64,000 bases of DNA from Tildeniella nuda ZEHNDER 1965/U140 (GTDB lineage Bacteria; Cyanobacteriota; Cyanobacteriia; Leptolyngbyales; Leptolyngbyaceae), in the NCBI GenBank assembly GCA_019358895.1, contig JAHHIG010000020.1, positions 43,059-107,058 of the forward strand, given 5' to 3'. A program made the translations under genes and the position numbers. The notes beneath the pieces are model-generated. The model saw only the letters and a program-made list of their open reading frames with translations, was not told the DNA's origin and searched no databases. Of this stretch, positions 1-64,000 are shown in pieces (within the stretch, counting starts at the first letter, position 1; every line of letters begins with the position of its first letter).

Positions 1-376
1 AACGAGCCGTGGTGTAGAGGAGATACCTAGTTTTACGCTAACAGTTTGTGGCGATTGCTACCTCACCTGTTGCCGTACCAAATCGGTTATTGAGTAGGAA
101 CAAGACTGTTAGTGTTTCGTACAACAGTAGAGCTTTAAGGTTTGAAATCAATCTTCTATAATTCACGAAGACTGACTGTTGGTAGAGCGACACAAAAGCT
201 ATGAGTGGGGTCAGCCAAAGCTAGTTCGATTAGCAGCGCTACAGCCTTTCTTTCGTCACACGGTGATTTCGTTGAACGTTTGAAGCCAAAGAAACAGGCG
301 TGACTGCATTCTTTTTTACTGAAAGCATTTAAATCTAACTGAGACCATTTTAGTCAACCTTACGCGAGTGCAAATT
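1..376. other. Intergenic region upstream of phosphoketolase
   Basis: No convincing gene or RNA is seen here. It carries the promoter and leader of the phosphoketolase gene, but I cannot assign a specific promoter. The left end is cut by the window, so the preceding gene is unknown. Confidence 0.5.
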
Positions 377-2812
377 ATGGTAGCAACACCTTCTAGGCAA
401 GCGATTGACACCTCAATCAGTGCTTTTGGGCAAGCGCGATCGACCGTTGAGGGCGCACCGCTCAATGCTGAAGAACTTCGTAAAACTCATGCTTACTGGC
501 AAGCTGCCTGTTATCTGGCAGTCGGGATGATTTATCTGCGTCACAACCCGCTGTTGACTGAACCGTTAACCGCAGAGCATGTAAAAAGTCGCCTGCTAGG
601 TCACTGGGGATCAAGCCCTGGTCAGGCGTTCATCTGGGTACATCTAAATCGGGTGATCAAGAAATATGATCTCGATATGATTTATTTGTCGGGTCCCGGT
701 CACGGTGCTCCAGGTGTGCTAGGTCCGGTGTATTTGGAAGGCACCTACTCTGAGGTTTACCCCGATAAAAGCGAAGATGCTGAAGGGTTGTTAAAGTTCT
801 TCCGGCAGTTTTCGTTTCCTGGTGGGATTGGTAGCCACTGCACTCCTGAGACACCGGGATCAATTCACGAGGGAGGAGAACTGGGTTACAGCCTTTCTCA
901 CGGCTATGGGTCGGTTTTTGACAATCCCGATTTGATTAGCGCTGTCGTGGTGGGTGATGGAGAATCCGAAACGGGACCCCTGGCAACGGCATGGCATTCC
1001 AACAAGTTTCTGAACCCGCTGCGAGACGGTGCTGTGCTGCCAATCCTGCACTTAAACGGCTATAAGATTAATAACCCAACCATTTTGTCTCGTATCAGCC
1101 ACGCGGATCTGGAGCATTTGTTTTTGGGCTATGGCTATCAGCCCTATTTTGTGGAAGGGTCTGATCCAGAGAGTATGCATCAAGCGATGGCAGCAACGCT
1201 CGATCGCTGTGTGGAGGATATTCTAGCCCTTCGGGAACAGGCGCGGAGCAGTGGAGAGGCGAAACTGCCGCGCTACCCCATGATTGTGCTGCGAACGCCC
1301 AAAGGTTGGACGGGTCCCGGTGATGTCGATGGGCATAAGGTAGAGGGATTCTGGCGATCGCATCAGGTACCGCTGTCAGGAATGCACAAGCATCCAGAGC
1401 ACCTGAAGCTTTTGGAAGCATGGCTACGGAGCTATAAGCCTGAAACAGTGTTTGATAAGAGTGGCAAGTTGGTACCGGAGCTTAAAGCACTGGCACCGGA
1501 GGGCGATCGACGCATGAGTGCCAATCCTCACGTGAATGGTGGAGTGCTGCGGAAGGATTTACGGATGCCCGATTTTCGTCAATACGGCATGGAACTTCCC
1601 AAGCCTGCACAGATTGAAGTGGAAAACACCAAGCCTCTAGGTGTCTTTCTGCGAGATGTGATGCGACTAAATCCGACTAACTTCCGCGTCTTTGGTCCTG
1701 ACGAAAATACATCTAACAAACTGCAAGCCATTTACGAAGTCAGCAAGAAGTTCTGGATTGCGGAGTATTTACCCGAAGATGCGGATGGTGGTGAACTATC
1801 GCCCGATGGTCGGGTGATGGAAATGCTGAGTGAACACACGCTAGAAGGCTGGCTGGAAGGGTATCTGCTCACTGGACGGCATGGATTCTTTTCAACCTAT
1901 GAATCCTTTGTGCATGTGATTGATTCCATGTTCAACCAGCACGCTAAATGGCTGGAGATTTGCAATCACATCGCCTGGCGATCGGATATTGCTTCACTCA
2001 ACTGGTTGATCACTTCAACCGTGTGGCGGCAAGACCACAACGGCTTTACCCATCAAGATCCTGGCTTCTTGGATCTGGCGCTAAACAAAAGCCCTGATGT
2101 GGTGCGAATCTATTTACCACCCGATGTGAACTCGCTGTTGTCGGTTGCCGATCATTGCCTAAAGAGTACGAACTACGTCAATATCATCGTGTCGGACAAG
2201 CAGCTTCACTTGCAGTTTCTGAGTATGGATGCGGCGATCGAGCACTGCACCAAAGGCATTGGCATTTGGGGTTGGGCAAGCAACGATCAGGGAGAAGAAC
2301 CGGATGTCGTTCTGGCAACTGCGGGCGATATTCCAACGCTAGAGGCACTGGCTGCAAGTGTGTTTTTGCGAGAGGAGTTCCCCGATCTCAAGATTCGGTT
2401 TATCAATGTGGTGGATCTATTGAAGCTACAGCCCGATACAGAACATCCACACGGGTTAAGCGATCGCGACTTTGACTCTTTATTCACCATTGACAAGCCG
2501 ATCATTTTCAACTTCCATGCGTATCCCTGGCTCATCCATCGTCTGACCTACCGACGCACCAATCATGACAATCTGCACGTGCGCGGCTACAAAGAGAAAG
2601 GCAGCATCAACACACCGTTGGAATTAGCGATTATTAATCAGATCGATCGCTTTAGCATTGCAATGGATGTGATCGATCGCGTACCCAAACTCAAGGTAGC
2701 GGGTGCTCATGCGAAGGAGAAGTTCAAGAACGAACAGATCAGCTGCCGCAACTATGCCTATGAACACGGCGAAGATCGACCTGATACGGTGGGTTGGAGG
2801 TGGCCGTATTAA
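377..2812 (+). CDS. xfp: Phosphoketolase (xylulose-5-P/fructose-6-P)
   Basis: Thiamine-diphosphate-dependent enzyme that cleaves xylulose 5-phosphate (and usually fructose 6-phosphate) with phosphate to acetyl phosphate plus an aldose phosphate, a cytosolic bypass from the Calvin/pentose-phosphate pool to acetyl-CoA. The 811-aa length is normal for the family. The N-terminal half has the phosphoketolase signature GPGHGAPG and the ThDP/Mg region [19 protein letters not shown] near residue 193. The central [17 protein letters not shown] block and the C-terminal [10 protein letters not shown] stretch are also typical. The frame opens at GTG 368, but ATG 377 (MVATPSRQ) is the more likely start. 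The gene stands alone, with a hairpin 9 bases after the stop. No acetate kinase or phosphotransacetylase gene is nearby. Function is assigned by family; substrate preference is not visible. Confidence 0.95.
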
Positions 2813-2820
2813 GCAATTCA

Positions 2821-2855
2821 GCCCTCCGATTTCTTCAAGAAGTTGGAGGGCTTTA
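2821..2855. terminator. Hairpin terminator after xfp
   Basis: GCCCTCC (2821-2827) pairs with GGAGGGC (2845-2851), with an inner TTCTT/AAGAA pairing, followed by TTTAG. It lies between the convergent phosphoketolase and aldo/keto reductase genes and could serve both. Confidence 0.65.
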
Positions 2856-2889
2856 GTCAACACACGCATAGTAGACCTGCATTAGCGAT

Positions 2890-3852
2890 TTAGCTCCAAT
2901 TCCACATCAATGCATTGTCATCGAGTTGATCAGTCACAATGCGTCCAATCTGGTCAATTTCTGCCAGGTCTGCATCGCTGAGCTTGATCTCGCCTGCTTT
3001 AGCATTCTCAACGGCTTGCTCGGCATTACGAACTCCCACGATCGCGTTTGCTTGCGGTTGTGCGATCAGCCATGCCAGTGCGAGGTTGCCGAGGCTGGTT
3101 TGGTAGCGATCGGCGATCGGGCGCAATTTCTCTAAAGCCATCTGAGCACGTTGATAGGTTTCGCCTTGAAACAGCTTGTTCTTCGCGCGGTTATCTTCTG
3201 GCGGAAAGGTGTGATCGGCTCCAAATTTGCCAGTCAACAGTCCTTGTGCCAAGGGCGAGTAAGCAATGATGGAAATCTTCTGTTCTACACAATACGGCAC
3301 GGCATCCTTTTCGACGTAGCGCCAGAACAACGAGTAGGGCGGTTGCAGGCTATCAATACGTCCATACTGAGCGGCTTCTTCGAGCTGTGCTTGAGAAAAG
3401 TTGGAGACACCGATCGCCCGAATTTTGCCCTGTTGTTTGAGATCGTTGAGTGCTCGCATGGTTTCTTCGATCGACACCACCTCACTTTTGAAAGAGCCGG
3501 AGGGCCAATGGATTTGGTAAAGATCGATGCGATCGGTCTTCAGATTTTGCAGGGAGGCTTCACACGCAGCAATGACCTGATCGTATTTCAGATGGTTAGA
3601 AAAAACTTTTGTCGCATAGACAACGCGATCGCGCACATCAGACAACGCTTCAGCAACCACCCGTTCAGAATGCCCGCTACCGTAAATTTCAGCCGTATCA
3701 ACCGTCGTGATCCCGGCATCAAACGCGGCTCGAATGGCTTTGATGGTTTCAGCATCTTCAACGCCAACCCATTGGCTTTTCCCTGCCTGCCAGGTGCCTG
3801 TAATAACAGGTGTGATGTGAATGCCGGATGTACCGAGTTCTCGCTTTTCCAT
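2890..3852 (-). CDS. Aldo/keto reductase
   Basis: NADPH-dependent oxidoreductase of the aldo/keto reductase superfamily, a cytosolic TIM barrel that reduces aldehydes or ketones. Taking ATG 3852 (MEKRELGTSG) as start gives 320 aa; the frame extends 7 codons further, but family alignments begin here. The catalytic tetrad is visible as Asp52 and Tyr57 (VDTAEIYGSG), Lys82 (YATKV) and His115 (YQIHWP). The C-terminal cofactor region contains AIVGVRNAEQAVENA. Physiological substrate cannot be read from sequence. The upstream spacer is filled by a heptamer array, so its promoter must lie within or beyond that repeat. Confidence 0.9.
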   Translation of the reverse strand: MEKRELGTSGIHITPVITGTWQAGKSQWVGVEDAETIKAIRAAFDAGITTVDTAEIYGSGHSERVVAEALSDVRDRVVYATKVFSNHLKYDQVIAACEASLQNLKTDRIDLYQIHWPSGSFKSEVVSIEETMRALNDLKQQGKIRAIGVSNFSQAQLEEAAQYGRIDSLQPPYSLFWRYVEKDAVPYCVEQKISIIAYSPLAQGLLTGKFGADHTFPPEDNRAKNKLFQGETYQRAQMALEKLRPIADRYQTSLGNLALAWLIAQPQANAIVGVRNAEQAVENAKAGEIKLSDADLAEIDQIGRIVTDQLDDNALMWNWS

Positions 3853-3895
3853 AGTGCTTAATCGCCCATTCATTCTTTGAGGTTTAACGCTTAAG

Positions 3896-4019
3896 CAGCT
3901 ATCAGCTATCAGCTATCAGCTATCAGCTATCAGCTATCAGCTATCAGCTATCAGCTATCAGCTATCAGCTATTAGCTATCAGCTATCAGCTATCAGCTAT
4001 CAGCTATCAGCTATCAGCT
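3896..4019. repeat. Heptamer tandem array (CAGCTAT)n
   Basis: About 17 head-to-tail copies of CAGCTAT (one variant TAGCTAT at 3973) end in CAGCTT. They are followed at 4027-4062 by degenerate CTGACTG/CTGACCG heptamers. This is the short tandemly repeated repetitive (STRR) type of sequence known from filamentous cyanobacteria. A sister array with 18 perfect copies lies at 30721-30846. Confidence 0.95.
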
Positions 4020-4092
4020 TTTCTCTGACCGCTGAACGTTGACTGCTGACTGCTGACCGCCAATCCCAGTATATTTATTTTTTCGTCAGCCC

Positions 4093-4884
4093 TTACAAAT
4101 TCAATGCGAGTTGAAGCTGTGATTTGGCGCTGCTTTCAGGCAATGGTACAGGACTTGCACTGACGGCTGAACAGTAACGGGCAAAGGTGCAGCGATCGCA
4201 CTGTCGTCCGGGTTGTGGTTCCCAGCCGCGATCGTAGCGTAGCCGCACTGCCAGATCGCTCACCATCGTTTCAACTCGCTGTCTGTGGGCTGGCGTTGCC
4301 TCAAAGCGAATTTTTTCACCTGTACGAAGAAAGAGCAGGCTGAGATATTTCAAACTTTGCTGGTACGTTTGCTCTAGCGCCAGGTAATATAACCCAATCT
4401 GCACATCAATTTCGGTAGCGTCAGGTAGCTTTACCTCGCGGCTCGATTTGTAGTCAATCAACTCCAAGCCATCTGAGAGAAAGTCGAGGCGATCGTAGCG
4501 TCCAGTAATCAAAAACTCCAAATTTTCAACCTGCAAAAAGCCTTGAATCCTACCTTCCACCGCCAGGGGTTGCGTCAGTGCCACCTCGCTGGCGATGAAA
4601 CGGTAGTAGTAGTTTTCCAGGATTTCAAATCCTTCCATGACCTGACTAGCACTCAATTCGGTAGAATGCTGCCGCCAACAGTGATGCACCCAACGTAAAT
4701 CTGGCAGGGGTTGTTCATAATGCCAATCTCGATGGCATTGGGCAAGCGCCTGGTGCAGCGCAACACCTAGTGAGGCTGACCCAAAAAACTCATTCGTGGT
4801 TAGCTTTCGTTCATAGCGGAGATAGTAGGCATAGGGGCAGCGGTTGTACGCCTGAAGCTTCGTCGCTGAAATTTGGTAAGCCAT
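4093..4884 (-). CDS. PD-(D/E)XK nuclease, Cas4/AddB-like, Fe-S
   Basis: Putative single-strand-specific DNA exonuclease of the RecB/Cas4-type PD-(D/E)XK superfamily, 263 aa. Nuclease motifs are GRYDRLDFL followed by LELIDYKSS (the Asp...Asp-x-Lys core) and QIGLYYLAL (motif with Gln and Tyr). Four cysteines have the spacing of an AddB/Cas4 iron-sulfur staple: Cys16 near the N-terminus (NRCPYAYYLRY) and Cys229, Cys232 and Cys238 near the C-terminus (CDRCTFARYC). No CRISPR array, other cas genes, or helicase domain is present in the window, so it is not obviously part of an adaptation module. DNA repair or recombination is the likeliest role. The protein is otherwise uncharacterised. Confidence 0.8.
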   Translation of the reverse strand: MAYQISATKLQAYNRCPYAYYLRYERKLTTNEFFGSASLGVALHQALAQCHRDWHYEQPLPDLRWVHHCWRQHSTELSASQVMEGFEILENYYYRFIASEVALTQPLAVEGRIQGFLQVENLEFLITGRYDRLDFLSDGLELIDYKSSREVKLPDATEIDVQIGLYYLALEQTYQQSLKYLSLLFLRTGEKIRFEATPAHRQRVETMVSDLAVRLRYDRGWEPQPGRQCDRCTFARYCSAVSASPVPLPESSAKSQLQLALNL

Positions 4885-4977
4885 ACTGTTCGCTTTGAAT
4901 GAAAGGCACTACGAAGGTGGATTGTTTGTTACGTGTCAGCCGTCGTTCAGCACTTCTGATTTCTGACTTCTGACTTC

Positions 4978-5214
4978 TCAGTTGTTCTGCCCGATCGGAC
5001 GCTTAAACAAGGCATCCAGGTAGATACGCGAGGCTTGACGATGGTTTTGCTTTTCGGGAACAGAATCAACGCTGCGGTTTTGCAGCAGAAACAGTGACAG
5101 GGCAGCGGCAAACACCCGGTCTTGATCCCAATCAGGGCGGATTTCGAGATAGTGCTTCAGTGAATCGTGCAGAACTTCGGGAACTTCGACTAACAGGCTA
5201 ACGGTGCTATTCAT
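4978..5214 (-). CDS. Small conserved cyanobacterial protein, DUF2811-like
   Basis: 78-aa protein starting MNSTVSLLVEVPEVLHDSL with a core HYLEIRPDWDQDRVFAAALSL. I recognise this as the DUF2811-type family found in cyanobacteria; function is unknown. The beginning resembles a short strand followed by two helices, reminiscent of ribbon-helix-helix-like small DNA-binding proteins, but that is only an impression. It is transcribed away from the DnaA-box cluster at 5596-5691, so its promoter lies next to that site. Confidence 0.65.
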   Translation of the reverse strand: MNSTVSLLVEVPEVLHDSLKHYLEIRPDWDQDRVFAAALSLFLLQNRSVDSVPEKQNHRQASRIYLDALFKRPIGQNN

Positions 5215-5848
5215 AGAATTTTGGGTTCTCCCTTACATGGGCAGGGTGAATGGTGTACACCTGACAGCTAGCGTTTTAAGACAGCTAAACGCAGCGCAAA
5301 GCTAGACCTTGCTGATGCCACCTCTCTCTAATCAAGACAGGATGGGCATTTGCCAGCGATTCGGTCAGCGCGCTTTCAAGCAGGTCGTCACATTGTGCAG
5401 TCGCGCTCCCCGTCTTGTCAATGCTGCGAAATGTTACGCCCAACTTTAGACAATCAAAAGATTCACGAGAGAATCGTGGTTTGAAGCGCTTTTTTGTTAC
5501 AAAATTTCATGAAGCTTGGGCATTTTCCACGCGCTGAACCCGATCGTCCCCAATTGATCGATCGCGGCGGCAAAGACCGATTACTCCGTAGAGCCTGTGG
5601 AAAACTTTCGTAAACCTGTGGAAAACCTGTGGATTTTGTGTGGAGAAGAGATAAACAGCTTGTGGAAACAGTGTGGATTTCCTGGGGAAAAGTTAAGGCA
5701 ATGATAAGAATTGCAAAAAGTGCAAAAGTTATGGCTTAACAGCTTTTTGCGGATGCTCTACAAGCAAACAGCACAACAATGCCGAAAGTGCCGAGAAATT
5801 TCTCTGCGAACTCCGCGACTCTGCGGTGTATTTTCTTCAGCGATCGCC
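5215..5848. other. Intergenic region holding the candidate origin
   Basis: A 634-base non-coding stretch. The left part (5215-5520) shows nothing I can name. 5523-5531 is TTTTCCACG, one mismatch from the cyanobacterial DnaA box TTTTCCACA, in the opposite orientation to the others. 5534-5570 is rich in CGATCG. 5596-5691 is a phased DnaA-box array. 5692-5760 is AT-rich. Confidence 0.6.
5596..5691. other. Phased DnaA-box array, candidate oriC
   Basis: Nine-mers related to TGTGGAAAA (reverse of the cyanobacterial DnaA box TTTTCCACA) start at 5596 (TGTGGAAAA), 5617 (TGTGGAAAA), 5628 (TGTGGATTT), 5639 (TGTGGAGAA), 5661 (TGTGGAAAC), 5672 (TGTGGATTT) and 5683 (TGGGGAAAA). All have the same orientation and the spacings are 21, 11, 11, 22, 11 and 11 bases, i.e. 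one or two helical turns. Immediately downstream (5692-5760) is AT-rich sequence that could unwind. Two boxes are perfect and five have one to three mismatches. This is the architecture expected of a DnaA filament-forming site. dnaA and dnaN are not in the window, so origin function is inferred; a DnaA titration or regulatory locus is an alternative. Confidence 0.65.
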
Positions 5849-7618
5849 TCACTGCTTTGGGTGACTTTTAAAGTAGGTTTTGTAAATTTCATGGGCGATC
5901 GGCACTGCCGACACTGCTCCAAAACCGCCGTTCTCTACCACGACAGCCACCGCAATTTGAGGTTTGCTCACTGGTCCAAACCCAACAAAGAGTGCGTTAT
6001 CGGGCTGACCTGGAACTTCCGCTGTACCCGTTTTGCCACCCGTGAGCGGAATCGAGCCATTGTTAAGCTGGCTAGCAGTGCCTGATTGGACTACGGCAAT
6101 CATTCCCGCTTTGATAATGGCGATCGTGCCAGGGTCTAAGCCAGTTGCCACGGGGTGCATTGACGGTGTGTTGCTTTCTGCCAGTTGTAGGTGGGGTTTA
6201 ACGCGCTTGCCTCCATTGACAATGGCGGACACCATCACTGCCATTTCCAGCGGCGTGACTTGCACTAACCCTTGCCCGATCGACATGCTTACAGTATCGC
6301 CACCGTACCAGGGTTCCTTGTACAGCTTTTCCTTCTCAGCAGGTGTAGGCACTGATCCCCGGCTACCACCCTCCAGACCCATATTGTCTGTCGTGCCAAC
6401 CCCCAACCGTTTTGCCCACTTAGAAATCTCTTCTGGTCCCGCTGCTAGACCAACCTGGTAAAAAAAGGTGTTGCTGCTATAAGCAAACGCATCCCGAAAG
6501 CCAATCACCCCGTAGCCGCTGCCGTGTTCGTGAAACAAGTGCCCACCCAGGTTGAGCGCTGCAAAGGTCGCCAAGGTTGAATCAGGCGAAAACTTGCCCG
6601 ACTGGATACCAGCCGCCGCAGTTACAACCTTAAATGTGCTGCCAGGTGGATAACCTTGCAGGGCGCGGTTCAAGAATGGCTGATTGCGGCTCTGTAGCTG
6701 TTTCCAGTCGGCTGGCGAAATGCGGCGTGTAAAGAGGTTGGGATCAAACGTGGGTCCGCTTGCCAGTGCCAACACTTCACCTGTTCTTACATCCAGTACC
6801 ACAACGGCTCCACGGCGTTTTGCCAGTGCTTTTTCAGCCGTCTTCTGTAGTTCCAAATCAAGGGTGAGCTGCATTGGCGCACCAGATTGTGATGGCTTCA
6901 TGCCAAGCGACTTGACGACCTGTCCCGCCGCGTTGACTTCGAGCAGTTGTCCGCCCCAAACCCCTTGAAGCGTAGTGTTGGCAATGCGCTCAAGCCCCAT
7001 CTGACCCACTAGCATACCCATTGGGTAAGCAGGATTTTGCTTCAAATCCTCTGCTGTTGCCTCACGGATATAGCCCAGTACATGAGCCGCCAGATCAGCA
7101 TTTGGATAGTAGCGGTTTGACTCGCCACGGATTTCTAACCCTGCAAACTGATTGTGCTTCTCAGCCAACGCTACAAAGGCAGGAAGGGTTAAATCACGAC
7201 TGATGCGAACGGGGGTTGGAGAGCGATATCCCACTTGCTCTAACTTAGCGAGAATTTCCTCACGCGGTAGGTTGAGGATCTGTCCCAGTTTGGTTGCGGT
7301 CTCTGACCACTGAGCTTTGGATTGTTCTCTCGGTGAGAGATACACCGATCGCGCCAGCCGATTAGCAGCCATCAGCTTACCGTTGCGATCGAGAATGTTG
7401 CCTCGATCAGACGGCGAGGGGACTAGCGAAATCCGATTTTTATCAACGAGATGGCGGTGATACTCGCCCTGAACAAGCTGTAGCTGGATCAGACGCAAAA
7501 GGCAACCGCTGATCAAGCCTGTGAGCAGCAGCAGCAGCATGACCGATCGCTGCGATCGCTGTGTCAGCGCCAGGTGAATCCGGCGGCTTTTTGAATTGAG
7601 GGAAAGACCATTAGCCAT
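5849..7618 (-). CDS. mrdA: Penicillin-binding protein 2 (elongasome transpeptidase)
   Basis: Class B penicillin-binding protein, the D,D-transpeptidase that crosslinks peptidoglycan during cell elongation. With ATG 7618 (MANGLSLN) it has 589 aa; an in-frame extension to 7744 is low-complexity and unlikely to be translated. One membrane anchor lies near residues 25-45 (SVMLLLLLTGLISGCLLRL). A dimerisation region with RGNILDRNGKLMA follows. The transpeptidase domain shows the three active-site motifs: STFK near 328 (serine nucleophile), SSN near 381 and KTGTAE near 530. Its 3' end faces the candidate origin. No rodA or mreBCD is adjacent. Confidence 0.93.
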   Translation of the reverse strand: MANGLSLNSKSRRIHLALTQRSQRSVMLLLLLTGLISGCLLRLIQLQLVQGEYHRHLVDKNRISLVPSPSDRGNILDRNGKLMAANRLARSVYLSPREQSKAQWSETATKLGQILNLPREEILAKLEQVGYRSPTPVRISRDLTLPAFVALAEKHNQFAGLEIRGESNRYYPNADLAAHVLGYIREATAEDLKQNPAYPMGMLVGQMGLERIANTTLQGVWGGQLLEVNAAGQVVKSLGMKPSQSGAPMQLTLDLELQKTAEKALAKRRGAVVVLDVRTGEVLALASGPTFDPNLFTRRISPADWKQLQSRNQPFLNRALQGYPPGSTFKVVTAAAGIQSGKFSPDSTLATFAALNLGGHLFHEHGSGYGVIGFRDAFAYSSNTFFYQVGLAAGPEEISKWAKRLGVGTTDNMGLEGGSRGSVPTPAEKEKLYKEPWYGGDTVSMSIGQGLVQVTPLEMAVMVSAIVNGGKRVKPHLQLAESNTPSMHPVATGLDPGTIAIIKAGMIAVVQSGTASQLNNGSIPLTGGKTGTAEVPGQPDNALFVGFGPVSKPQIAVAVVVENGGFGAVSAVPIAHEIYKTYFKSHPKQ

Positions 7619-8239
7619 GGCTAAGAACGCCCAATGGTAGAAGCATAGTGGTGATGACCTTAAACACAATCTTAAACACAGTAGAGTTGAACACAGTGAA
7701 ACAGCCAGACTCCTCAGTAGACGAACCGACCGCTTAGCAGGCACCCGTCAAGCCAAAAATAAGCTGTCATCAGTACTAGCAATCAACTGTTCGTCTGTAT
7801 ACTCTTGCTAGATTCTCTTACTAACTCAACATACCCGCAATGTTTATATGAATTTCGCATAATTTTTCATCAGTCCACCCTTTCATGTGACCAAGCCTTG
7901 AATCGATGTAACGGTCAATGCTGCTAGTCTCATGCTGATAAAAACTGTGCCGATCTTAACAGATGAATCTAGTTAGAAGACGCACAGACGTATCTTTGCC
8001 AAGCATGTCTCATCCCGATTGAGATAACCCTTAGGACTTCCGTACAAGGGGTTTAGATCACCGTCTGCTGATGAAAACTTAGCCATCAAAGCCTGCGCCC
8101 TTGTAGAAGTCGGGTGGCTGTGCATCAGTTCAAACCCTGAAACATTTGTGGTGTGATGAAGCAGCGATCGCGCCAATAGTCAGCAAGCCGCTTTTGCCAA
8201 ATCTAGCTGGTTCAAACCGATCTGCCTTCACTGTTTAAC
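7619..8239. other. Intergenic region between mrdA and the signalling operon
   Basis: About 620 bases with no supported gene. On the minus strand 7973-8176 is an open frame whose peptide contains FELMHSHPTSTRAQALM, weakly like the C-terminus of M48-type zinc proteases, with a stop directly upstream. It may be a gene remnant, but I would not annotate it as a gene. Confidence 0.35.
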
Positions 8240-9400
8240 TTAACGATAAGTAGCATTGAAGCGAATCTGCAATATTGACAGATCGTCGTCCAAAACTGCT
8301 TTAGCGTTCAGCGTGTGAACGTGATTCAGAATATAGTCTAAGCCTAATTGCTCGATCGCGGTTCGATCGTCAACCAGCAAAGCGGCAAAAGCCTCAAAAC
8401 TCCAAAGACTATCTTCTCGAAAAAAATCATAAACGCCATCACTAAAAATATAAAGAAGGCTAGATGCATCAATGTCGTACCGTTGATCAAAAAAGCGCGC
8501 ATCGGGTAACAAACCAATTGGCATACCCGTCGTTTTCAGTAGTGTTGTTTGAATGCCTTTGTCAACAGTGTCTTGCAGCAAGATAGCGGGTGGATGTCCT
8601 GCGCTTGAGTAAATAAGTTGCTGTTTTGCCTGATTATACACACCATACCAGATCGTAAAGTATTTATCGTTTTGGCTATCCATTTGAAAGGCTTCGTTGA
8701 GAGCGGTTAGAACATGGCTGGGCTGATAGAAATTGACCCCATCCATAGACTGCGATCGAAGCATATTTAGCACCGAAATTGATGGCAGCGCTGCGCCTAA
8801 ACCATGCCCAGAAACGTCCAATAAGTAGATCGCTAAATAGTCAGGGTCAAGCCAGTAATAATCAAAGCAATCGCCGCCAAGGTGCTGGGAAGGCAAAAAG
8901 CGTGAATCAATGGTAACGCTGCCGCTGAGCGGTTTTGGCAACAGCGATCGCACATATTCTGCTGCTTCGTGAAACTCTGACTCTAGCAACTGTTTTTGAG
9001 CCTTCAAGTCTTGACTCGCTTGATACAGTCTTAAGCCTGCGCGGACGCGTGCTTTCAATTCAGTCAGTTCAAATGGTTTCGTCAGAATGTCGTCAGCACC
9101 ATTATCTAAACCACGCACCCGATCTTCGATCGCGCCACGCGAGGTAAGCAAGATAAAGAAAGCAGTTGATAAGTTTGGGTCAGCTTTAATCTGACGGCAT
9201 ACATCTAAGCCATCCATTAGCGGCATCAGCCAATCGCAAATAATCAAGGCTGGCTGGATGATTTGTGCTTGCTGAATACCCTCTAGCCCGTTACTAGCCA
9301 CAGTAACCTCGTAGCCCTGATCGTGCAGTACTTTCTTTAGGACAATCTGAATCGTCCGATCATCATCAATGACTAAAACTTGAGGTATAGAAGAAAACAT
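8240..9400 (-). CDS. Response regulator with PP2C (SpoIIE-type) phosphatase
   Basis: 386-aa cytosolic output protein of a phosphorelay. The N-terminus is a CheY-like receiver: VLVIDDD acidic pocket, phospho-acceptor Asp in LIICDWLMPLMDG, and a conserved Lys in ILTKPFE. A helical linker follows, then a PP2C/SpoIIE-like phosphatase domain with metal-binding aspartates in LGGDCFDYYWLD, LLDVSGHGLGAALPS and LYIFSDGVYD. ATG 9400 (MFSSIPQV) is preferred to the TTG at 9430. It lies 37 bases downstream of the hybrid kinase on the same strand, so the kinase probably phosphorylates this receiver, which then controls dephosphorylation of a Ser/Thr-phosphorylated partner such as an anti-sigma antagonist. 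No partner gene is nearby. Confidence 0.9.
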   Translation of the reverse strand: MFSSIPQVLVIDDDRTIQIVLKKVLHDQGYEVTVASNGLEGIQQAQIIQPALIICDWLMPLMDGLDVCRQIKADPNLSTAFFILLTSRGAIEDRVRGLDNGADDILTKPFELTELKARVRAGLRLYQASQDLKAQKQLLESEFHEAAEYVRSLLPKPLSGSVTIDSRFLPSQHLGGDCFDYYWLDPDYLAIYLLDVSGHGLGAALPSISVLNMLRSQSMDGVNFYQPSHVLTALNEAFQMDSQNDKYFTIWYGVYNQAKQQLIYSSAGHPPAILLQDTVDKGIQTTLLKTTGMPIGLLPDARFFDQRYDIDASSLLYIFSDGVYDFFREDSLWSFEAFAALLVDDRTAIEQLGLDYILNHVHTLNAKAVLDDDLSILQIRFNATYR

Positions 9401-9437
9401 GATCTGTAATGCATAGCTAAAGAGGCTCAATGGGTGG

Positions 9438-12400
9438 CTAAAAAGAGATGGTGGCTAAAAAGAGACGCACTTCGTTCAGTATTTGTTGCAATTGAATGAG
9501 CTGTTCAGGAGCGTCTTGAAGTTGGTGCTGCCGCGCCTGCCGTTCAATCTGATCGGCGATCGCAGACATTGCAACCAAGCCAACATTAGCACTCGCGCCT
9601 TTAATGTGGTGAGCCGCCTGTTCAAGGTCATGAAAATTACGCTGAGCGATCGCGGTTTCTAGCGCCACAAGATGATCACCAGCATCTTCAACAAACACAT
9701 GTAATAGCTCAAGTTCAAACTCTTCATTGTTGTCTGAGAGTTGATGGAGTTGGTTCCAGTCGATGCATGGAAGAAAGTGTGACGCGCGATCGATTGCCTC
9801 GTTGGATAGCAGCGGTACTGTTTCAGGATTATCTGTTTCGTTGACACCTGGAGCAGAAACGATCAAAACCTCTGGCTCCACTACGACTGGTTGAGAGGCT
9901 CTGTTCGCTGACAGAGGACTGTCCTGCCTGGTTGATGGCTGGCTACGTGCAAGCAATACCTGACTCCAATCGGTTAGTTTGGCAGCTAACGCCTCCTTGA
10001 GCAGCGGTTTACTCAAGTAATCATCCATCCCTGCGGCAATGCAGTTTTCTCGGTCTTCTTTCATGGCATTGGCGGTGAGAGCGATGATAATGGTTTGCTG
10101 TCGCTCGTCCAGCGGTTGCCCTTCCAGACGACGGATTTCGCGGGTCGTGTCGTAGCCGTCCAATCCGGGCATTTGGCAGTCCATCAGCACAATGTCGTAG
10201 GTCGTCTGAGTCATCATCTTTAACGCGATTTCACCGTTGGATGCGACATCAGCCGTGTAGCCTAAGTACTTAAGCTGGCTCAACGTCACCCGCTGATTGA
10301 CCGCGTTGTCCTCAACCAGCAGAAGTTTGAGGGCGGATGGTGGTACTGGTGCCGCACCATTAGGAGGTACGATCGCGGCGGAATCACTATGGACGATCGA
10401 CTCCAGAGCCTGATTCTCCAGTTTGGATGACGATCGTTCATTGGTAGGAAGCGCTTGGATAGACGCTGCAAACAATGGATCATCCATTAATGTCTTCATG
10501 ATGCAGTCCATTAAGCGCGACTGTTTGACTGGCTTCACTAAATAAGCAGCAAAGCCTCGTTCTAAAAGCTGACTGCCACTGCCCCGGTGGTTCAGAGAGG
10601 TCATCATCATCAACTTGGTTTTTGCTAACAGCGGGTCTGCCTTAATTTGACAACCCAACGCTTCACCGTCTATCTCTGGCATTTGCATATCCAAAAGCGC
10701 CAGATCGTAAGGACTGCCCGTTTTTGCCTGTTCCTGCAACAACTGAAGGGCGATCGCAGCGTTTTCGGCTTCATCGACCTGCATACCCCAGGCAGACACT
10801 TGATAGCGCACGATTTTACGATTGGTGGCGTTGTCGTCTACAACCAACACGCGGAGCGGCTGGAGCGGCACTGCGATCGCTTGCTGATCGGGTGCTGAGA
10901 GCAGATTTGATGCGCGATCGAACGTTAGCGTGACCCAAAACCGTGATCCCTCTCCTACCGTGCTGGCAACACCAATCTCGCCGCCCATCAGCTCTACCAA
11001 TTGGCGTGAAATGGCAAGCCCTAAACCTGTACCTCCGTAGCGTCGTGTTGTTGACGCATCAACCTGGGAAAACGGCTTGAAGAGTCGGTCTAAACCAGCG
11101 GCAGAAATACCAATGCCAGTGTCAATGACAGAGAACATCACGGTAGCGGTTGCGATCGTCTCGGCAACCAGCGATGCCTGTACAACGACTTCGCCAGTGC
11201 TGGTGAACTTGATGGCATTACCCACCAGGTTAGTGAGAATTTGGCGCAGCCGATGAGCATCACCCCGAAGCTGCGTTGGTAAATTGCGATAGACCAGTGT
11301 GGCTAACTCCAGCTTTTTGGCATGGGCAACGGGTGCCAGGAGATCTGCCACTTCCTCAACACAGAGATTCAGGTCAAAATCAAGTATTTCCAGCTCCATT
11401 TCGCGTGCTTCTAGCTTGGAGAAGTCCAGAATTTGATTAATCAAGTGCAGCAGAGTTTCACCACTCGTCTGAATGGTTTCGACAAAATCGCGCTGCTCGG
11501 GGTTCAATGGAGTGTCTTTCAATAGTCCAGCCATGCCCAATACGCCGTTCATGGGTGTACGAATTTCGTGGCTGACGGTTGCTAAGAAAACGCTTTTCAT
11601 CTGAGATGCCTGCTCCGCCTCATGACGGGCTTGCTCTAGCGCCAGGTTACGCTCTGCAAGCTGTTCACGCTGTTGTGTTTCGCGTGAGAGCAGATGAGCC
11701 TGAGCAAGGGCAATACCGACCTGGTCAGCCAGTTGAGTTAGAAATTCCACTTCAAAGGCACGCCACTGTCTAGGAGCAGAGCATTGATGGGCTACGAGCA
11801 AACCCCAAAGCTCTGCTTTGCCAGTGGCACCGCTGCCTTGAATGATGGGAACGACCAGGTTAGCTCTCACTTGAAACTGAGTCAGCAGGTTGCGGTGACA
11901 ATCCGTAAGCGTTGCCTGGTCAATGTCGTCGATCGCCTCCGTTCGACCACGGTAGTATTTTTGCCAGCCGCCCTCCATAAAGCACGTATCACGAATGGCT
12001 GCCCCAATGGCTGGTGACCAGTTGGAATCGACTGATTCGACGACAACCGTACCCGACCAATCGGGTTTAAAGCGGTGGATTAGAACGCGATCGGCTTGCA
12101 GAAATTGGCGGACTTCAGCCACCGTTGTGCCCAAAATATCATCCAGGTTGAGTGATTGGCGGATGCGGAGAGTAATGGCTGTGAGCAAGTAAGCACGGTG
12201 ATTCTGGCTTTCTACCGTTTCTTCTACCAGTTTGCGCTGAGTGACATCACGGACGATGATCACCGCTTCATTTTCACCACTGACGGCAATGCGGGCTTCT
12301 TCGTAGTGAAGCCCATCAGCGAGCGCAATCTCATATTCACAAAACTGGAGTTCGCCTGTGCGGAGTGCCTCGGCGAGACAATGCTGGCGCTTTTGAGCGA

Positions 12401-13895
12401 CATCTGGCGGCAACACATCCACCTCCCGTTTGCCAACGATCTCAGTAGGCGGCAGAAGGGTATCAAAATACTTTGCGGCTTTAATATCCAGGTAAACACC
12501 CTCGTGATTGACACGCAGCATCAAATCGGGGATCGCATTGAGTAGTGCCCGGTTGCGGCTCTCGGTCTTGGAGAGGGTCTCTTCGATGTGTTTGCGATCG
12601 CTAATGTCGCTGAAGGTGCAAAGCACATACTGAATGCTGCCATCGGGGTTGAGCTGTGGATTTGCGTGGACTAAGAGCCAAACTCGATCGTCATATTTCG
12701 GACGATGAACGCCCATGATGACGTTGCTAATGGGTTTGCGAGTGGCGATCGCTTGAGGTACTGGATGCATTGCGCCAGGAAAGGGAGAGCCGTCTTCATG
12801 CACAACTTGCCAGCGATCGTCAAACGATGACAGTCCTAAAATTTCGGATTCCTCCAACCCCAACATCGTCAGGGCGGCTGGATTCATCAGTAACACTTCA
12901 GCCTTCGAGCCTTGCAAGACAACGCCTGCCTGAATATTTTGTACCAAGTCACGGAAATGGGCTTCACTCTGCTGTAATGCTTGTTCAGTCAGCTTGCGCT
13001 GGGTAATGTCTTGGAACTGCGAGACAAAATACAGCGGTCTTCCCTCAGCGTCTCGCAGTAAAGAATTATTCAGTAATGCCCATACAGTGCGTCCTAATTT
13101 ATGGATATAACGTTTCTCTAACTGGTAAGATTCAATCTCGCCTGCCAGCAGACGTTGCAGATGGGGAGGATTCAGATCCAGATCGTCGGGATGAGACAGT
13201 TCTCGAAAGGTTGTGTCGAGCATTTCTGACTCGGAATAACCAAACGCGTGGCAGAGCGCGCGATTGACTTGGAGTGTACGCCGATCGAGACCAACCAATG
13301 CCATGCCAACCGCAGCGGAATTAAAGGCACTCCGAAACCGTTCTTCGCTATGTTGCAGTGCCGCCTCTGCTTGCTGCCGTTCAGCCATTGCAGTGGTCAA
13401 AGCGCCCAGATGAAGTCGCAATTCTAACTGGCTAACCACCTGGCGACTGAGCCGACGAAGCGCTTCAATCTGCTGCGGCTGCGGTTCGCGGGGGACGCGA
13501 TCCATCACACAAATCGTGCCGATCGCGCATCCCGTCGGTGTAATCAGAGGTGCAGCAAGATAGAAGCGGACGTGTGGTTCACCTGTGACAACCACATTTG
13601 GGGCAAATTGTGCGTTAGCGGCTGTATCGGCAATGATCAGAATCTCCCGCTGCTCAACGCAAAGTGGGCAAAAGCCAACGTGAAGCCCGACTTCATCAAT
13701 TACCAGACCGACGCTTGACTTCATCCACTGGCGATCGTCAGCAACAAGCGTCATCATTGCCATTGGCGTGCCACAGATTTGTGCGGCTAACTGGGTCAGG
13801 TCATCGAATGCTTCTTCGGGAGCCGTATCCAGAATCTGATATTGGTACAGAGCCTCTAGCCTTCTTGCTTCCTCATCCAGTGGGGTTGCCTTCAT
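9438..13895 (-). CDS. Hybrid sensor histidine kinase, multidomain
   Basis: 1485-aa phosphorelay kinase with no obvious membrane segment. Approximate domain order: GAF 25-165; PAS 185-305 ([18 protein letters not shown]); PAS 305-435; PAS 440-560; second GAF 575-735, of the type that may bind a bilin or other ligand; HisKA near 770-835 with phospho-acceptor His in [18 protein letters not shown]; HATPase 880-1000 with [14 protein letters not shown] and GGTGLGL boxes; receiver 1 from 1015 ([13 protein letters not shown], Asp in [11 protein letters not shown]); receiver 2 from 1180 ([13 protein letters not shown], Asp in [11 protein letters not shown]); C-terminal HPt 1375-1485 with [13 protein letters not shown]. 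All phosphorelay elements needed to pass phosphate His-Asp-His are in one chain. The signal is unknown. It is the first gene of an operon with the REC-PP2C protein. Confidence 0.92.
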
Positions 13896-14292
13896 GGTCT
13901 GCCTTCAGTTACTTAGAACGCCCGTTTACACCCTCATTGACTGAGAGTTTGTTAAAAAATAACTGCACATTTTCAAAGCAGCCATCAGCGATCAGCTTTA
14001 AACCATGGGCTGACTGCTGACCGCTGATCGCTAAAGTCCGCAACATTATTTTTTTACAGTCCCTGAGATTGAATTGTAACTATGCAGCGCTTGAATTAGT
14101 TCACGTATGGTTGTTCACAGCTAAAAAAGACTCCCTTAAAAGCCTGCGTTTAGCTGTGTGGACATCCTCAGAGTCTGCCCCGATCGACTGTTGTGGTAAC
14201 CATTTTCTAAAAGTTGCCCTTGAAAAATGGGTGATGGAGCGATCGTGACCCTGGCAAGATGATAGTTCTCGGCAAGCGATGGGAGCAACATG
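13896..14292. other. Intergenic region with degenerate heptamers
   Basis: No gene is supported. 13979-14036 contains degenerate heptamer-family sequence (CAGCGATCAGC, then CTGACTGCTGACCGCTGATCGC) which can fold back on itself. The rest (14040-14292) shows nothing I recognise. Confidence 0.5.
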
Positions 14293-14448
14293 CTAATCAC
14301 CTAAGCACCACGAGAATAACGCTACAGCCCCAATGAAGTAGAACCAGGTTGGTAAGCTAAAGCCTGTCAGCAGGTCAAATGGCAGGATTAACAACCTGAC
14401 CACTAAAAGGCTGAGGGTCAGAACCAGCAGAGGCACGATTAACGACAT
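14293..14448 (-). CDS. Small two-helix membrane protein (51 aa)
   Basis: Short open frame starting MSLIVPLLVLTLSLLVVR and ending in FSWCLGD. It has two hydrophobic helices (residues 3-23 and about 35-48) separated by PFDLLTGFSLPTW. A good ribosome-binding site (GGGAG) sits about 10 bases before ATG 14448. I do not recognise the family. It may be one of the small membrane proteins common in cyanobacteria, and its hydrophobic composition and ribosome-binding site argue against chance. It lies between the hybrid kinase and a MITE. Confidence 0.5.
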   Translation of the reverse strand: MSLIVPLLVLTLSLLVVRLLILPFDLLTGFSLPTWFYFIGAVALFSWCLGD

Positions 14449-14481
14449 CAATCGTTCACTCCCATTCCTTGAACGGGGCTA

Positions 14482-14654
14482 AGAGGTTGTTTGAAAAGTG
14501 TCTGGCGGTTAAAACCGCGACTACGTCAACAAAGTCCGCCTGCGCGGACGACCGCAGAGTAAGGGTTTTATCACCTGCAACGGCAGGTTTTGCCTCTGTA
14601 GCCGCGACTTCAGTCGCCAAGGCTACAAGCATCTGGACTTTTAAAACGTCCTCT
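14482..14654. mobile_element. MITE-like element with 18-bp inverted ends
   Basis: Left end AGAGGTTGTTTGAAAAGT (14482-14499) and right end 14637-14654 are imperfect inverted repeats (14 of 18 match). The interior, about 137 bases, has no coding capacity but contains paired segments such as GTCCGCCTGCGCGGAC and GTAGCCGCGACTTCAGTCGCC, a sequence type dispersed in filamentous cyanobacterial genomes. The right end overlaps the stop codon of the neighbouring PCP-reductase-like gene. Confidence 0.7.
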
Positions 14655-14889
14655 AAGAACCAAATTGCTGTTTTGCTTGCTCGTAGACTTCGACTGTGAT
14701 TTGTGTGACACCGGACTCTTGAGCAAACGTCTCAATTTTTTTACGTGCAGCGGGACGCACAAAAAAAGGAATTTCTTTCAAACGAGCTTCTGCTGCCGCT
14801 GTCCACTCGATCGCGCTACTCATAAGGGTTCCGCTTGGCTTAAGCACTGCCTCTTTACTGTAACTCGCTTGTTGTTTTGCGGTTGCCAT
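14653..14889 (-). CDS. PCP-reductase-like small protein
   Basis: 78-aa protein whose C-terminal 55 residues match the domain found at the C-terminus of light-independent protochlorophyllide reductase subunit B: WTAAAEARLKEIPFFVRP, AARKKIETFA and ITVEVYEQAKQQFG. In cyanobacteria this domain also occurs alone in proteins of unknown role, possibly tied to chlorophyll biosynthesis. ATG 14889 has a ribosome-binding site (GAGGGG) upstream; ATG 14823 is an alternative that leaves only the domain. The stop codon is formed at the edge of the MITE, so the last residue or two may come from the element. Confidence 0.75.
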   Translation of the reverse strand: MATAKQQASYSKEAVLKPSGTLMSSAIEWTAAAEARLKEIPFFVRPAARKKIETFAQESGVTQITVEVYEQAKQQFGS

Positions 14890-15176
14890 TTGCCACCACC
14901 CCTCGAAAGCAGAGAATGAACCGATCAGTTTTTGAAACGAGCCTTGATGTGCGATCGCCAACCCTTATCGTTAGAACATCAGCAACAGGCATTGTATAGC
15001 GGTTCTCGTTTGAGTGTGGTACAAGCTCTTAGGTTTTAAGGCAGGAGGCAGAAGGCAGGAGGCAGAAAGAAAGCTGTCAGTCTCTTTGCTTGTGCCCTCT
15101 GTCCTCTGCCTCTTCGCAACCGTACTTCACTTGGTCAGGAACCGCTATAGAGCCAATCTATCTGTGAGGAATGGGC

Positions 15177-15914
15177 ATGAAAAAACTTTTGGCGTTATTA
15201 CTGGGTACGGGCGTTAGCTTCGTTGGGTTTGCTGCTCTGGCAACATCGCAGCCAGTTGCATGGCAGGCAGGTTCGATCGCTCAGTCGGGCGCATCGATCA
15301 ATCAGCCAACACCAAGCGACCTATTAAATACCGAATGGCTACTGGAAGATTTGGGCGGTAGCGGTGTGATCGATAACCTGCAAACGACGCTCAGTTTTGA
15401 CAGTGGCGATCGTCTTTCTGGGCAAGGAGGCTGCAATCGCTACAATGCTCCAGTGAAACTGGTGGGTAACCGTTTGACGGTTAGTGCGATCGCCTCGACC
15501 AAAAAACTCTGTCCGCCTGCGGTAATGAACCAGGAAAACCGCTACTTTCAAGCGCTTCAGAACGCTCAGCGGTTCAGGTTAGAAGGTTCTTACCTTCTGA
15601 TTGATAGCCAGGGTCTTGAAGCCCCACTACGATTTACTCGCCTGACTACGACAAGTAACGCCGAAACAACGCTTGTCTCATTTCAGGGACGGCGAAATGC
15701 GGTGCGAGTGTTTGTGCGTGATGGGCAGACGCAGATGAATGTTTATGATAAACGTGTTCGTAGAACTTGGGTGATCGGCAGTCCTGTCAAAACTGAGCAA
15801 ACACCTGAAGGCACTCGTTATACCAACGCTAGAGGTGAAGCAGCGCTTGTTGTCTTTGTGCCCAACGCTGGCAAGCCGCCTACCTTAACGATCAACGGTA
15901 GGGTCGATCGCTAA
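15177..15914 (+). CDS. Secreted META-domain protein
   Basis: 245-aa exported protein. An N-terminal signal peptide (MKKLLALLLGTGVSFVGFAA) is followed by a META/HslJ-like domain: LLNTEWLLEDLGGSGVID, then LSGQGGCNRYNAPVKL and ASTKKLCPPAVMNQE, the hallmark Cys-containing segments of the family. HslJ-like proteins are linked to heat-shock or antibiotic resistance in other bacteria; the cyanobacterial role is unknown. The C-terminal 100 residues are a second, unassigned region (VRVFVRDGQTQMNVYDK). ATG 15177 is preferred to 15171 because the AGGA ribosome-binding site is better spaced. Confidence 0.8.
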   Translation: MKKLLALLLGTGVSFVGFAALATSQPVAWQAGSIAQSGASINQPTPSDLLNTEWLLEDLGGSGVIDNLQTTLSFDSGDRLSGQGGCNRYNAPVKLVGNRLTVSAIASTKKLCPPAVMNQENRYFQALQNAQRFRLEGSYLLIDSQGLEAPLRFTRLTTTSNAETTLVSFQGRRNAVRVFVRDGQTQMNVYDKRVRRTWVIGSPVKTEQTPEGTRYTNARGEAALVVFVPNAGKPPTLTINGRVDR

Positions 15915-15996
15915 CTGTGGGTTGAACGATCAGCGCATGGTTGAGAAAGCTGTCAGCCGTCAGCGAAAAGCTGATAAGTAGCTGGGTGAAATTAAA

Positions 15997-16095
15997 CGTA
16001 GGATGTGTTAGGCATAGCCGTAACGCATCAAAACCCTCAGCAGCATGGGTTACGCTTCGCTTTCCTTGAATGCCGAAGGCTATATCCATCCTACG
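15997..16095. mobile_element. 99-bp palindrome-ended repeat element
   Basis: CGTAGGATG at 15997-16005 and CATCCTACG at 16087-16095 are perfect 9-bp inverted ends. The interior has the GTTAGGCATAGCCGTAACGC and GGGTTACGCTTCGC sequences typical of a dispersed repeat in cyanobacterial genomes. It is non-coding and lies between convergent genes, flanked by degenerate heptamer repeats (15950-15985 and 16130-16170). Confidence 0.6.
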
Positions 16096-16201
16096 CAGAT
16101 TTTATATTTAATTGAACCTTCCTACTTAGCTGACGGCTGATAGCTGATAGCTTCTTGCTGATAGCTGACACCTCACGCACAATACAACTGCGTTACCTCG
16201 A

Positions 16202-17041
16202 TCAATCCAACACAGCGTCTGGCACTGCTGTTATTGAGCGGGGATACTTCAAAAAGCGCCCTATGAGGACGAAAAGGACGATCGCCAGCGTACCAATGCC
16301 CAAAGGATTGGGCAGCCAAAACACGACTTCCAGATGATTCAATTCGCCAGGAAGCAACTGCCAAATCAGCGTTTTTGCAGACGAAATCGCTGGCTGATTG
16401 ATGTTGGCAGATGAAATGCTCTTAGCACCCCAGGGAGTCTGTAGCCGAAACTCCAGGTCGATTAGAGAGGCAGGGCTAAGCAACAAACCACCACTAGAAG
16501 ACCGCACACCCAGCGATCGCAGATCTAACTCGTAGCGAAGATGGTTTCGCTCGACTAACAGTAAATTACTGGTAGACAGAGTAAAGCGGGAGGCGATCGG
16601 CGGAAGCGTAATGGCGGCTGTGGCTGCATTGTTCTCTTCTAACGGGCTGAAGAATTGGTTGAATTTTGTTTGGAGATCGCCACTGCTCGTGAACGGAATC
16701 GTCACTAACAGATCGTGATTGGGCAAGCGATCGATTCGTCCACCCAAACGCTGGCTTCGCTGCTCAATCAGCGTCAACCACTGCTGAGCCGTGCTACCGC
16801 TAAAGCGTTGCAGTCGTTCTTCGAGCTGAATGTGCTGCGTAAATTCTCCCCGATTGGGGCTGTCAAACCGCACACCCACGTCGTAGCGCACACAGCCAGA
16901 CAGCAGCAGCGAGACAAGGAGGATAAGCCAGAGATGGCGCGATCGCTCAAACGCATACTTCAGATTTCGCCCTACCTGATGCAGCAGTACGTAGTGGCGA
17001 GGGGTTGTCTGGTGTCGAGCCGCAACAGTCGTTCGCGTCAT
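16202..17041 (-). CDS. DUF3153-type membrane lipoprotein
   Basis: About 279 aa from ATG 17041; ATG 17083 is also possible and the true start is uncertain. A hydrophobic segment HLWLILLVSLLLSGC ends in a lipobox-like LSGC, suggesting lipid modification of the Cys. The body (RYDVGVRFDSPNRGEFTQHI and the following region) matches the cyanobacterial DUF3153 family. A C-terminal membrane helix (GIGTLAIVLFVLIGRFL) gives a second anchor. Function is unknown. It follows the TPR protein gene on the same strand, 34-76 bases away, so they are probably co-transcribed. Confidence 0.7.
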   Translation of the reverse strand: MTRTTVAARHQTTPRHYVLLHQVGRNLKYAFERSRHLWLILLVSLLLSGCVRYDVGVRFDSPNRGEFTQHIQLEERLQRFSGSTAQQWLTLIEQRSQRLGGRIDRLPNHDLLVTIPFTSSGDLQTKFNQFFSPLEENNAATAAITLPPIASRFTLSTSNLLLVERNHLRYELDLRSLGVRSSSGGLLLSPASLIDLEFRLQTPWGAKSISSANINQPAISSAKTLIWQLLPGELNHLEVVFWLPNPLGIGTLAIVLFVLIGRFLKYPRSITAVPDAVLD

Positions 17042-17117
17042 GGATTTCAGGCGTAGAAACGAGAGCTTACGACCATTCAGCATACGCGAAGATGGTGAGA
17101 AAATCATTGCGCCGCTA

Positions 17118-17660
17118 CTACATGAACCAGAGCAACCCACCCAGGACGATCGCCCCAACTCCTAACGCCACCCAGACAAAGCGATTGGACTGCACTACTT
17201 GCTTAGGATCGACAACCGCTTCGAGCTGAAACGCAGGCTTCTCCGGCTGTTTGATCGGGGAAATGGTAACAGCCGTCGGACGATCGCGGGCATCACCATG
17301 CTCCAGATTGGTCAGATCTGGAATCTGGGTCAGCCATTCTGGACGAGTCGTCAGTCGGGGTGCTTCCAGGATGTAAAGCAGACGCTGACCCTGTTTGCGA
17401 ATTTTTAAATCGGGATGACGACTCAATTCACGGCAAAGGGTAAGTGCATCCGATCGCTGTCCCATTGCTTCATAGGCTGTAACTAACCAGATTTGCACCT
17501 CACCACCAAAGCGAGACATGGGCAGCACCAGCGTCTTGGCAGACTCTAAAAACTGCACCGCTTTACGGTATTCGCCGCGTTCAAAAGCGGCTTTGCCAGA
17601 CTGATAGTCCGCTTTAGCCGTATCGGATTGGTCTGAACTCACGGTTTGATCTGAATTCAC
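17118..17660 (-). CDS. TPR-repeat protein with C-terminal membrane anchor
   Basis: 180-aa protein. Residues 15-100 form TPR-like helical hairpins (KADYQSGKAAFERGEYRKAV, then VTAYEAMGQRSDALTLCREL). A low-complexity stretch follows, and the protein ends in a membrane helix (FVWVALGVGAIVLGGLLWFM), making it a tail-anchored candidate. Function is unknown; it is probably a scaffold. It is upstream in an operon with the DUF3153 lipoprotein gene. Confidence 0.75.
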   Translation of the reverse strand: MNSDQTVSSDQSDTAKADYQSGKAAFERGEYRKAVQFLESAKTLVLPMSRFGGEVQIWLVTAYEAMGQRSDALTLCRELSRHPDLKIRKQGQRLLYILEAPRLTTRPEWLTQIPDLTNLEHGDARDRPTAVTISPIKQPEKPAFQLEAVVDPKQVVQSNRFVWVALGVGAIVLGGLLWFM

Positions 17661-17874
17661 AGTGATTGAAAAATACGTTGACAGTTATACGGGTCGAATC
17701 GAATGGTCTGGAAAAACATGGGCAAATCCCCTTCATTCTATCGGAACACGTTAGGCTAGAAAGGAGTCCTGAGTATGAGAGTTCTTAGTGAGAACATCAG
17801 TTCTGTACTGCGATCGGTCAGGCATTGAGGTTGCGTCAACCGCTTCATGGTTTCCGTCTTGAGTGGTAAAAACG

Positions 17875-18579
17875 ATGGTTAAGACACCTTTTCAGCGCTG
17901 TGACGTACAACTTCCACAGGCATTCTATCGATCGCCTATATCTGGCTTCGTTCCGGGTGTCTCTCTACTACTGACAGTCGCTGCTTTAGCTGCGTGGGTG
18001 CCTGCCGCGAGCGCGAGACCATATGTTCAGTGGCAAGCTGTTCAGGTGCAAAGCAATGGTTATGCTAATCAGAGACAAATAATCAATCACCAGAGGCAGG
18101 TAATCAACTTTCCGCCTGTTGTCCCTTTCCACAATTCCGTTTATAACTCCCGTCAGATACTGATTCAGCCCACCATTCAACCTAATTTTGGGGGCGGTCT
18201 TTCGGTACAGATTGGCACTCCTACTGTCTATCCGCCCGGCGTTTACCCATCGGGATACGGCTATGGACAGCCCGGTGTGATTCAGCGACGAGGCAGTGTT
18301 AACAATTCAGTGTTGATCAACCCGACGGTGATCAACAGCCCTATTCGCAATTCAACGTTGATCAATCCGACGATCGTCACCACGCCTAATCCTTCAGCCT
18401 CTTACTACCCGTCACCTTACTATCCAGCGCCCTACTACAACATTCAAACCACCACTACGACCACGCGCCCAGAGCCAGAGGTGTATATCGATCCCCAGTA
18501 CGGTGTACGCTACCGATCGCCATCGACTCACTCTGAGCAACCGATCATCATTTATCCACAGAGCAATATCTATCCGTAG
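17875..18579 (+). CDS. Secreted Asn/Pro/Tyr-rich protein
   Basis: About 234 aa from ATG 17875 (the frame also opens at GTG 17863). A hydrophobic signal-like segment (VSLLLTVAALAAWVPAASA) precedes a mature region rich in Asn, Pro, Tyr and Ser. It contains near-repeats such as NNSVLINPTVINSPIRNSTL followed by INPTIV, and ends in Tyr/Pro-rich sequence (YYPSPYYPAPYYN). No catalytic motif is visible. It is likely an exported or surface protein; I do not recognise the family with certainty. Confidence 0.65.
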   Translation: MVKTPFQRCDVQLPQAFYRSPISGFVPGVSLLLTVAALAAWVPAASARPYVQWQAVQVQSNGYANQRQIINHQRQVINFPPVVPFHNSVYNSRQILIQPTIQPNFGGGLSVQIGTPTVYPPGVYPSGYGYGQPGVIQRRGSVNNSVLINPTVINSPIRNSTLINPTIVTTPNPSASYYPSPYYPAPYYNIQTTTTTTRPEPEVYIDPQYGVRYRSPSTHSEQPIIIYPQSNIYP

Positions 18580-18612
18580 AAATTTATCTGTAGGGTAATT
18601 TTAGAAGGCTCG

Positions 18613-19581
18613 CTAAGCGACGCGCACCATATTGAGCAGCGTCACCTCCCAAACTAGACGCGGCTGAACGTTTCGCATGAGATGCTGACGTGCTTGTTCT
18701 AGCACACTCACAGGTAAAGCGTCCGGTCGTTGGGTTGTACAGCTTTGTTGCCAGTAGGTATGTTGTAAATATTCGATCAGCCAGCGTTGCACATCTGCCT
18801 CCAACGTCTTGTCAATGTCCCGCGCAAGGCTGAGTGCCTCTCGAGCGGTGCGGGGCATCTGAGTAACGGCTTGCAGGAGATCTGCTGGTACTGCCTGAAG
18901 TTGCTGCCAATGGACGATCGCGCCTCCTGGGCTACCTTGAGCAAGCTGCAAAATTTCGGGGTGCTGGAGAATTTCACGCTGACCCGCTTGCTGGAGTACC
19001 CGCGCCACGCCCTCAGCCGTTAGTCGGTAGAACGGTATGCGTTGGCAGCGTGAGACTAGCGTCGGCAGCAACGATTCCATACCTGGTGCAATGAGAATGA
19101 GCGTTGCCTGTCCCGGCTCTTCTAGCGTTTTTAGCAGCCCATTCGCTGCCCCTTCTGCCATCGTCTCGGCGTGATCGATGACAACGACCGATCGCGAGGC
19201 TTCCAGAGGCGCACGCGAGAGGAAGCGGGCGATCTCGCGTACCTGTTCTAGTCGCACAACGGGTGGAGTTTTCGGCTTCAAACCAGCGTCTGCGGCTTCG
19301 GCGATCGTGAGCCGTTTCCCCTGATGCAAATACGTCGGTGCGACCCACAGCAAATCGGGATGGTTGCGCTCTTGGAGTCGATGCTGCAATGCGTTTGTTT
19401 GGGCGATCGTCGCGTTGGGTGGATTGAACAGGAGCGACAGAAAGCACTCCGCCGCCAATCGTCGTCCTACTCCAGGTGGTCCTGTAAAGAGGTAAGCAGG
19501 CGCAATGCGACCTTTGGCAACTGCCTGGGTTAGTAGCTCGACTGCCTGGGGTTGTTCGATGAGTGGGGCGAAAGGAGACAT
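18613..19581 (-). CDS. holB: DNA polymerase III subunit delta'
   Basis: Clamp-loader AAA+ subunit, 322 aa. FTGPPGVGRRLAAE is a P-loop whose usual Lys-Thr is replaced by Arg-Arg, consistent with delta' being a non-ATP-binding stator. VVIDHAETM replaces the Walker B motif. LLKTLEEPG and the SRC motif (LVSRCQRIPF), which supplies an arginine finger to the neighbouring subunit, are conserved. It is followed after tmk on the same strand; the tmk-holB pairing is a common bacterial arrangement. The gap between the two genes (19582-19631) contains short AAAGGATAAA/CCTTTAGCC repeats. Confidence 0.9.
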   Translation of the reverse strand: MSPFAPLIEQPQAVELLTQAVAKGRIAPAYLFTGPPGVGRRLAAECFLSLLFNPPNATIAQTNALQHRLQERNHPDLLWVAPTYLHQGKRLTIAEAADAGLKPKTPPVVRLEQVREIARFLSRAPLEASRSVVVIDHAETMAEGAANGLLKTLEEPGQATLILIAPGMESLLPTLVSRCQRIPFYRLTAEGVARVLQQAGQREILQHPEILQLAQGSPGGAIVHWQQLQAVPADLLQAVTQMPRTAREALSLARDIDKTLEADVQRWLIEYLQHTYWQQSCTTQRPDALPVSVLEQARQHLMRNVQPRLVWEVTLLNMVRVA

Positions 19582-19631
19582 GGGCGGAAAGGATAAAGGA
19601 TGAAGTCTAAAGGATAAAAAGATTTGAGACT

Positions 19632-20324
19632 TTAGCCTTCAGCCTTTAGCCTTTCCACGCCGTACCATGCAGCAAGCCGTTGGGTTAGGACTGTCTGAAT
19701 TTGTTCAGCAACTTCAGTCTCGGTGCGTGTGGCATCAATGCGGATGATGCGTTGAGGGTGGCGTTGAGCTAGCTCTGTAAAGCCTTGCTGGACACGCTGA
19801 TGAAACGACAGATCTGCCTGTTCGATACGATCGGCGGTTCCCCGTTGCTGCGTTCTTACCAGCCCGGTAGCCGCATCCAGGTCTAGCCAGAGGGTAAGGT
19901 CGCTTTCGAGTCCGTTGGTGGCGACGTGGTTAAGTTGAGCAATCAGATTGAGATCAATGCCGCGCCCGTAGCCTTGATACGCGATCGTAGAATCGGTGTA
20001 GCGATCGCATAGAATTAGCGCACCCTGGAGCAAATGGGGGTTTAAGTAGCCATCGACATGTTGAGCGCGATCGGCAGCGTAAAGCAGCAATTCGGCACGG
20101 CTCTCAATTGCTTCTGTTGTCGGTTGCGCTAATAAAAGTTGACGTACCTGCAAGCCGAGTGCGGTACCACCTGGTTCGCGTGTGGTAACAAGGTGTTGGA
20201 GATAGCCTTTGGTTTGTAGCAATGCCTGCCAGCCGCTATCCACTAACCATTGCTGCGATCGTCGCAGTTGCGTTGTTTTGCCACAGCCTTCTACACCTTC
20301 AAACACAATCAGCTTACCGCGCAT
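19632..20324 (-). CDS. tmk: Thymidylate kinase
   Basis: Phosphorylates dTMP to dTDP with ATP, an essential step of dTTP synthesis in the cytosol. 230 aa, slightly longer than the usual 205-215. P-loop VFEGVEGCGKTTQ at the N-terminus, DR(Y/H) signature LILCDRYTDSTIAYQG, lid region with RTQQRGTADRIEQ. The insertion LLQTKGYLQHLVTTREPGG lies before the conserved TREPGG motif. Immediately upstream of holB. Confidence 0.92.
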   Translation of the reverse strand: MRGKLIVFEGVEGCGKTTQLRRSQQWLVDSGWQALLQTKGYLQHLVTTREPGGTALGLQVRQLLLAQPTTEAIESRAELLLYAADRAQHVDGYLNPHLLQGALILCDRYTDSTIAYQGYGRGIDLNLIAQLNHVATNGLESDLTLWLDLDAATGLVRTQQRGTADRIEQADLSFHQRVQQGFTELAQRHPQRIIRIDATRTETEVAEQIQTVLTQRLAAWYGVERLKAEG

Positions 20325-20559
20325 ATTTCCTCATAAAGCAGGCGTTAGACAGGAGATTAAATAGGGACGGGGAATTAATGAGAGGTATCCTAACCGCTGA
20401 AGGATTGAGTTTTGTTGACGCATAATTTGGGACTGCTCACTGTGCTCTATAGGACTCGCTGGAGTTTAGCATTGCGTCGTGACGCTAAATGATGAAGCTT
20501 GATATGCTGAATGAGCGATATGATAGCGAAGTCTAAATGTTATATGTCCGGGGTTAGCC

Positions 20560-20907
20560 ATGGCTCGTTATACCTGCCTATTTACAGTTGAGGCATCCGT
20601 AGGGAACGTCCAAAGCCTGCTGAGCGAGACTCTGGAATCCTGTAACTTTGATATTATCTATGAAACGGGTGACTATTTGATGGCACGCGAAGTACCGGGT
20701 AACGTTGCTTTTTCTAAGCTAGTTACAGTGGAGGTGCTTGTTGATAAAACCCTGGCGACCGATCGCGAAGTGCGAATGAGCTTTGTGATCAAAAACGAAG
20801 AGTTGCCGCTTCAGATCAATAACCACTGTCGGCGTATGTATGATTTGGTGAGTCGGGCGATCGCCGATAACCGCCAATGGAGCCTGATTGATACGGTTGC
20901 AGGCTAG
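20560..20907 (+). CDS. Conserved cyanobacterial protein, unknown function
   Basis: 115-aa soluble protein (MARYTCLFTVEASVGNVQSL and so on, ending RQWSLIDTVAG). No signal peptide, membrane helix or known motif. The pattern of alternating strands and helices suggests a small alpha/beta fold. The composition matches the chromosome, and I believe orthologues exist in other cyanobacteria, but no function is known to me. Confidence 0.7.
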   Translation: MARYTCLFTVEASVGNVQSLLSETLESCNFDIIYETGDYLMAREVPGNVAFSKLVTVEVLVDKTLATDREVRMSFVIKNEELPLQINNHCRRMYDLVSRAIADNRQWSLIDTVAG

Positions 20908-21306
20908 AACGAATGAGATAAGTTCGTGTCTCAGGTTCGTCGCTCTGTTCGACGATGCAGTGCGAATTCCCTGGTTGAAAGCAGTACTTTGTCTCTAGCG
21001 CGATCGTGACGTTTGCTTCATGCCAATGCCATGCCGCTTCAGTATCGTTGGAGAAGAGCATAAATCCTCACGCTCTATCTGTAGAGGCGTAGACTCACGC
21101 GCCTCTACTTTTGTCAATTTTTGTCGAACAGTCTTGGCTAAGCTGATACGCGGTTTGCGAGAAACCGGGTTTCTGCAAGCAATTAGGTTGGGCAAACAGC
21201 AACTTTCGTGGAGAAACCCGGTTTCTACCTGCAACTGTCAGATAACGCAGTGAAAAAGCGTCAGCAGTGGTAGAGTCTGCATTGGAGGGTTTTGAGGAAT
21301 CAGCAG
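20908..21306. other. Intergenic region with two palindromic repeats
   Basis: No gene is supported. It contains two GAAACCSGGTTTC palindromes (21160-21174 and 21212-21226) and an inverted pair of GTAGAGGCG-type sequence near 21080-21105. Confidence 0.5.
21160..21226. repeat. GAAACCSGGTTTC palindrome pair
   Basis: AGAAACCGGGTTTCT at 21160-21174 and AGAAACCCGGTTTCT at 21212-21226, 37 bases apart. The first is extended by TTGC/GCAA arms. Two related copies follow the alcohol dehydrogenase gene, at 22369-22381 (one mismatch) and 22554-22566. They look like dispersed REP-type hairpins. Confidence 0.8.
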
Positions 21307-22353
21307 ATGAAAGCACAGGTATTTCGAGGGGTTAATCAGCTTAGCTACGAAGAGATTCCAGTACCAGAGATGGCTGCTGATGAAGTGCTGGTACAGGTGC
21401 GGGTTGTAGGCTTGTGTCAGTCAGACATCAAAAAGATTCGCTATCCCCTTTACAATCCACCTCGCATTTTTGGGCACGAGACGGCAGGCACGATCGCGGC
21501 TGTAGGCGCTGACGTGCAGGATTGGCAGGTTGGCGATCGCGTGGTGGTACTGCATCACATTCCCTGTATGCACTGTGCGTATTGTCTAAATGACAACTTT
21601 TCTATGTGTGATGTCTACAAAAACATCACCACAACAGCAGGCTTTGCACCCAGCGGTGGTGGCTTTGCAGAATATGTCAAGGTGCCAGGTCATATCGTCC
21701 GCAGCGGCGGTCTGGTCACGATTCCTGACGACGTAACGTTTGAACAAGCGAGCTTTGTCGAGCCAACGAACTGCTGCCTCAAAGCGGTAAAAAAAGCGCA
21801 AATTGCTCCTGGTCAAACGGTGTTGGTCACAGGTGCGGGACCGATCGGGCTGATGTTTATCATGTTGGTGAAGTATTTTGGGGCACGGGCGATCGCCACT
21901 GACCTGCTGCCCACGCGCATCGAAAAAGCGCTCAGCGTCGGTGCCGATGCCGCTTTCGATGCCCGCGATCCCGACCTGACTGCCAAAATTCAGGCGCTCA
22001 CGCAAGGCATGGGTGTGGATACTAGTCTGTTAGCTGTACCAAGCGACAAAGCCTTTTTCCAGGCGCTCGACTGCACCCGCAAAGGTGGCAAAATTCTGTT
22101 CTTTGCCGAATTTCCAGACGAATTGGAGATTCCCATCAATCCCAATATTCTTTATCGACGTGAAATCGATTTGATGGGAAGCTACAGTTCCTCGTATCGA
22201 GTGCAGGCGCTGGCAGCAGAGATTGTCTTCCACAAACGCATTGATGTGGATGCACTGGTGAGCGATCGCTATCCACTCAAAGACCTGGCAACCGCTGTTG
22301 AACAGGCAGTCTCGCCCGGTCCCGAAACCTATAAGATTCTGATCTACCCGTAA
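21307..22353 (+). CDS. Zinc-dependent alcohol dehydrogenase family protein
   Basis: 348-aa medium-chain dehydrogenase/reductase. Catalytic zinc ligands are Cys in VGLCQSD and His-Glu in FGHETAGTI. The four-cysteine structural zinc loop is CMHCAYCLNDNFSMC. The Rossmann motif is VTGAGPIGLMFIM with ATDLLPTRIEKA. ATG 21307 is preferred to the in-frame TTG at 21292. The substrate (sugar, polyol or alcohol) cannot be told. Members of the MSMEG_0565-0572 gene set lie just downstream on the other strand; co-function is speculation. Confidence 0.88.
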   Translation: MKAQVFRGVNQLSYEEIPVPEMAADEVLVQVRVVGLCQSDIKKIRYPLYNPPRIFGHETAGTIAAVGADVQDWQVGDRVVVLHHIPCMHCAYCLNDNFSMCDVYKNITTTAGFAPSGGGFAEYVKVPGHIVRSGGLVTIPDDVTFEQASFVEPTNCCLKAVKKAQIAPGQTVLVTGAGPIGLMFIMLVKYFGARAIATDLLPTRIEKALSVGADAAFDARDPDLTAKIQALTQGMGVDTSLLAVPSDKAFFQALDCTRKGGKILFFAEFPDELEIPINPNILYRREIDLMGSYSSSYRVQALAAEIVFHKRIDVDALVSDRYPLKDLATAVEQAVSPGPETYKILIYP

Positions 22354-22368
22354 TGCAGAACTGACGCG

Positions 22369-22566
22369 GAAACCGGGTTTTAAGGTACAACCTATAGCGA
22401 TCCTATTTGATTTGTGAAAGGATGCTGGGTTAGCTTTCAGCACTCAGCGCTCACGTCCAAGCTGACGGCTGACCGCTGAGTGCTGAAACCAACACATCCT
22501 TTTCATGAATGATTTAGGACGGCTATGTATGCTCAAGCGAATCTATTCAAGGAGAAACCCGGTTTC
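22369..22566. repeat. GAAACCSGGTTTC palindromes and degenerate heptamers
   Basis: Two more copies of the palindrome flank a heptamer-rich spacer: GAAACCGGGTTTT at 22369-22381 and GAAACCCGGTTTC at 22554-22566. Between them (22436-22487) is GCACTCAGCGCTC and GCTGACGGCTGACCGCTGAG, related to the CTGACCG repeats elsewhere. Confidence 0.75.
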
Positions 22567-22571
22567 TGTCC

Positions 22572-22859
22572 TCACTCAATAAACTTGAGCAAGCGGATTT
22601 TGGGTTCAGCAACATTGCCATACTTGCCTGCCATTGCTTCAATTTGTGCCAGTTGACCCAGCGCTAAGCCACACGGGCTGCCATACTTTGCCTTGACACG
22701 ATCGCTGGCAATGTTGAGCGCTGTCCGCGATCGCTCAATGAAATCCGTTAGCCCATACTCACTTCCTGGCGTAAAGTACTCCTTCACCACCAGCGATGGC
22801 GAGTAGCACGTCTCTTGCGACCCATCTGGTAATTCAATCTGGAAACGGATTTCAGGCAT
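22572..22859 (-). CDS. MSMEG_0570-family nitrogen starvation response protein
   Basis: 95-aa protein beginning MPEIRFQIELPDGSQETCYSPS with VKEYFTPGSEYGLTDFIER and the KYGSPCGLALGQLAQIE segment. These features match the MSMEG_0570 family, a member of a conserved gene set (MSMEG_0565-0572, also called Nit1C) upregulated in nitrogen starvation in mycobacteria. Molecular function is unknown. It is downstream of the MSMEG_0565-like glycosyltransferase on the same strand, 79 bases away, but the other members of the set are missing here. Confidence 0.8.
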   Translation of the reverse strand: MPEIRFQIELPDGSQETCYSPSLVVKEYFTPGSEYGLTDFIERSRTALNIASDRVKAKYGSPCGLALGQLAQIEAMAGKYGNVAEPKIRLLKFIE

Positions 22860-22938
22860 CGGTTAGTTGTTGGTTGTTGGTTGCTAATTGTTAGTAGGGG
22901 CTGGAGTCAGTAGCTAGTGGTCGGTGGTCAAAATCAAC

Positions 22939-24117
22939 TCAAAACTTATCTCTTTCCCTCTCCCGCTTCAATAATTCATGATAGTGAACCAAATGCATCT
23001 TTGCCGAGGCTTCCCAGGAGTAATGGGGCAGAATGGTTTGACTGTGCTGTACCAGAGAGGCGGCAAGCTCTGGTGCCAGAATGGACTGCATTGCCTGGGC
23101 GATCGCCGTTGGCGAATTGGGATCTACCAGTAACGCCTGTTGTGCCGTCAGAAACTCGGTAAAGGGCGGCTGGTTTGCAGTGATGACTGGAACGCCACTG
23201 GCGATCGCTTCCAGTACGACTAAGCCCCAACCTTCTTTCACTGAAGGAAAGACAAACGCATCGGCAAGGCGATAGAGAGCAGGCAGTTCGACATCGGGGA
23301 TGACACCTGGTAGAAGCAGAGATTCACCGACGCGAATCTCTAATTCTTTCACCAGTGCGAAAAACTCACGCCGATAGTCCTGGTAGTCAAACAGCGTTGC
23401 ACCACCTGCGACAACTAATTGGGCTTGCGGTTGTTGAATCAGAATTTGGCTGAAGGCTTGGAGAAGGGCGATCGAGTTTTTGCGCGGTTCAATGCCGCCA
23501 ACCGTCAGATAAATCGAACCCTCGCTCAAACCCAATCGCTGCCTAAGTGCCTGTTCCAAGCCGTCTCGCTGGGTGGAAAATCGCTGGCTATTCACGCCGT
23601 TGATCACTCTTGGTGCATCAATCTGGTAGCGCTGCTGCAATTCTGTCTGCCACCGTTGGCTTACACAGAGGCATAAGTCGGGGTCACGAATCGATCGTTC
23701 CTGACACTCATGCAGATAGTGACTGTTGTAAGCCTCGATATGATGCACCGTGCGAACGAAATGGGGTATACGCTGGCGTTGACGCAACAGGGCTAAGGCA
23801 TTGGCACCGATGCAGTCTTGCGCGTGGTAGCAGTCGTAGGTTTCGCTGGATTGGCTGAAGTGATCAACGAACTCTTGAATGCGCTGCTTGATGAGGGCAT
23901 CAATGCCATCAGGTGCGTGCTGAGCAGTAATGAGCGTGTGAGCGCACGCAAGGGGACGATCGAACCCCATGCCGTCTTTATCCAACGCATAGATACAGAC
24001 TTGGTGACCGATCGCGTGCAACGCCTCCGCCAACTCCAGCGTATGCACCACGCTACCTCTGAGTTTGGTCGAGTACGTCAACAGGGCAATGCGGAGAGGC
24101 TTACTGTGTTTGCTCAT
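22939..24117 (-). CDS. MSMEG_0565-family glycosyltransferase
   Basis: 392-aa GT-B fold glycosyltransferase of family GT4 type. ATG 24117 (MSKHSKPLRIALLTYS) is preferred. The N-terminal domain has GSVVHTLELAEALHAIGH (acceptor side). The C-terminal domain has VGGIEPRKNS, then DAFVFPSVKEGWGLVVLEA, the EX7E nucleotide-sugar signature. The overall pattern matches the glycosyltransferase of the MSMEG_0565-0572 set. Its start overlaps the end of phoH by 17 bases, so it is translated from the rpsP-khpA-phoH transcript or a nearby promoter. Donor and acceptor are unknown. Confidence 0.85.
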   Translation of the reverse strand: MSKHSKPLRIALLTYSTKLRGSVVHTLELAEALHAIGHQVCIYALDKDGMGFDRPLACAHTLITAQHAPDGIDALIKQRIQEFVDHFSQSSETYDCYHAQDCIGANALALLRQRQRIPHFVRTVHHIEAYNSHYLHECQERSIRDPDLCLCVSQRWQTELQQRYQIDAPRVINGVNSQRFSTQRDGLEQALRQRLGLSEGSIYLTVGGIEPRKNSIALLQAFSQILIQQPQAQLVVAGGATLFDYQDYRREFFALVKELEIRVGESLLLPGVIPDVELPALYRLADAFVFPSVKEGWGLVVLEAIASGVPVITANQPPFTEFLTAQQALLVDPNSPTAIAQAMQSILAPELAASLVQHSQTILPHYSWEASAKMHLVHYHELLKRERERDKF

Positions 24118-25060
24118 GCTGTTCGTAAGCAGCCACAATGCGTTGCACTAACGGATGACGCACGACATCGGCTTTAGAAAGATGACAGAACGCAACCCCC
24201 TCGACTGCTTGCAGAATTTTTTGTGCCACTGCTAAGCCCGATGCCTGGTGTTGGGGAAGATCGGTTTGAGTGAGGTCGCCCGTTACCACCATGCGTGAGC
24301 GAAAGCCTAGACGCGTTAAGAGCATCTTCATCTGCGATGGCGTTGTATTCTGCGCTTCATCAAGAATGACAAACGCGTTGTTGAGCGTACGACCGCGCAT
24401 GTAGGCGATCGGTGCCACTTCAATCACACCGCGCTCCATCAAGCTCGGAATTTTCTCTGGATCAATAAATTCATACAACGCGTCATACAGCGGACGCAGG
24501 TATGGATCGATTTTTTGCTGCAAGTCTCCTGGCAAGAAACCTAGCTTTTCACCCGCTTCGACTGCGGGGCGAGTCAAGATGATGCGTTCGTACTGGTTTG
24601 CCAACAGTGCTTGTACCGCTAGAACGGCTGCCAGAAACGTTTTTCCAGTGCCTGCTGGACCAATGCAAAAGGTCAGGTCGTGAGTGCGAACCGCTTGAAT
24701 ATACTGCCGCTGCCGAAAGGTCTTAGCCCGAATGTCTTCGCCGCGACGGGTATGTGCCAACACATCTTGTCGCAGTTCATGCAATTCGTCCTGCTGCTGT
24801 GTCTCTAGCGCCTGACGAGCAGTGAGTATATCGACTCCTGAGATAGCAGTACCGCTGCTCCAAACGGCTTCGAGGGCTTGCACCAGGCGCGTGGCTAAAT
24901 CAATTTGGTTGTCTGTACCAGAGATGCGGAGTGCTTGTCCACGCAAGACTAAGGCTGCGCCCGTTTGTCGAGCTAAGGTTTTCAAGTTTTCGTCTCGTTC
25001 GCCAGCAAGGGCGATCGCGCTTGCAATACTAGGCAGTTCAATGGTGACAGCCTCTACCAT
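24101..25060 (-). CDS. phoH: PhoH family ATPase
   Basis: 319-aa cytosolic ATPase of the PhoH family. N-terminal region is a short KH-like segment (VLRGQALRISGTDNQIDLAT). The ATPase core has Walker A IGPAGTGKTFLA, VRPAV-type LTRPAVEAGEKLGFLPGD, Walker B FVILDEAQNTTPSQMKMLLTR and sensor VVTGDLTQTDLP. The biochemical role is not settled; an RNA-related function is likely, which fits its position after rpsP and khpA. The start (MVEAVTIELPS) lies 31 bases after the khpA stop. Confidence 0.9.
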   Translation of the reverse strand: MVEAVTIELPSIASAIALAGERDENLKTLARQTGAALVLRGQALRISGTDNQIDLATRLVQALEAVWSSGTAISGVDILTARQALETQQQDELHELRQDVLAHTRRGEDIRAKTFRQRQYIQAVRTHDLTFCIGPAGTGKTFLAAVLAVQALLANQYERIILTRPAVEAGEKLGFLPGDLQQKIDPYLRPLYDALYEFIDPEKIPSLMERGVIEVAPIAYMRGRTLNNAFVILDEAQNTTPSQMKMLLTRLGFRSRMVVTGDLTQTDLPQHQASGLAVAQKILQAVEGVAFCHLSKADVVRHPLVQRIVAAYEQHEQTQ

Positions 25061-25091
25061 GCAATCAATATCGTACAGATGTGTGTGTTCA

Positions 25092-25511
25092 CTACTGCAC
25101 CGCGTCCGGCGGGCTACTGCGCGATCGCAGCTTCGGTGCTTCCTTCACACCTGAAGAACGGCGTGGTGGGGTTTTGTCGATCACGTCTTCGCGATCGGTC
25201 TCGTCATCATTGCTTTGCGAAGACATGCCAAAAACATCCAGGTAGGCAGAGTAACCAACCGTACGCGCCGCCGCTTCTAGCACAGCGCGAATTGCCTGAA
25301 TGTTTCGACCACCTCTGCCAAAAACGCGCCCCTTATCAACTCCCTCAAACGCCACGCGCACCCAGACTTTACCTCGACTGGGTGACACTTCGCAGTCCAC
25401 TCTGAGGGATTCTGGCAGTTCCAGGAACGGCTCCACCAGAAACTTCACCAATCCTGCGTAGTCTGGCACGGTTGCTTCAAAGGCACCAGTTTTTGCGTTC
25501 GTCTCAGGCAT
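25092..25511 (-). CDS. khpA: KH-domain RNA-binding protein
   Basis: 139 aa from ATG 25511 ([18 protein letters not shown]). A KhpA-like KH domain (residues 10-90) contains [19 protein letters not shown] and the GxxG RNA-binding loop [17 protein letters not shown]. The C-terminal 45 residues are polar, Asp/Arg/Ser-rich and probably disordered, longer than in typical 75-80-aa KhpA. The start overlaps the last 8 bases of rpsP, so translation is coupled. Known family role: RNA chaperone/translation-linked binding. Confidence 0.88.
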
Positions 25512-25752
25512 TGACCTGTTCAAAAACGTTAGCTTTTTGCAGTAGGCTGCGTACGGTGTCGGTTGGCTGTGCGCCATCTTTCAAGCGCTTGACGATCGCA
25601 GGTATGTCTAGCCGAGTTTCGTCCGTTCTGGGGTTGTAGAAGCCCAATTCTTCTAAGGGTCGTCCATCCCGGCGATCGCGGCTATTCATCGCCACAATGC
25701 GGTAGCTAACCTCGCGCTTTTTGCCGTATCGCTTCAATCGCAGTTTGATCAT
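25504..25752 (-). CDS. rpsP: 30S ribosomal protein S16
   Basis: 82-aa ribosomal protein of the small subunit. The start [39 protein letters not shown] and the region [19 protein letters not shown] are unmistakable. It is the first gene of an operon rpsP-khpA-phoH, an arrangement common in cyanobacteria. Confidence 0.97.
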
Positions 25753-25986
25753 GTGCTGTGCAGTTTCTCTTTGTCACTTAACGTTTAGAGCACCGTCAAT
25801 CTTAGCCATCGGCGCAAGAATTTGATCAGCAACTCGAATTTATTATCATATCACGGACACGTTTTCGCACACTGGTTGCGCCCATATTTTAAACAACTTT
25901 TGAAGCAGTGTCCGCTTTCCTACCAGTCTTGCCATCGCAAATGGCGTTTGTCGTCGATAATAGCAGTAGAGTTTCGAGGCAGATGT

Positions 25987-26886
25987 GTGACTGATAAGCG
26001 CAATCGCTGGGTTATTAACGTGGTTCTAATCTTGGCAGTCGTCGCCTTCGTGGGCTTCTCACTGATTCCACTGATTGAGGCAGCCTTTCAGGGCAACCAG
26101 AGCAAGACGGCTACCACTAGCCCAACTCCTACTCAGTCGGCTAGTGCCGTTCCTAAGAAGGAGGAACTAGAGGCACAGGCAAAAGGTTATGAGCTGGTGC
26201 TGCAAAGGGAGCCTGAGAACACGACAGCTTTGCGCGGCTTATTGGAAGCACGACTGGGACTCGGCGATGTGAAAGGCGCGATCGTCCCCCTCGAAAAGCT
26301 AGCAAAACTCAACCCCAATGAGACTGAGTATGCTGTCCTGCTAGCACAGGCTAAGCAGCAAACCAACGATCCAGAAGGAGCCGCCCAAACCTACCGGGAT
26401 ATATTGAAGACGAGACCGGGCGATCGCAATGCTCTACAAGGGTTGACTAATCTACTGCTGCAACAAAAACGCCCTGAAGCGGCAGTGGGCTTGCTGCAAG
26501 ATACGATCAAGACCGCGCCTCAGGCGAACAAGATTCAAGCAGGTAGCGTGGACGTGGTGTCGGTTCAGGTGATTTTGGGACAGGTGTATGCCTCGCAGAA
26601 GCGCTTTGATGAAGCGATCGCTGTTTTTGACGAAGCGACTAAGGGCAATAAGCAAGATTTTCGCCCGGTACTGGGCAAAGCGCTGATTCTGAAGGAGCAA
26701 GGCAAAACGGATGCTGCCAAGCCACTCTTTGTGAGCGCTGCCGATTTGGCTCCTGCTCAGTTTAAAGACCAGATTAATCAGCTTGCCAATGCGCCTTCAC
26801 CAGGTGCTAGCGCTCCAGCAACCACAGCTACACCTGGCGTGACCCCCAGCCCTGTGCCGACCACTGCACCCACCTCAACACCTTAA
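25987..26886 (+). CDS. TPR-repeat membrane protein
   Basis: 299 aa from GTG 25987 (VTDKRNRWVINVVL); the frame runs open to 25822 but that part lacks protein character. One membrane helix at residues 8-30 (VINVVLILAVVAFVGFSL). Residues 60-260 hold TPR hairpins (KGYELVLQREPENTTALRGL, VLLAQAKQQTNDPEGAAQTY, LGKALILKEQGKTDAA). The C-terminus is an Ala/Pro/Thr-rich tail (TTATPGVTPSPVPTTAP). It resembles cyanobacterial TPR scaffolds such as the Ycf37 group but is longer; function is unassigned. Confidence 0.75.
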   Translation: MTDKRNRWVINVVLILAVVAFVGFSLIPLIEAAFQGNQSKTATTSPTPTQSASAVPKKEELEAQAKGYELVLQREPENTTALRGLLEARLGLGDVKGAIVPLEKLAKLNPNETEYAVLLAQAKQQTNDPEGAAQTYRDILKTRPGDRNALQGLTNLLLQQKRPEAAVGLLQDTIKTAPQANKIQAGSVDVVSVQVILGQVYASQKRFDEAIAVFDEATKGNKQDFRPVLGKALILKEQGKTDAAKPLFVSAADLAPAQFKDQINQLANAPSPGASAPATTATPGVTPSPVPTTAPTSTP

Positions 26887-26923
26887 GAAAAAAGCTGAAG
26901 CGCCGTTAAGACTAACGGCGCTT
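26886..26923 (-). terminator. Strong hairpin terminator
   Basis: AAGCGCCGTTA (26898-26908) pairs perfectly with TAACGGCGCTT (26913-26923) around an AGAC loop. Read on the minus strand it is followed by AGCTTTTTTCTT, so it terminates the ferredoxin operon; it may also stop transcription of the plus-strand TPR gene that ends at 26886. Confidence 0.85.
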
Positions 26924-27006
26924 GAGTAGGAACGGTACCGCTACTAGAAAGATCCCGTCAGTCGATTCCTGAACGTATCTCTCTGAAGCCACCTTGCTAT
27001 CAGTCT

Positions 27007-27495
27007 TTAAGATTTAAGCTGGCGAGCCTTTAACTTCTGACGACGGCGATTGGTCGCAATAACAGCAGTATCAACGGGAAAGCCTGCTAGCGGAATAACC
27101 TGATACAACCGCTCTGCTTCCAAGCGCTTTAGCTCGGTGTGATCAACCCAGTGAATGCAGTCAACGGGACAGGTATCGATCGCCTCTTGAAGCAGATCCT
27201 CAGAGTCACCATCCTGCCTTACCACGCGCGATCGTCCATAGTCAGGTTCGATGTAGAAGGTATTACGGGCAACATGAGCACAGTGCTTGCAGCCAATGCA
27301 GGTCAGCTCATCAACGTAGACACCTTTTTGCCTGAAGACACCACCGAGTTCAGGCTCTAAGCCTGACCGCCCTGGTTCATCGCGCAAAGACCCACCGAGT
27401 TCAGGCTCAAGACCAGTGCGAAGCTGAGCCTGCGGTAGCTCAGAGAGCGACTTAGCTGTGTGACTCGCCGAACTCGACGAAGCGCTATCAACCAT
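27007..27495 (-). CDS. Bacterial-type ferredoxin with N-terminal extension
   Basis: 162-aa electron carrier. The core VDELTCIGCKHCAHVA (Cys-x2-Cys-x2-Cys) and the later DTCPVDCIHWVD supply ligands for a [4Fe-4S] (or [3Fe-4S]/[4Fe-4S]) cluster. A C-terminal extension contains VIATNRRRQKLKARQ. The N-terminal 50 residues are unusual: a 17-residue direct duplication (GLEPELGGSLRDEPGRS then GLEPELGG), seen in DNA as CCACCGAGTTCAGGCTC at 27341-27357 and 27392-27408. It lies downstream of DUF2997 and DUF1257, sharing a TAATG stop-start overlap with DUF1257, a neighbour set conserved in cyanobacteria. Confidence 0.85.
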   Translation of the reverse strand: MVDSASSSSASHTAKSLSELPQAQLRTGLEPELGGSLRDEPGRSGLEPELGGVFRQKGVYVDELTCIGCKHCAHVARNTFYIEPDYGRSRVVRQDGDSEDLLQEAIDTCPVDCIHWVDHTELKRLEAERLYQVIPLAGFPVDTAVIATNRRRQKLKARQLKS

Positions 27496-27881
27496 TACGC
27501 ACTCCAGCGCTGTAGCACAAGACGAATCGAGCCATCGTTGTTTTGCTGCTGCTCAGTCACCTGAAACCCTTTTTGAGTGGTTTCGTTGAGTACTGTATGG
27601 TACGCATAGCGCTGTGTGACATGACTCAGGAATCGATCGACTGTCAATGTTTGCCGCCAAAATTGCAGGTCTGCTACCAGTTCGTATTCGCTACCGTTCC
27701 ACCGAAAACCGATGTCGTACCCATTATCTTGCTCGATCGCAATCTCGGCGGTTTGAGTTTTTCCACGATAACCCCGGATTGCTTCAGAGCCAGATTTCCA
27801 AACGATGCCCAAATCGGTTAAAGCCGCTTGTAGAGAAGACAAATTGCGGAGCTGAGTTTTAATTTGGCTGAAATGTGACAT
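27495..27881 (-). CDS. ycf35: DUF1257 protein (Ycf35 family)
   Basis: 128-aa protein from ATG 27881 (MSHFSQIKTQLRNLSSLQAA), preceded by an unlikely in-frame extension. It matches the DUF1257/Ycf35 family, also encoded in algal plastids; function unknown. Diagnostic segments are YDIGFRWNGSEYELVADLQFW and a C-terminal RLVLQRW. Stop overlaps the ferredoxin start, suggesting translational coupling and a shared role, perhaps in an iron-sulfur or redox process. Confidence 0.85.
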   Translation of the reverse strand: MSHFSQIKTQLRNLSSLQAALTDLGIVWKSGSEAIRGYRGKTQTAEIAIEQDNGYDIGFRWNGSEYELVADLQFWRQTLTVDRFLSHVTQRYAYHTVLNETTQKGFQVTEQQQNNDGSIRLVLQRWSA

Positions 27882-27931
27882 GGTGATTCTTAAGGATAAA
27901 ACTGAACAAACGAAAAATCTAACTACAAAAT

Positions 27932-28141
27932 TTACCACTCACCGAACATCGCTTGATTCGTCACTGTAAGAGATTGCGTATCGACTTGAGCAAAGTATTC
28001 AGAGGTTTGCTGCTGGCTTACGACCTGACCCAGTTGAGCCTCGATCGCTGCCGTCACCTCAGCACACGAAGAACCAACAATACCCGTCACTTTTTCTTGC
28101 ACTCGACCGTCTGGATAGATAATGAACTCAAGCGTTTCCAT
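27932..28141 (-). CDS. DUF2997 protein
   Basis: 69-aa protein, METLEFIIYPDGRVQEKVTG, with SSCAEVTAAIEAQLG and a C-terminal FAQVDT. It matches the DUF2997 family, which is regularly encoded next to DUF1257. No function is known. It is the first gene of the DUF2997-DUF1257-ferredoxin operon (50-base gap to DUF1257). Confidence 0.8.
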   Translation of the reverse strand: METLEFIIYPDGRVQEKVTGIVGSSCAEVTAAIEAQLGQVVSQQQTSEYFAQVDTQSLTVTNQAMFGEW

Positions 28142-28682
28142 ACTATGTTTAGTGGTTTAGTGAGACTGTTAAGCGAAGCTGTTCGGTTCTCATAAAGCTC
28201 AAGCTATCTAATCTCTAGAGGCAAAAAAGCAATCACTGTTTTACCCCGCAACTGCCTTCCTGCTTGAAGCTTGCTGGCTTGGGACAGCTACATATCCTTA
28301 ATAAAAATATGCAGCGCTTAACAAAAGTTAAGGTTCAGCTAGAGTGATGACTCAGATATCTGATAGTTTCGCTTAACTTCCCGTTGCAGTCAAGCTGAAA
28401 GGGGAAGAGAAATCTGTTTAAATTCAGTGCTTAGAAACCAGCGCTTAAACTACGTTAAAACAATGATCGTCTGTCTGTTTGGCTCTCATTCAAGCAAGCA
28501 GCGGTATAAGGATGCGTTGCAGTCGTTGGCGGTTCAAAACCACAACGATCGCAGTCAAGCCTACCGCAGTGGACTACTTCAAGAGTGGACTATTTCAAGC
28601 TACCGCTGATTACTGACACCGAAATCATGCTCACGACTCAAGTTGAACAGTGCGCTTAGAGGTAGCCCTGTTTGTCTATGTT
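28142..28682. other. Intergenic region, nothing recognised
   Basis: 540 bases with only short, unconvincing open frames. It includes the promoter region of the DUF2997 operon at its left end. I see no RNA gene or repeat family. Confidence 0.5.
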
Positions 28683-29096
28683 CTAGCGGAACTTGCGATC
28701 GGCTTCCTGGATCAGCACATCGTTGATGCTTGCTTCGCGTCGTTGCATGAGTCCATTGGCAGCAAATTCCCATTGCTCGTTGCCGTAGGAGCGGTACCAT
28801 TGACCCGCTTCGTCATGCCACTCATACTCAAAGCGCACAGAAATACGATGATCGGTAAAGCTCCAGAGTTCTTTCTTGAGCCGATAATCCAGTTCTTTGT
28901 CCCACTTGCGGCGTAAGAAGCGGGCAATCTCTTCACGACCACTCAAAAATTCGGAACGATTGCGCCATTGAGAATCGGGCGTGTAAGCAAGGGCAACCCG
29001 ATCGGGTTCGCGCGTGTTCCAGGCATCTTCGGCTGCTTGCACTTTGGCTTTAGCCGTTTCTAAGGTGAAGGGTGGCAGGGGTGGTTTGGTTTCCAT
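28683..29096 (-). CDS. NTF2-like protein (DUF1348 type)
   Basis: 137-aa protein of the SnoaL/NTF2-like superfamily. Start [20 protein letters not shown] region, [39 protein letters not shown], and [20 protein letters not shown] are typical of the nuclear transport factor 2/DUF1348 family. These cone-shaped folds bind small hydrophobic ligands or catalyse isomerisation/hydrolysis; the specific role is unknown. It is the last gene of a three-gene unit with the PPOX-family and GST genes. Confidence 0.85.
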
Positions 29097-29131
29097 CAGG
29101 TGTCCTCTTGAGTAAATGTAAATGGTTTAAG

Positions 29132-30034
29132 CTAAATCGGGTTATACGGTGAGTATTCTGCAAAGTGCCATCGTAAGGGGATAGCGTTGGTGGTGGCGAT
29201 CGCCTGACTGATCTCAAAAGCAACTAGCCGTTGAGCGCCAGGAAAGTCCATCAGGTGTTCTGATTCCCAAAGAATGTGCGCTTTACCCGTCAGTTGCAGC
29301 GTATCACCGCGTTCAAAATCGATGAAGAGCATCCCTGCGTATGGGTTTTCAAACAAATTTCCAAAGGTATTGAACATATTGTTTCCGGCATAATCTGGAA
29401 ACAACAGTTTGGTTGCGCTGACCACCTGCACAAACCCTGGATTGCCGCCACGATGGGAAGCATCGGCACCATCAGAATGGCTGCTGGCAAGAAAAAAGGT
29501 ATCAACTTGAGCAAGCCATTGCTGTTGATATGGCGAGAGGGATTCGCTCACGATCGTCTCTGATGTCGCTTCTCCCGAAGTGGCTTGATGATCTAAGTGA
29601 CGCAGTTGAATGTGTTTAGGGCAGTTGAAATACACCTGTTTGGTATGGAGATGAATCCGTCCGTCTGGTTGGATCTCAACGATGCCATTTAGTCGCAAGC
29701 GTCGTCGTGTTGCCAAATCGATGACCAGCAGACCGAGATCACGACCAGACTGCAACGTTTCTCGCAGCGGATCGCCTGCAAGGGGAACGGCATTGATTTG
29801 CACACTCTGATCGGCGATCGGCTCCACAAACCCAGGTTCACCGATCAGCATCGATGCCCACACATTGCCGCTGGCATCCACTGTACTCGCGATCGCCCAT
29901 GACTGATGCTGCAAAAACTCCTGAGTGGCTGGCTTAATGACACCACCTAAGAGATGGCTCAGTCGATCGGCTTCTGCCCGAACACCCACGATCGCCTGCA
30001 CTGCCTGTTCCCCAGAGTGAAAACTGGATGACAT
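29132..30034 (-). CDS. Pyridoxamine 5'-phosphate oxidase-family flavoprotein
   Basis: 300 aa from ATG 30034 (MSSSFHSGEQAVQA; a GTG precedes it). It has the split-barrel FMN-binding organisation: LQHQSWAIASTVDASGNVWASML, then LGLLVIDLATRRRLRLNG and a second half FLASSHSDGADASHRGGNPGFVQ-type segment (HRGGNPGFVQVV) and DYAGNNMFNTFGNLFENP. These are characteristic of the long PPOX-like family, distinct from true PdxH. Probably an FMN/F420-type oxidoreductase in detoxification. 41 bases downstream of the GST gene; co-regulated with it. Confidence 0.85.
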   Translation of the reverse strand: MSSSFHSGEQAVQAIVGVRAEADRLSHLLGGVIKPATQEFLQHQSWAIASTVDASGNVWASMLIGEPGFVEPIADQSVQINAVPLAGDPLRETLQSGRDLGLLVIDLATRRRLRLNGIVEIQPDGRIHLHTKQVYFNCPKHIQLRHLDHQATSGEATSETIVSESLSPYQQQWLAQVDTFFLASSHSDGADASHRGGNPGFVQVVSATKLLFPDYAGNNMFNTFGNLFENPYAGMLFIDFERGDTLQLTGKAHILWESEHLMDFPGAQRLVAFEISQAIATTNAIPLRWHFAEYSPYNPI

Positions 30035-30077
30035 CACGAACTCCTTTGCATGAAAGAACCAGTGGCAAATCAGACCA

Positions 30078-30674
30078 TTACAAACCGGGCATTCCTACAT
30101 AACCGGGAAGTTGCTTGATGCGGTCGATCCAGGCAACGATGTGGGGGTACGCGTCCAGTGACAGTTTGCCATCGGCTGCCAGTCCGATATACGGAAAGCA
30201 GGCGATATCTGCGATTGTGAGGCGATCGCACTCTAACCATTGTCGTGTTGCCAGATGCTCATCAATGACCTTCAGCACAGCGTAGGACTGCTTTTCTACT
30301 GCTGCTACGTCGATCGGTGTACCAAAGAGATAGTGCAGTCTTGCAGTTGCGATCGTATTACCAATCTCCTTAGAGGCAGTTGAGAGCCATTGAGCAATGT
30401 TGCCCAGCGCTGCTGCATCTTCGGGAAACCAATCTGCGCCACCATAGCGCCGTGCCAGGTAAACCAAGATTGCCTGCGAGTCACGAATAACCACATCACC
30501 ATCTGTCAGTGCAGGCACTTGCCCAAAGGGATTCAACTGCAAAAAAGGGGTCTTCTTGTGTTCCCCTGCTTTCAAATCAACCGCTACAAGTTCATGTTCT
30601 ACTCCCAGCAGAGAGAGCAGCAGACGCACTTTGTAGCAATTACCAGAGAGTAAGAAATCGTACAGTTTGAGCAT
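30078..30674 (-). CDS. Glutathione S-transferase
   Basis: 198-aa cytosolic GST. Thioredoxin-like N-terminal domain: MLKLYDFLLSGNCYKVRLLL with a Ser/Asn-Cys motif at the glutathione site, VDLKAGEHKKTPFLQLNPFGQVP (cis-Pro) and DSQAILVYLAR (Ser contact to the glutamyl group). Helical C-terminal domain with LTIADIACFPYIGL, the N-capping box. First gene of an operon with the PPOX and NTF2-like genes, divergent from a TetR regulator, so it likely serves electrophile or xenobiotic detoxification. Confidence 0.9.
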   Translation of the reverse strand: MLKLYDFLLSGNCYKVRLLLSLLGVEHELVAVDLKAGEHKKTPFLQLNPFGQVPALTDGDVVIRDSQAILVYLARRYGGADWFPEDAAALGNIAQWLSTASKEIGNTIATARLHYLFGTPIDVAAVEKQSYAVLKVIDEHLATRQWLECDRLTIADIACFPYIGLAADGKLSLDAYPHIVAWIDRIKQLPGYVGMPGL

Positions 30675-30720
30675 GTAGCAATCCTCTTAACTTGTGAACG
30701 TTAATTTTGGGTTTAGCCAT

Positions 30721-30846
30721 CAGCTATCAGCTATCAGCTATCAGCTATCAGCTATCAGCTATCAGCTATCAGCTATCAGCTATCAGCTATCAGCTATCAG
30801 CTATCAGCTATCAGCTATCAGCTATCAGCTATCAGCTATCAGCTAT
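30721..30846. repeat. Heptamer array (CAGCTAT)18
   Basis: Eighteen perfect, uninterrupted copies of CAGCTAT, ending in CAGCTTT. Located in the divergent promoter region between the GST operon and tetR. The near-perfect identity suggests recent expansion. Close relative of the 3896-4019 array. Confidence 0.97.
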
Positions 30847-30862
30847 CAGCTTTAAATTCTTG

Positions 30863-30894
<32 letters not shown>

Positions 30895-30910
30895 AAATCA
30901 ACCTGCGAAT

Positions 30911-30955
30911 GTACCAATCGTTCGGTACAACACTACTGTACTGATCGTTCGGTAT
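30911..30955. promoter_or_regulatory. Twin TetR-operator-like sites
   Basis: Two near-identical imperfect palindromes, GTACCAATCGTTCGGTAC (30911-30928) and GTACTGATCGTTCGGTAT (30938-30955), start 27 bases apart. They lie 30-75 bases before tetR. Their ACCGAACGAT-type core has the size and symmetry of TetR-family operators. Both share ATCGTTCGGTA exactly. They sit between divergent genes, so one regulator could control both itself and the GST operon. Confidence 0.7.
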
Positions 30956-30984
30956 GCTGTCAATAGTGCAGTTGGGATCAATAA

Positions 30985-31530
30985 ATGCTGAGAGAGGAAG
31001 CGGTTGTCCGTCTTGTGGAGGTTTTTCGGCAGTATGGCTATGACGGTGCAACGCTGGCACGACTGTCGAACGCGACAGGTTTGGGCAAAGCGAGTCTCTA
31101 CCACCATTTTCCAAACGGAAAAGAGGAGATGGCAGCCGCCGTGCTGGATTACCTGAAACTCAAGCTAGAGGAGGGGATGCTGGTGCCATTACGTAGCCCG
31201 ATCGCGCCGATCGATCGACTGCTGACCATGGCTCACAGCGTGGACGCGTATTACAATCACGGTCAGAGAGCTTGTTTGCTGGCAATGCTGGCGCTGGGCG
31301 AGGCAAACGATATCTTCCATGAGCAGATTCAACAGGCGCTGAATGTGTGGATTGATGCGCTGGCAGGTGTGGCGATCGACGCAGGCGTAGAGGCTGCAAC
31401 CGCTCGACAGCGTGCTGAAGATGCCATTTTGCAGATTCAAGGCTCCCTCATTCTGGCAAAGGGGCTAGGTGATACAGCGCCCTTTCAACGAGTCTTAGCA
31501 GCACTGCCAGACACACTTTTGACGGCGTAA
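30985..31530 (+). CDS. TetR/AcrR family transcriptional regulator
   Basis: 181-aa repressor. N-terminal helix-turn-helix: VVRLVEVFRQYGYDGATLAR, then LSNATGLGKASLYHHFPNGK, typical of the family; the variable C-terminal ligand-binding/dimer domain contains YYNHGQRACLLAMLALGEAN, with a Cys that could be a redox or electrophile sensor (inference). It is divergent from the GST-PPOX-NTF2 operon, with twin operator-like sites in the shared spacer, so it is the likely repressor of that operon and of itself. Confidence 0.9.
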   Translation: MLREEAVVRLVEVFRQYGYDGATLARLSNATGLGKASLYHHFPNGKEEMAAAVLDYLKLKLEEGMLVPLRSPIAPIDRLLTMAHSVDAYYNHGQRACLLAMLALGEANDIFHEQIQQALNVWIDALAGVAIDAGVEAATARQRAEDAILQIQGSLILAKGLGDTAPFQRVLAALPDTLLTA

Positions 31531-31593
31531 GCAAACGCCAGCATGAATGAGCGCGTTGCTTTGGAGGGACTCTCTTTCAAAACGCGCGCGCTT

Positions 31594-32451
31594 TCAAAAC
31601 AGTGTCAGTTGAGTGGGTGTTTCCTGTGCGATCGCATTCCAGGGCAGCGGCGGCACGGGAACATGCTGCTGTTCTAAAAGACGTTGCAAGTAGTTCGCGT
31701 TGGCAGGCGATCGCTCTTCCAGTGGACAATGCACAAAGAAATAGATGCGGGTTCCTTGTTGGAGCCATTGCCCTACCAGCGCGACCCATTCAGCCAAAAA
31801 CGGTTGATTTAGATCCAAATCAGGATGGCTGATGAAGCGAATCAGACTGAAGGGAGCCGTGACACTGGGCTGTAGGGGCAGTTTGGGCTTTTTGCGATCG
31901 GAGTGCAACTGCGAATCATCGGGTGCGTCATAAATCGGACGAGTATCCAGTAAAACGCGCCCTACACCCAAACGTTCCAACAGTGCGGTCAGGTTGTCAG
32001 CGTGGGGTGCTTTGAACCAGTCGGGGTGTCGCACTTCCAGCGCAAACTCTGCTTCGTCGCGTGGGAGCGCGGTGAGAAAGGCTTCTAAATCGGCAAAACT
32101 CAATGGGCTGTAGCTGGGTGGCAGTTGGGCGAAAAAGGGACCGAGGCGATCGCTCAACCCACGCATCTTTTCCAAAAAATCTAACGTCCCAGGAAGCGCA
32201 GGCTGCAACAGCCCGTTGTGAGTTGAACTTTTGGGCAACTTCAAGCAAAACTTGAACCCGTCCGGTGTTTCTGTTGCCCAACGCTCAACGGTAGCCGCAT
32301 CCGGGATCGAGTAAAACGTCGTATTCCCCTCTACAGCCGTAAAACGACGACTGTAAAGACGCAAAAAATCGGCAGCGCGGCTATCAGAAGGAAATAACTC
32401 TCCCAGCCAACCCTTATACGCCCAAATTGCACAGCCGAGGTGGAAGGTCAT
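31594..32451 (-). CDS. DUF72 domain protein
   Basis: 285-aa protein with a TIM-barrel-like DUF72 fold: FHLGCAIWAYKGWLGELFPS, RFTAVEGNTTFYSIPDAATV, RWATETPDGFKFCLKLPKS and FALEVRHPDWF. Function is unknown, though the family (YecE-like) is widespread. Possible nuclease/glycosidase claims are unproven. Convergent with tetR; no operon partner seen. Confidence 0.88.
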   Translation of the reverse strand: MTFHLGCAIWAYKGWLGELFPSDSRAADFLRLYSRRFTAVEGNTTFYSIPDAATVERWATETPDGFKFCLKLPKSSTHNGLLQPALPGTLDFLEKMRGLSDRLGPFFAQLPPSYSPLSFADLEAFLTALPRDEAEFALEVRHPDWFKAPHADNLTALLERLGVGRVLLDTRPIYDAPDDSQLHSDRKKPKLPLQPSVTAPFSLIRFISHPDLDLNQPFLAEWVALVGQWLQQGTRIYFFVHCPLEERSPANANYLQRLLEQQHVPVPPLPWNAIAQETPTQLTLF

Positions 32452-32800
<349 letters not shown>

Positions 32801-34843
32801 ATGAAGACTCTCTTTTGCAGCCAGGGGCACAACAATCCTGACGATAATCGCTTTTGCCGTCTCTGTGGTGAGATGTTGCCTGCATCGTCGGGATTGCCAT
32901 TAGGCGGGTTGGCAGGACAAACGCTGGGGTTACGGTATCGCGTTTTGCATGAGTTGGGGCATGGAGGTTTTGGGCGCACCTACCTGGCAGAAGATACCAA
33001 TCGGTTTCATGAGTTTTGCGTGCTGAAAGAATTTGCGCCGCAGGTTCAAGGGACAGAGGCGCTACATAAAGCAGAAGAACTGTTTGAGCGGGAGGCAGGC
33101 ATTCTATACAAACTTCAACACCCGCAGATTCCGCGCTTTCGGGAACTGTTTCAGGCAGACTGGCAGGGGAAAGGACGGCTCTTTTTAGTACAAGACTATG
33201 TTGAGGGCGAAACGTATCAGGCATTGCTGCGATCGCGCCAAGCTCAAAACCATCCCTTCACGGAACCAGAAATCACGCAACTGCTGCTCCAACTCCTTCC
33301 CGTCTTGGATTACATCCATGCCTGTGGTGTGATTCACCGGGATATTTCACCCGATAATTTAATGCTGCGGACAGCAGATAGGTCGCCAATCTTAATTGAT
33401 TTTGGTGGTGTGAAGCAGGCAGCAGCAGAGGTGAATTCTCAGCTCAGGCGATCGCTGGCTGCAACACCCGTCAACATCACCCGTCTGGGCAAAGTAGGCT
33501 ATGCCCCCAGTGAACAGATGGATCGGGGCGAAGTCTTTCCGCACAGCGATTTATATGCGCTGGCTGCAACAGTGCTGGTCTTGCTGACAGGTAAGGAACC
33601 GCAGGATCTACTGGCAGGCAATCGCCGTCAATGGCAGCGACAGGTCAACCTTAGCCCGAAGTTGGTGACAATCCTGAATCGAATGCTCGATCCCAATCCA
33701 GCCAAACGCTACCAGTCAGCGCAGGCAGTGCTGGAAGCATTAGGCAGCAGCTTGTCAGCCTTGGACAATAGCGCCACCCAACCGCCAAATGAGTACCGAT
33801 CGCCCTCGGCACTCTATCCAGCAACTCTGGCGGTTGCGCCCGCTCAGGTGGGGCAATTCACTCAGGCGGCAACGGTCTATCCACCTGCCAAGCGCCCCAG
33901 ACGAGCCTCTGGTTTTGGCGCGATCGCCCTCCTTTTATTAGCGGCAGGTACAGCCTGGTTTACCTGGTGGATTGCCCACGATTGGCAGCCCAAGCAGCCT
34001 CAAACCCAACCGTCTAAACCAACCACGGCTGTCACGAAGCCGCCCATCCCTCAACTTTCGCAGGCAGAGCAAGACCGCAAACAAGCGTTGAACCAGCGCC
34101 GTGAGTCTCTGGGCATTGACGCAGGCTTTCTCTCAAGCCTGGTGAATGAAGCGTTCTACGCCAAGCATCCAGACCGACGCGGGCGACAACTGACGACAGA
34201 CAAAGCCGATGCAGCCTTCCGCGCTGAGTGGGATCAGCTTGCCAACCAATGGCTAGATCAACTCAAACCCCTCAGCAGTGATGCCCGATCGCGCCTGGGA
34301 CAATACACTGATGCCGATTTGCAAGCACGACAGACAGCCGTCAATCAGCTTAACCTCAGCAGTCGGGCGCTCAATGACCTCACCGATGCACGCTTTTTCA
34401 ATCTCTTTCCCGATCAGCCGCGCCAGAATCTTTTGAACCAGCCGATCGGTCAGGTGTGGCAGGCGATCGCCGCCGAGCAACTCAATGCGGTCAAAGCTGG
34501 CACCGCGCTAGAAACCATCAAAGTTCCAGAAGGACAGTTTAGTCAACAGGTCAGCGGCTTGCTCAAAGCAGGCGAAGGCAAGGCATACATTGCTCAGCTA
34601 ACCAAAGAACAGGTCATTCAAATCAAATTACAGGCAAACCAAGCCACTCGTCTCTCCATCTATCCGCCGACCAGCAAAGCTGCCGCGCTACTGGATGACT
34701 CAGCTAAAACAAGCTGGTCTGGCAAGTTAGCAGAATCCGGCTTCTATGAAATTGTGGTCGTCTCTGATGCGTCTGGCTCAACCAACTATGACCTGAGCCT
34801 TGCTGCTGCGGATAACATCTCATCTCCTGATACAGCACGGTGA
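32801..34843 (+). CDS. Ser/Thr protein kinase with zinc-ribbon N-terminus
   Basis: 680-aa membrane-anchored eukaryote-like kinase. The N-terminus has a zinc-ribbon pattern Cys6-x3-His10-x8-Cys19-x2-Cys22. The kinase domain runs from about 45 to 315: LGHGGFGRTYLAED (glycine loop), VLKEFAP (ATP-binding Lys), IHRDISPDNLML (catalytic loop, with Ser in place of the usual Lys) and LIDFGGVKQ (DFG). A membrane helix near 370-390 (AIALLLLAAGTAWFTWWIA) leads to a periplasmic domain of about 290 aa with the Gln/Asp-rich segment after PQLSQAEQDRKQALNQRRES. This layout is common in cyanobacterial PknB-type kinases. Its substrate is unknown. Confidence 0.9.
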   Translation: MKTLFCSQGHNNPDDNRFCRLCGEMLPASSGLPLGGLAGQTLGLRYRVLHELGHGGFGRTYLAEDTNRFHEFCVLKEFAPQVQGTEALHKAEELFEREAGILYKLQHPQIPRFRELFQADWQGKGRLFLVQDYVEGETYQALLRSRQAQNHPFTEPEITQLLLQLLPVLDYIHACGVIHRDISPDNLMLRTADRSPILIDFGGVKQAAAEVNSQLRRSLAATPVNITRLGKVGYAPSEQMDRGEVFPHSDLYALAATVLVLLTGKEPQDLLAGNRRQWQRQVNLSPKLVTILNRMLDPNPAKRYQSAQAVLEALGSSLSALDNSATQPPNEYRSPSALYPATLAVAPAQVGQFTQAATVYPPAKRPRRASGFGAIALLLLAAGTAWFTWWIAHDWQPKQPQTQPSKPTTAVTKPPIPQLSQAEQDRKQALNQRRESLGIDAGFLSSLVNEAFYAKHPDRRGRQLTTDKADAAFRAEWDQLANQWLDQLKPLSSDARSRLGQYTDADLQARQTAVNQLNLSSRALNDLTDARFFNLFPDQPRQNLLNQPIGQVWQAIAAEQLNAVKAGTALETIKVPEGQFSQQVSGLLKAGEGKAYIAQLTKEQVIQIKLQANQATRLSIYPPTSKAAALLDDSAKTSWSGKLAESGFYEIVVVSDASGSTNYDLSLAAADNISSPDTAR

Positions 34844-34969
34844 CATGGAGTGATCGGGGTGCTGCATCAGGGATCGTCCCAGTTCCGACAGTCGTACAAG
34901 CTTTCGCTGCACTGACATTGCGCTATTGATCCGTTCTATACTGAATAGTCTTAGCTATCGGTACGTTCT

Positions 34970-35575
34970 ATGGTAAGTGAAGTCAAAGCGGTTTCGGGGC
35001 GCGGCATTCCTCTGGTTGGTAATGATATTGACACCGATCGCATCATTCCAGCACGGTTCTTGCGTTGCGTGACCTTTGATGGGCTGGGTGCTGAAGTGTT
35101 TGCCGACGATCGCAAGCAGACGAACGGGCAGCATTCATTTGACCAAGCCCAGTATCAGGGCGCAACCATTCTGGTAGTAAATAACAACTTTGGCTGCGGG
35201 TCATCGCGGGAACATGCACCCCAAGCGCTTGCAAAGTGGGGCATACAAGCGATCGTCGGCGAGAGTTTTGCCGAAATCTTCTTTGGCAACTGTGTGGCAA
35301 TGGGCATTCCCTGCGTGACGGCTGCTCCCGAAGCGGTGAAACAATTGCAGGAGGCGATCGTCGCAACGCCTGATCTGCCTGTAACCATCAATTTAGAAGC
35401 ATTGACCGTGCAGTACGGCGATGTTGCAGTGCCTGTCGTAATGGGCGATGGGGTTCGTCAAATGATGCTCAGCGGCACCTGGGATGCGTGTGGGCAACTG
35501 GTGGCTCAGGCAGAGCAAGTTAAAGCAACGGCATCGCGCTTGCCCTACGTCGCTTGGAGCAAACTCGCTAGCTAA
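34970..35575 (+). CDS. leuD: 3-Isopropylmalate dehydratase small subunit
   Basis: 201-aa small subunit of isopropylmalate isomerase (LeuCD), which converts 2- to 3-isopropylmalate in leucine synthesis. Signatures: [17 protein letters not shown] near the N-terminus, [20 protein letters not shown] (substrate-specificity region) and the [18 protein letters not shown] block. The partner leuC is not in the window, so the subunits are encoded at separate loci. Confidence 0.95.
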
Positions 35576-35593
35576 AACCATTCCAGCGTAGAG

Positions 35594-36388
35594 CTAAAAT
35601 TCGCGTCGGGAAAAGACAAAGGTGGCGATCGCCAGCAGTACAACCGTATAGAGAATTCCATAAAGCGCATTCTCCAGCAGCAATGTAGGGCTGGGCAACT
35701 GACCATACACTGCCTGGTTTTTGAGATCCAGTCGTGCCAGATCCGGCAGCACCAGATAAAGGCTGCGGGTCATGTTTTCAACGGCTGGATTTTTGCTGAG
35801 GGTTCCCAATGTCACCAAATCGCGGCTAAAGTTGCCCATAAAATAAACTGCAAAGGTCAGCAGCGTTGCCAGCAGCGAACTGGTAAAGACACCAAACGCG
35901 ATCGCCACAGCCGTTACCAGCGCAAGCTGAAGAAACAGGTATACCGACGAGACAAGGATGCTGCCCACCGGAAACGCCACGCGATCGAAGACTAACACTG
36001 TCATATAAATGGCTGTCATGGCAGCGATCAATACCGCCAGCACTGCCGACAGTCCCAAATGCTTGCCCACAATGAACTCTGTATGACTGATCGGTTTCGC
36101 CATCAGCACCAGTACCGTGCGCTTTTCAATCTCTTTGTTAATCAGCCCCGTGCCCACAAAAACAGCAATCACCAAGCCGAGCAAACTCATCGCGGCTAAA
36201 CCTGCGTCCAGCAAGATCTTTTGATCAGTGGTCGCCGCAATTTCGGGCAGCAACCGGACGCAAGCAATCAAGAAAAGAGCGAACAAGCCAATCAAATACA
36301 GCACGCGATCGCGCATGACCTCACGAAACACATTTGTCGTAATCACCAACGTTCTAGCTGCATTCATCGCCTTATTACTCAAACTCAT
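35594..36388 (-). CDS. fraE: FraE, ABC-2-type permease of filament integrity
   Basis: 264-aa integral membrane protein with six predicted helices, of ABC-2 permease type: VLYLIGLFALFLIACVRLLP, AAMSLLGLVIAVFVGTGLIN (with EKRTVLVLMAKPISHTEFIVGK, the loop characteristic of these permeases) and the C-terminal LYGILYTVVLLAIATFVFSR. Third gene of the fraC-fraD-fraE order, as in Nostoc, where FraE belongs to an exporter needed for filament integrity. Assignment is from operon order, length and fold. No ATP-binding partner gene is present nearby. ATG 36388 or 36367 are both possible. Confidence 0.8.
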   Translation of the reverse strand: MSLSNKAMNAARTLVITTNVFREVMRDRVLYLIGLFALFLIACVRLLPEIAATTDQKILLDAGLAAMSLLGLVIAVFVGTGLINKEIEKRTVLVLMAKPISHTEFIVGKHLGLSAVLAVLIAAMTAIYMTVLVFDRVAFPVGSILVSSVYLFLQLALVTAVAIAFGVFTSSLLATLLTFAVYFMGNFSRDLVTLGTLSKNPAVENMTRSLYLVLPDLARLDLKNQAVYGQLPSPTLLLENALYGILYTVVLLAIATFVFSRREF

Positions 36389-36520
36389 GCTTGTTGTAAA
36401 ACGGTCAAAATCTTCCTGTGGTCAAGGCTTCCAAACATCTCGACAGCAGATTTGCGCCAGTGCTGCCGATGAATCAACACGTCAACAGGTAACTTATCCT
36501 CCTACCCCTTATCCCCTCTC

Positions 36521-37672
36521 TCATCCCTCCGGTTGCCCTGCTTTGGGACTGGTCGTAGCATCACAGGTTACTCTGGCAATCTGAGTTGAAGCAACCGTGC
36601 GCGCGATCGATCGTCGCGTATCAGAAATGCGGGTAATTTGACAGGGTTTCATCAAATAGTACCCAGATCCAGCAGCCGATGGACCTTGCCAAACTGCCGC
36701 CATTTGAAGCTGGTACTCGGTTCTCGGCAAGACCTGCCCATCTAAACGCCACAGTTCATTCTCCTTCACTGGAGGCAATCGACTCATGACGGTCGTTTCT
36801 ACTTGCTGCATTTGTGGTTTTAAGTCGTACAGCCATCGTTCGACCTGCGACCAGGGTCGTCCGTCTAACTGTTCTCGAACGATCGTCTCAGCCTGATCCA
36901 AAATCAGGACACCGCGAGACGGTGGACGATTGCTGGCAAGCTTCACAACAAACGCACTTCTACTTAAATCCTCTGTCAGCAGACTGGGGTAATCAACCAG
37001 CCAAGATTGAGTCAGAAAAAACAGTTGAAACCAACAGCTTAGAAGCAGATTGGTCAGCAGCAAAATCACGAGTTCCTGGCGTGCAGGCGGATCAGGGGTT
37101 TTGTACTTGGGACCCATTGCAATAAATTTTGGCAAGGCGGCGATTATTGCTGAAATCGGTGCCCAGCCAATCAAAGCCACTGAGGCACGATTATCCAACA
37201 GACCTGAGGACAGCAGCATACAGACCAAGGCTCCGGTAATCCAGGGACCCAACCAGATGCCATTGATCGTTAAATCCTTTTTGACGTTAATCGTCAGGTC
37301 AAAAACTTTGAGTTTCTCTTCATGCAGAAACCAATGAATGCCCGGAATGAGAAAAAACCAGGCGCAGGTAGCAATAAAACCTTGAATAAAGACGCTCTCT
37401 GGTAGGAGTGACATTGCCCAAGAAAAAATACTAATCCAAAGCAATGTCTGCCAGGAATCTGGCTTGGGTGGCGTGAGCGTTTTACGTAACTGCTTGAAAA
37501 CATCATCGATACTGAGTACCGAAAGAACAACATTTCTAATGGCAAGATTAAAGCCCAGATTCCAAACAATTAAGGCAAGTATTGCAAACCAAAAAAGCGC
37601 TTGCCAGGAGCCTAAGCTAGTAGGAATTAACGCTCTGATTAGTTGTCCTAAAAAGTTAAATAAATCTGCCAT
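36521..37672 (-). CDS. fraD: FraD, septal-junction protein
   Basis: 383-aa membrane protein (DUF5357 type). The N-terminal half has five to six hydrophobic segments (WQALFWFAILALIVWNLGF, FIATCAWFFLIPGIHWFL, LLLTNLLLSCWFQLFFL). The C-terminal 140 residues are hydrophilic and partly helical (VERWLYDLKPQMQQVE), periplasmic by analogy. In Nostoc FraD is a structural component of septal junctions, the gated channels between cells of a filament. Second gene of the fra operon, 132 bases upstream of fraE. Confidence 0.82.
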   Translation of the reverse strand: MADLFNFLGQLIRALIPTSLGSWQALFWFAILALIVWNLGFNLAIRNVVLSVLSIDDVFKQLRKTLTPPKPDSWQTLLWISIFSWAMSLLPESVFIQGFIATCAWFFLIPGIHWFLHEEKLKVFDLTINVKKDLTINGIWLGPWITGALVCMLLSSGLLDNRASVALIGWAPISAIIAALPKFIAMGPKYKTPDPPARQELVILLLTNLLLSCWFQLFFLTQSWLVDYPSLLTEDLSRSAFVVKLASNRPPSRGVLILDQAETIVREQLDGRPWSQVERWLYDLKPQMQQVETTVMSRLPPVKENELWRLDGQVLPRTEYQLQMAAVWQGPSAAGSGYYLMKPCQITRISDTRRSIARTVASTQIARVTCDATTSPKAGQPEG

Positions 37673-37713
37673 GCGACCTGAGACTGCCTAACGAAAAAGA
37701 TCAAACTGTGCCA

Positions 37714-38256
37714 TTAAACCAGTATGAGACGCAGGAAAAGAAGGACTAAAATGACGCTAAAACTCACCGCATTTGCAACCAGAACAGCATAGATTCTACT
37801 GTTGCTACGAAACCCAACTAGCGGTTTCTGCTGTCTACGAAAGCGTAAAGGCTTAGCTTCGATCGCACTACTCGGCTTCTCATTTTTCTCTAAAAGAAGC
37901 TCCAAAAAATCTAATCCCTTGAGCTTAATTAAAAAGGTGCCTAGGAACATACCTAGCGTAAGGATGATCAGGACTGGGGCTACATTCAGCAGCATAGGGT
38001 CGGCATAAAACTGTTCAAAAAAGATAAAGCTGATCAACTGAACGCGCCATGCCAGGGGTAAAAAGGGCTGACCAATAAAAAAACACAGCCAACCAACAAA
38101 GGTTGAAAGTAGATTAACGCTAACGGCATATTGCATACTGGTCTTGTAGTCCAGACTCAGCGTTCTGTAAAAGACCAGAGCCTCAAGCGCGATCGCAATC
38201 AATAAAAACAGTATTTGAAAAACCACTGCTCGTAGTGGCAGAATCTCAAAAAACAT
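37714..38256 (-). CDS. fraC: FraC, filament integrity protein
   Basis: 180 aa from ATG 38256 (MFFEILPLRAVVFQILFLLI). Four membrane helices, including IALEALVFYRT, LLSTFVGWLCFFIGQ, VLIILTLGMFLGTFLIK and AVLVANAVSFSVILVLLFL, separated by a polar loop around residue 130 (NEKPSSAIEAKPLRFRRQ). Length and topology fit FraC of Nostoc (about 180 aa), required for filament integrity and intercellular transfer. First gene of the operon, 41 bases before fraD. Confidence 0.82.
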   Translation of the reverse strand: MFFEILPLRAVVFQILFLLIAIALEALVFYRTLSLDYKTSMQYAVSVNLLSTFVGWLCFFIGQPFLPLAWRVQLISFIFFEQFYADPMLLNVAPVLIILTLGMFLGTFLIKLKGLDFLELLLEKNEKPSSAIEAKPLRFRRQQKPLVGFRSNSRIYAVLVANAVSFSVILVLLFLRLILV

Positions 38257-38344
38257 CACTCCTTTCCTTCAAAAGGTCAGCAGACGGCTCATGCAGAATG
38301 GATAGTACCAGTATTCTAGCGATGCCTACCGTCATCGCTGCTGA

Positions 38345-40447
38345 TTAAAACAATAATTTTGCTGCCATTTGCAGACGATCGCTGGGTGCGATCGAGCGTG
38401 GTAAGCCTGGGAGGTGCACGATCGTCCGTTCCGAGAAGAGTCCTTCTGCCAGCTTCTGACCCGGTTCAAAGCGATTATGGACAATATAATGTTGAGCCAC
38501 GCCCATCGTATCTAGCGTTTCTGCCAGCCGTTGCGCTTCGGCTGTAATGGCTGCTTGCGCCTGAATCACACCAATAAACTCGGTGTACTTGGGATCTTTC
38601 AGCTTTTTCTGTGCTTGCATCACACGCTGCCGTAGCGTCCGCAATCGTCCCATCAGGTCGGTGCGTCCCAATACGTCTTGATACTTCAGCCACAGCTTAA
38701 AGATCCAGGCAAGCCAGTCACCCATCGCGGACGGCATCTCCAGAAAACGCAGCAAATGCCCTGTAGGAGCGGTATCCAGCACAATCAGGTCTTGCGCTTT
38801 CGATTCCAATAACTCCATGACTGTGATCAGCGACAGCATCTCATCAATACCAGGAAGCGCCTGCGAGACAATTTTGCGCCACGCTTCAGGACCGTAGGCA
38901 AGCTTGAGCGTGGTATCACCATCACTCGTTTCCCCACTCATCATTTCTGCCAGTTCCCACAAATAATCCTGTCGAAACTGACCCAGTACCTGTTCGGCAT
39001 CGATTTCTTGACCGCTCAAGTTCGGTGTCAGCGCGATCGGCTCATGTCCCAGCACCTGCCCAAACGCATCGCCCAGCGAGTGGGCTGGATCGATGGAAAT
39101 GACTCGAATCTTACGATCGCCATAGCGCTCTGCCATGCCCCACGCGATCGCCGCTGCCACTGTTGTTTTGCCCACACCACCCTTGCCGCCGACCAGGATC
39201 AGTTGTCGCCCTGCTGCCACAAAATCGCCAAAACCAGGCGGAATTTTAGCAGGCATCTGGAGGTGCGGTGCGGTGATGAGGGCTGATGCCACTTTCGCTG
39301 GTTGAATTTGCGTGAAGAGATCATCCAGCGCGATCGCCCCCATTGGCTCTTGTGCTTGCTGCGGCACTGCAAAAACAGGCTTCCGGTCAGCCAGCGCGAT
39401 GAATTTGGTCAGAAGTTGCTGTTGTTCGGCGAGGCGATCGAGGAGGTGAGGGGAGAGGAGATGGGGAGATGGGGAGAGGAGGAGATGGGGAGATGGGGAG
39501 ATGGGGAGGTGGGGGGATGAGGAGGTGGAGCTTTGAGTCCGTCTTGCTTCCTCTGCTTCCTCTGCTTCCTCTGCTTCCTCTGCTTCCTCTGCTTCCTCTG
39601 CTTCCTCTGCTTCCTCTGCTTCCTCTGCTTCCTCTGCTTCCTCTGCTTCCTCTGCTTTTGCTTCCTGCTCTCTGCCTTCTGCCTCCCATAATCGATTGAC
39701 AAACACCCCACCGACCGGAATCTTCAACGTCTCCAGTGCGGTGAGAAAGCGTTGCGTTTCCAAGAGGCTCATGGGTTCTGCGATCGCCACGACTAAACAA
39801 ACCGTGTCATCCCGATTCTGCAATAGCTGCCGTCCGCCTTTAAGGTCTAACTTCATGTCTTGCAAAAACGCATCGGCATCATCGGCGGTGTAGCGTCCGG
39901 TAAACGATTGGCTGATGACGCGATGCTTTTCCTGGAAGAGTTCCAGCGCCTTCAGAAATTCATCGAGAAAATCCATCAAGCCAAACAGGTTGAGCGTGTG
40001 CCCGCTGGGAGCCATATCTACCACGACGCGATCGGCTTCGTGTTCGCGTAGCAGCCGTTGGATTTCTAAAATACCCATCAGTTCATCCAAACCGGGCCAG
40101 CTCAGATCCCAAACGGGTGTTAGATCTTCGTTTTCGACAAAGCTGCCACGCTCGACCAGTAGTTCCAGAACCTGACCATAATCGCTCTTAAAAGCTTGCA
40201 ATAAGGTTTCAGCGTCGAGCGATCGCACCTTGAGATTCGGCAAATCTGCTGTGGGTTGCGATTCATCTGTGACTGTCATTTGCAGCACGTCGCCCAGAGA
40301 ATGCGCCGGATCGGTAGACAACAGCAAAATCGCCTCGTCGGGAAACTGCTGTGCCCACTGTCGCGCAAACCCGCAGGCGAGGGTTGTTTTGCCCACTCCG
40401 CCTTTGCCGCTAAACATTGCCAGATGAAGAGAGTCGAACTGTTTCAT
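38345..40447 (-). CDS. Double ArsA/Get3-type ATPase with repeat linker
   Basis: 700-aa fusion of two ArsA/TRC40 ATPase domains. First: FSGKGGVGKTTLACG (P-loop), LLSTDPAHSLGD and VVDMAPSGHTLNLFGL. Second, from about residue 390: LVGGKGGVGKTTVAAAIA, VISIDPAHSLGDAFG and LIVLDTAPTGHLLRFLEMP. These domains act as a pseudodimer in arsenite or tail-anchored-protein ATPases; which applies here is unknown. The linker (about 262-335) is low complexity: Glu/Ala-rich from a 9-bp repeat (39546-39653), then Ser/Pro/His-rich. No arsenic gene (arsR, arsB, arsC) is in the window. It diverges from the Cdc48-like AAA gene. Confidence 0.88.
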   Translation of the reverse strand: MKQFDSLHLAMFSGKGGVGKTTLACGFARQWAQQFPDEAILLLSTDPAHSLGDVLQMTVTDESQPTADLPNLKVRSLDAETLLQAFKSDYGQVLELLVERGSFVENEDLTPVWDLSWPGLDELMGILEIQRLLREHEADRVVVDMAPSGHTLNLFGLMDFLDEFLKALELFQEKHRVISQSFTGRYTADDADAFLQDMKLDLKGGRQLLQNRDDTVCLVVAIAEPMSLLETQRFLTALETLKIPVGGVFVNRLWEAEGREQEAKAEEAEEAEEAEEAEEAEEAEEAEEAEEAEEAEEAEEARRTQSSTSSSPHLPISPSPHLLLSPSPHLLSPHLLDRLAEQQQLLTKFIALADRKPVFAVPQQAQEPMGAIALDDLFTQIQPAKVASALITAPHLQMPAKIPPGFGDFVAAGRQLILVGGKGGVGKTTVAAAIAWGMAERYGDRKIRVISIDPAHSLGDAFGQVLGHEPIALTPNLSGQEIDAEQVLGQFRQDYLWELAEMMSGETSDGDTTLKLAYGPEAWRKIVSQALPGIDEMLSLITVMELLESKAQDLIVLDTAPTGHLLRFLEMPSAMGDWLAWIFKLWLKYQDVLGRTDLMGRLRTLRQRVMQAQKKLKDPKYTEFIGVIQAQAAITAEAQRLAETLDTMGVAQHYIVHNRFEPGQKLAEGLFSERTIVHLPGLPRSIAPSDRLQMAAKLLF
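39430..39520. repeat. GGGGAGATG-type low-complexity repeat
   Basis: Irregular copies of GGGGAGATG and GAGGAGATG within the linker of the double ArsA gene, read on the minus strand as Ser-Pro-His/Leu-rich peptide (such as PHLPISPSPH). Similar sequence occurs between 59810 and 59862 in the amidase gene. Confidence 0.8.
39546..39653. repeat. 9-bp tandem array (GCTTCCTCT)12
   Basis: Exactly twelve perfect copies of GCTTCCTCT. On the minus strand the frame reads AGAGGAAGC, encoding repeated Glu-Glu-Ala in the inter-domain linker of the double ArsA protein. The unit is a multiple of three, so changes in copy number only alter linker length. High identity suggests instability. Confidence 0.97.
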
Positions 40448-40568
40448 GGTTTTGGGAATACTGGGTCAGCGTTACTGATGGAACGGCATTGGGGCTGTCA
40501 ATGACGCTACCCACAGACTACCCATTTCGAGACAGCAGCTATCCTGCACACGCCAGGAACGAGGATCA

Positions 40569-42440
40569 ATGAGTGATTTATTTAAAGGCTTTGAGCAACT
40601 GCTTGAGTTAGCAAAAGTCCTGGAAGAAAAAGCGGCAGCGGGTGAGCTGAAAACCGACATTCAGATCAACACCCGCAGTCTGAGCAGCATTCCGCGACAG
40701 GGAAATATTCCAGGTGGCGTTGGGGTGAGTCGGATGCGATCGCCTGCTGAGGGAGCAAGGGGAGCAGGGGGAGCAAGGGGAGACGAGGGAGCAACGGGAG
40801 CGCCGGATGTGATTGTGACTCCTCCTTCCAGCGATCGTGATGGCACCACTGGCGAAACGTCTGCCCCGCTCAATGATGTGGGCGGGCTGTCCGAGGTGCT
40901 CAACGAATTGCGGGAGCTGATCGAAATTCCCCTTAAGCGTCCTGATCTGCTGGCAAAACTGGGACTGGAACCGCCGCGTGGTGTGCTGCTAGTGGGTCCA
41001 CCCGGAACAGGGAAAACACTGACGGCGCGAGGTTTGGCGCAAGAATTGGGCGTGAACTACATTGCGATCGTCGGTCCCGAAGTGATGGGCAAATACTACG
41101 GGGAAGCAGAGGCACGTCTGCGTAGCATTTTTGAGAAAGCGGCAAAAGCGGCTCCCTGCATCGTGTTTATTGATGAAATTGATAGCCTTGCACCCGATCG
41201 CAGCAAGGTGGAAGGCGAAGTGGAAAAGCGTCTGGTGGCGCAACTGTTGGGCTTAATGGATGGCTTTGCCCAAACCAACGGCGTGATCATTCTGGCAGCA
41301 ACCAATCGCCCGGATCATCTTGATCCAGCACTGCGTCGTCCTGGTCGGTTCGATCGTGAAGTGCAGTTCCGTGTACCCGATCGCAACGGTCGCCTGGAAA
41401 TTCTCACCATTCTCACCCGCACCATGCCGCTGGATGAAACGGTGAATGCGGCAGTGGTCGCTGATTTAACGGTAGGGATGGTGGGAGCAGATCTGAAAGC
41501 CGTGTGCCAGAAAGCCGCCTACAGCGCTCTGCGTCGCCAGGTTCCTTCGCTACAAGGAGCCATTCCCGATGACATGACGCTCAGCCAGTCGGATTTCCTT
41601 CAGGCACTCAAAGAGGTGAAGCCATCGGTGCTGCGATCGGTGGAAGTCGAGTCGCCCGATGTGCAGTGGGATCAAATTGGTGGGCTGGAGGACATCAAGC
41701 GCACGCTGCAAGAATCGGTGGAAGGTGCGTTGCTGTACCCCGAACTGTATGAGCGGACGGGTGCCAAAGCGCCACGCGGCATCTTGCTTTGGGGTCCACC
41801 GGGAACGGGCAAGACTTTGCTGGCAAAAGCGGTCGCCTCGCAGGCAAGAGCCAACTTTATCGCTGTCAATGGTCCCGAATTATTAAGTCGCTGGGTGGGT
41901 GCTGCGGAACAGGAAGTGCGTGAACTGTTTGCGAAAGCGCGGCAGTCAGCTCCATGTGTGGTATTCATTGACGAAATCGATACGCTGGTGCCAGTACGCG
42001 GAAAGTTTAACGGTGATTCAGGAGTGAGCGATCGCGTCGTGGGGCAACTCTTGACAGAGCTGGATGGACTGCAAGGTTGTGTCAATGTTTTGCTCATTGG
42101 CGCGACTAATCGACCCGACGCGATCGACCCTGCCCTGCTCCGCGCGGGACGATTAGACCTGCAACTCAAAGTTGATCTCCCCGATCTGCACACGCGACTG
42201 GCAATTCTAAAGGTTCATAACGGCGATCGTCCCCTGGCATCCGTAGATCTAACTAGCTGGGCAGCTCAAACGGAAGGCTGGAACGGCGCAGATCTGGCGC
42301 TTCTGAGCAACCAGGCGGCACTAGAAGCCGTTCGACGCTACCGAACCGCAGGTTCTACCGATCCATCCAGTATCCAGATATTTACGGATGACTTCCTGGC
42401 GGCTTACCAATTACTGTCAAAACAGCGTCAGTCGGTCTAG
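40569..42440 (+). CDS. Cdc48/p97-like AAA ATPase (two AAA domains)
   Basis: 623-aa cytosolic ATPase with tandem AAA domains. The first has GPPGTGKTLTARG, CIVFIDEIDSLAPDRSKVEG and an arginine-finger region RRPGRFDREVQF. The second has GPPGTGKTLLAKA, CVVFIDEIDTLVPVRG and RAGRLDLQLKVDLP. The classic Cdc48 N-domain is absent; instead the first 95 residues contain a helix (SDLFKGFEQLLELAKVLEEK) and a low-complexity stretch of Gly/Ala/Arg. Likely an unfoldase/segregase for protein complexes; substrate unknown. It is divergent from the double ArsA gene, 121 bases apart. Confidence 0.9.
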   Translation: MSDLFKGFEQLLELAKVLEEKAAAGELKTDIQINTRSLSSIPRQGNIPGGVGVSRMRSPAEGARGAGGARGDEGATGAPDVIVTPPSSDRDGTTGETSAPLNDVGGLSEVLNELRELIEIPLKRPDLLAKLGLEPPRGVLLVGPPGTGKTLTARGLAQELGVNYIAIVGPEVMGKYYGEAEARLRSIFEKAAKAAPCIVFIDEIDSLAPDRSKVEGEVEKRLVAQLLGLMDGFAQTNGVIILAATNRPDHLDPALRRPGRFDREVQFRVPDRNGRLEILTILTRTMPLDETVNAAVVADLTVGMVGADLKAVCQKAAYSALRRQVPSLQGAIPDDMTLSQSDFLQALKEVKPSVLRSVEVESPDVQWDQIGGLEDIKRTLQESVEGALLYPELYERTGAKAPRGILLWGPPGTGKTLLAKAVASQARANFIAVNGPELLSRWVGAAEQEVRELFAKARQSAPCVVFIDEIDTLVPVRGKFNGDSGVSDRVVGQLLTELDGLQGCVNVLLIGATNRPDAIDPALLRAGRLDLQLKVDLPDLHTRLAILKVHNGDRPLASVDLTSWAAQTEGWNGADLALLSNQAALEAVRRYRTAGSTDPSSIQIFTDDFLAAYQLLSKQRQSV

Positions 42441-42467
42441 TGTTCCCTGTTAGTGATTCTCGACGCA

Positions 42468-42511
42468 TCCCCTTGATTTAGCTCTCCGCTGAACCAAGGG
42501 GACTGCTTTTT
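42468..42511 (+). terminator. Terminator of the Cdc48-like gene
   Basis: TCCCCTTG (42468-42475) pairs with CAAGGGGA (42495-42502), followed by CTGCTTTTT. Located 28 bases after the stop, in the right orientation and with a T-run. Confidence 0.85.
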
Positions 42512-42548
42512 CCAAAGGCTTTGTTTAACCTAACGTCTCCTGCGATCG

Positions 42549-42818
42549 ATGATCTCTGCACAACCACCCGACCCAGTACGCCAACATGCCCTCGCTGCGT
42601 TAACCGCTACGTTTATGACGCAAGGGCATCCTACAGAATATGCCCAGCATATGGCGACTGCCGTCATCTTTCAAACTGACTTAGAGCTACGTAACGCACA
42701 ACTGACGAATCTTTTGGGCTGGCTCAAACAAGAGCATGGCGATGTTTATCAGCAGGCACTGGCTCATCTAGAAAGCACCCGTGAAGAGTTTGAACGGCGA
42801 CTTCAAAGCGGCAGTTAG
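42549..42818 (+). CDS. Small hypothetical protein (89 aa)
   Basis: 89-aa soluble, helix-rich protein (MISAQPPDPVRQHALAALTA; ending TREEFERRLQSGS). No recognised family. The GC content and codon use match neighbours; likely a real gene, but no ortholog can be asserted. It follows the terminator of the Cdc48-like gene, so it has its own promoter. Confidence 0.55.
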   Translation: MISAQPPDPVRQHALAALTATFMTQGHPTEYAQHMATAVIFQTDLELRNAQLTNLLGWLKQEHGDVYQQALAHLESTREEFERRLQSGS

Positions 42819-43299
42819 TTTTTTGTGGACGTTCTCATACCAATTTGATGTGACCTTGCATAGAACCAGGGGCTTAGGGTATTTAAACCTTAAAGCCAAC
42901 GAAGGATTGCAGCAGCGTTAACATAGCAAAGTAATTTTCGGCTCTGTCATCACGAGTGATAAGCAAGCCGACGAAACGGTTTCGAGCAATTTAATACCAA
43001 TTCTACAAAATCGCCCTACAGTTCGTTTTTGCTGCTGACCGCTGACCGCTGACCGCTGACCGCCAGCCGAAGCTTGCCTGTGTAGCTACAGTTGAGTGAA
43101 ATGGTATAAGTCGTTCGACACGGTTGCGCTGGCAGTGGCGTTGACGGTGTTGCAGCGTCTCGATCGGTTTTCTAAGCGCCGTAGCAATTCAGTCGTGTCG
43201 CAATGACGCACCCGTCCTTCACACCTAAAGCGTGCCATTCAGATAAAATGACGACATTCGTCTCTGCCTTATTGCCCATTCAAAAGGGAATCTAGTTTT
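42819..43299. other. Intergenic region holding an eroded transposase
   Basis: 480 bases between the 89-aa gene and the SMP-30-like gene. It contains a degraded transposase (42883-43200, minus) and a heptamer cluster at 43034-43063. Nothing else is recognised. Confidence 0.6.
42883..43200 (-). pseudogene. IS5-like transposase C-terminal remnant
   Basis: Minus-strand frames read RQRHCQRNRVERLI (from about 43160 to 43105) and then, after a heptamer-containing insertion, FRRLA and, after a frameshift, ITRDDRAENYFAMLTLLQSF ending at a stop (42883-42885). Spliced together they resemble the C-terminus of IS5-family transposases (YRQRNLVERLINRLKxFRRIATRYDK, then AxNYLAMLTLA), including the conserved Glu of the DDE triad (VERLI). 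No start, no intact ends. The CTGACCG heptamers at 43034-43063 lie inside the former gene. Confidence 0.6.
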
Positions 43300-44205
43300 A
43301 TGGTGCCAATTTCCGCTCTTGGCGATGCCCCGGTTGCTCTGGTTCCTACCCACACGATCGCCGAGTTTCCAGTCAACACCTTTCTAGAAAGCATTGTCGT
43401 CAGTGCTGATCAGACGCTGTTCATCACTAACCACTACGAAGGCAAAGTGATTCGTATCGGTGCTGATGGGGTACCAACGACCCACGCCACGATCGCAGGT
43501 AAAGCTACAGGACTGGCTGCTTTGCCAGATGGTAGTCTGCTCCTTTCTGGTTGGGATGATCAGAATACCTGTGTCGTCTGGCAGATTGCTCTAGACGGTG
43601 CAGCAAGTGTTCTTGTATCTCTACCTGATGCGCTCTTTTTAAATGGGCTGACATACCTGACGGACGATCGCTATTTAATCGCCGACTCCTACCGGGGCGC
43701 AATTTGGGAACTGAATGCTGTTCAGGGCAGCGTACGCATCTGGTTGGAACATCCTCTTCTGTCGCGGGCAGATCTTGAGAATGCGACACCAGCGGTAAAT
43801 GGGTTGAAGATCTTTGGAAATAACCTCTACGCCTCGAACACACAGAATGCTCAAATGGTGCGAGTGCCAATCCAAGCCGATTATCAACCGGGTGAACCAG
43901 AGATCTTTGTGCAAAACGTCAATATTGATGATTTTGCGTTCGATCGCGCTGGCAATCTCTACGGTACGACGCACGTGTTCAACAGTGTCGTGAAAATTGC
44001 CCCTGATGGCAGTATTACAACTATTGCTCAGGCTGATCAAGGTATGACCGGTACGACAGCCGTTGCGTTTGGGCGATCGCAAGGCAATCTCACTCACCTT
44101 TATGTCACCACTAATGGCGGGATGTCGTTTCCCCCACCAACAGGCGTTGAAGCTGCCAAAGTAGTGTGTTTAGATGTAGGCATTGAAGGATTACCGTTAC
44201 CGTAA
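43300..44205 (+). CDS. SMP-30/gluconolactonase-like beta-propeller protein
   Basis: 301-aa protein resembling the SMP-30/gluconolactonase superfamily of six-bladed beta-propellers. Repeated strand motifs such as SVVVSADQTLFITNHYEGKV-type segments (ADQTLFITNHYEGKVIRIG), LAALPDGSLLLSGWD, NGLTYLTDDRYLIADSYRG and FDRAGNLYGTTHVFNSVVKI are typical. No signal peptide is evident. Substrate unknown; could be a lactonase. The next gene begins one base after its stop, so they are translationally linked. Confidence 0.75.
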   Translation: MVPISALGDAPVALVPTHTIAEFPVNTFLESIVVSADQTLFITNHYEGKVIRIGADGVPTTHATIAGKATGLAALPDGSLLLSGWDDQNTCVVWQIALDGAASVLVSLPDALFLNGLTYLTDDRYLIADSYRGAIWELNAVQGSVRIWLEHPLLSRADLENATPAVNGLKIFGNNLYASNTQNAQMVRVPIQADYQPGEPEIFVQNVNIDDFAFDRAGNLYGTTHVFNSVVKIAPDGSITTIAQADQGMTGTTAVAFGRSQGNLTHLYVTTNGGMSFPPPTGVEAAKVVCLDVGIEGLPLP

Positions 44206-44802
44206 ATGTCTATGCATCCTGCTAATGAACGTACCGATCCGCCTGTCACGATCGATGTCATTCAAGAAGTGCAACCGGGCTGCGAGGTAGAATTTGAGCA
44301 AGTTCTTACTGATTTAATCGAAGCTGCTAAAACGTTTGAAGGACATTTGGGTGCCAATATCTTTCGTCCGTCCGATCGTGCCAATCCAGAATATCGGATT
44401 GTTTTCAAATTCAATCACCTGAGCAATTTACGACAGTGGGAAGAGTCTGCGCTGCGACGCAAGCTGCTGGAACGTGCTAAACGGTTGACGGTGGGAGATA
44501 GCAAATGGCAAACGTTGACAGGACTGGAAACGTGGTTCACGCTTTCGACCCAGCAGGCGATCGTGCCACCACCGCGCTACAAAATGCTCATCGTGACCTG
44601 CCTTGCCGCCTTTCCAACGATTAACGTCATTAATGTTCTCTTGCAGCCACTCAAGCCGCTACCACCGTTGCTTTTCACCCTTATCACCACAATTACTCTG
44701 CTGTCACTCATGACCTATGTCATCATGCCGCGTATGACTAAACTATTTGCTGGCTGGCTATACCCAAAGTCAGTCAACCTCGATCGGAATCAAAATAGCT
44801 GA
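44206..44802 (+). CDS. Antibiotic biosynthesis monooxygenase-like membrane protein
   Basis: 198-aa protein with an N-terminal ABM-type dimeric alpha/beta-barrel (residues 14-115: VTIDVIQEVQPGCEVEFEQV, GHLGANIFRPSDRANPEYRI, FKFNHLSNLRQWEESALRRK) followed by two membrane helices (YKMLIVTCLAAFPTINVINV and LLFTLITTITLLSLMTYVIM). This membrane-tailed architecture is found widely in bacteria without a defined function. Starts directly after the SMP-30-like gene stop and is co-transcribed. Confidence 0.85.
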   Translation: MSMHPANERTDPPVTIDVIQEVQPGCEVEFEQVLTDLIEAAKTFEGHLGANIFRPSDRANPEYRIVFKFNHLSNLRQWEESALRRKLLERAKRLTVGDSKWQTLTGLETWFTLSTQQAIVPPPRYKMLIVTCLAAFPTINVINVLLQPLKPLPPLLFTLITTITLLSLMTYVIMPRMTKLFAGWLYPKSVNLDRNQNS

Positions 44803-45260
44803 AGTTGAAGACTAAATCCTAGGGCGCGTCATCAATTCAGCTCCGAAACCTTGCTGAAAGTCATGTGTAGTCGTCATTGATGACAGCCCCTAACCTCTCG
44901 CCGTTGATTTTGAAAGCGGTTTGGCAGTTGGCACCACTACTTCAGCCGCCGAGGAAATGTCATTGTCTTGAGTGCCTGTATTGTTGAAGCATTGCTGTCA
45001 GCACTGCATCATTCAAGCTTCGAGTTGTATCAAACGAGTTTAGAACGACGTGAGTTGAGCTTTGAGAGGCATGAGTCGATGTCAGGGTCGAATCCTTCAA
45101 ATTCTGAAGTCAATTTCTTAAACTCAGCACTCCATTCTTCTCTAAAGCCAATCCCTTGAGCTTTGAACTCTATTCTTGATTACCCAATGTCAAACAACAG
45201 CTAAACTGTCAAAATGACATTAATCTGTCAACAACGACAAGAGCGGGTTAAATGACAGGA
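44803..45260. other. Intergenic region, nothing recognised
   Basis: 458 bases before tRNA-Gly. A 63-codon frame at 44968 starts with TTG and has no coding character. Sequence near 45020-45100 has related AACGACGTGAGTTGAG/GAGAGGCATGAG segments but no clear repeat. Confidence 0.5.
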
Positions 45261-45331
45261 AGCGGGCGGCGAGAATCGAACTCGCATCATTAGCTTGGAA
45301 GGCTAAGGTTTTACCACTAAACTACGCCCGC
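45261..45331 (-). tRNA. trnG: tRNA-Gly (anticodon TCC)
   Basis: 71-nt cloverleaf on the minus strand. The acceptor stem GCGGGCG pairs with CGCCCGC; discriminator base T, as in bacterial tRNA-Gly. The anticodon arm TTAGC-CTTCCAA-GCTAA shows anticodon TCC. The T-arm is GCGAG-TTCGATT-CTCGC. The D-arm is AGTTTAGTGGTAAAACC. 3' CCA is not encoded. Confidence 0.95.
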
Positions 45332-45629
45332 GTAAGATAACGGCTTAAAGCATCCATAACACTAACACATTTTCGGCTGTTCACACTAAGCGCTGCACGC
45401 TCCGAAGTAGGGCGAACGCACACGTTTCTTAACACGCCAGGGGTAGCACAATTCAGACTTACACAACGCTAAAGCAGCCAACTTTTTCGCAATAAGCTCT
45501 GATTGGTGAGACTATTCGCAATAAAGCAGGCGAAATTGGCGTTTCTTGAGATACGTACTTTTGTATGCGTTGCCCTAACGCTCCAAGGCATTTTCTAAGG
45601 GGTGTTTGCGCAAGCGGATGATCTGGAGG
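45332..45629. other. Intergenic region, nothing recognised
   Basis: 298 bases between tRNA-Gly and the TonB-like gene. No gene or repeat recognised. It includes the tRNA-Gly promoter. Confidence 0.5.
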
Positions 45630-46661
45630 TTAGGGCAGTTGTACTTGTGCTTCAATCATCAGGTTTGAGAGCGGCGGGGTTGATACCTTGCCGTTTGAGT
45701 TGTTTTGTGCTGGCTGAAACCGCCATTGCGTAAAGATTTGCGTGGCAAGATCGTTGAGGGTTGCCTCATCGATCGTGCTTCTAGCAGAGGATGAGAGAAG
45801 TGTTGTTTTTTCGACCTTAAGCACTAGTCCTGTTTGGTCAATAGTCAGAGTCGTTTCCAAGCGAATCGTTTGCTGTGCCAGTGCGGATGAGTAGCGAACC
45901 GTGACATTTTTCTGCGTCTCAATCGGTTGTGCTGCTTGCAGTTGAACATCGACTGTCGGCTGACGGGGGTTAGAAACGGTGACAATAATGCTGTCTCCTA
46001 GCGGTCCTTGTGAAATGCGTTCACCTGCTGCTGGTGATCCTGCTGCTGGCTCAGAACTTGCAGATGGATTTGGCAGAGCACCTGGCAACCGTTCTTGAGG
46101 AGAACCGGAAGGTGGTTGAGGCTGCCTTGGATCTGGCAAACCTGACGATCGTGGGAAGGGGGTGCTCGTTGAGTTTGACGGTGGCTGAGTTGAGTTATTG
46201 GCGGGTTCAGAAGGCAGCGGTACTGGGTTTCTGGATGGCAGCACTGGCTGGCTCGACGGTTGGGGCTGGGGTGGCTGAGTACGGGCGCGTAAACGCCTTC
46301 GCTGGGTTGGCTGGACGAATGGCTGCTCGATTGCTGGATTAGTCTCTGATGGCTGCGATCGCGCATTATTTGGCTGTGCCTGAGTTGCAGCAGGGTTAAT
46401 TGACGAGGGCACACCGGGACGGGCGGCGATCGACTGACTGGATGCTGTCGATTGAGCGTTTACAGCACTTGGGTCAACAAATTCGACAGCGATTGGCTCT
46501 GAGTCTAGCTGTACGGTTGCGGTACGCGTGAGAAAAAGGGTGGCGAGAATAAACAGCACGAGATGAATCAGCACTGATCCCAACACGAGCGAGAGCCAAA
46601 GGGTTGGCGGATCGGTCGATCGTCGCCAGTCGATCGCTGGAGGTTGGTCAGCAGGACTCAT
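45630..46661 (-). CDS. TonB-like proline-rich protein
   Basis: 343-aa protein from ATG 46661 (MSPADQPPAIDW). One N-terminal membrane helix (LWLSLVLGSVLIHLVLFILATLF), a periplasmic Pro/Ser/Gln/Asn-rich spacer (about 85-220), and a C-terminal TonB-like domain: LETTLTIDQTGLVLKVEKTT and AQIFTQWRFQPAQNN. Probably couples an inner-membrane energy source to outer-membrane transport, or serves as a structural linker. No exbB or exbD is present here. The proline-rich spacer contains no simple tandem repeat. Confidence 0.75.
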   Translation of the reverse strand: MSPADQPPAIDWRRSTDPPTLWLSLVLGSVLIHLVLFILATLFLTRTATVQLDSEPIAVEFVDPSAVNAQSTASSQSIAARPGVPSSINPAATQAQPNNARSQPSETNPAIEQPFVQPTQRRRLRARTQPPQPQPSSQPVLPSRNPVPLPSEPANNSTQPPSNSTSTPFPRSSGLPDPRQPQPPSGSPQERLPGALPNPSASSEPAAGSPAAGERISQGPLGDSIIVTVSNPRQPTVDVQLQAAQPIETQKNVTVRYSSALAQQTIRLETTLTIDQTGLVLKVEKTTLLSSSARSTIDEATLNDLATQIFTQWRFQPAQNNSNGKVSTPPLSNLMIEAQVQLP

Positions 46662-46958
46662 CACGGTGCCACAGGTTTAGTTAATTGTTAAGTGCCGTTC
46701 GCGTACTGGAATGCCAGCAGACGATTCCGAATTTGATCCTAACTCACTCCTGATCATGCTTAGCGCTGATGCTGCGATCGCATCTAAAACTGACTGAACG
46801 TTAAATCAGGAATCGCTCGTATCAACGTGTTGATTAGTAAAGGTGTAGTTAAGAATCTGACAATCAACCACATCTGCGTGAATAATTAGCCTAAAAGATT
46901 AAAACCTTGCTTTGGTTTTAAAGTCGGTTTAACCACTATCAACAAAAGGTGCAGCACG
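46662..46958. other. Intergenic region between divergent genes
   Basis: 297 bases between the divergent TonB-like and GH19 genes. AT-rich near 46840-46930. It must contain both promoters; none is assigned. Confidence 0.5.
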
Positions 46959-47846
46959 ATGGCGCAACTTGATATCTGGAGAACTCAAGCGTTCATACGT
47001 CTGGGAGCGTTGCTTAGGAAGCTGCAAGGAGCCGCTAATAAGAACGACGAACTGGCGGATAGCCTCATCCGGGTTCTCAGTGGACTGCCACCACGCCCTG
47101 CCGATAAGCTACCATATGTGGGTTTGTTCTCAGTCAGTGATGTCAAATTAGGCAGACAAGGGGCAGCCAGTCGGCTGCAAGAGTTAACAGGCAAACTTCA
47201 GGGAGGCGTGAACGATAAAGACGGGCTAGTCGATAATTTGCTGCGATCGCTCAGTAAATTGCCCACTCGACCAGCAGGTAAGCCACCGTATGCCGGATTG
47301 TTTCCTACCAGCACCATGCTGCTGCTGACGGCGCAACAAATTTTAGCGATCGCCCCCGAAGCAAGTACCAGTCGCATCAATACGCTCACACCGTATCTGA
47401 ACCGCACCATGATTGAATTCAACGTGTCTACGCCTCTAAGGCAAGCACACTTCTTGGCACAGATTGCTCATGAGTCCGATCGCTTCAATGCGCTCGAAGA
47501 GTACGCCTCTGGCGAGGATTATGAAGGTCGTGATGATCTCGGCAATACTCAAGCTGGGGATGGTGTGCGCTTTAAAGGCAGAGGGTTGATTCAGGTGACG
47601 GGTCGAACCAATTACGGTTTGTGTGGACAGGCGTTAGGCGTTGATCTAATCAACAGCCCGACCAAATTGTCAGCCCCTGATCTGGCAAGCCGTAGCGCCG
47701 GATGGTTTTGGGCAACTAATCAGCTAAACGGTCTTGCTGACAATGATGATGTCAGAACGGTCACTCGTACAATTAATGGCGGCTACAACGGATTGGACGA
47801 TCGCATCCACCTGCTTCAAGCTGCAAGGCGTGTACTCAGGGCATGA
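46959..47846 (+). CDS. GH19-type chitinase/lysozyme-like protein
   Basis: 295-aa protein. The C-terminal 180 residues are a glycoside hydrolase family 19 domain: LRQAHFLAQIAHESDRFNAL (catalytic Glu), EEYASGEDYEGR (second acid) and RFKGRGLIQVTGRTNYGLCG, ending GGYNGLDDRIHLLQAAR. The N-terminus is a duplicated module of about 68 aa (LRKLQGAANKNDELADSLIR, then LQELTGKLQGGVNDKDGLVD, each followed by SKLP/GLPPRPAxKxPYxGLF). No signal peptide. It is likely a peptidoglycan- or chitin-cleaving enzyme; a phage or secretion-effector origin is possible because bacteriophage endolysins have a similar domain. Repeats may bind the cell wall. Confidence 0.8.
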   Translation: MAQLDIWRTQAFIRLGALLRKLQGAANKNDELADSLIRVLSGLPPRPADKLPYVGLFSVSDVKLGRQGAASRLQELTGKLQGGVNDKDGLVDNLLRSLSKLPTRPAGKPPYAGLFPTSTMLLLTAQQILAIAPEASTSRINTLTPYLNRTMIEFNVSTPLRQAHFLAQIAHESDRFNALEEYASGEDYEGRDDLGNTQAGDGVRFKGRGLIQVTGRTNYGLCGQALGVDLINSPTKLSAPDLASRSAGWFWATNQLNGLADNDDVRTVTRTINGGYNGLDDRIHLLQAARRVLRA

Positions 47847-47880
47847 GGCTCAAATCTTAGGGCGATCGTGAAGCCAGACC

Positions 47881-47921
47881 ACTCTGATAGAGGTGTTGTA
47901 CAAGAATGGCTCTATCAGAGT
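47881..47921. terminator. Hairpin between convergent genes
   Basis: ACTCTGATAGAG (47881-47892) pairs perfectly with CTCTATCAGAGT (47910-47921), 12 base pairs with a 17-base loop. No strong T-run, so it is a weak or bidirectional terminator between the GH19 gene and the DUF3747 gene. Confidence 0.6.
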
Positions 47922-47935
47922 TCTGCCCGATGCAC

Positions 47936-49066
47936 TTAAAGCGCTGTAGTCGGCACCACAAAATCTCCAGGTTTGACTACTGAAGGTTTTGTCGGGCTGG
48001 GGGCAGGACGTGACTGTGTAGCAGGTGGCTGCGTCACCGATGGCTGTATCGTAGGTGGCTGCGTCACCGGGAGCCGTGTCACGGTTGCGGGCACAACTGG
48101 TGGCTGCATTGCTTCCTTCGGGGCAGTACGAATGGGTTGCGTTGCAACAGCGGGTAACGGTACACGAATAGGCTTGCCTGTGATCGGCGATCGCCCTGAT
48201 GTGACAGGTTGCTTAAGCGCAGACGGCGCAGGCGTTTTTGGCTTCGAGACAGGAATCGTCGTTGGAATCGCAGCCGATGGAGTCGGTAATGGCAGCGGAC
48301 GGACAGCCGGACGAGTCGAGCCTGTAGTAGATGCCGTCTCTGGTGGTGGTACGGGAATCGGGATTGAGGTGCTGGCAGGACGAGGGAACAACGATGGTGT
48401 ACCAGAACCAGGCGTAATTACAATCTCAGGGCGAGACACGGATGGCAGCGCTGGTTGTGGCACTGGCAGAGGGCGGGGTGCTGGAAGCTGTACTGGAGCT
48501 GGAGCGGCAGCGATCGCGCTATTCAACGGTTGGTCATTTGTGATATAGAAATGTCCTAATGCCTGATTGTTGTAGACTCGGCGCGTGATTCGCCAACCAG
48601 GATTTAAGTACAATTTGGCAAAGCCATTCGTCACGCCTCCAGCCCGACCGATTGGGATCTCTGGGGCGGTGCGATCGCGATTAGAAACACCTACAAGCAG
48701 CAAATCACCCTTGCGCTGCACCACGCGCAGGCTGTATTGCAGACCCAGATCCTGGTCACCCATCCGAATTGAGTAACCGTTAGCATCAGTGCTCCGTCCA
48801 CAAATGCCCGTAAAGTCAAAATCTGCCAGGAGCGGCTCAACCACTGTCGGGCTGGTGCCACGCTCACTCCAGCAAGCGCGACTATTTGCCACTTGCTCAA
48901 CAATCAATAGTTGATGGGCGTTATTACCATACGGTGAAGCAATGAGAGCCAGCTTGCCTGGATCTAGATCTGCTTTACTAAATAGTGCAGCCGCTGCGGG
49001 TTCAAGTGGGATCAGGGAACTTAAAGCCAGGGTTGACAAAGCAACCAATTTGAGTCGAGTCATCAT
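47936..49066 (-). CDS. DUF3747-type secreted protein
   Basis: 376-aa exported protein. Signal peptide MMTRLKLVALSTLALSSLIP, with AAA cleavage region. Conserved DUF3747-type domain in residues 35-190: KADLDPGKLALIASPYGNNA, QLLIVEQVANSRACWSE, DFDFTGICGRSTDANGYSIR and GGVTNGFAKLYLNPGWRITRRVYN. The C-terminal half is Pro/Thr/Ser-rich and low complexity, with TQPPTIQPSVTQPPATQ-type repeats. Function unknown; envelope location is likely. Confidence 0.82.
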   Translation of the reverse strand: MMTRLKLVALSTLALSSLIPLEPAAAALFSKADLDPGKLALIASPYGNNAHQLLIVEQVANSRACWSERGTSPTVVEPLLADFDFTGICGRSTDANGYSIRMGDQDLGLQYSLRVVQRKGDLLLVGVSNRDRTAPEIPIGRAGGVTNGFAKLYLNPGWRITRRVYNNQALGHFYITNDQPLNSAIAAAPAPVQLPAPRPLPVPQPALPSVSRPEIVITPGSGTPSLFPRPASTSIPIPVPPPETASTTGSTRPAVRPLPLPTPSAAIPTTIPVSKPKTPAPSALKQPVTSGRSPITGKPIRVPLPAVATQPIRTAPKEAMQPPVVPATVTRLPVTQPPTIQPSVTQPPATQSRPAPSPTKPSVVKPGDFVVPTTAL

Positions 49067-49346
49067 GTCCGTTTGTCTCGGTCTGAGGGAAGGTACTGTT
49101 GTCCTGTCCGCAGACGTTGCTTATTGTTCCGGATGAAACAAACTAACGCTATGTAAATTTTCCGACTGGTACCCAGAAGTAACAAAAATCCTTACGCAGA
49201 AGCGTTTTCAGGGAACTCTCACCATACTCTTTTAGTCATGCATTGGTTAGGGTGGTATCGTATGGCAACAAAAGGCTGTTCTCGCTTTTAGACAGCAATT
49301 TTATCCACGCGATCGCATTCAAACTTCAAACAGAAAAGTAACGTGC

Positions 49347-49541
49347 ATGGAAACCAAGCTGATTTTGACGGAGAAAGACATCAAGCGAGCGATCGAAGAA
49401 TACCTGATCGGCACCAATCAGGGCAAAGCCAAATCGATTCGACTAGAGAAGGGCAACAATGACGTTTCGGCTGATCCAAGAGAATATTCTGCCTTCTACG
49501 CAGAAGTTGAATTGGAAGTCGAAGGAGAAGGCATTGAGTAA
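49347..49541 (+). CDS. Small hypothetical protein (64 aa)
   Basis: 64-aa acidic protein: METKLILTEKDIKRAIEEYL, then SIRLEKGNNDVSADPREYSA and AEVELEVEGEGIE. Charge distribution suggests a small soluble protein. It precedes the antitoxin/toxin gene pair by 48 bases on the same strand; whether it is part of that locus is unknown. Confidence 0.55.
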   Translation: METKLILTEKDIKRAIEEYLIGTNQGKAKSIRLEKGNNDVSADPREYSAFYAEVELEVEGEGIE

Positions 49542-49588
49542 TTTGTGTAAATTGGTAGTATTGATGTCCTTACACGGCGTGAAGTAGT

Positions 49589-49813
49589 ATGACACCTCCA
49601 TCTTCTCAGCAGCAAAGTGAAGCTGATCAACCAGCGGCACTGACTACTCAGAAAACCAGAACAAAGCGTCCGATTTGGGAGGTGGTAGCAGAGATTGGTG
49701 CTCAAATTCCTGATGAAGAATGGGCAAAGTTGCCAGATGACGGTGCGGTCAACTATAAGCACTATCTCTATGGCGCTACCAAGCAGGATAGTGTGATCGA
49801 CCAAGACACATGA
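49589..49813 (+). CDS. Putative antitoxin of a PIN-domain system
   Basis: 74-aa protein; low-complexity N-terminus, then TKRPIWEVVAEIGAQIPDEE and WAKLPDDGAVNYKHYLYGA. The IPDEEWAKLPDDGAxNYKHYLYG block is typical of small proteins encoded before VapC-like toxins in cyanobacteria. It overlaps the toxin gene by four bases (ATGA), the usual antitoxin-toxin translational coupling. No DNA-binding motif is evident. Confidence 0.7.
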   Translation: MTPPSSQQQSEADQPAALTTQKTRTKRPIWEVVAEIGAQIPDEEWAKLPDDGAVNYKHYLYGATKQDSVIDQDT

Positions 49814-50226
49814 GCGTTGTTTTCGCCGATGCAGGGTACTGGATTGCTTTGTTTAACCCGCGTGATGGGTTGCACACTCAAGCAATGGTCAAAGCACAAG
49901 TTGTACAGGCTGAGTTGATCGTTACAAGCCAAATGGTGTTAGCAGAGTTTCTCAACCATTACGGGTCGATGGGAACGCAATTTCGCCAACGTGCAGTTGA
50001 AGTGGTTAATCGCTTGCAACACGATTCGGAGGTTGAAGTTGTACCACAAACGAGTGAACAGTTTGAGCAAGCACTAGGTTTGTACGCTCAGCGACAAGAC
50101 AAAGCGTGGGGCTTAATTGATTGTGCTTCCTTCCTCATCATGCGAGAACGAGGCATTATATACGCACTAGCCTACGATGAGCATTTCAGACAAGCAGGCT
50201 TTGTGCCGTTATTGCGCGATCGCTAA
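49810..50226 (+). CDS. PIN-domain toxin, VapC-like
   Basis: 138-aa PIN-domain ribonuclease. Conserved acidic residues are in VVFADAGYWIALFN (first Asp), LVLAEF (Glu), GLIDCASFLIM (Asp) and LAYDEHF (Asp), forming the metal-binding active site. It is the toxin of a type II toxin-antitoxin pair. Translation is coupled to the antitoxin by ATGA overlap. Confidence 0.85.
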   Translation: MSVVFADAGYWIALFNPRDGLHTQAMVKAQVVQAELIVTSQMVLAEFLNHYGSMGTQFRQRAVEVVNRLQHDSEVEVVPQTSEQFEQALGLYAQRQDKAWGLIDCASFLIMRERGIIYALAYDEHFRQAGFVPLLRDR

Positions 50227-50443
50227 AAAGGTGAAGTCTCACAAGCTGTTCTAACGGAAGAGGTAGTGTTAAACGGTGCTGCGATCGTCCCTTGCCTCTC
50301 TCCATAAATTGCACTCAACTGCTGAGTTGTTGATTGAAGTGCGATCGTGCGTGTGAAGCTTATCTGCTCGATCTATGATGACATACAGTAACTTTATGTC
50401 TAATAATAATTGGACTAATACTCTCTAATTTTTTTCAATCGCA

Positions 50444-51120
50444 ATGAACAATCAAGAAATTCAAATTGATACGAACGAAAATCTCTTGTTTCAGCCTTGG
50501 GTTGGCAGCCAGTATGGTAATGAAAGTTTATTCAAAATCCCGGTTTTGATAGTTGGAGAATCCAACTATACTGATGACATTGAGAGGGAGAAACCTCATA
50601 GTACCTTCACTCATCGATTGATTGAGAGCATTATCAATGGTAGTTGGAAGCATAATTTCTTTAGCAATATTCAAGAACTTTTGTCGAGAATGCCAACACT
50701 CAGGAGCTAAGAACTAAATTCTGGCATTCTGTGGCACATCATGAATACATTCAGGATTGGCTACCTCGTCCTGGAGTTCGTCCTGACGAAAATATGTGGA
50801 AAAAGGCAAAACCTATTTTCAAAGATGTAGTTGTCGAGTTAAAACCCAAGTGTGTCTTGTTTGTATGTAAGAGAGTATATGATCGGGTGTCACAAGACTT
50901 TCCAAGTTCTACCTCTCTGATTGTTGATGAGAGTCATCCACTTACCCTAGATATTTATAAAATTCCTCATTCCACTTTACAGATTGATGGCGCGTTAGCC
51001 TCCTGGATCTATCATCCATCTTCCCATCAAGGAGGTTTCCAAAGACCTAGAGGAATTGTTAGTTCCCTCATTGAAGCTGCTGGTGGTAAAGTATGTTTGC
51101 CCTCTTCTCAAAGGAATTAA
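50444..51120 (+). pseudogene. Frameshifted unknown gene
   Basis: Two frames together read as one protein of about 220 aa. Frame 1 (50444-50710) starts MNNQEIQIDTNENLLFQPWV with IPVLIVGESNYTDDIEREKP and ends at TAA; frame 3 (50731-51120, open back to about 50680) has ELRTKFWHSVAHHEYIQDWL and PIFKDVVVELKPKCVLFVCK. A single-base loss near 50690 would join them. The VGESNY and FVCKRVYDRV segments suggest an alpha/beta family of unknown function. The region is clearly more AT-rich than its neighbours, a sign of acquisition. The last few codons may derive from antisense hicA sequence. Confidence 0.6.
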
Positions 51121-51164
51121 CAATCGTGTGCTTCGAGATAGCGAATTAGGTCTCGACGCTTCAT
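51090..51164 (-). pseudogene. hicA: hicA toxin remnant
   Basis: Reading from ATG 51164 the peptide is MKRRDLIRYLEAHDC, stop, FL, stop, EEGKHT, then loses similarity. This matches the start of HicA mRNA-interferase toxins (MKRRDLIRxLExxGCEFLREGGKHT), including the catalytic His, but with two in-frame stops (TAA, TGA). The start overlaps the hicB stop (ATGA). So hicA has been inactivated and its downstream part lost at about 51090. Confidence 0.7.
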
Positions 51165-51385
51165 TGAATTGAGACACTAACTGGCTCATGAATTACATCC
51201 CTACCACTCAGTTCTTGATCCGTCAATTGGCGATTAGGGAGAAGGATGAGTTGAATCGCTTCCCGCAAACTTTCGCGGGCTTCTTCTAACGTCCGCTCCT
51301 GGACATTTGTACCAGGCAACTCTTGTGCGTAACCAACGTACCAACCCTGTACTTGCTCAAACACACCAGTAAACGTGTTTTCCAT
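51161..51385 (-). CDS. hicB: HicB-family antitoxin
   Basis: 74-aa HicB antitoxin of the degenerated-RNase-H-fold class: FTGVFEQVQGWYVGYAQELP, GTNVQERTLEEARESLREAI and the ending SGRDVIHEPVSVSIQ. It normally inhibits the HicA mRNase toxin. Here the following hicA is destroyed by stop codons, so this is a solitary antitoxin. Confidence 0.88.
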   Translation of the reverse strand: MENTFTGVFEQVQGWYVGYAQELPGTNVQERTLEEARESLREAIQLILLPNRQLTDQELSGRDVIHEPVSVSIQ

Positions 51386-51459
51386 GCTTAGTCTTTCTCA
51401 ATGAGCCATACGAAACTCATTCTCAGACTATCCTAGAAAAGCTGATGTGACGAACTGCA

Positions 51460-53850
51460 ATGCTGAACATTTCTCAACTGCTGGCAGACGAGCTTGACCT
51501 CAAACCGTTTCAGGTGAGCAACGCGCTCGAACTTTTTGCCGAAGGGTCAACCGTGCCATTTATTGCGCGGTATCGCAAAGAGCGCACGGGTGAGATGGAT
51601 GAAACCCAGTTGCGGGATCTGTCTGATCGCCACACCTACCTGACTGAGTTAGAGGATCGCAAAAAGGCAATTCTGGAGTCGATCGCCCAGCAGGACAAAC
51701 TGACTCCTGCACTGGAAGCGAAAATTACGGTGTGCCTGCAAAAAAACGAACTCGAAGATCTCTATCTGCCGTACCGTCCTAAGCGTCGCACTCGCGCCAC
51801 GATCGCTCGTGAAAAGGGGCTAGAACCATTGGCAGCGTTGATTAGAACACTGAACAACCCAACGGCTGCACCAACAGTTCTAACAACTGAAGCGGTGAAG
51901 TACGTTTCTGAAGCAAAAGGAGTGGCGACGGCTGAGGATGCCTTGAAAGGCGCGTCTGACATTCTGGCGGAAGAAGTGGCAGAGAAAGCGAACTTGCGGG
52001 CGTATCTGCGCGAATACTTCATGACAGCGGGTGTTTTGACCTCGAAAGTGAAAGGCGATCATCCCGAAGGGTCAACAAAGTTTGAGATGTATCGCAGCTA
52101 TCAGGCAATGGTGAAGGCGATCGCATCACACAATCTGCTGGCACTCTATCGAGGCGAAACCGAAGGTGTGCTGGATGTGGATCTGACCTTTGATGAAGAC
52201 GCTGTGCTGTCCTATTTGGAAGCGCAAGAACTGCGGGCAAAACAGCGAGAGATTCGCAACTTCTACCGCGATATGCTGAAGGATGCGTTCCATCGATTGA
52301 TGAAAAATTCGCTGATTTCGGAAGTTCGCGCTGCTAAAAAAGTTGAGGCAGATGTCGAATCCATCAGCACCTTTGAGGCGAATCTGCGGGAACTGTTGTT
52401 GTCTGCCCCGGCTGGGATGAAACCCACGCTGGCGATCGATCCCGGTTTTCGCACTGGCTGCAAAGTGGCGGTACTCGACCAGACGGGCAAATTTTTAGAA
52501 TACCAGACCATCTTTCCTCATCAGGCAGCCGGACAGCGGGTACAGGCAGGGCGAACGCTTGCCACCTTGATTGAGCGCTATCAGGTGCAACTAATCGCGA
52601 TCGGCAACGGTACGGCGGGACGCGAAACCGATGAATTTGTCACGGAAGTCATGCAAGCGCTGGAACGCAAGCCCGTCAAAGTGATGGTGAACGAATCAGG
52701 CGCATCGATTTATTCCGCCAGTCCAGTGGCGATCGCCGAATTTCCTGACCAGGACATCACCGTGCGTGGTGCCATCAGCATTGGTCGTCGCCTGCAAGAT
52801 CCACTGGCAGAACTGGTGAAAATCGATCCGAAGTCGATCGGTGTCGGGCAGTATCAGCACGACGTTGATCAGAAACTGTTGAAAAAGAAGCTGGATGAAA
52901 CCGTAGAAAGCTGCGTCAACTATGTGGGTGTCGATCTCAACATGGCATCTAAAGAGCTTCTCACCTTTGTCTCAGGCATCACGCCTACTATTGCCAACAA
53001 CATCGTCGCCTACCGTAATGAAAACGGCGTGTTTGGCGATCGTCGGCAATTATTGAAAGTCCCCAAACTGGGTCCCAAAGCCTTTGAGCAAGCAGCAGGA
53101 TTTTTGCGCATTCGCAACGGTAAAAATCCGTTGGATAACACTGCTGTTCACCCGGAAAGTTACAAGGTCGTGGAAAGCATTGCTACGGATTTGAGCGTTC
53201 CGTTAACTCAAATTACTCAAGTTGCTGAGCGGCTGAAAAAGACCGATTTGAAGAAGTATGTGACAGAGGCGATCGGTGAACCCACATTACGCGACATCCT
53301 TGCCGAACTCGAAAAACCGGGACGCGATCCTCGTGCTGAATTCAAATATGCCACCTTCAAAGAGGGTGTGAAAGAGATTTCTGATCTCACGATTGGGATG
53401 CAGCTAGAAGGCATTGTCACCAACGTTGCTAACTTCGGTGCCTTTGTGGATATTGGTGTGCATCAAGATGGGTTAGTGCATGTATCGCAACTCGCCGATC
53501 GCTTCGTCAGTGACCCCAAACAAATCGTCAAAGTCGGTCAGGTCGTGAACGTGCGCGTACTGGAAGTCAACGAAAAACTCAAGCGCATCAGTCTTTCTAT
53601 GCGCGCCGATGCTGCTGAAGGGCACAGTCAACCCAAAACCAATCCATCACCTCAAGTTAATCCATCACCTCAAGTTAATCCATCACCTCAAGTTAATCCA
53701 TTATCTAAAACCAATCCATCACCTAAAACCAATCCATCATCCAAAACTAATCCATCACCTAAAGCCAATCCATCTCAACCCAACGCTGCCTCAGAGACAA
53801 AACCCGCTACATTGGATGACTTGAAAGCAAAGTTCGGAAAAAAACGGTAA
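51460..53850 (+). CDS. tex: Tex-family transcription accessory protein
   Basis: 796-aa nucleic-acid-binding protein. Tex core at 1-640: LFAEGSTVPFIARYRKERTG and ELEDLYLPYRPKRRTRATIA at the N-terminus, RuvC-like YqgF domain (AIDPGFRTGCKVAVLD, GNGTAGRETDEFV), a helix-hairpin-helix region (GITPTIANNIVAYRNENGVF) and a C-terminal S1 RNA-binding domain (LEGIVTNVANFGAFVDIGVH). The last 80 residues are a low-complexity tail of Asn-Pro-Ser-Pro repeats, then ATLDDLKAKFGKKR. Known function of Tex: transcription/RNA accessory factor. Confidence 0.93.
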   Translation: MLNISQLLADELDLKPFQVSNALELFAEGSTVPFIARYRKERTGEMDETQLRDLSDRHTYLTELEDRKKAILESIAQQDKLTPALEAKITVCLQKNELEDLYLPYRPKRRTRATIAREKGLEPLAALIRTLNNPTAAPTVLTTEAVKYVSEAKGVATAEDALKGASDILAEEVAEKANLRAYLREYFMTAGVLTSKVKGDHPEGSTKFEMYRSYQAMVKAIASHNLLALYRGETEGVLDVDLTFDEDAVLSYLEAQELRAKQREIRNFYRDMLKDAFHRLMKNSLISEVRAAKKVEADVESISTFEANLRELLLSAPAGMKPTLAIDPGFRTGCKVAVLDQTGKFLEYQTIFPHQAAGQRVQAGRTLATLIERYQVQLIAIGNGTAGRETDEFVTEVMQALERKPVKVMVNESGASIYSASPVAIAEFPDQDITVRGAISIGRRLQDPLAELVKIDPKSIGVGQYQHDVDQKLLKKKLDETVESCVNYVGVDLNMASKELLTFVSGITPTIANNIVAYRNENGVFGDRRQLLKVPKLGPKAFEQAAGFLRIRNGKNPLDNTAVHPESYKVVESIATDLSVPLTQITQVAERLKKTDLKKYVTEAIGEPTLRDILAELEKPGRDPRAEFKYATFKEGVKEISDLTIGMQLEGIVTNVANFGAFVDIGVHQDGLVHVSQLADRFVSDPKQIVKVGQVVNVRVLEVNEKLKRISLSMRADAAEGHSQPKTNPSPQVNPSPQVNPSPQVNPLSKTNPSPKTNPSSKTNPSPKANPSQPNAASETKPATLDDLKAKFGKKR
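53641..53766 (+). repeat. 18-bp in-frame array in tex
   Basis: Seven units of AATCCATCACCTCAAGTT and close variants start at 53641, 53659, 53677, 53695, 53713, 53731 and 53749. Each encodes six residues (NPSPQV, NPLSKT, NPSPKT, NPSSKT, NPSPKA). 18 bases keep the frame, so expansion only lengthens the tail. Confidence 0.93.
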
Positions 53851-53984
53851 GATAACGCGATCGCTGCTGTTGGGTTGAGAGGGTGGAGAAAGGTTATTTG
53901 TTAGCCCCTGATGCAACCTATCTCTTGCAATGGCAACGCAATGCAATAAGACCCCTGCCAAAAGAGTAAAAATGTTGCTGACCC

Positions 53985-56789
53985 ATGCACTACCGCTTGA
54001 AATCGCTTCGTCTCACTTTGTTTTTTGGCAGTCTTGTTGTATGCCTTTGGTTGAGTCAACTTTCATTCGACGGCAGATGGTTCTTCACACCTGAGCGTTC
54101 CAATGCCGCTGATGCCACGCAATTGACGCAGCAAGGTTGGGAGCAGTATCAGAGCGGTGATTTTCAGGGCGCGATCGCTCAATGGCAAGCGGTCTTAAGC
54201 CTGACTGCTGATCATCCTTCAGAATTGAGAGCTACGGTCTTAAAGTATCTCGTGCGGGCAGACCAGCAAGTTGGCGAGCTTGATCAGGCGATCGCGCATC
54301 TAGAGCAGCTCATCGTCTACTATCGGCAGACAGGCAATACCCTTCAAATGGGCAGGATGATCACAGAACAGGCTCAAGCTCATAGCAGCCTGGGGCAACA
54401 ACGCAAAGCGATCGCCCTTCTGTGTAGCGAAGTTGATCGTCCGTGTGTTGCCAACAGCGCACTGATGATTGCCCGTCAACAAGCCGATACGGCAGGTGAA
54501 GTTGCAGCGCTGGGCAGTCTGGGCAACGCCTATCGTCTGCGCGGCGACTATGACCGAGCGCTTCAGCATCTAGAGACCGCGCTGACGCTAGCAAGACAGA
54601 CGCATAGTCAGCTACATGTGCTTGCAGCACTGAATGGTTTGGGCAACACCTACGCCAGTCTTGCAGAACGGGATGTTCGTCGCCGTCGATCGGCAGAAGC
54701 ACCAGAAGCGCACGCATGGAATCAATCGATCGAGCGCTACGATAGCAAGGCGATCGCATACTTCAAAGCCAGTTTGACCATTGCCCGCGCTCAAAATGAT
54801 GGGCTGAACGAACTGCGATCGCTGCTTAATCTGGTTGTGCCATTACAGCGTCGGCAGGAAGAGAAGATCGCAGTCAGCGGTCAGCGCTCAGCGCTCGGCG
54901 GTGAGGAGTCAGAAGCTAGCTTTATTGACTCTGCTAGAGCGCTTCAGCAAGCTCAACGAATTCTAGGACAATTGCCTGCGTCTCGTGAAAAGACGTATGG
55001 GACGATTCGCTTAGCAACGTTAATGCAACGGGTAGCGGGGCAAGCAGCGATCGATCCAGCGACACACTGCTTCGGGTCTGATGCGCCAGAGCAGGTAGTC
55101 CCGTTGTTACAGCAAGCGATCGCGATCGCGCAGCAAATCCGTGATCCTCAGTCGGAAGCATTTGCCCTGGGGCGCTTGGGGCATGTGTACGAATGTCGTC
55201 AAGCCTATGGACAGGCACTGAGCCTGACGCAACAGGCACAACTAGCGGCGGCAAACGATGACAGCCGCTATCTTTGGGAGTGGCAAGCCGGTCGCATCTT
55301 GCGGGCACAGGGAAAAACAGCGGCGGCGATCGACACCTACGATCTCGCCGTGCAGACGCTACAAACGATTCGAGGTGATTTAGCGATCGCCAGTCGAGAT
55401 TTTCAGTTTGACTTCCGCGATACGGTAGAACCCGTCTACCGAGAACTAACCGCACTCTATCTTGAGCAAGCCAGCAATCAGAAGCAAGCCAGCAATCAGA
55501 AGCAAGTACAGCGCCAGGTAGAAGGCAAGGGTGAGAATATCTCAATGGTTGCGACTGTACAGACGATCGAGTCGGCGCTAGAGACCATCGACAGCCTACG
55601 TTTGGCAGAACTGCAAAATTACCTTGGCGAAGATTGTACGCTCAGCGCGATCGCCAAGCCTGTGACGGTGGTTGACCCCAAAACTGCCGTTCTCAGCTCT
55701 GTCATTCTCGGCGATCGCGTGGCGCTCATTCTGACTCTCTCCATGCCAAACCAGCGGTATCGCTCTCAGGTGCACTGGTTGCCTGCCGACGCTCAAACGG
55801 TGAAAGCCACTATTAATGATTTGCGTCGTCGCCTAGAAAAACGGTCTGACCTGGCAAACAGCTATCAAGCACCATCGCAGCAGGTGTACGACTGGCTGAT
55901 CCGACCCTTTGCTCAGGACTTGCAGACTGCTCAAATCGAGACGCTGGTGTTCATTCAGGATGGTATCTTGCGGAGCATTCCCATGGCAGCCCTCTACGAT
56001 GGCAAACAGTTTCTGGTAGAGCAGTACGCGATCGCCAGCACCCTCAGCCTGAGTCTGGTTGATCCCATGCCGATCGATCGCACGTCTCTTCGTGTCTTGG
56101 GATTTGGCTTGACCAAGCCATCGCTGGTAGAAGGACCCACGTTCTTTGCACCCCTCAGCTACGTCAAGACAGAAATTGACAGCATCCAAACCGCTATTCC
56201 TGGCAGCAAAGGCTTACTCGATGATGCCTTTACTCTCGATCGTTTGCAGCAAGAGCTGACGGTAGACGCATATCCGATCGTGCATTTAGCCACTCACGGC
56301 AGGTTTGGGGTTGATGCGCGCGATACGTTTTTGGTGACGGGGAAGCGGGAGGAAGTGAGTCGGGAGTTGGAAGTCGGGAGTCGGGAAGCGCGGTTAACTC
56401 AACGTGCGGCGCTGGGAAGTCAGACTTACAACGAAAAGCTGACGATGAATGCGCTTTATGAAATGATTCGCGCTATGCGGCAGGGTAAGCTACTGGAACT
56501 GCTGACATTGACGGCATGTGAGACAGCGGTAGGCAGCGATCGTGATGCACTGGGTATTGCAGGTATTTCGCTTCAGGCAGGGGCACGGAGTACCGTCGCC
56601 TCGCTTTGGCAGGTGGATGATCAGGCAACGGCGCAACTCATCACCCACTTTTATCAAGCACTCAAACAGGGGATGAGTCGCGCTAAGGCTCTGCAAGCAG
56701 CACAAAAAAACTGGCTTCAGCGACATACGGGCGATCGACATCATCCTGGTTATTGGGCAGCCTTGATTCTCGCTGGCAATTGGCTCTGA
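53985..56789 (+). CDS. TPR-CHAT protein (caspase-like protease)
   Basis: 934-aa protein. Signal/anchor-like N-terminus (LTLFFGSLVVCLWLSQL). TPR-like repeats cover about 45-500 (QQGWEQYQSGDFQGAIAQW, ALGSLGNAYRLRGDYDRALQ, LGHVYECRQAYGQALSLT). The C-terminal CHAT domain carries the caspase-type dyad His771 (VHLATHGRF) and Cys845 (LTACETAVG). TPR-CHAT proteins are numerous in cyanobacteria and include proteases with defence or cell-death roles. Two repeat-derived insertions interrupt the sequence: CTGACCG-type heptamers at 54872-54902, and GGGAGTCGGGAG-type repeats at about 56340-56395 inside the CHAT domain between His and Cys. Confidence 0.85.
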   Translation: MHYRLKSLRLTLFFGSLVVCLWLSQLSFDGRWFFTPERSNAADATQLTQQGWEQYQSGDFQGAIAQWQAVLSLTADHPSELRATVLKYLVRADQQVGELDQAIAHLEQLIVYYRQTGNTLQMGRMITEQAQAHSSLGQQRKAIALLCSEVDRPCVANSALMIARQQADTAGEVAALGSLGNAYRLRGDYDRALQHLETALTLARQTHSQLHVLAALNGLGNTYASLAERDVRRRRSAEAPEAHAWNQSIERYDSKAIAYFKASLTIARAQNDGLNELRSLLNLVVPLQRRQEEKIAVSGQRSALGGEESEASFIDSARALQQAQRILGQLPASREKTYGTIRLATLMQRVAGQAAIDPATHCFGSDAPEQVVPLLQQAIAIAQQIRDPQSEAFALGRLGHVYECRQAYGQALSLTQQAQLAAANDDSRYLWEWQAGRILRAQGKTAAAIDTYDLAVQTLQTIRGDLAIASRDFQFDFRDTVEPVYRELTALYLEQASNQKQASNQKQVQRQVEGKGENISMVATVQTIESALETIDSLRLAELQNYLGEDCTLSAIAKPVTVVDPKTAVLSSVILGDRVALILTLSMPNQRYRSQVHWLPADAQTVKATINDLRRRLEKRSDLANSYQAPSQQVYDWLIRPFAQDLQTAQIETLVFIQDGILRSIPMAALYDGKQFLVEQYAIASTLSLSLVDPMPIDRTSLRVLGFGLTKPSLVEGPTFFAPLSYVKTEIDSIQTAIPGSKGLLDDAFTLDRLQQELTVDAYPIVHLATHGRFGVDARDTFLVTGKREEVSRELEVGSREARLTQRAALGSQTYNEKLTMNALYEMIRAMRQGKLLELLTLTACETAVGSDRDALGIAGISLQAGARSTVASLWQVDDQATAQLITHFYQALKQGMSRAKALQAAQKNWLQRHTGDRHHPGYWAALILAGNWL
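54872..54902 (+). repeat. Heptamer repeat inside the CHAT gene
   Basis: AGTCAGCGGTCAGCGCTCAG followed by CGCTCGGCGG, about four degenerate heptamer units, translated as AVSGQRSALGG within the TPR region. The surrounding frame is intact. Confidence 0.85.
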
Positions 56790-56843
56790 AGCATTAAGAC
56801 CGATCGACTACATGGAGTGGTTCACCATTACAGCGCCCGTCCG

Positions 56844-57797
56844 CTAATGATGATCGGTTAAGGGTGCCAGCGTGCAGGTACAGGCAGAACTGCTCAGCTC
56901 GATCTGAATGGTTGTATGCGCGATCCCAAACTGGGCTTGCAGCGCTTCGCACAGGTGAACCAAAAACGCATCGCCGGGATGCCCATCTGGTATGACGAGA
57001 TGCGCGGTGAGTGCGGTTTCTGTTGTGCTCATGCCCCAAATGTGCAAATCGTGAACCTGTTCAACACCAGGACGTTCTGCCAGATACGCCTTCACAGCCC
57101 GTTCGTCGATCGCCTCTGGCACCGCATCGATCGCCAGGTTAAACGAATCTTTCAGCAGTTGCCAGGTGCCCACAATAATCAACGCGCTAATCACCAAACT
57201 GAAAGCAGGATCGAGCCAAAGCCAATGAGTTACCAAAATGCCAATGCCTGCAAGGACAACGCCAAACGACACAACCGCATCAGCCGCCATATGCATAAAG
57301 GCAGCGCGAAGATTCAAATCTTGCTGGCGACCTGACATAAACATCAGCGCCGTTACCGTATTGATGACGATGCCGATCGCTGCCACAATGATGACGATCT
57401 CGCCCTGCACAGCATCCGGTTTACTGAAGCGTTGAATGGCTTCCCATGCGAGTCCCCCCGTAACCACCAGGAGAAAAATGGCGTTTAAGAATGCGGCTAA
57501 AATTGACGATCGTCGCCAACCGTAGGTGTAACGGCTAGAGGGTTGCCGACGTGCCAGCACACTTGCGCCCCACGCCAATACCAAACCTAAAACATCACTC
57601 AAGTTATGACCTGCATCTGCCAGCAGCGCTACTGAATTCGCCAGATAACCAAAAATCACCTCAAGACAGACAAACCCCAGATTCAACGTCAGCCCGATCG
57701 CAAACGCACGACTGAAGTTAGCAGGTGCGTGATGATGAGCATGTCCAGTATGATTATGCCCGTGGTGATGATCATGTCCAGCGTGATGATGTGTCAT
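56844..57797 (-). CDS. Cation diffusion facilitator (zinc exporter)
   Basis: 317-aa inner-membrane CDF transporter that exports Zn2+ (or Co2+/Cd2+) by proton exchange. The N-terminus is a His-rich metal-binding segment (THHHAGHDHHHGHNHTGH). Six helices with the substrate site: SVALLADAGHNLSDVLGLV (HxxxD-type in TM2) and MHMAADAVVSFGVVLAG (HxxxD in TM5). C-terminal cytosolic domain with AVPEAIDERAVKAYLAERPG and VHDLHIWGMSTTETALTAHL. It resembles CzcD/ZitB types. No regulator is adjacent; the next spacer is a repeat array. Confidence 0.9.
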   Translation of the reverse strand: MTHHHAGHDHHHGHNHTGHAHHHAPANFSRAFAIGLTLNLGFVCLEVIFGYLANSVALLADAGHNLSDVLGLVLAWGASVLARRQPSSRYTYGWRRSSILAAFLNAIFLLVVTGGLAWEAIQRFSKPDAVQGEIVIIVAAIGIVINTVTALMFMSGRQQDLNLRAAFMHMAADAVVSFGVVLAGIGILVTHWLWLDPAFSLVISALIIVGTWQLLKDSFNLAIDAVPEAIDERAVKAYLAERPGVEQVHDLHIWGMSTTETALTAHLVIPDGHPGDAFLVHLCEALQAQFGIAHTTIQIELSSSACTCTLAPLTDHH

Positions 57798-58076
57798 AGC
57801 GACAAATCGTTAGGTTCCTAAATGTGTCTTGCGACAGCTACAGTCGGAAGGCAAGCACGGTTGATGCCCGTATTTTAATCCACAATGCTGGACGATTTGG
57901 TGTGAGCTGTGATGACCCTATCGCTTTCGGCTAACTTGAGTCGGTTGAGCCAATGTACGATCGCGTGTTGAAGCGCGTCAATTGGCATAGGCACGTCTCG
58001 TTAGCTGCGTTTATCCTTCAGGAACGCTACACGAACCACCGACACTCATGCGCTGCTGGTATCACAATGGATCGCA

Positions 58077-58460
58077 AGTTGATACATTGCCAGCGTTAGT
58101 GCTTACAAGGCGATTGTGACTCGATACATTGGCATTGCAGCTCAATACATTACGCGATGTGCGACTTTCCTGAAAAGCCTGCCAAAACTGCCCTCACCCT
58201 AGCCCTCTCCCATCGGGAGAGGGAACCGGAACGGTCTGGAAGCCCTTCTCCCTGGGGAGAAGGGTGGGGATGAGGGCGAATTAGTTGCACATCGCGTTAC
58301 ATTGCTATTGTCAGTGCCCACAAGGCGATCGCGACCCGATACATTGGCATTGCGACTCGATACATTACTATTGTCAGTGCCCACAATGTAATTGCGACTT
58401 AATACATTGCTATTGTTAGTGCTTACAATGCCGTTGCAGCTCAATACATTGGCATGGCAA
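58077..58460. repeat. 21/42-bp tandem array (GATACATTGGCATTGCGACTC)
   Basis: Units begin RATACATT at positions such as 58081, 58122, 58144, 58337, 58358, 58400 and 58442. Spacings within uninterrupted DNA are about 21 or 42 bases. The 42-bp type is AATACATTGCTATTGTCAGT then GCCCACAAGGCGATCGCGACCC; the 21-bp type is GATACATTGGCATTGCGACTC. On the minus strand one frame reads continuous heptapeptide-like repeats (GTDNSNVSSRN, NSNVLSRNYIV). After removal of the inserted MITE, that frame would continue (NANVSSHNRLVSTNAGNV) to a stop near 58072. Confidence 0.85.
58152..58297. mobile_element. MITE-like element with 6-bp target duplication
   Basis: 146-bp element. Terminal inverted repeats ACGCGATGTGCGACT (58152-58166) and AGTTGCACATCGCGT (58283-58297), 14 of 15 match. 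It is bracketed by direct TACATT (58146-58151 and 58298-58303). The interior includes two hairpins with CCCTCTCCC/GGGAGAGGG and CCTTCTCCC/GGGAGAAGG. Removing the element and one TACATT restores a normal repeat unit (CTCAATACATTGCTATTG), proving insertion into a pre-existing array. Confidence 0.85.
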
Positions 58461-58504
58461 CGGTTACTTTCCTTAAAAACTGATACGCCCCTCTAACGTA
58501 ATTG

Positions 58505-60418
<1,914 letters not shown>

Positions 60419-60956
60419 GCAACGTGTTTGACGGTTAAACCTCCGCAACTGCGTCAATCAAGCCTGCTGACGCACAGTTGCTTAAAGCCATTCAAAACCG
60501 TGCCAAACTTGCGACTCCACAAGGGCTTGAAATTGCCCTCAAACCGCTGCCCAATTGGGCGGGTCGAGAATGCTGCAAGATCTGAGTTAGAGGTCTTTCC
60601 CGTTCCTGCTCTGCAAGTTGGCTGGGAGCAATAGACCCGCAAGATGAATGCGTTCATCTGTCCACTGGTGCATGAGTTGAACCTGCCACGCATCTTTGCA
60701 TCTGCTTAGAGTGACCAATGAGGGATAAATGATGGAGCGGCTTCTGTCCTGATAGTCGTTTAATTTCTATGCCAAACGCTTGATCGAGTTGATTGGCTAT
60801 GCGATACTTCAAAAGAATTAAGTACAAAAAATCTATTGGCTTAGTGTACTTTAAGTTTTTACCGCCTCTTTTTGTGGCTACAAGCCACACCTTGAGTTCT
60901 CGCTGGCAATTGAGGCTATTTTTTTTGTTCATTCACAACTGTGATTCAGGAGCTTT
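60419..60956. other. Intergenic region with possible gene remnant
   Basis: 538 bases. Plus-strand frames around 60450-60630 give AQLLKAIQNRAKLATPQGLE then, in another frame, VENAARSELEVFPVPALQVG; they may be a frameshifted fragment of one gene, but I do not recognise it. The right part (60690-60940) is AT-rich without gene or repeat. Confidence 0.4.
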
Positions 60957-61952
60957 ATGACGATGAGTTTTAGACTGAGTGCTAGATTTTTCCGAACGCT
61001 TAGAAAGCGAGTTCTTCAGCCCTCTATCTTAGTGATCACCGCGATCGCAACCTTGCTTGCCGTGTCTCTTTTCTCAATTTCGTCGCTCACCGCAGCGCCC
61101 AGCGTCAGGGTGCAATTTGTGTCGCCCACCTGGGTTGCTGCAAATGCAAAAGATTCAGATTTGCGTATTCTGGATGTGCGAAACTCGCCTCTGGAGTACA
61201 TTGCAGGGCACATTCCAAATGCAGTGAACATTGCAGACATCGCGTTTCGTGGTCCGAATGGCTTTTTGCCTGTGCAGTATTGGGAGACTCAGAAGTTAGC
61301 ATCCATCTTTTCGCGATCGGGTGTCAATACTAATAGTCGTGTGCTTGTCTATTCCGATGCGCGCGATGTTTTGGGAGCCACGATGGTTGCCTATGTGCTG
61401 GAGCGATCGGGCGTGAAAGATATTGCCGTTTTAGATGGCGGCTATGCAGGTTATAAAGCCTCTGGGCAACCAGTTGTCAAAGAATATCCCAAATACAAAT
61501 TTACGTCGTTTGCAGTTCAGGACAATCCCTCCATTCGTGTCACACTCGATCAGGTTGGAAAATTGATTGGCAAACCGGGCGTGACGTTTGTTGATCCCCG
61601 ACCGGGTGATTTGTTCCGGGGTGAGAAAGACCTCTGGGTTCGCAATGGTCACATTCCAGGTGCCAAAAACATTCCCTGGACGACCTTTACAGAAGCAGAA
61701 AACCCTCAAGAAGATCTCAAGAATCCTCATAAGTTGAAGTCACTGGAGGCGCTTCGCAAAATCCTGGCAGACAAAAATATCAAACCGTCCGACGATGTGA
61801 TTGTGACATGCAGCACCGGGCGTGAAGCCACCTTACAGTACCTCGTGCTCAAACACCTGCTGGGGTATCCTAAAGTGCGGCTCTATGAAGGTGCCTGGAC
61901 TGAATACAGCACATCTAATCTGCCAGTCGAAACTGGACCGGAAAAAGCTTAG
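60957..61952 (+). CDS. Rhodanese-type sulfurtransferase
   Basis: 331-aa protein with an N-terminal membrane helix (ILVITAIATLLAVSLFSISSLTA), so envelope-located. Two rhodanese domains: the N-terminal one has ILDVRNSPLEYIAGHIPNAV and YSDARDVLGATMVAYVL, with Asp in the position normally occupied by the catalytic Cys (inactive); the C-terminal one has VDPRPGDLFRGEK, GHIPGAKNIPW and the active loop CSTGREAT with Cys285. It transfers sulfane sulfur (thiosulfate:cyanide-type), physiological acceptor unknown. Start at ATG 60957 or 60963. Confidence 0.9.
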   Translation: MTMSFRLSARFFRTLRKRVLQPSILVITAIATLLAVSLFSISSLTAAPSVRVQFVSPTWVAANAKDSDLRILDVRNSPLEYIAGHIPNAVNIADIAFRGPNGFLPVQYWETQKLASIFSRSGVNTNSRVLVYSDARDVLGATMVAYVLERSGVKDIAVLDGGYAGYKASGQPVVKEYPKYKFTSFAVQDNPSIRVTLDQVGKLIGKPGVTFVDPRPGDLFRGEKDLWVRNGHIPGAKNIPWTTFTEAENPQEDLKNPHKLKSLEALRKILADKNIKPSDDVIVTCSTGREATLQYLVLKHLLGYPKVRLYEGAWTEYSTSNLPVETGPEKA

Positions 61953-62078
61953 GATGATGGCTTCCATCAAGTGGGGTAGCCATCCAGTTGTTCGGGCAGA
62001 TGGCTATCCCACAAACGTTACATCTTGTTTGATCCATAATCCTTTGACCCACAATTCTTAGTGATTCGGTGCTAGTGT

Positions 62079-62216
62079 ATGAAGCTTTTGCTTGCGTCCT
62101 TTGTTGTGTTTGTGGCTCTAGCAGGCGTATGGTCGGCTAGTTTTGCACAGGAAAAACCAACGGACGGTAGCTGCGATCCACCCCCAGAAAAGCCCAAGGA
62201 ACCACCCAAGAAGTAA
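62079..62216 (+). CDS. Small secreted Pro/Lys-rich peptide (45 aa)
   Basis: 45-aa open frame with a textbook signal peptide (MKLLLASFVVFVALAGVWSA, then SFA cleavage site) and a mature part of about 22 residues with a single Cys and Pro/Lys repeats (CDPPPEKPKEPPKK). It follows the rhodanese gene by 126 bases on the same strand. No family recognised; the signal peptide makes it unlikely to be chance. No strong ribosome-binding site is visible. Confidence 0.5.
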   Translation: MKLLLASFVVFVALAGVWSASFAQEKPTDGSCDPPPEKPKEPPKK

Positions 62217-62219
62217 AGA

Positions 62220-62442
62220 AATGCGGATCTGCTGGTAGCACCTGGCAGCACTCCAGGACTACGGCTGCTGCCCCATTACCGATCGCACCGATATACAGTC
62301 GCAGCGAGACGTAATCATCGACCACGCGCAGGTTTCGCACCATTCCCAAACTCACAACGTCATTCTTGAGCGTGGGTTCAATGATTTATTTGAGGAATTG
62401 AATGACCTCTTGCTGCCGAGGGTCGATCGTACTTTCATTCAT
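62220..62442 (-). pseudogene. Mrp-family N-terminal pseudogene
   Basis: Reading from ATG 62442 the frame gives MNESTIDPRQQEVIQFLK, then TAA, then IIEPTLKNDVVSLGMVRNLR and VVDDYVSLRLYIGAIG before diverging at about 62260. This resembles the N-terminal DUF59/Mrp region of ATP-binding iron-sulfur carriers, with an in-frame stop (CAA to TAA is the simplest cause). The P-loop domain is absent, so the gene is truncated as well as interrupted. Confidence 0.65.
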
Positions 62443-62483
62443 GTCAATCCTCACAGCATAAACCAATCACTTAATTTTGATTG

Positions 62484-62971
62484 CTAACTAACATGATAAG
62501 CCGTGATTGCAACTGCACCGTCAGGGCTATAAATAGCTTCCACCCTGGCATAGATAGAATGTGTCCACCAGGTTTTGATGCGGTTGTCTTGAGCGGGTGC
62601 AGTGCCTAGTTGGGTATAGCCTGCTGGAAGCAGCAGTTCATTAAATTGTTTGGCAGGCAAAGTTTTGGACGTAATGGATGGAAATACCATCAATGCGTTG
62701 TTTATCAAGGGTCATAGCTACCTTGATAGGTGCTGTAGATGCGGTATCTGGGTAGAACGAGGGAGATTCCTGCCCAATCATGAAGAATGCCGGGGTAACT
62801 GTATTCTGCCAAGCTGCCACCCAATCGTAATGTCCAGGAACCAAGCCAAACATATAAGCCAGGAATGAGAGCATCCATGCTGTAGGTAATGGCACGACGC
62901 TCAGCATCCACGATCGTCGATAATGCGTTTGCGATCGGTGGCTGCTTCTTGTCAGACGTTCCCATAGCCCC
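62484..62971 (-). pseudogene. Frameshifted gene, family not recognised
   Basis: Three minus-strand frames form one protein: MGTSDKKQPPIANALSTIVD plus ERRAITYSMDALIPGLYVWLG (frame A), then HYDWVAAWQNTVTPAFFMIG and STAPIKVAMTLDKQRIDGIS (frame B), then ALMVFPSITSKTLPAKQFNE to AVAITAYHVS (frame C). Switches near 62835 and 62700 imply two indels. Together about 160 aa. ATG 62965 opens it (62971 and 62980 give longer starts). No known domain. It is adjacent to the Mrp pseudogene, so the locus is decaying. Confidence 0.6.
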
Positions 62972-63253
62972 TGTTCTCAATCAGTTTTATGACGATCATA
63001 CCTCGATCGTACTTTCACTTAAAATCATGCTTGAGAAGATACTTTATCCACGCTTTAATGGATGAAGATTCCAGTGTACTCATTACGTACCAATAGAAAT
63101 GCTTGGTGTGGAATGCTTGTTCATCGCTTCTTCAAAGACTAAGCTATTGATGAAAAGAGGTTTCAAAGCTTTTTTTGAAGTAACGATGTCAGTTTGTTAG
63201 GACGACAAAATAGTGTTACTCGACACCACTGATCCACTTACCGCAGATCATCA

Positions 63254-63790
63254 ATGAACCTTAGACTGTTGGCTTTGCCGATTAGCGCTTCGACGATCGC
63301 CCTACTTGTTGTCTTTGCGCCTGCGACTGTTCATGCTGTGGACGATCGCCCGCTGGGGCGGTTATCCCTGTCAAACGAGTCTAACCACAGCCCAGCTATG
63401 ATGCTCTTGCCGGAACCGCAGACTGCTCCCGATTTGGTTAGACGAGGAGTAGAGAAAGCCAATCAGAAGAATTTCGAGGGCGCGATCGCGGACTTTAATC
63501 AGGCAATTCAACTCAAGCTCGACTATGCGCTTGCCTACTACAACCGAGGCAATGCCTATGCCAAAACCAACAATGTTCGTGCGGCACTCGCCGACTACAG
63601 TCAGGTGATCTTGCTCAAACCCAACAACGCCTACGTTCGCTATGACCGGGGCGTGCTACGCGCTGCTGCTGGAGACAAGCAAGGCGCGATCGACGATTTT
63701 CAACAAGCCCTGGCGCTGTTTAAGCGACAGCTCAACGCCAAGTGGCAGGAGCAGTCGTTGAACCAACTCAAGCAACTTCAGGAGACGTGA
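63254..63790 (+). CDS. Secreted TPR protein
   Basis: 178-aa protein with a signal peptide (MNLRLLALPISASTIALLVV then APATVHA). Two to three TPR motifs follow: RGVEKANQKNFEGAIADFNQ, YYNRGNAYAKTNNVRAALAD, YDRGVLRAAAGDKQGAIDDF. Helical C-terminal capping. Likely a periplasmic scaffold; function unknown. Ends about 210 bases before the window edge. Confidence 0.8.
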   Translation: MNLRLLALPISASTIALLVVFAPATVHAVDDRPLGRLSLSNESNHSPAMMLLPEPQTAPDLVRRGVEKANQKNFEGAIADFNQAIQLKLDYALAYYNRGNAYAKTNNVRAALADYSQVILLKPNNAYVRYDRGVLRAAAGDKQGAIDDFQQALALFKRQLNAKWQEQSLNQLKQLQET

Positions 63791-64000
63791 GTTGAACAAC
63801 AGCTTTGCCATGACCACCGACCACGTGAGTGGAAGTAACCAATGCTTGAGCGGCAGTAACGTTCCCAATCACTTGCCGCAGATAACCCTAAAGTTCGACC
63901 GACAATCTTTCGGCGGTCGGGTGCATTGGGGTTGTTATGCCATCCCACACAACAAGCTTCAAGCACTCTGACGAACATCAACGTTAGATAGTCGCCCTTC
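63791..64000. other. Terminal non-coding sequence
   Basis: 210 bases with no supported gene; a minus-strand frame at 63778-63981 has no recognisable similarity. The window ends here, so a truncated gene cannot be excluded. Confidence 0.4.

Follow-up and report, generated by a model that had tools for sequence, protein, structure and literature searches.

The cluster of DnaA-box-like sites in the 634-bp spacer ahead of a small DUF2811 gene is, in our judgement, very probably a DnaA-controlled regulatory region of that gene and not an origin of replication. It lies in a Tildeniella window (the whole analysed stretch of 64,000 nucleotides) that occupies positions 43059-107058 of contig C7 in a draft genome of 6.08 Mb and 38 contigs. 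We observe the boxes themselves, their helical phasing, a near-constant distance between them and a promoter-like sequence, arrays at two DUF2811 paralogs, and co-loss or decay in most of the genomes that lack dnaA. We infer that DnaA would bind the array and that its binding would alter DUF2811 transcription. The features of the region are the following.

4978..5214, minus strand: DUF2811 gene of 78 codons and a stop codon (match to Pfam PF10929, E 2e-23)
5392..5397, minus strand: CACAAT, putative -10 element, 18 bp from TTGACA
5416..5436, minus strand: TAACATTTCGCAGCATTGACA, conserved block ending in the putative -35 element TTGACA (5416-5421)
5490..5501, minus strand: TGTAACAAAAAA, occupying the position of the conserved block GTAACAAAAA in the interval between array and promoter
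5543..5553, minus strand: TTGGGGACGAT, occupying the position of the conserved block TGGGGATTT (a weak inverted box)
5594..5691, minus strand: DnaA-box array predicted from the sequence, seven TTTTCCACA-like sites pointing toward DUF2811
5596..5604, minus strand: exact box TTTTCCACA, the final one in gene direction, 174 bp ahead of TTGACA
5617..5625, minus strand: exact box TTTTCCACA
5628..5636, minus strand: partial box AAATCCACA, 3 mismatches, TCCACA core
5639..5647, minus strand: box TTCTCCACA, 1 mismatch
5661..5669, minus strand: box GTTTCCACA, 1 mismatch
5672..5680, minus strand: partial box AAATCCACA, 3 mismatches, TCCACA core
5683..5691, minus strand: box TTTTCCCCA, 1 mismatch
5704..5716, minus strand: TTGCAATTCTTAT, conserved motif immediately upstream of the array

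Sites were scored on the minus strand against the published cyanobacterial DnaA box, TTTTCCACA (PMC4674748). The preliminary description had counted seven boxes in one orientation on an exact 11-bp grid. The seven sites are indeed found at the positions it gave, all in the same orientation and with spacings of 21, 11, 11, 22, 11 and 11 bp; the grid holds for the spacings of 11 and 22, but the initial step of 21 falls off it, and while five of the seven are good boxes, those at 5628 and 5672 retain the TCCACA core only, with 3 mismatches each. Over its 98 bp the array thus comprises two perfect, three one-mismatch and two partial boxes. Five same-strand boxes with at most one mismatch fall within 110 bp, against a maximum of two in 300 random Markov-1 sequences of 64 kb; lone box-like words are not enriched within the window (TTWTNCACA, 7 observed vs 5.6 expected). 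An oppositely oriented TTTTCCACG, also reported earlier, exists at 5523..5531 but is not conserved across five aligned relatives. The A+T-rich flank (69% A+T at 5700-5735 vs 49% for the window), the length of the spacer, bounded by ORFs at 5214 and 5849, and the absence of dnaA and dnaN from the window, their matches sitting on contigs C8, C9 and C2, were all described correctly. The ORF across the spacer from DUF2811 is, judging from its sequence, presumably penicillin-binding-protein-like.

The array recurs at most DUF2811 loci over a broad range of cyanobacteria. The first draw covered 244 genomes of the phylum, 104 of them with DUF2811, all in the class of the window (presumably Cyanobacteriia) save for one weak match; of the 136 DUF2811 places in this draw 112 were read, namely all 85 of the class outside family f19, presumably the picocyanobacteria, and 27 of the 50 within it. 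When 800 bp upstream of the gene were examined at 90 loci, with two divergent paralogs (L088 and L089) left out, an exact box on the same strand was present at 81, and at least two boxes with no more than one mismatch were likewise present at 81. Adjacent boxes are most often 22 bp (79 times), 21 bp (53 times) or 11 bp (18 times) apart. Exact boxes number 148 on the gene-direction strand vs 7 on the opposite one, and 48 shuffled consensus words give a mean of 0.46 and a maximum of 5 against those 148. The 78 named loci, whose species overlap with the 90-locus set and from which L108 and L133 were omitted for their short upstream sequence, include 75 with an exact box and 77 with at least two boxes; at 54 of them AATTCTTAT lies upstream of the array. 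Further families have an exact box at 17 of 20 loci and picocyanobacteria at 13 of 20, several of the latter having two exact boxes, one direct and the other inverted, at a distance of 44-46 bp.

The exceptions are few. Nine of the 90 loci have no exact box, and two of these (L071, L090) are dnaA-less. Six dnaA-positive loci with one-mismatch boxes only (L064, L068, L070, L072, L075, L076), and one, L096, with no box at all upstream of DUF2811, weigh against DnaA control. The boxes at L070 and L072 (genomes G085 and G241) are TTATCCACA and TTATCCCCA, which are nearer to the E. coli box, so that the box seems to have drifted in the family of these genomes. Baaleninema (L160) was set aside as an apparent exception, since four boxes were found 1620-1685 bp upstream, behind an insertion which we take to be a TnpB-like gene.

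Within the Tildeniella genome a second DUF2811 paralog on contig C35 (E 1e-27) has a similar box array upstream in the same relative orientation, and a third, divergent copy on C38 (L088) lacks boxes. The closest ORF beyond the array belongs to up to 68 families across 128 loci, an upper bound given that these are predicted ORFs of at least 100 residues, some clipped by the locus ends. With neighbours this variable, it is DUF2811 that the array accompanies, and not a fixed site on the chromosome.

The interval between array and gene contains a conserved TTTCGCAGCATTGACAA...CACAATGA block, which reads as a putative promoter. In the window it lies 174 bp from the array. From the last exact box to TTGAC the distance is 170-178 bp at 128 of 161 usable loci (median 174, sd 15), which is a measure of conservation and not of independent events, the loci being related; conserved boxes thus hold a constant place relative to the promoter, as control of the sda type (see below) would have it. 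The promoter-to-gene distance is variable at the same 161 loci (sd 83). For each locus the promoter match closest to the gene was taken, with no pre-selection for 174 bp; 37 of 198 loci dropped out because the promoter match was missing or no exact box preceded it, and 20 picocyanobacterial loci and six dnaA-less or dnaA-doubtful Nostocaceae loci were omitted. Shuffled pairings of arrays and promoters place 6.9 loci on average, and 16 at most, at 170-178 bp (2000 trials). The combination of a stable box-promoter geometry with a variable leader matches the needs of a transcription switch. Two observations weigh against DnaA control here: the TTGACA form of the promoter was not found in the twenty picocyanobacterial loci scanned (GCATTGACA), and an array some 170 bp upstream of the promoter is far away compared with classical DnaA-controlled promoters. 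In the Stenomitos-like genomes (L098-L102) TAACATTTCGCAGCATTGACA is among the longest identical runs of the entire spacer; exceeding in length what a -35 element needs, it may include a site for another regulator.

How might the array act on the gene? DnaA would assemble a short filament on the phased boxes along one face of the helix, and this filament would act across approximately 174 bp on the TTGACA promoter of DUF2811, probably switching it on; further conserved blocks, TGGGGATTT, GTAACAAAAA and TTTCGT, are found in the intervening stretch. As to the sign of control we prefer activation, because a long stretch separates the array from the promoter downstream and because the gene decays once DnaA is lost.

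Could the array be the chromosomal origin or a second origin, at which DnaA would unwind the A+T-rich flank? The candidate-origin reading of the preliminary description consisted of two parts with different fates. Its DnaA part is the best inference from the identity of the boxes with the published cyanobacterial box, their helical phasing and the scarcity of box pairs in dnaA-less genomes; its origin part gained no support, and we regard it as highly improbable. Dense phased boxes do adjoin A+T-rich DNA, the motif AATTCTTAT is common to this array and the dnaN-side oriC of the same genome, and replication in some cyanobacteria has been reported to begin at many sites (PMC7198777). That dnaN-side region is, however, the better candidate. 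A published survey places oriC next to dnaN in 55 of 68 cyanobacteria (PMC4674748). The whole genome contains 59 exact boxes, and upstream of dnaN on contig C9 a stretch of 196 bp holds six, arranged as two opposed sets with three boxes each, with a TAGTAGTAG trio next to the first box; this region (L001:7650-7880), which also carries AATTCTTATT, is likely the true oriC of the genome. The array in the window shares with it the clustering of boxes but neither the trio, none being found by a DnaA-trio search at 5450-5800, nor the adjacency to dnaN, and the GC skew of the window itself makes no clear turn near 5.6 kb. Further points against an origin are the presence of two such arrays, one per DUF2811 paralog, on different contigs, the fixed geometry of the array relative to the promoter-like sequence of DUF2811, and the lack of AATTCTTAT in two other origin regions, L196 and L197. 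As a general origin element AATTCTTAT was rejected, being absent at these two regions and beside the clusters of the guaA type described at the end.

If the array controls DUF2811 through DnaA, what becomes of it in genomes devoid of dnaA? Several independent losses of dnaA have been published for cyanobacteria (PMC7198777). We scored dnaA presence with the DnaA family TIGR00362. Among 114 genomes of the class in the first draw, 100 have both dnaA and DUF2811, none has dnaA without DUF2811, three have DUF2811 without dnaA and 11 have neither (Fisher 6e-13, uncorrected for descent, the genomes being related and the counts not independent). The 14 dnaA-less genomes span six family or genus groups (f13; f7 g17; f7 g16; f22; f6 g46; f12 g18). 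The three that retain DUF2811 differ in its state: G147 has two stops in it; in G183 it is intact and is accompanied by three boxes, one exact and two with a single mismatch; G054 retains promoter, gene and the motif AATTCTTAT but no box, its congener G121 having dnaA and three exact boxes. The motif TTGCAATTCTTAT is also retained at the G054 locus (L071) despite the vanished boxes, and since it outlasts them, some other factor may read it.

The boxes themselves appear to follow dnaA genome-wide, exact box pairs missing in 13 of the 14 dnaA-less vs 23 of the 100 dnaA-positive genomes; 19 of these 23 belong to f19. The box pairs of dnaA-less G109 (L194, on C2, a contig of 26.7 kb) were set aside: the three boxes there lie 21 bp from one another in a near-identical repeat that has the look of plasmid iterons.

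In a wider draw DUF2811 was found in 238 of 242 class genomes. The four without it are the dnaA-less G051 and G056 and two dnaA-positive drafts, G258 and G351 (380 and 460 contigs), which weigh against DnaA control. Below the DnaA cut-off among the 242 are G051, G054, G056, G308, G319 and two more, by E-values G392 and G407. G308 and G319 are incomplete drafts with no DnaA match; these two, along with G392 and G407, keep DUF2811 despite their sub-cut-off DnaA, which likewise weighs against DnaA control, and we read their sub-cut-off DnaA as assembly gaps.

For Nostocaceae (f7) the expectation was written down ahead of examination. DUF2811 is present in all 108 dnaA-positive genomes of the family. 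Among the ten that are dnaA-less, four (G149, G051, G233, G489) lack the gene and three have it broken, by stops in G461 and G506 and in G468 by having domain positions 12-57 alone in frame; the domain is intact in G431, G484 and G469. The firm prediction, that DUF2811 would be missing or broken in G461, G489 and G506, was borne out in all three. The weaker one, of decay in the genomes with dnaA pseudogenes (G431:C1:2163448-2164774; G468:C95:26689-28002; G484:C64:53748-55009), held by domain search in one of three, and the two failures weigh against DnaA control; dnaA was apparently lost recently in these three genomes. At the DNA level the boxes, the promoter and the start codon are seen to decay in stages. 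G461 and G506 have neither boxes nor promoter, and G484 has kept the promoter and has no boxes left in that place. One exact box is left in G431, and one exact and one mismatched box in G468, and both genomes have ATA where their relatives have the ATG start. G469, a draft of 89% completeness, has array, promoter and gene all present, and it may be without dnaA merely through its assembly. Ten dnaA-positive loci of the family read alongside all have at least two boxes and the promoter.

Altogether, DUF2811 is absent in 12 of the 21 dnaA-less genomes of the first and third draws, broken in four, intact with lost or eroded boxes in four and complete in one (G469). The five with an intact domain (G054, G183, G431, G484, G469) weigh against DnaA control. 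The boxes nevertheless behave as dependent on DnaA, a hallmark of sda-type control, in that they are gone or eroded at the dnaA-less loci read, with the exception of G469. Gene loss is not general in these genomes, as the cyanobacterial control family DUF1825 is kept in 21 of 21.

The array might also serve to titrate or recharge DnaA in the manner of datA, DARS or DnaA-box clusters, with DUF2811 as a mere neighbour. Its many boxes, non-coding nature and remoteness from oriC would suit such a role, sites of this kind are described in B. subtilis and E. coli (PMC5295017), and another recurrent three-box cluster exists in cyanobacteria. We nevertheless consider this reading unlikely, because the array stays beside DUF2811 as other neighbours change and keeps a constant distance to the promoter-like sequence, and because the DUF2811 gene itself disappears along with dnaA. 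Titration is possible as a side effect of an array that would primarily control DUF2811.

The protein product offers few clues to its function. The window protein matches the PF10929 profile with 82.9 bits vs a gathering threshold of 26.6, and is 95-96% identical to two Stenomitos records, which suggests that the genome is close to Stenomitos. In Pfam, DUF2811 is the only family above the cut-off for the window and C35 proteins and for 40 members; NCBIfam gave no match for the two DUF2811 proteins scanned, and a sequence search of solved structures gave no significant relative (best E 0.83). Two AlphaFold models (pLDDT 68.6 and 77.7) predict three helices, and a fold search with them gave no significant match. 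The literature searched, to which subscription papers and preprints mostly did not belong, names neither DUF2811 nor PF10929 and describes no such array. A noncoding RNA in the spacer was also considered and was rejected, Rfam having no match at 4800-6000 with E up to 1.

Small size, and a sequence pattern that by our own reading resembles that of ribbon-helix-helix repressors, a group with members that bind direct repeats of 11 bp, raise the alternative that DUF2811 is a DNA-binding protein regulating its own gene, with the repeats as its operator and their likeness to DnaA boxes secondary. The repeats are, however, identical to the DnaA box of oriC, G054 retains DUF2811 without any box after the loss of dnaA, the divergent paralogs L088 and L089 have no array, and no ribbon-helix-helix family is among the Pfam matches of the 40 members, all of which makes an operator of this kind very improbable. 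Returning to DnaA control of DUF2811, the loss of the protein along with dnaA implies that its job would need DnaA, either directly or via DnaA control. This suggests a place for the protein in a pathway that depends on DnaA; in the simplest case it would be a small effector of DnaA or would regulate DnaA by feedback. In a bolder form, which we find conceivable but would not yet call probable, DUF2811 would be a partner of DnaA, near-universal in the class, that is switched through a fixed promoter module and feeds back on DnaA or performs its non-origin task; such a loop would explain why polyploid cyanobacteria keep DnaA even in those cases in which replication can dispense with it.

The closest system known to work in a like manner would be the Bacillus subtilis gene sda, which encodes a small protein and is under direct DnaA control (PMC8203912); we claim no kinship with it, none having been found in protein or promoter. 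Both have DnaA sites, predicted ones in our case, upstream of a small-protein gene, and both would give DnaA a task outside oriC. Unlike in sda, the DUF2811 boxes are arranged in a phased row that points one way and ends about 174 bp ahead of the putative promoter, and DUF2811 itself occurs throughout most of a bacterial class. With the DnaA-box clusters of B. subtilis and with datA and DARS of E. coli, which are non-coding groups of boxes away from oriC (PMC5295017), the array shares these properties, but it differs from them in belonging to a single gene and keeping a single distance to the promoter. The dnaN-side cyanobacterial oriC (PMC4674748) has in common with it the box TTTTCCACA, an A+T-rich flank and, in the Tildeniella genome, the AATTCTTAT motif; the oriC of this genome has two opposed box sets and a trio, whereas the DUF2811 array has one direction and no trio. 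A 2020 study states that what DnaA does in cyanobacteria whose replication does not require it "remains unclear", and mentions gene regulation as one possibility (PMC7198777). The DUF2811 array constitutes one definite, conserved candidate target of DnaA outside replication, and as the presence of DUF2811 tracks dnaA through several losses, a non-origin role of DnaA becomes a testable question in standard laboratory strains.

Other groups of three exact boxes in the Tildeniella genome are found near a guaA-like gene (L002) and on contig C35 (L003). Three boxes on the same strand at intervals of 20-22 bp form a recurrent cluster (L002:8005-8065; L178-L182; L183 and L187-L189), the guaA-side cluster of the Tildeniella genome (L002) having spacings of 31 and 21. 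Six of the 19 recurrent three-box places read adjoin a guaA-like gene, and seven adjoin one shared gene family, which we take to be a cation-efflux transporter. The guaA- and transporter-side cluster is possibly another DnaA-controlled or DnaA-titrating site.
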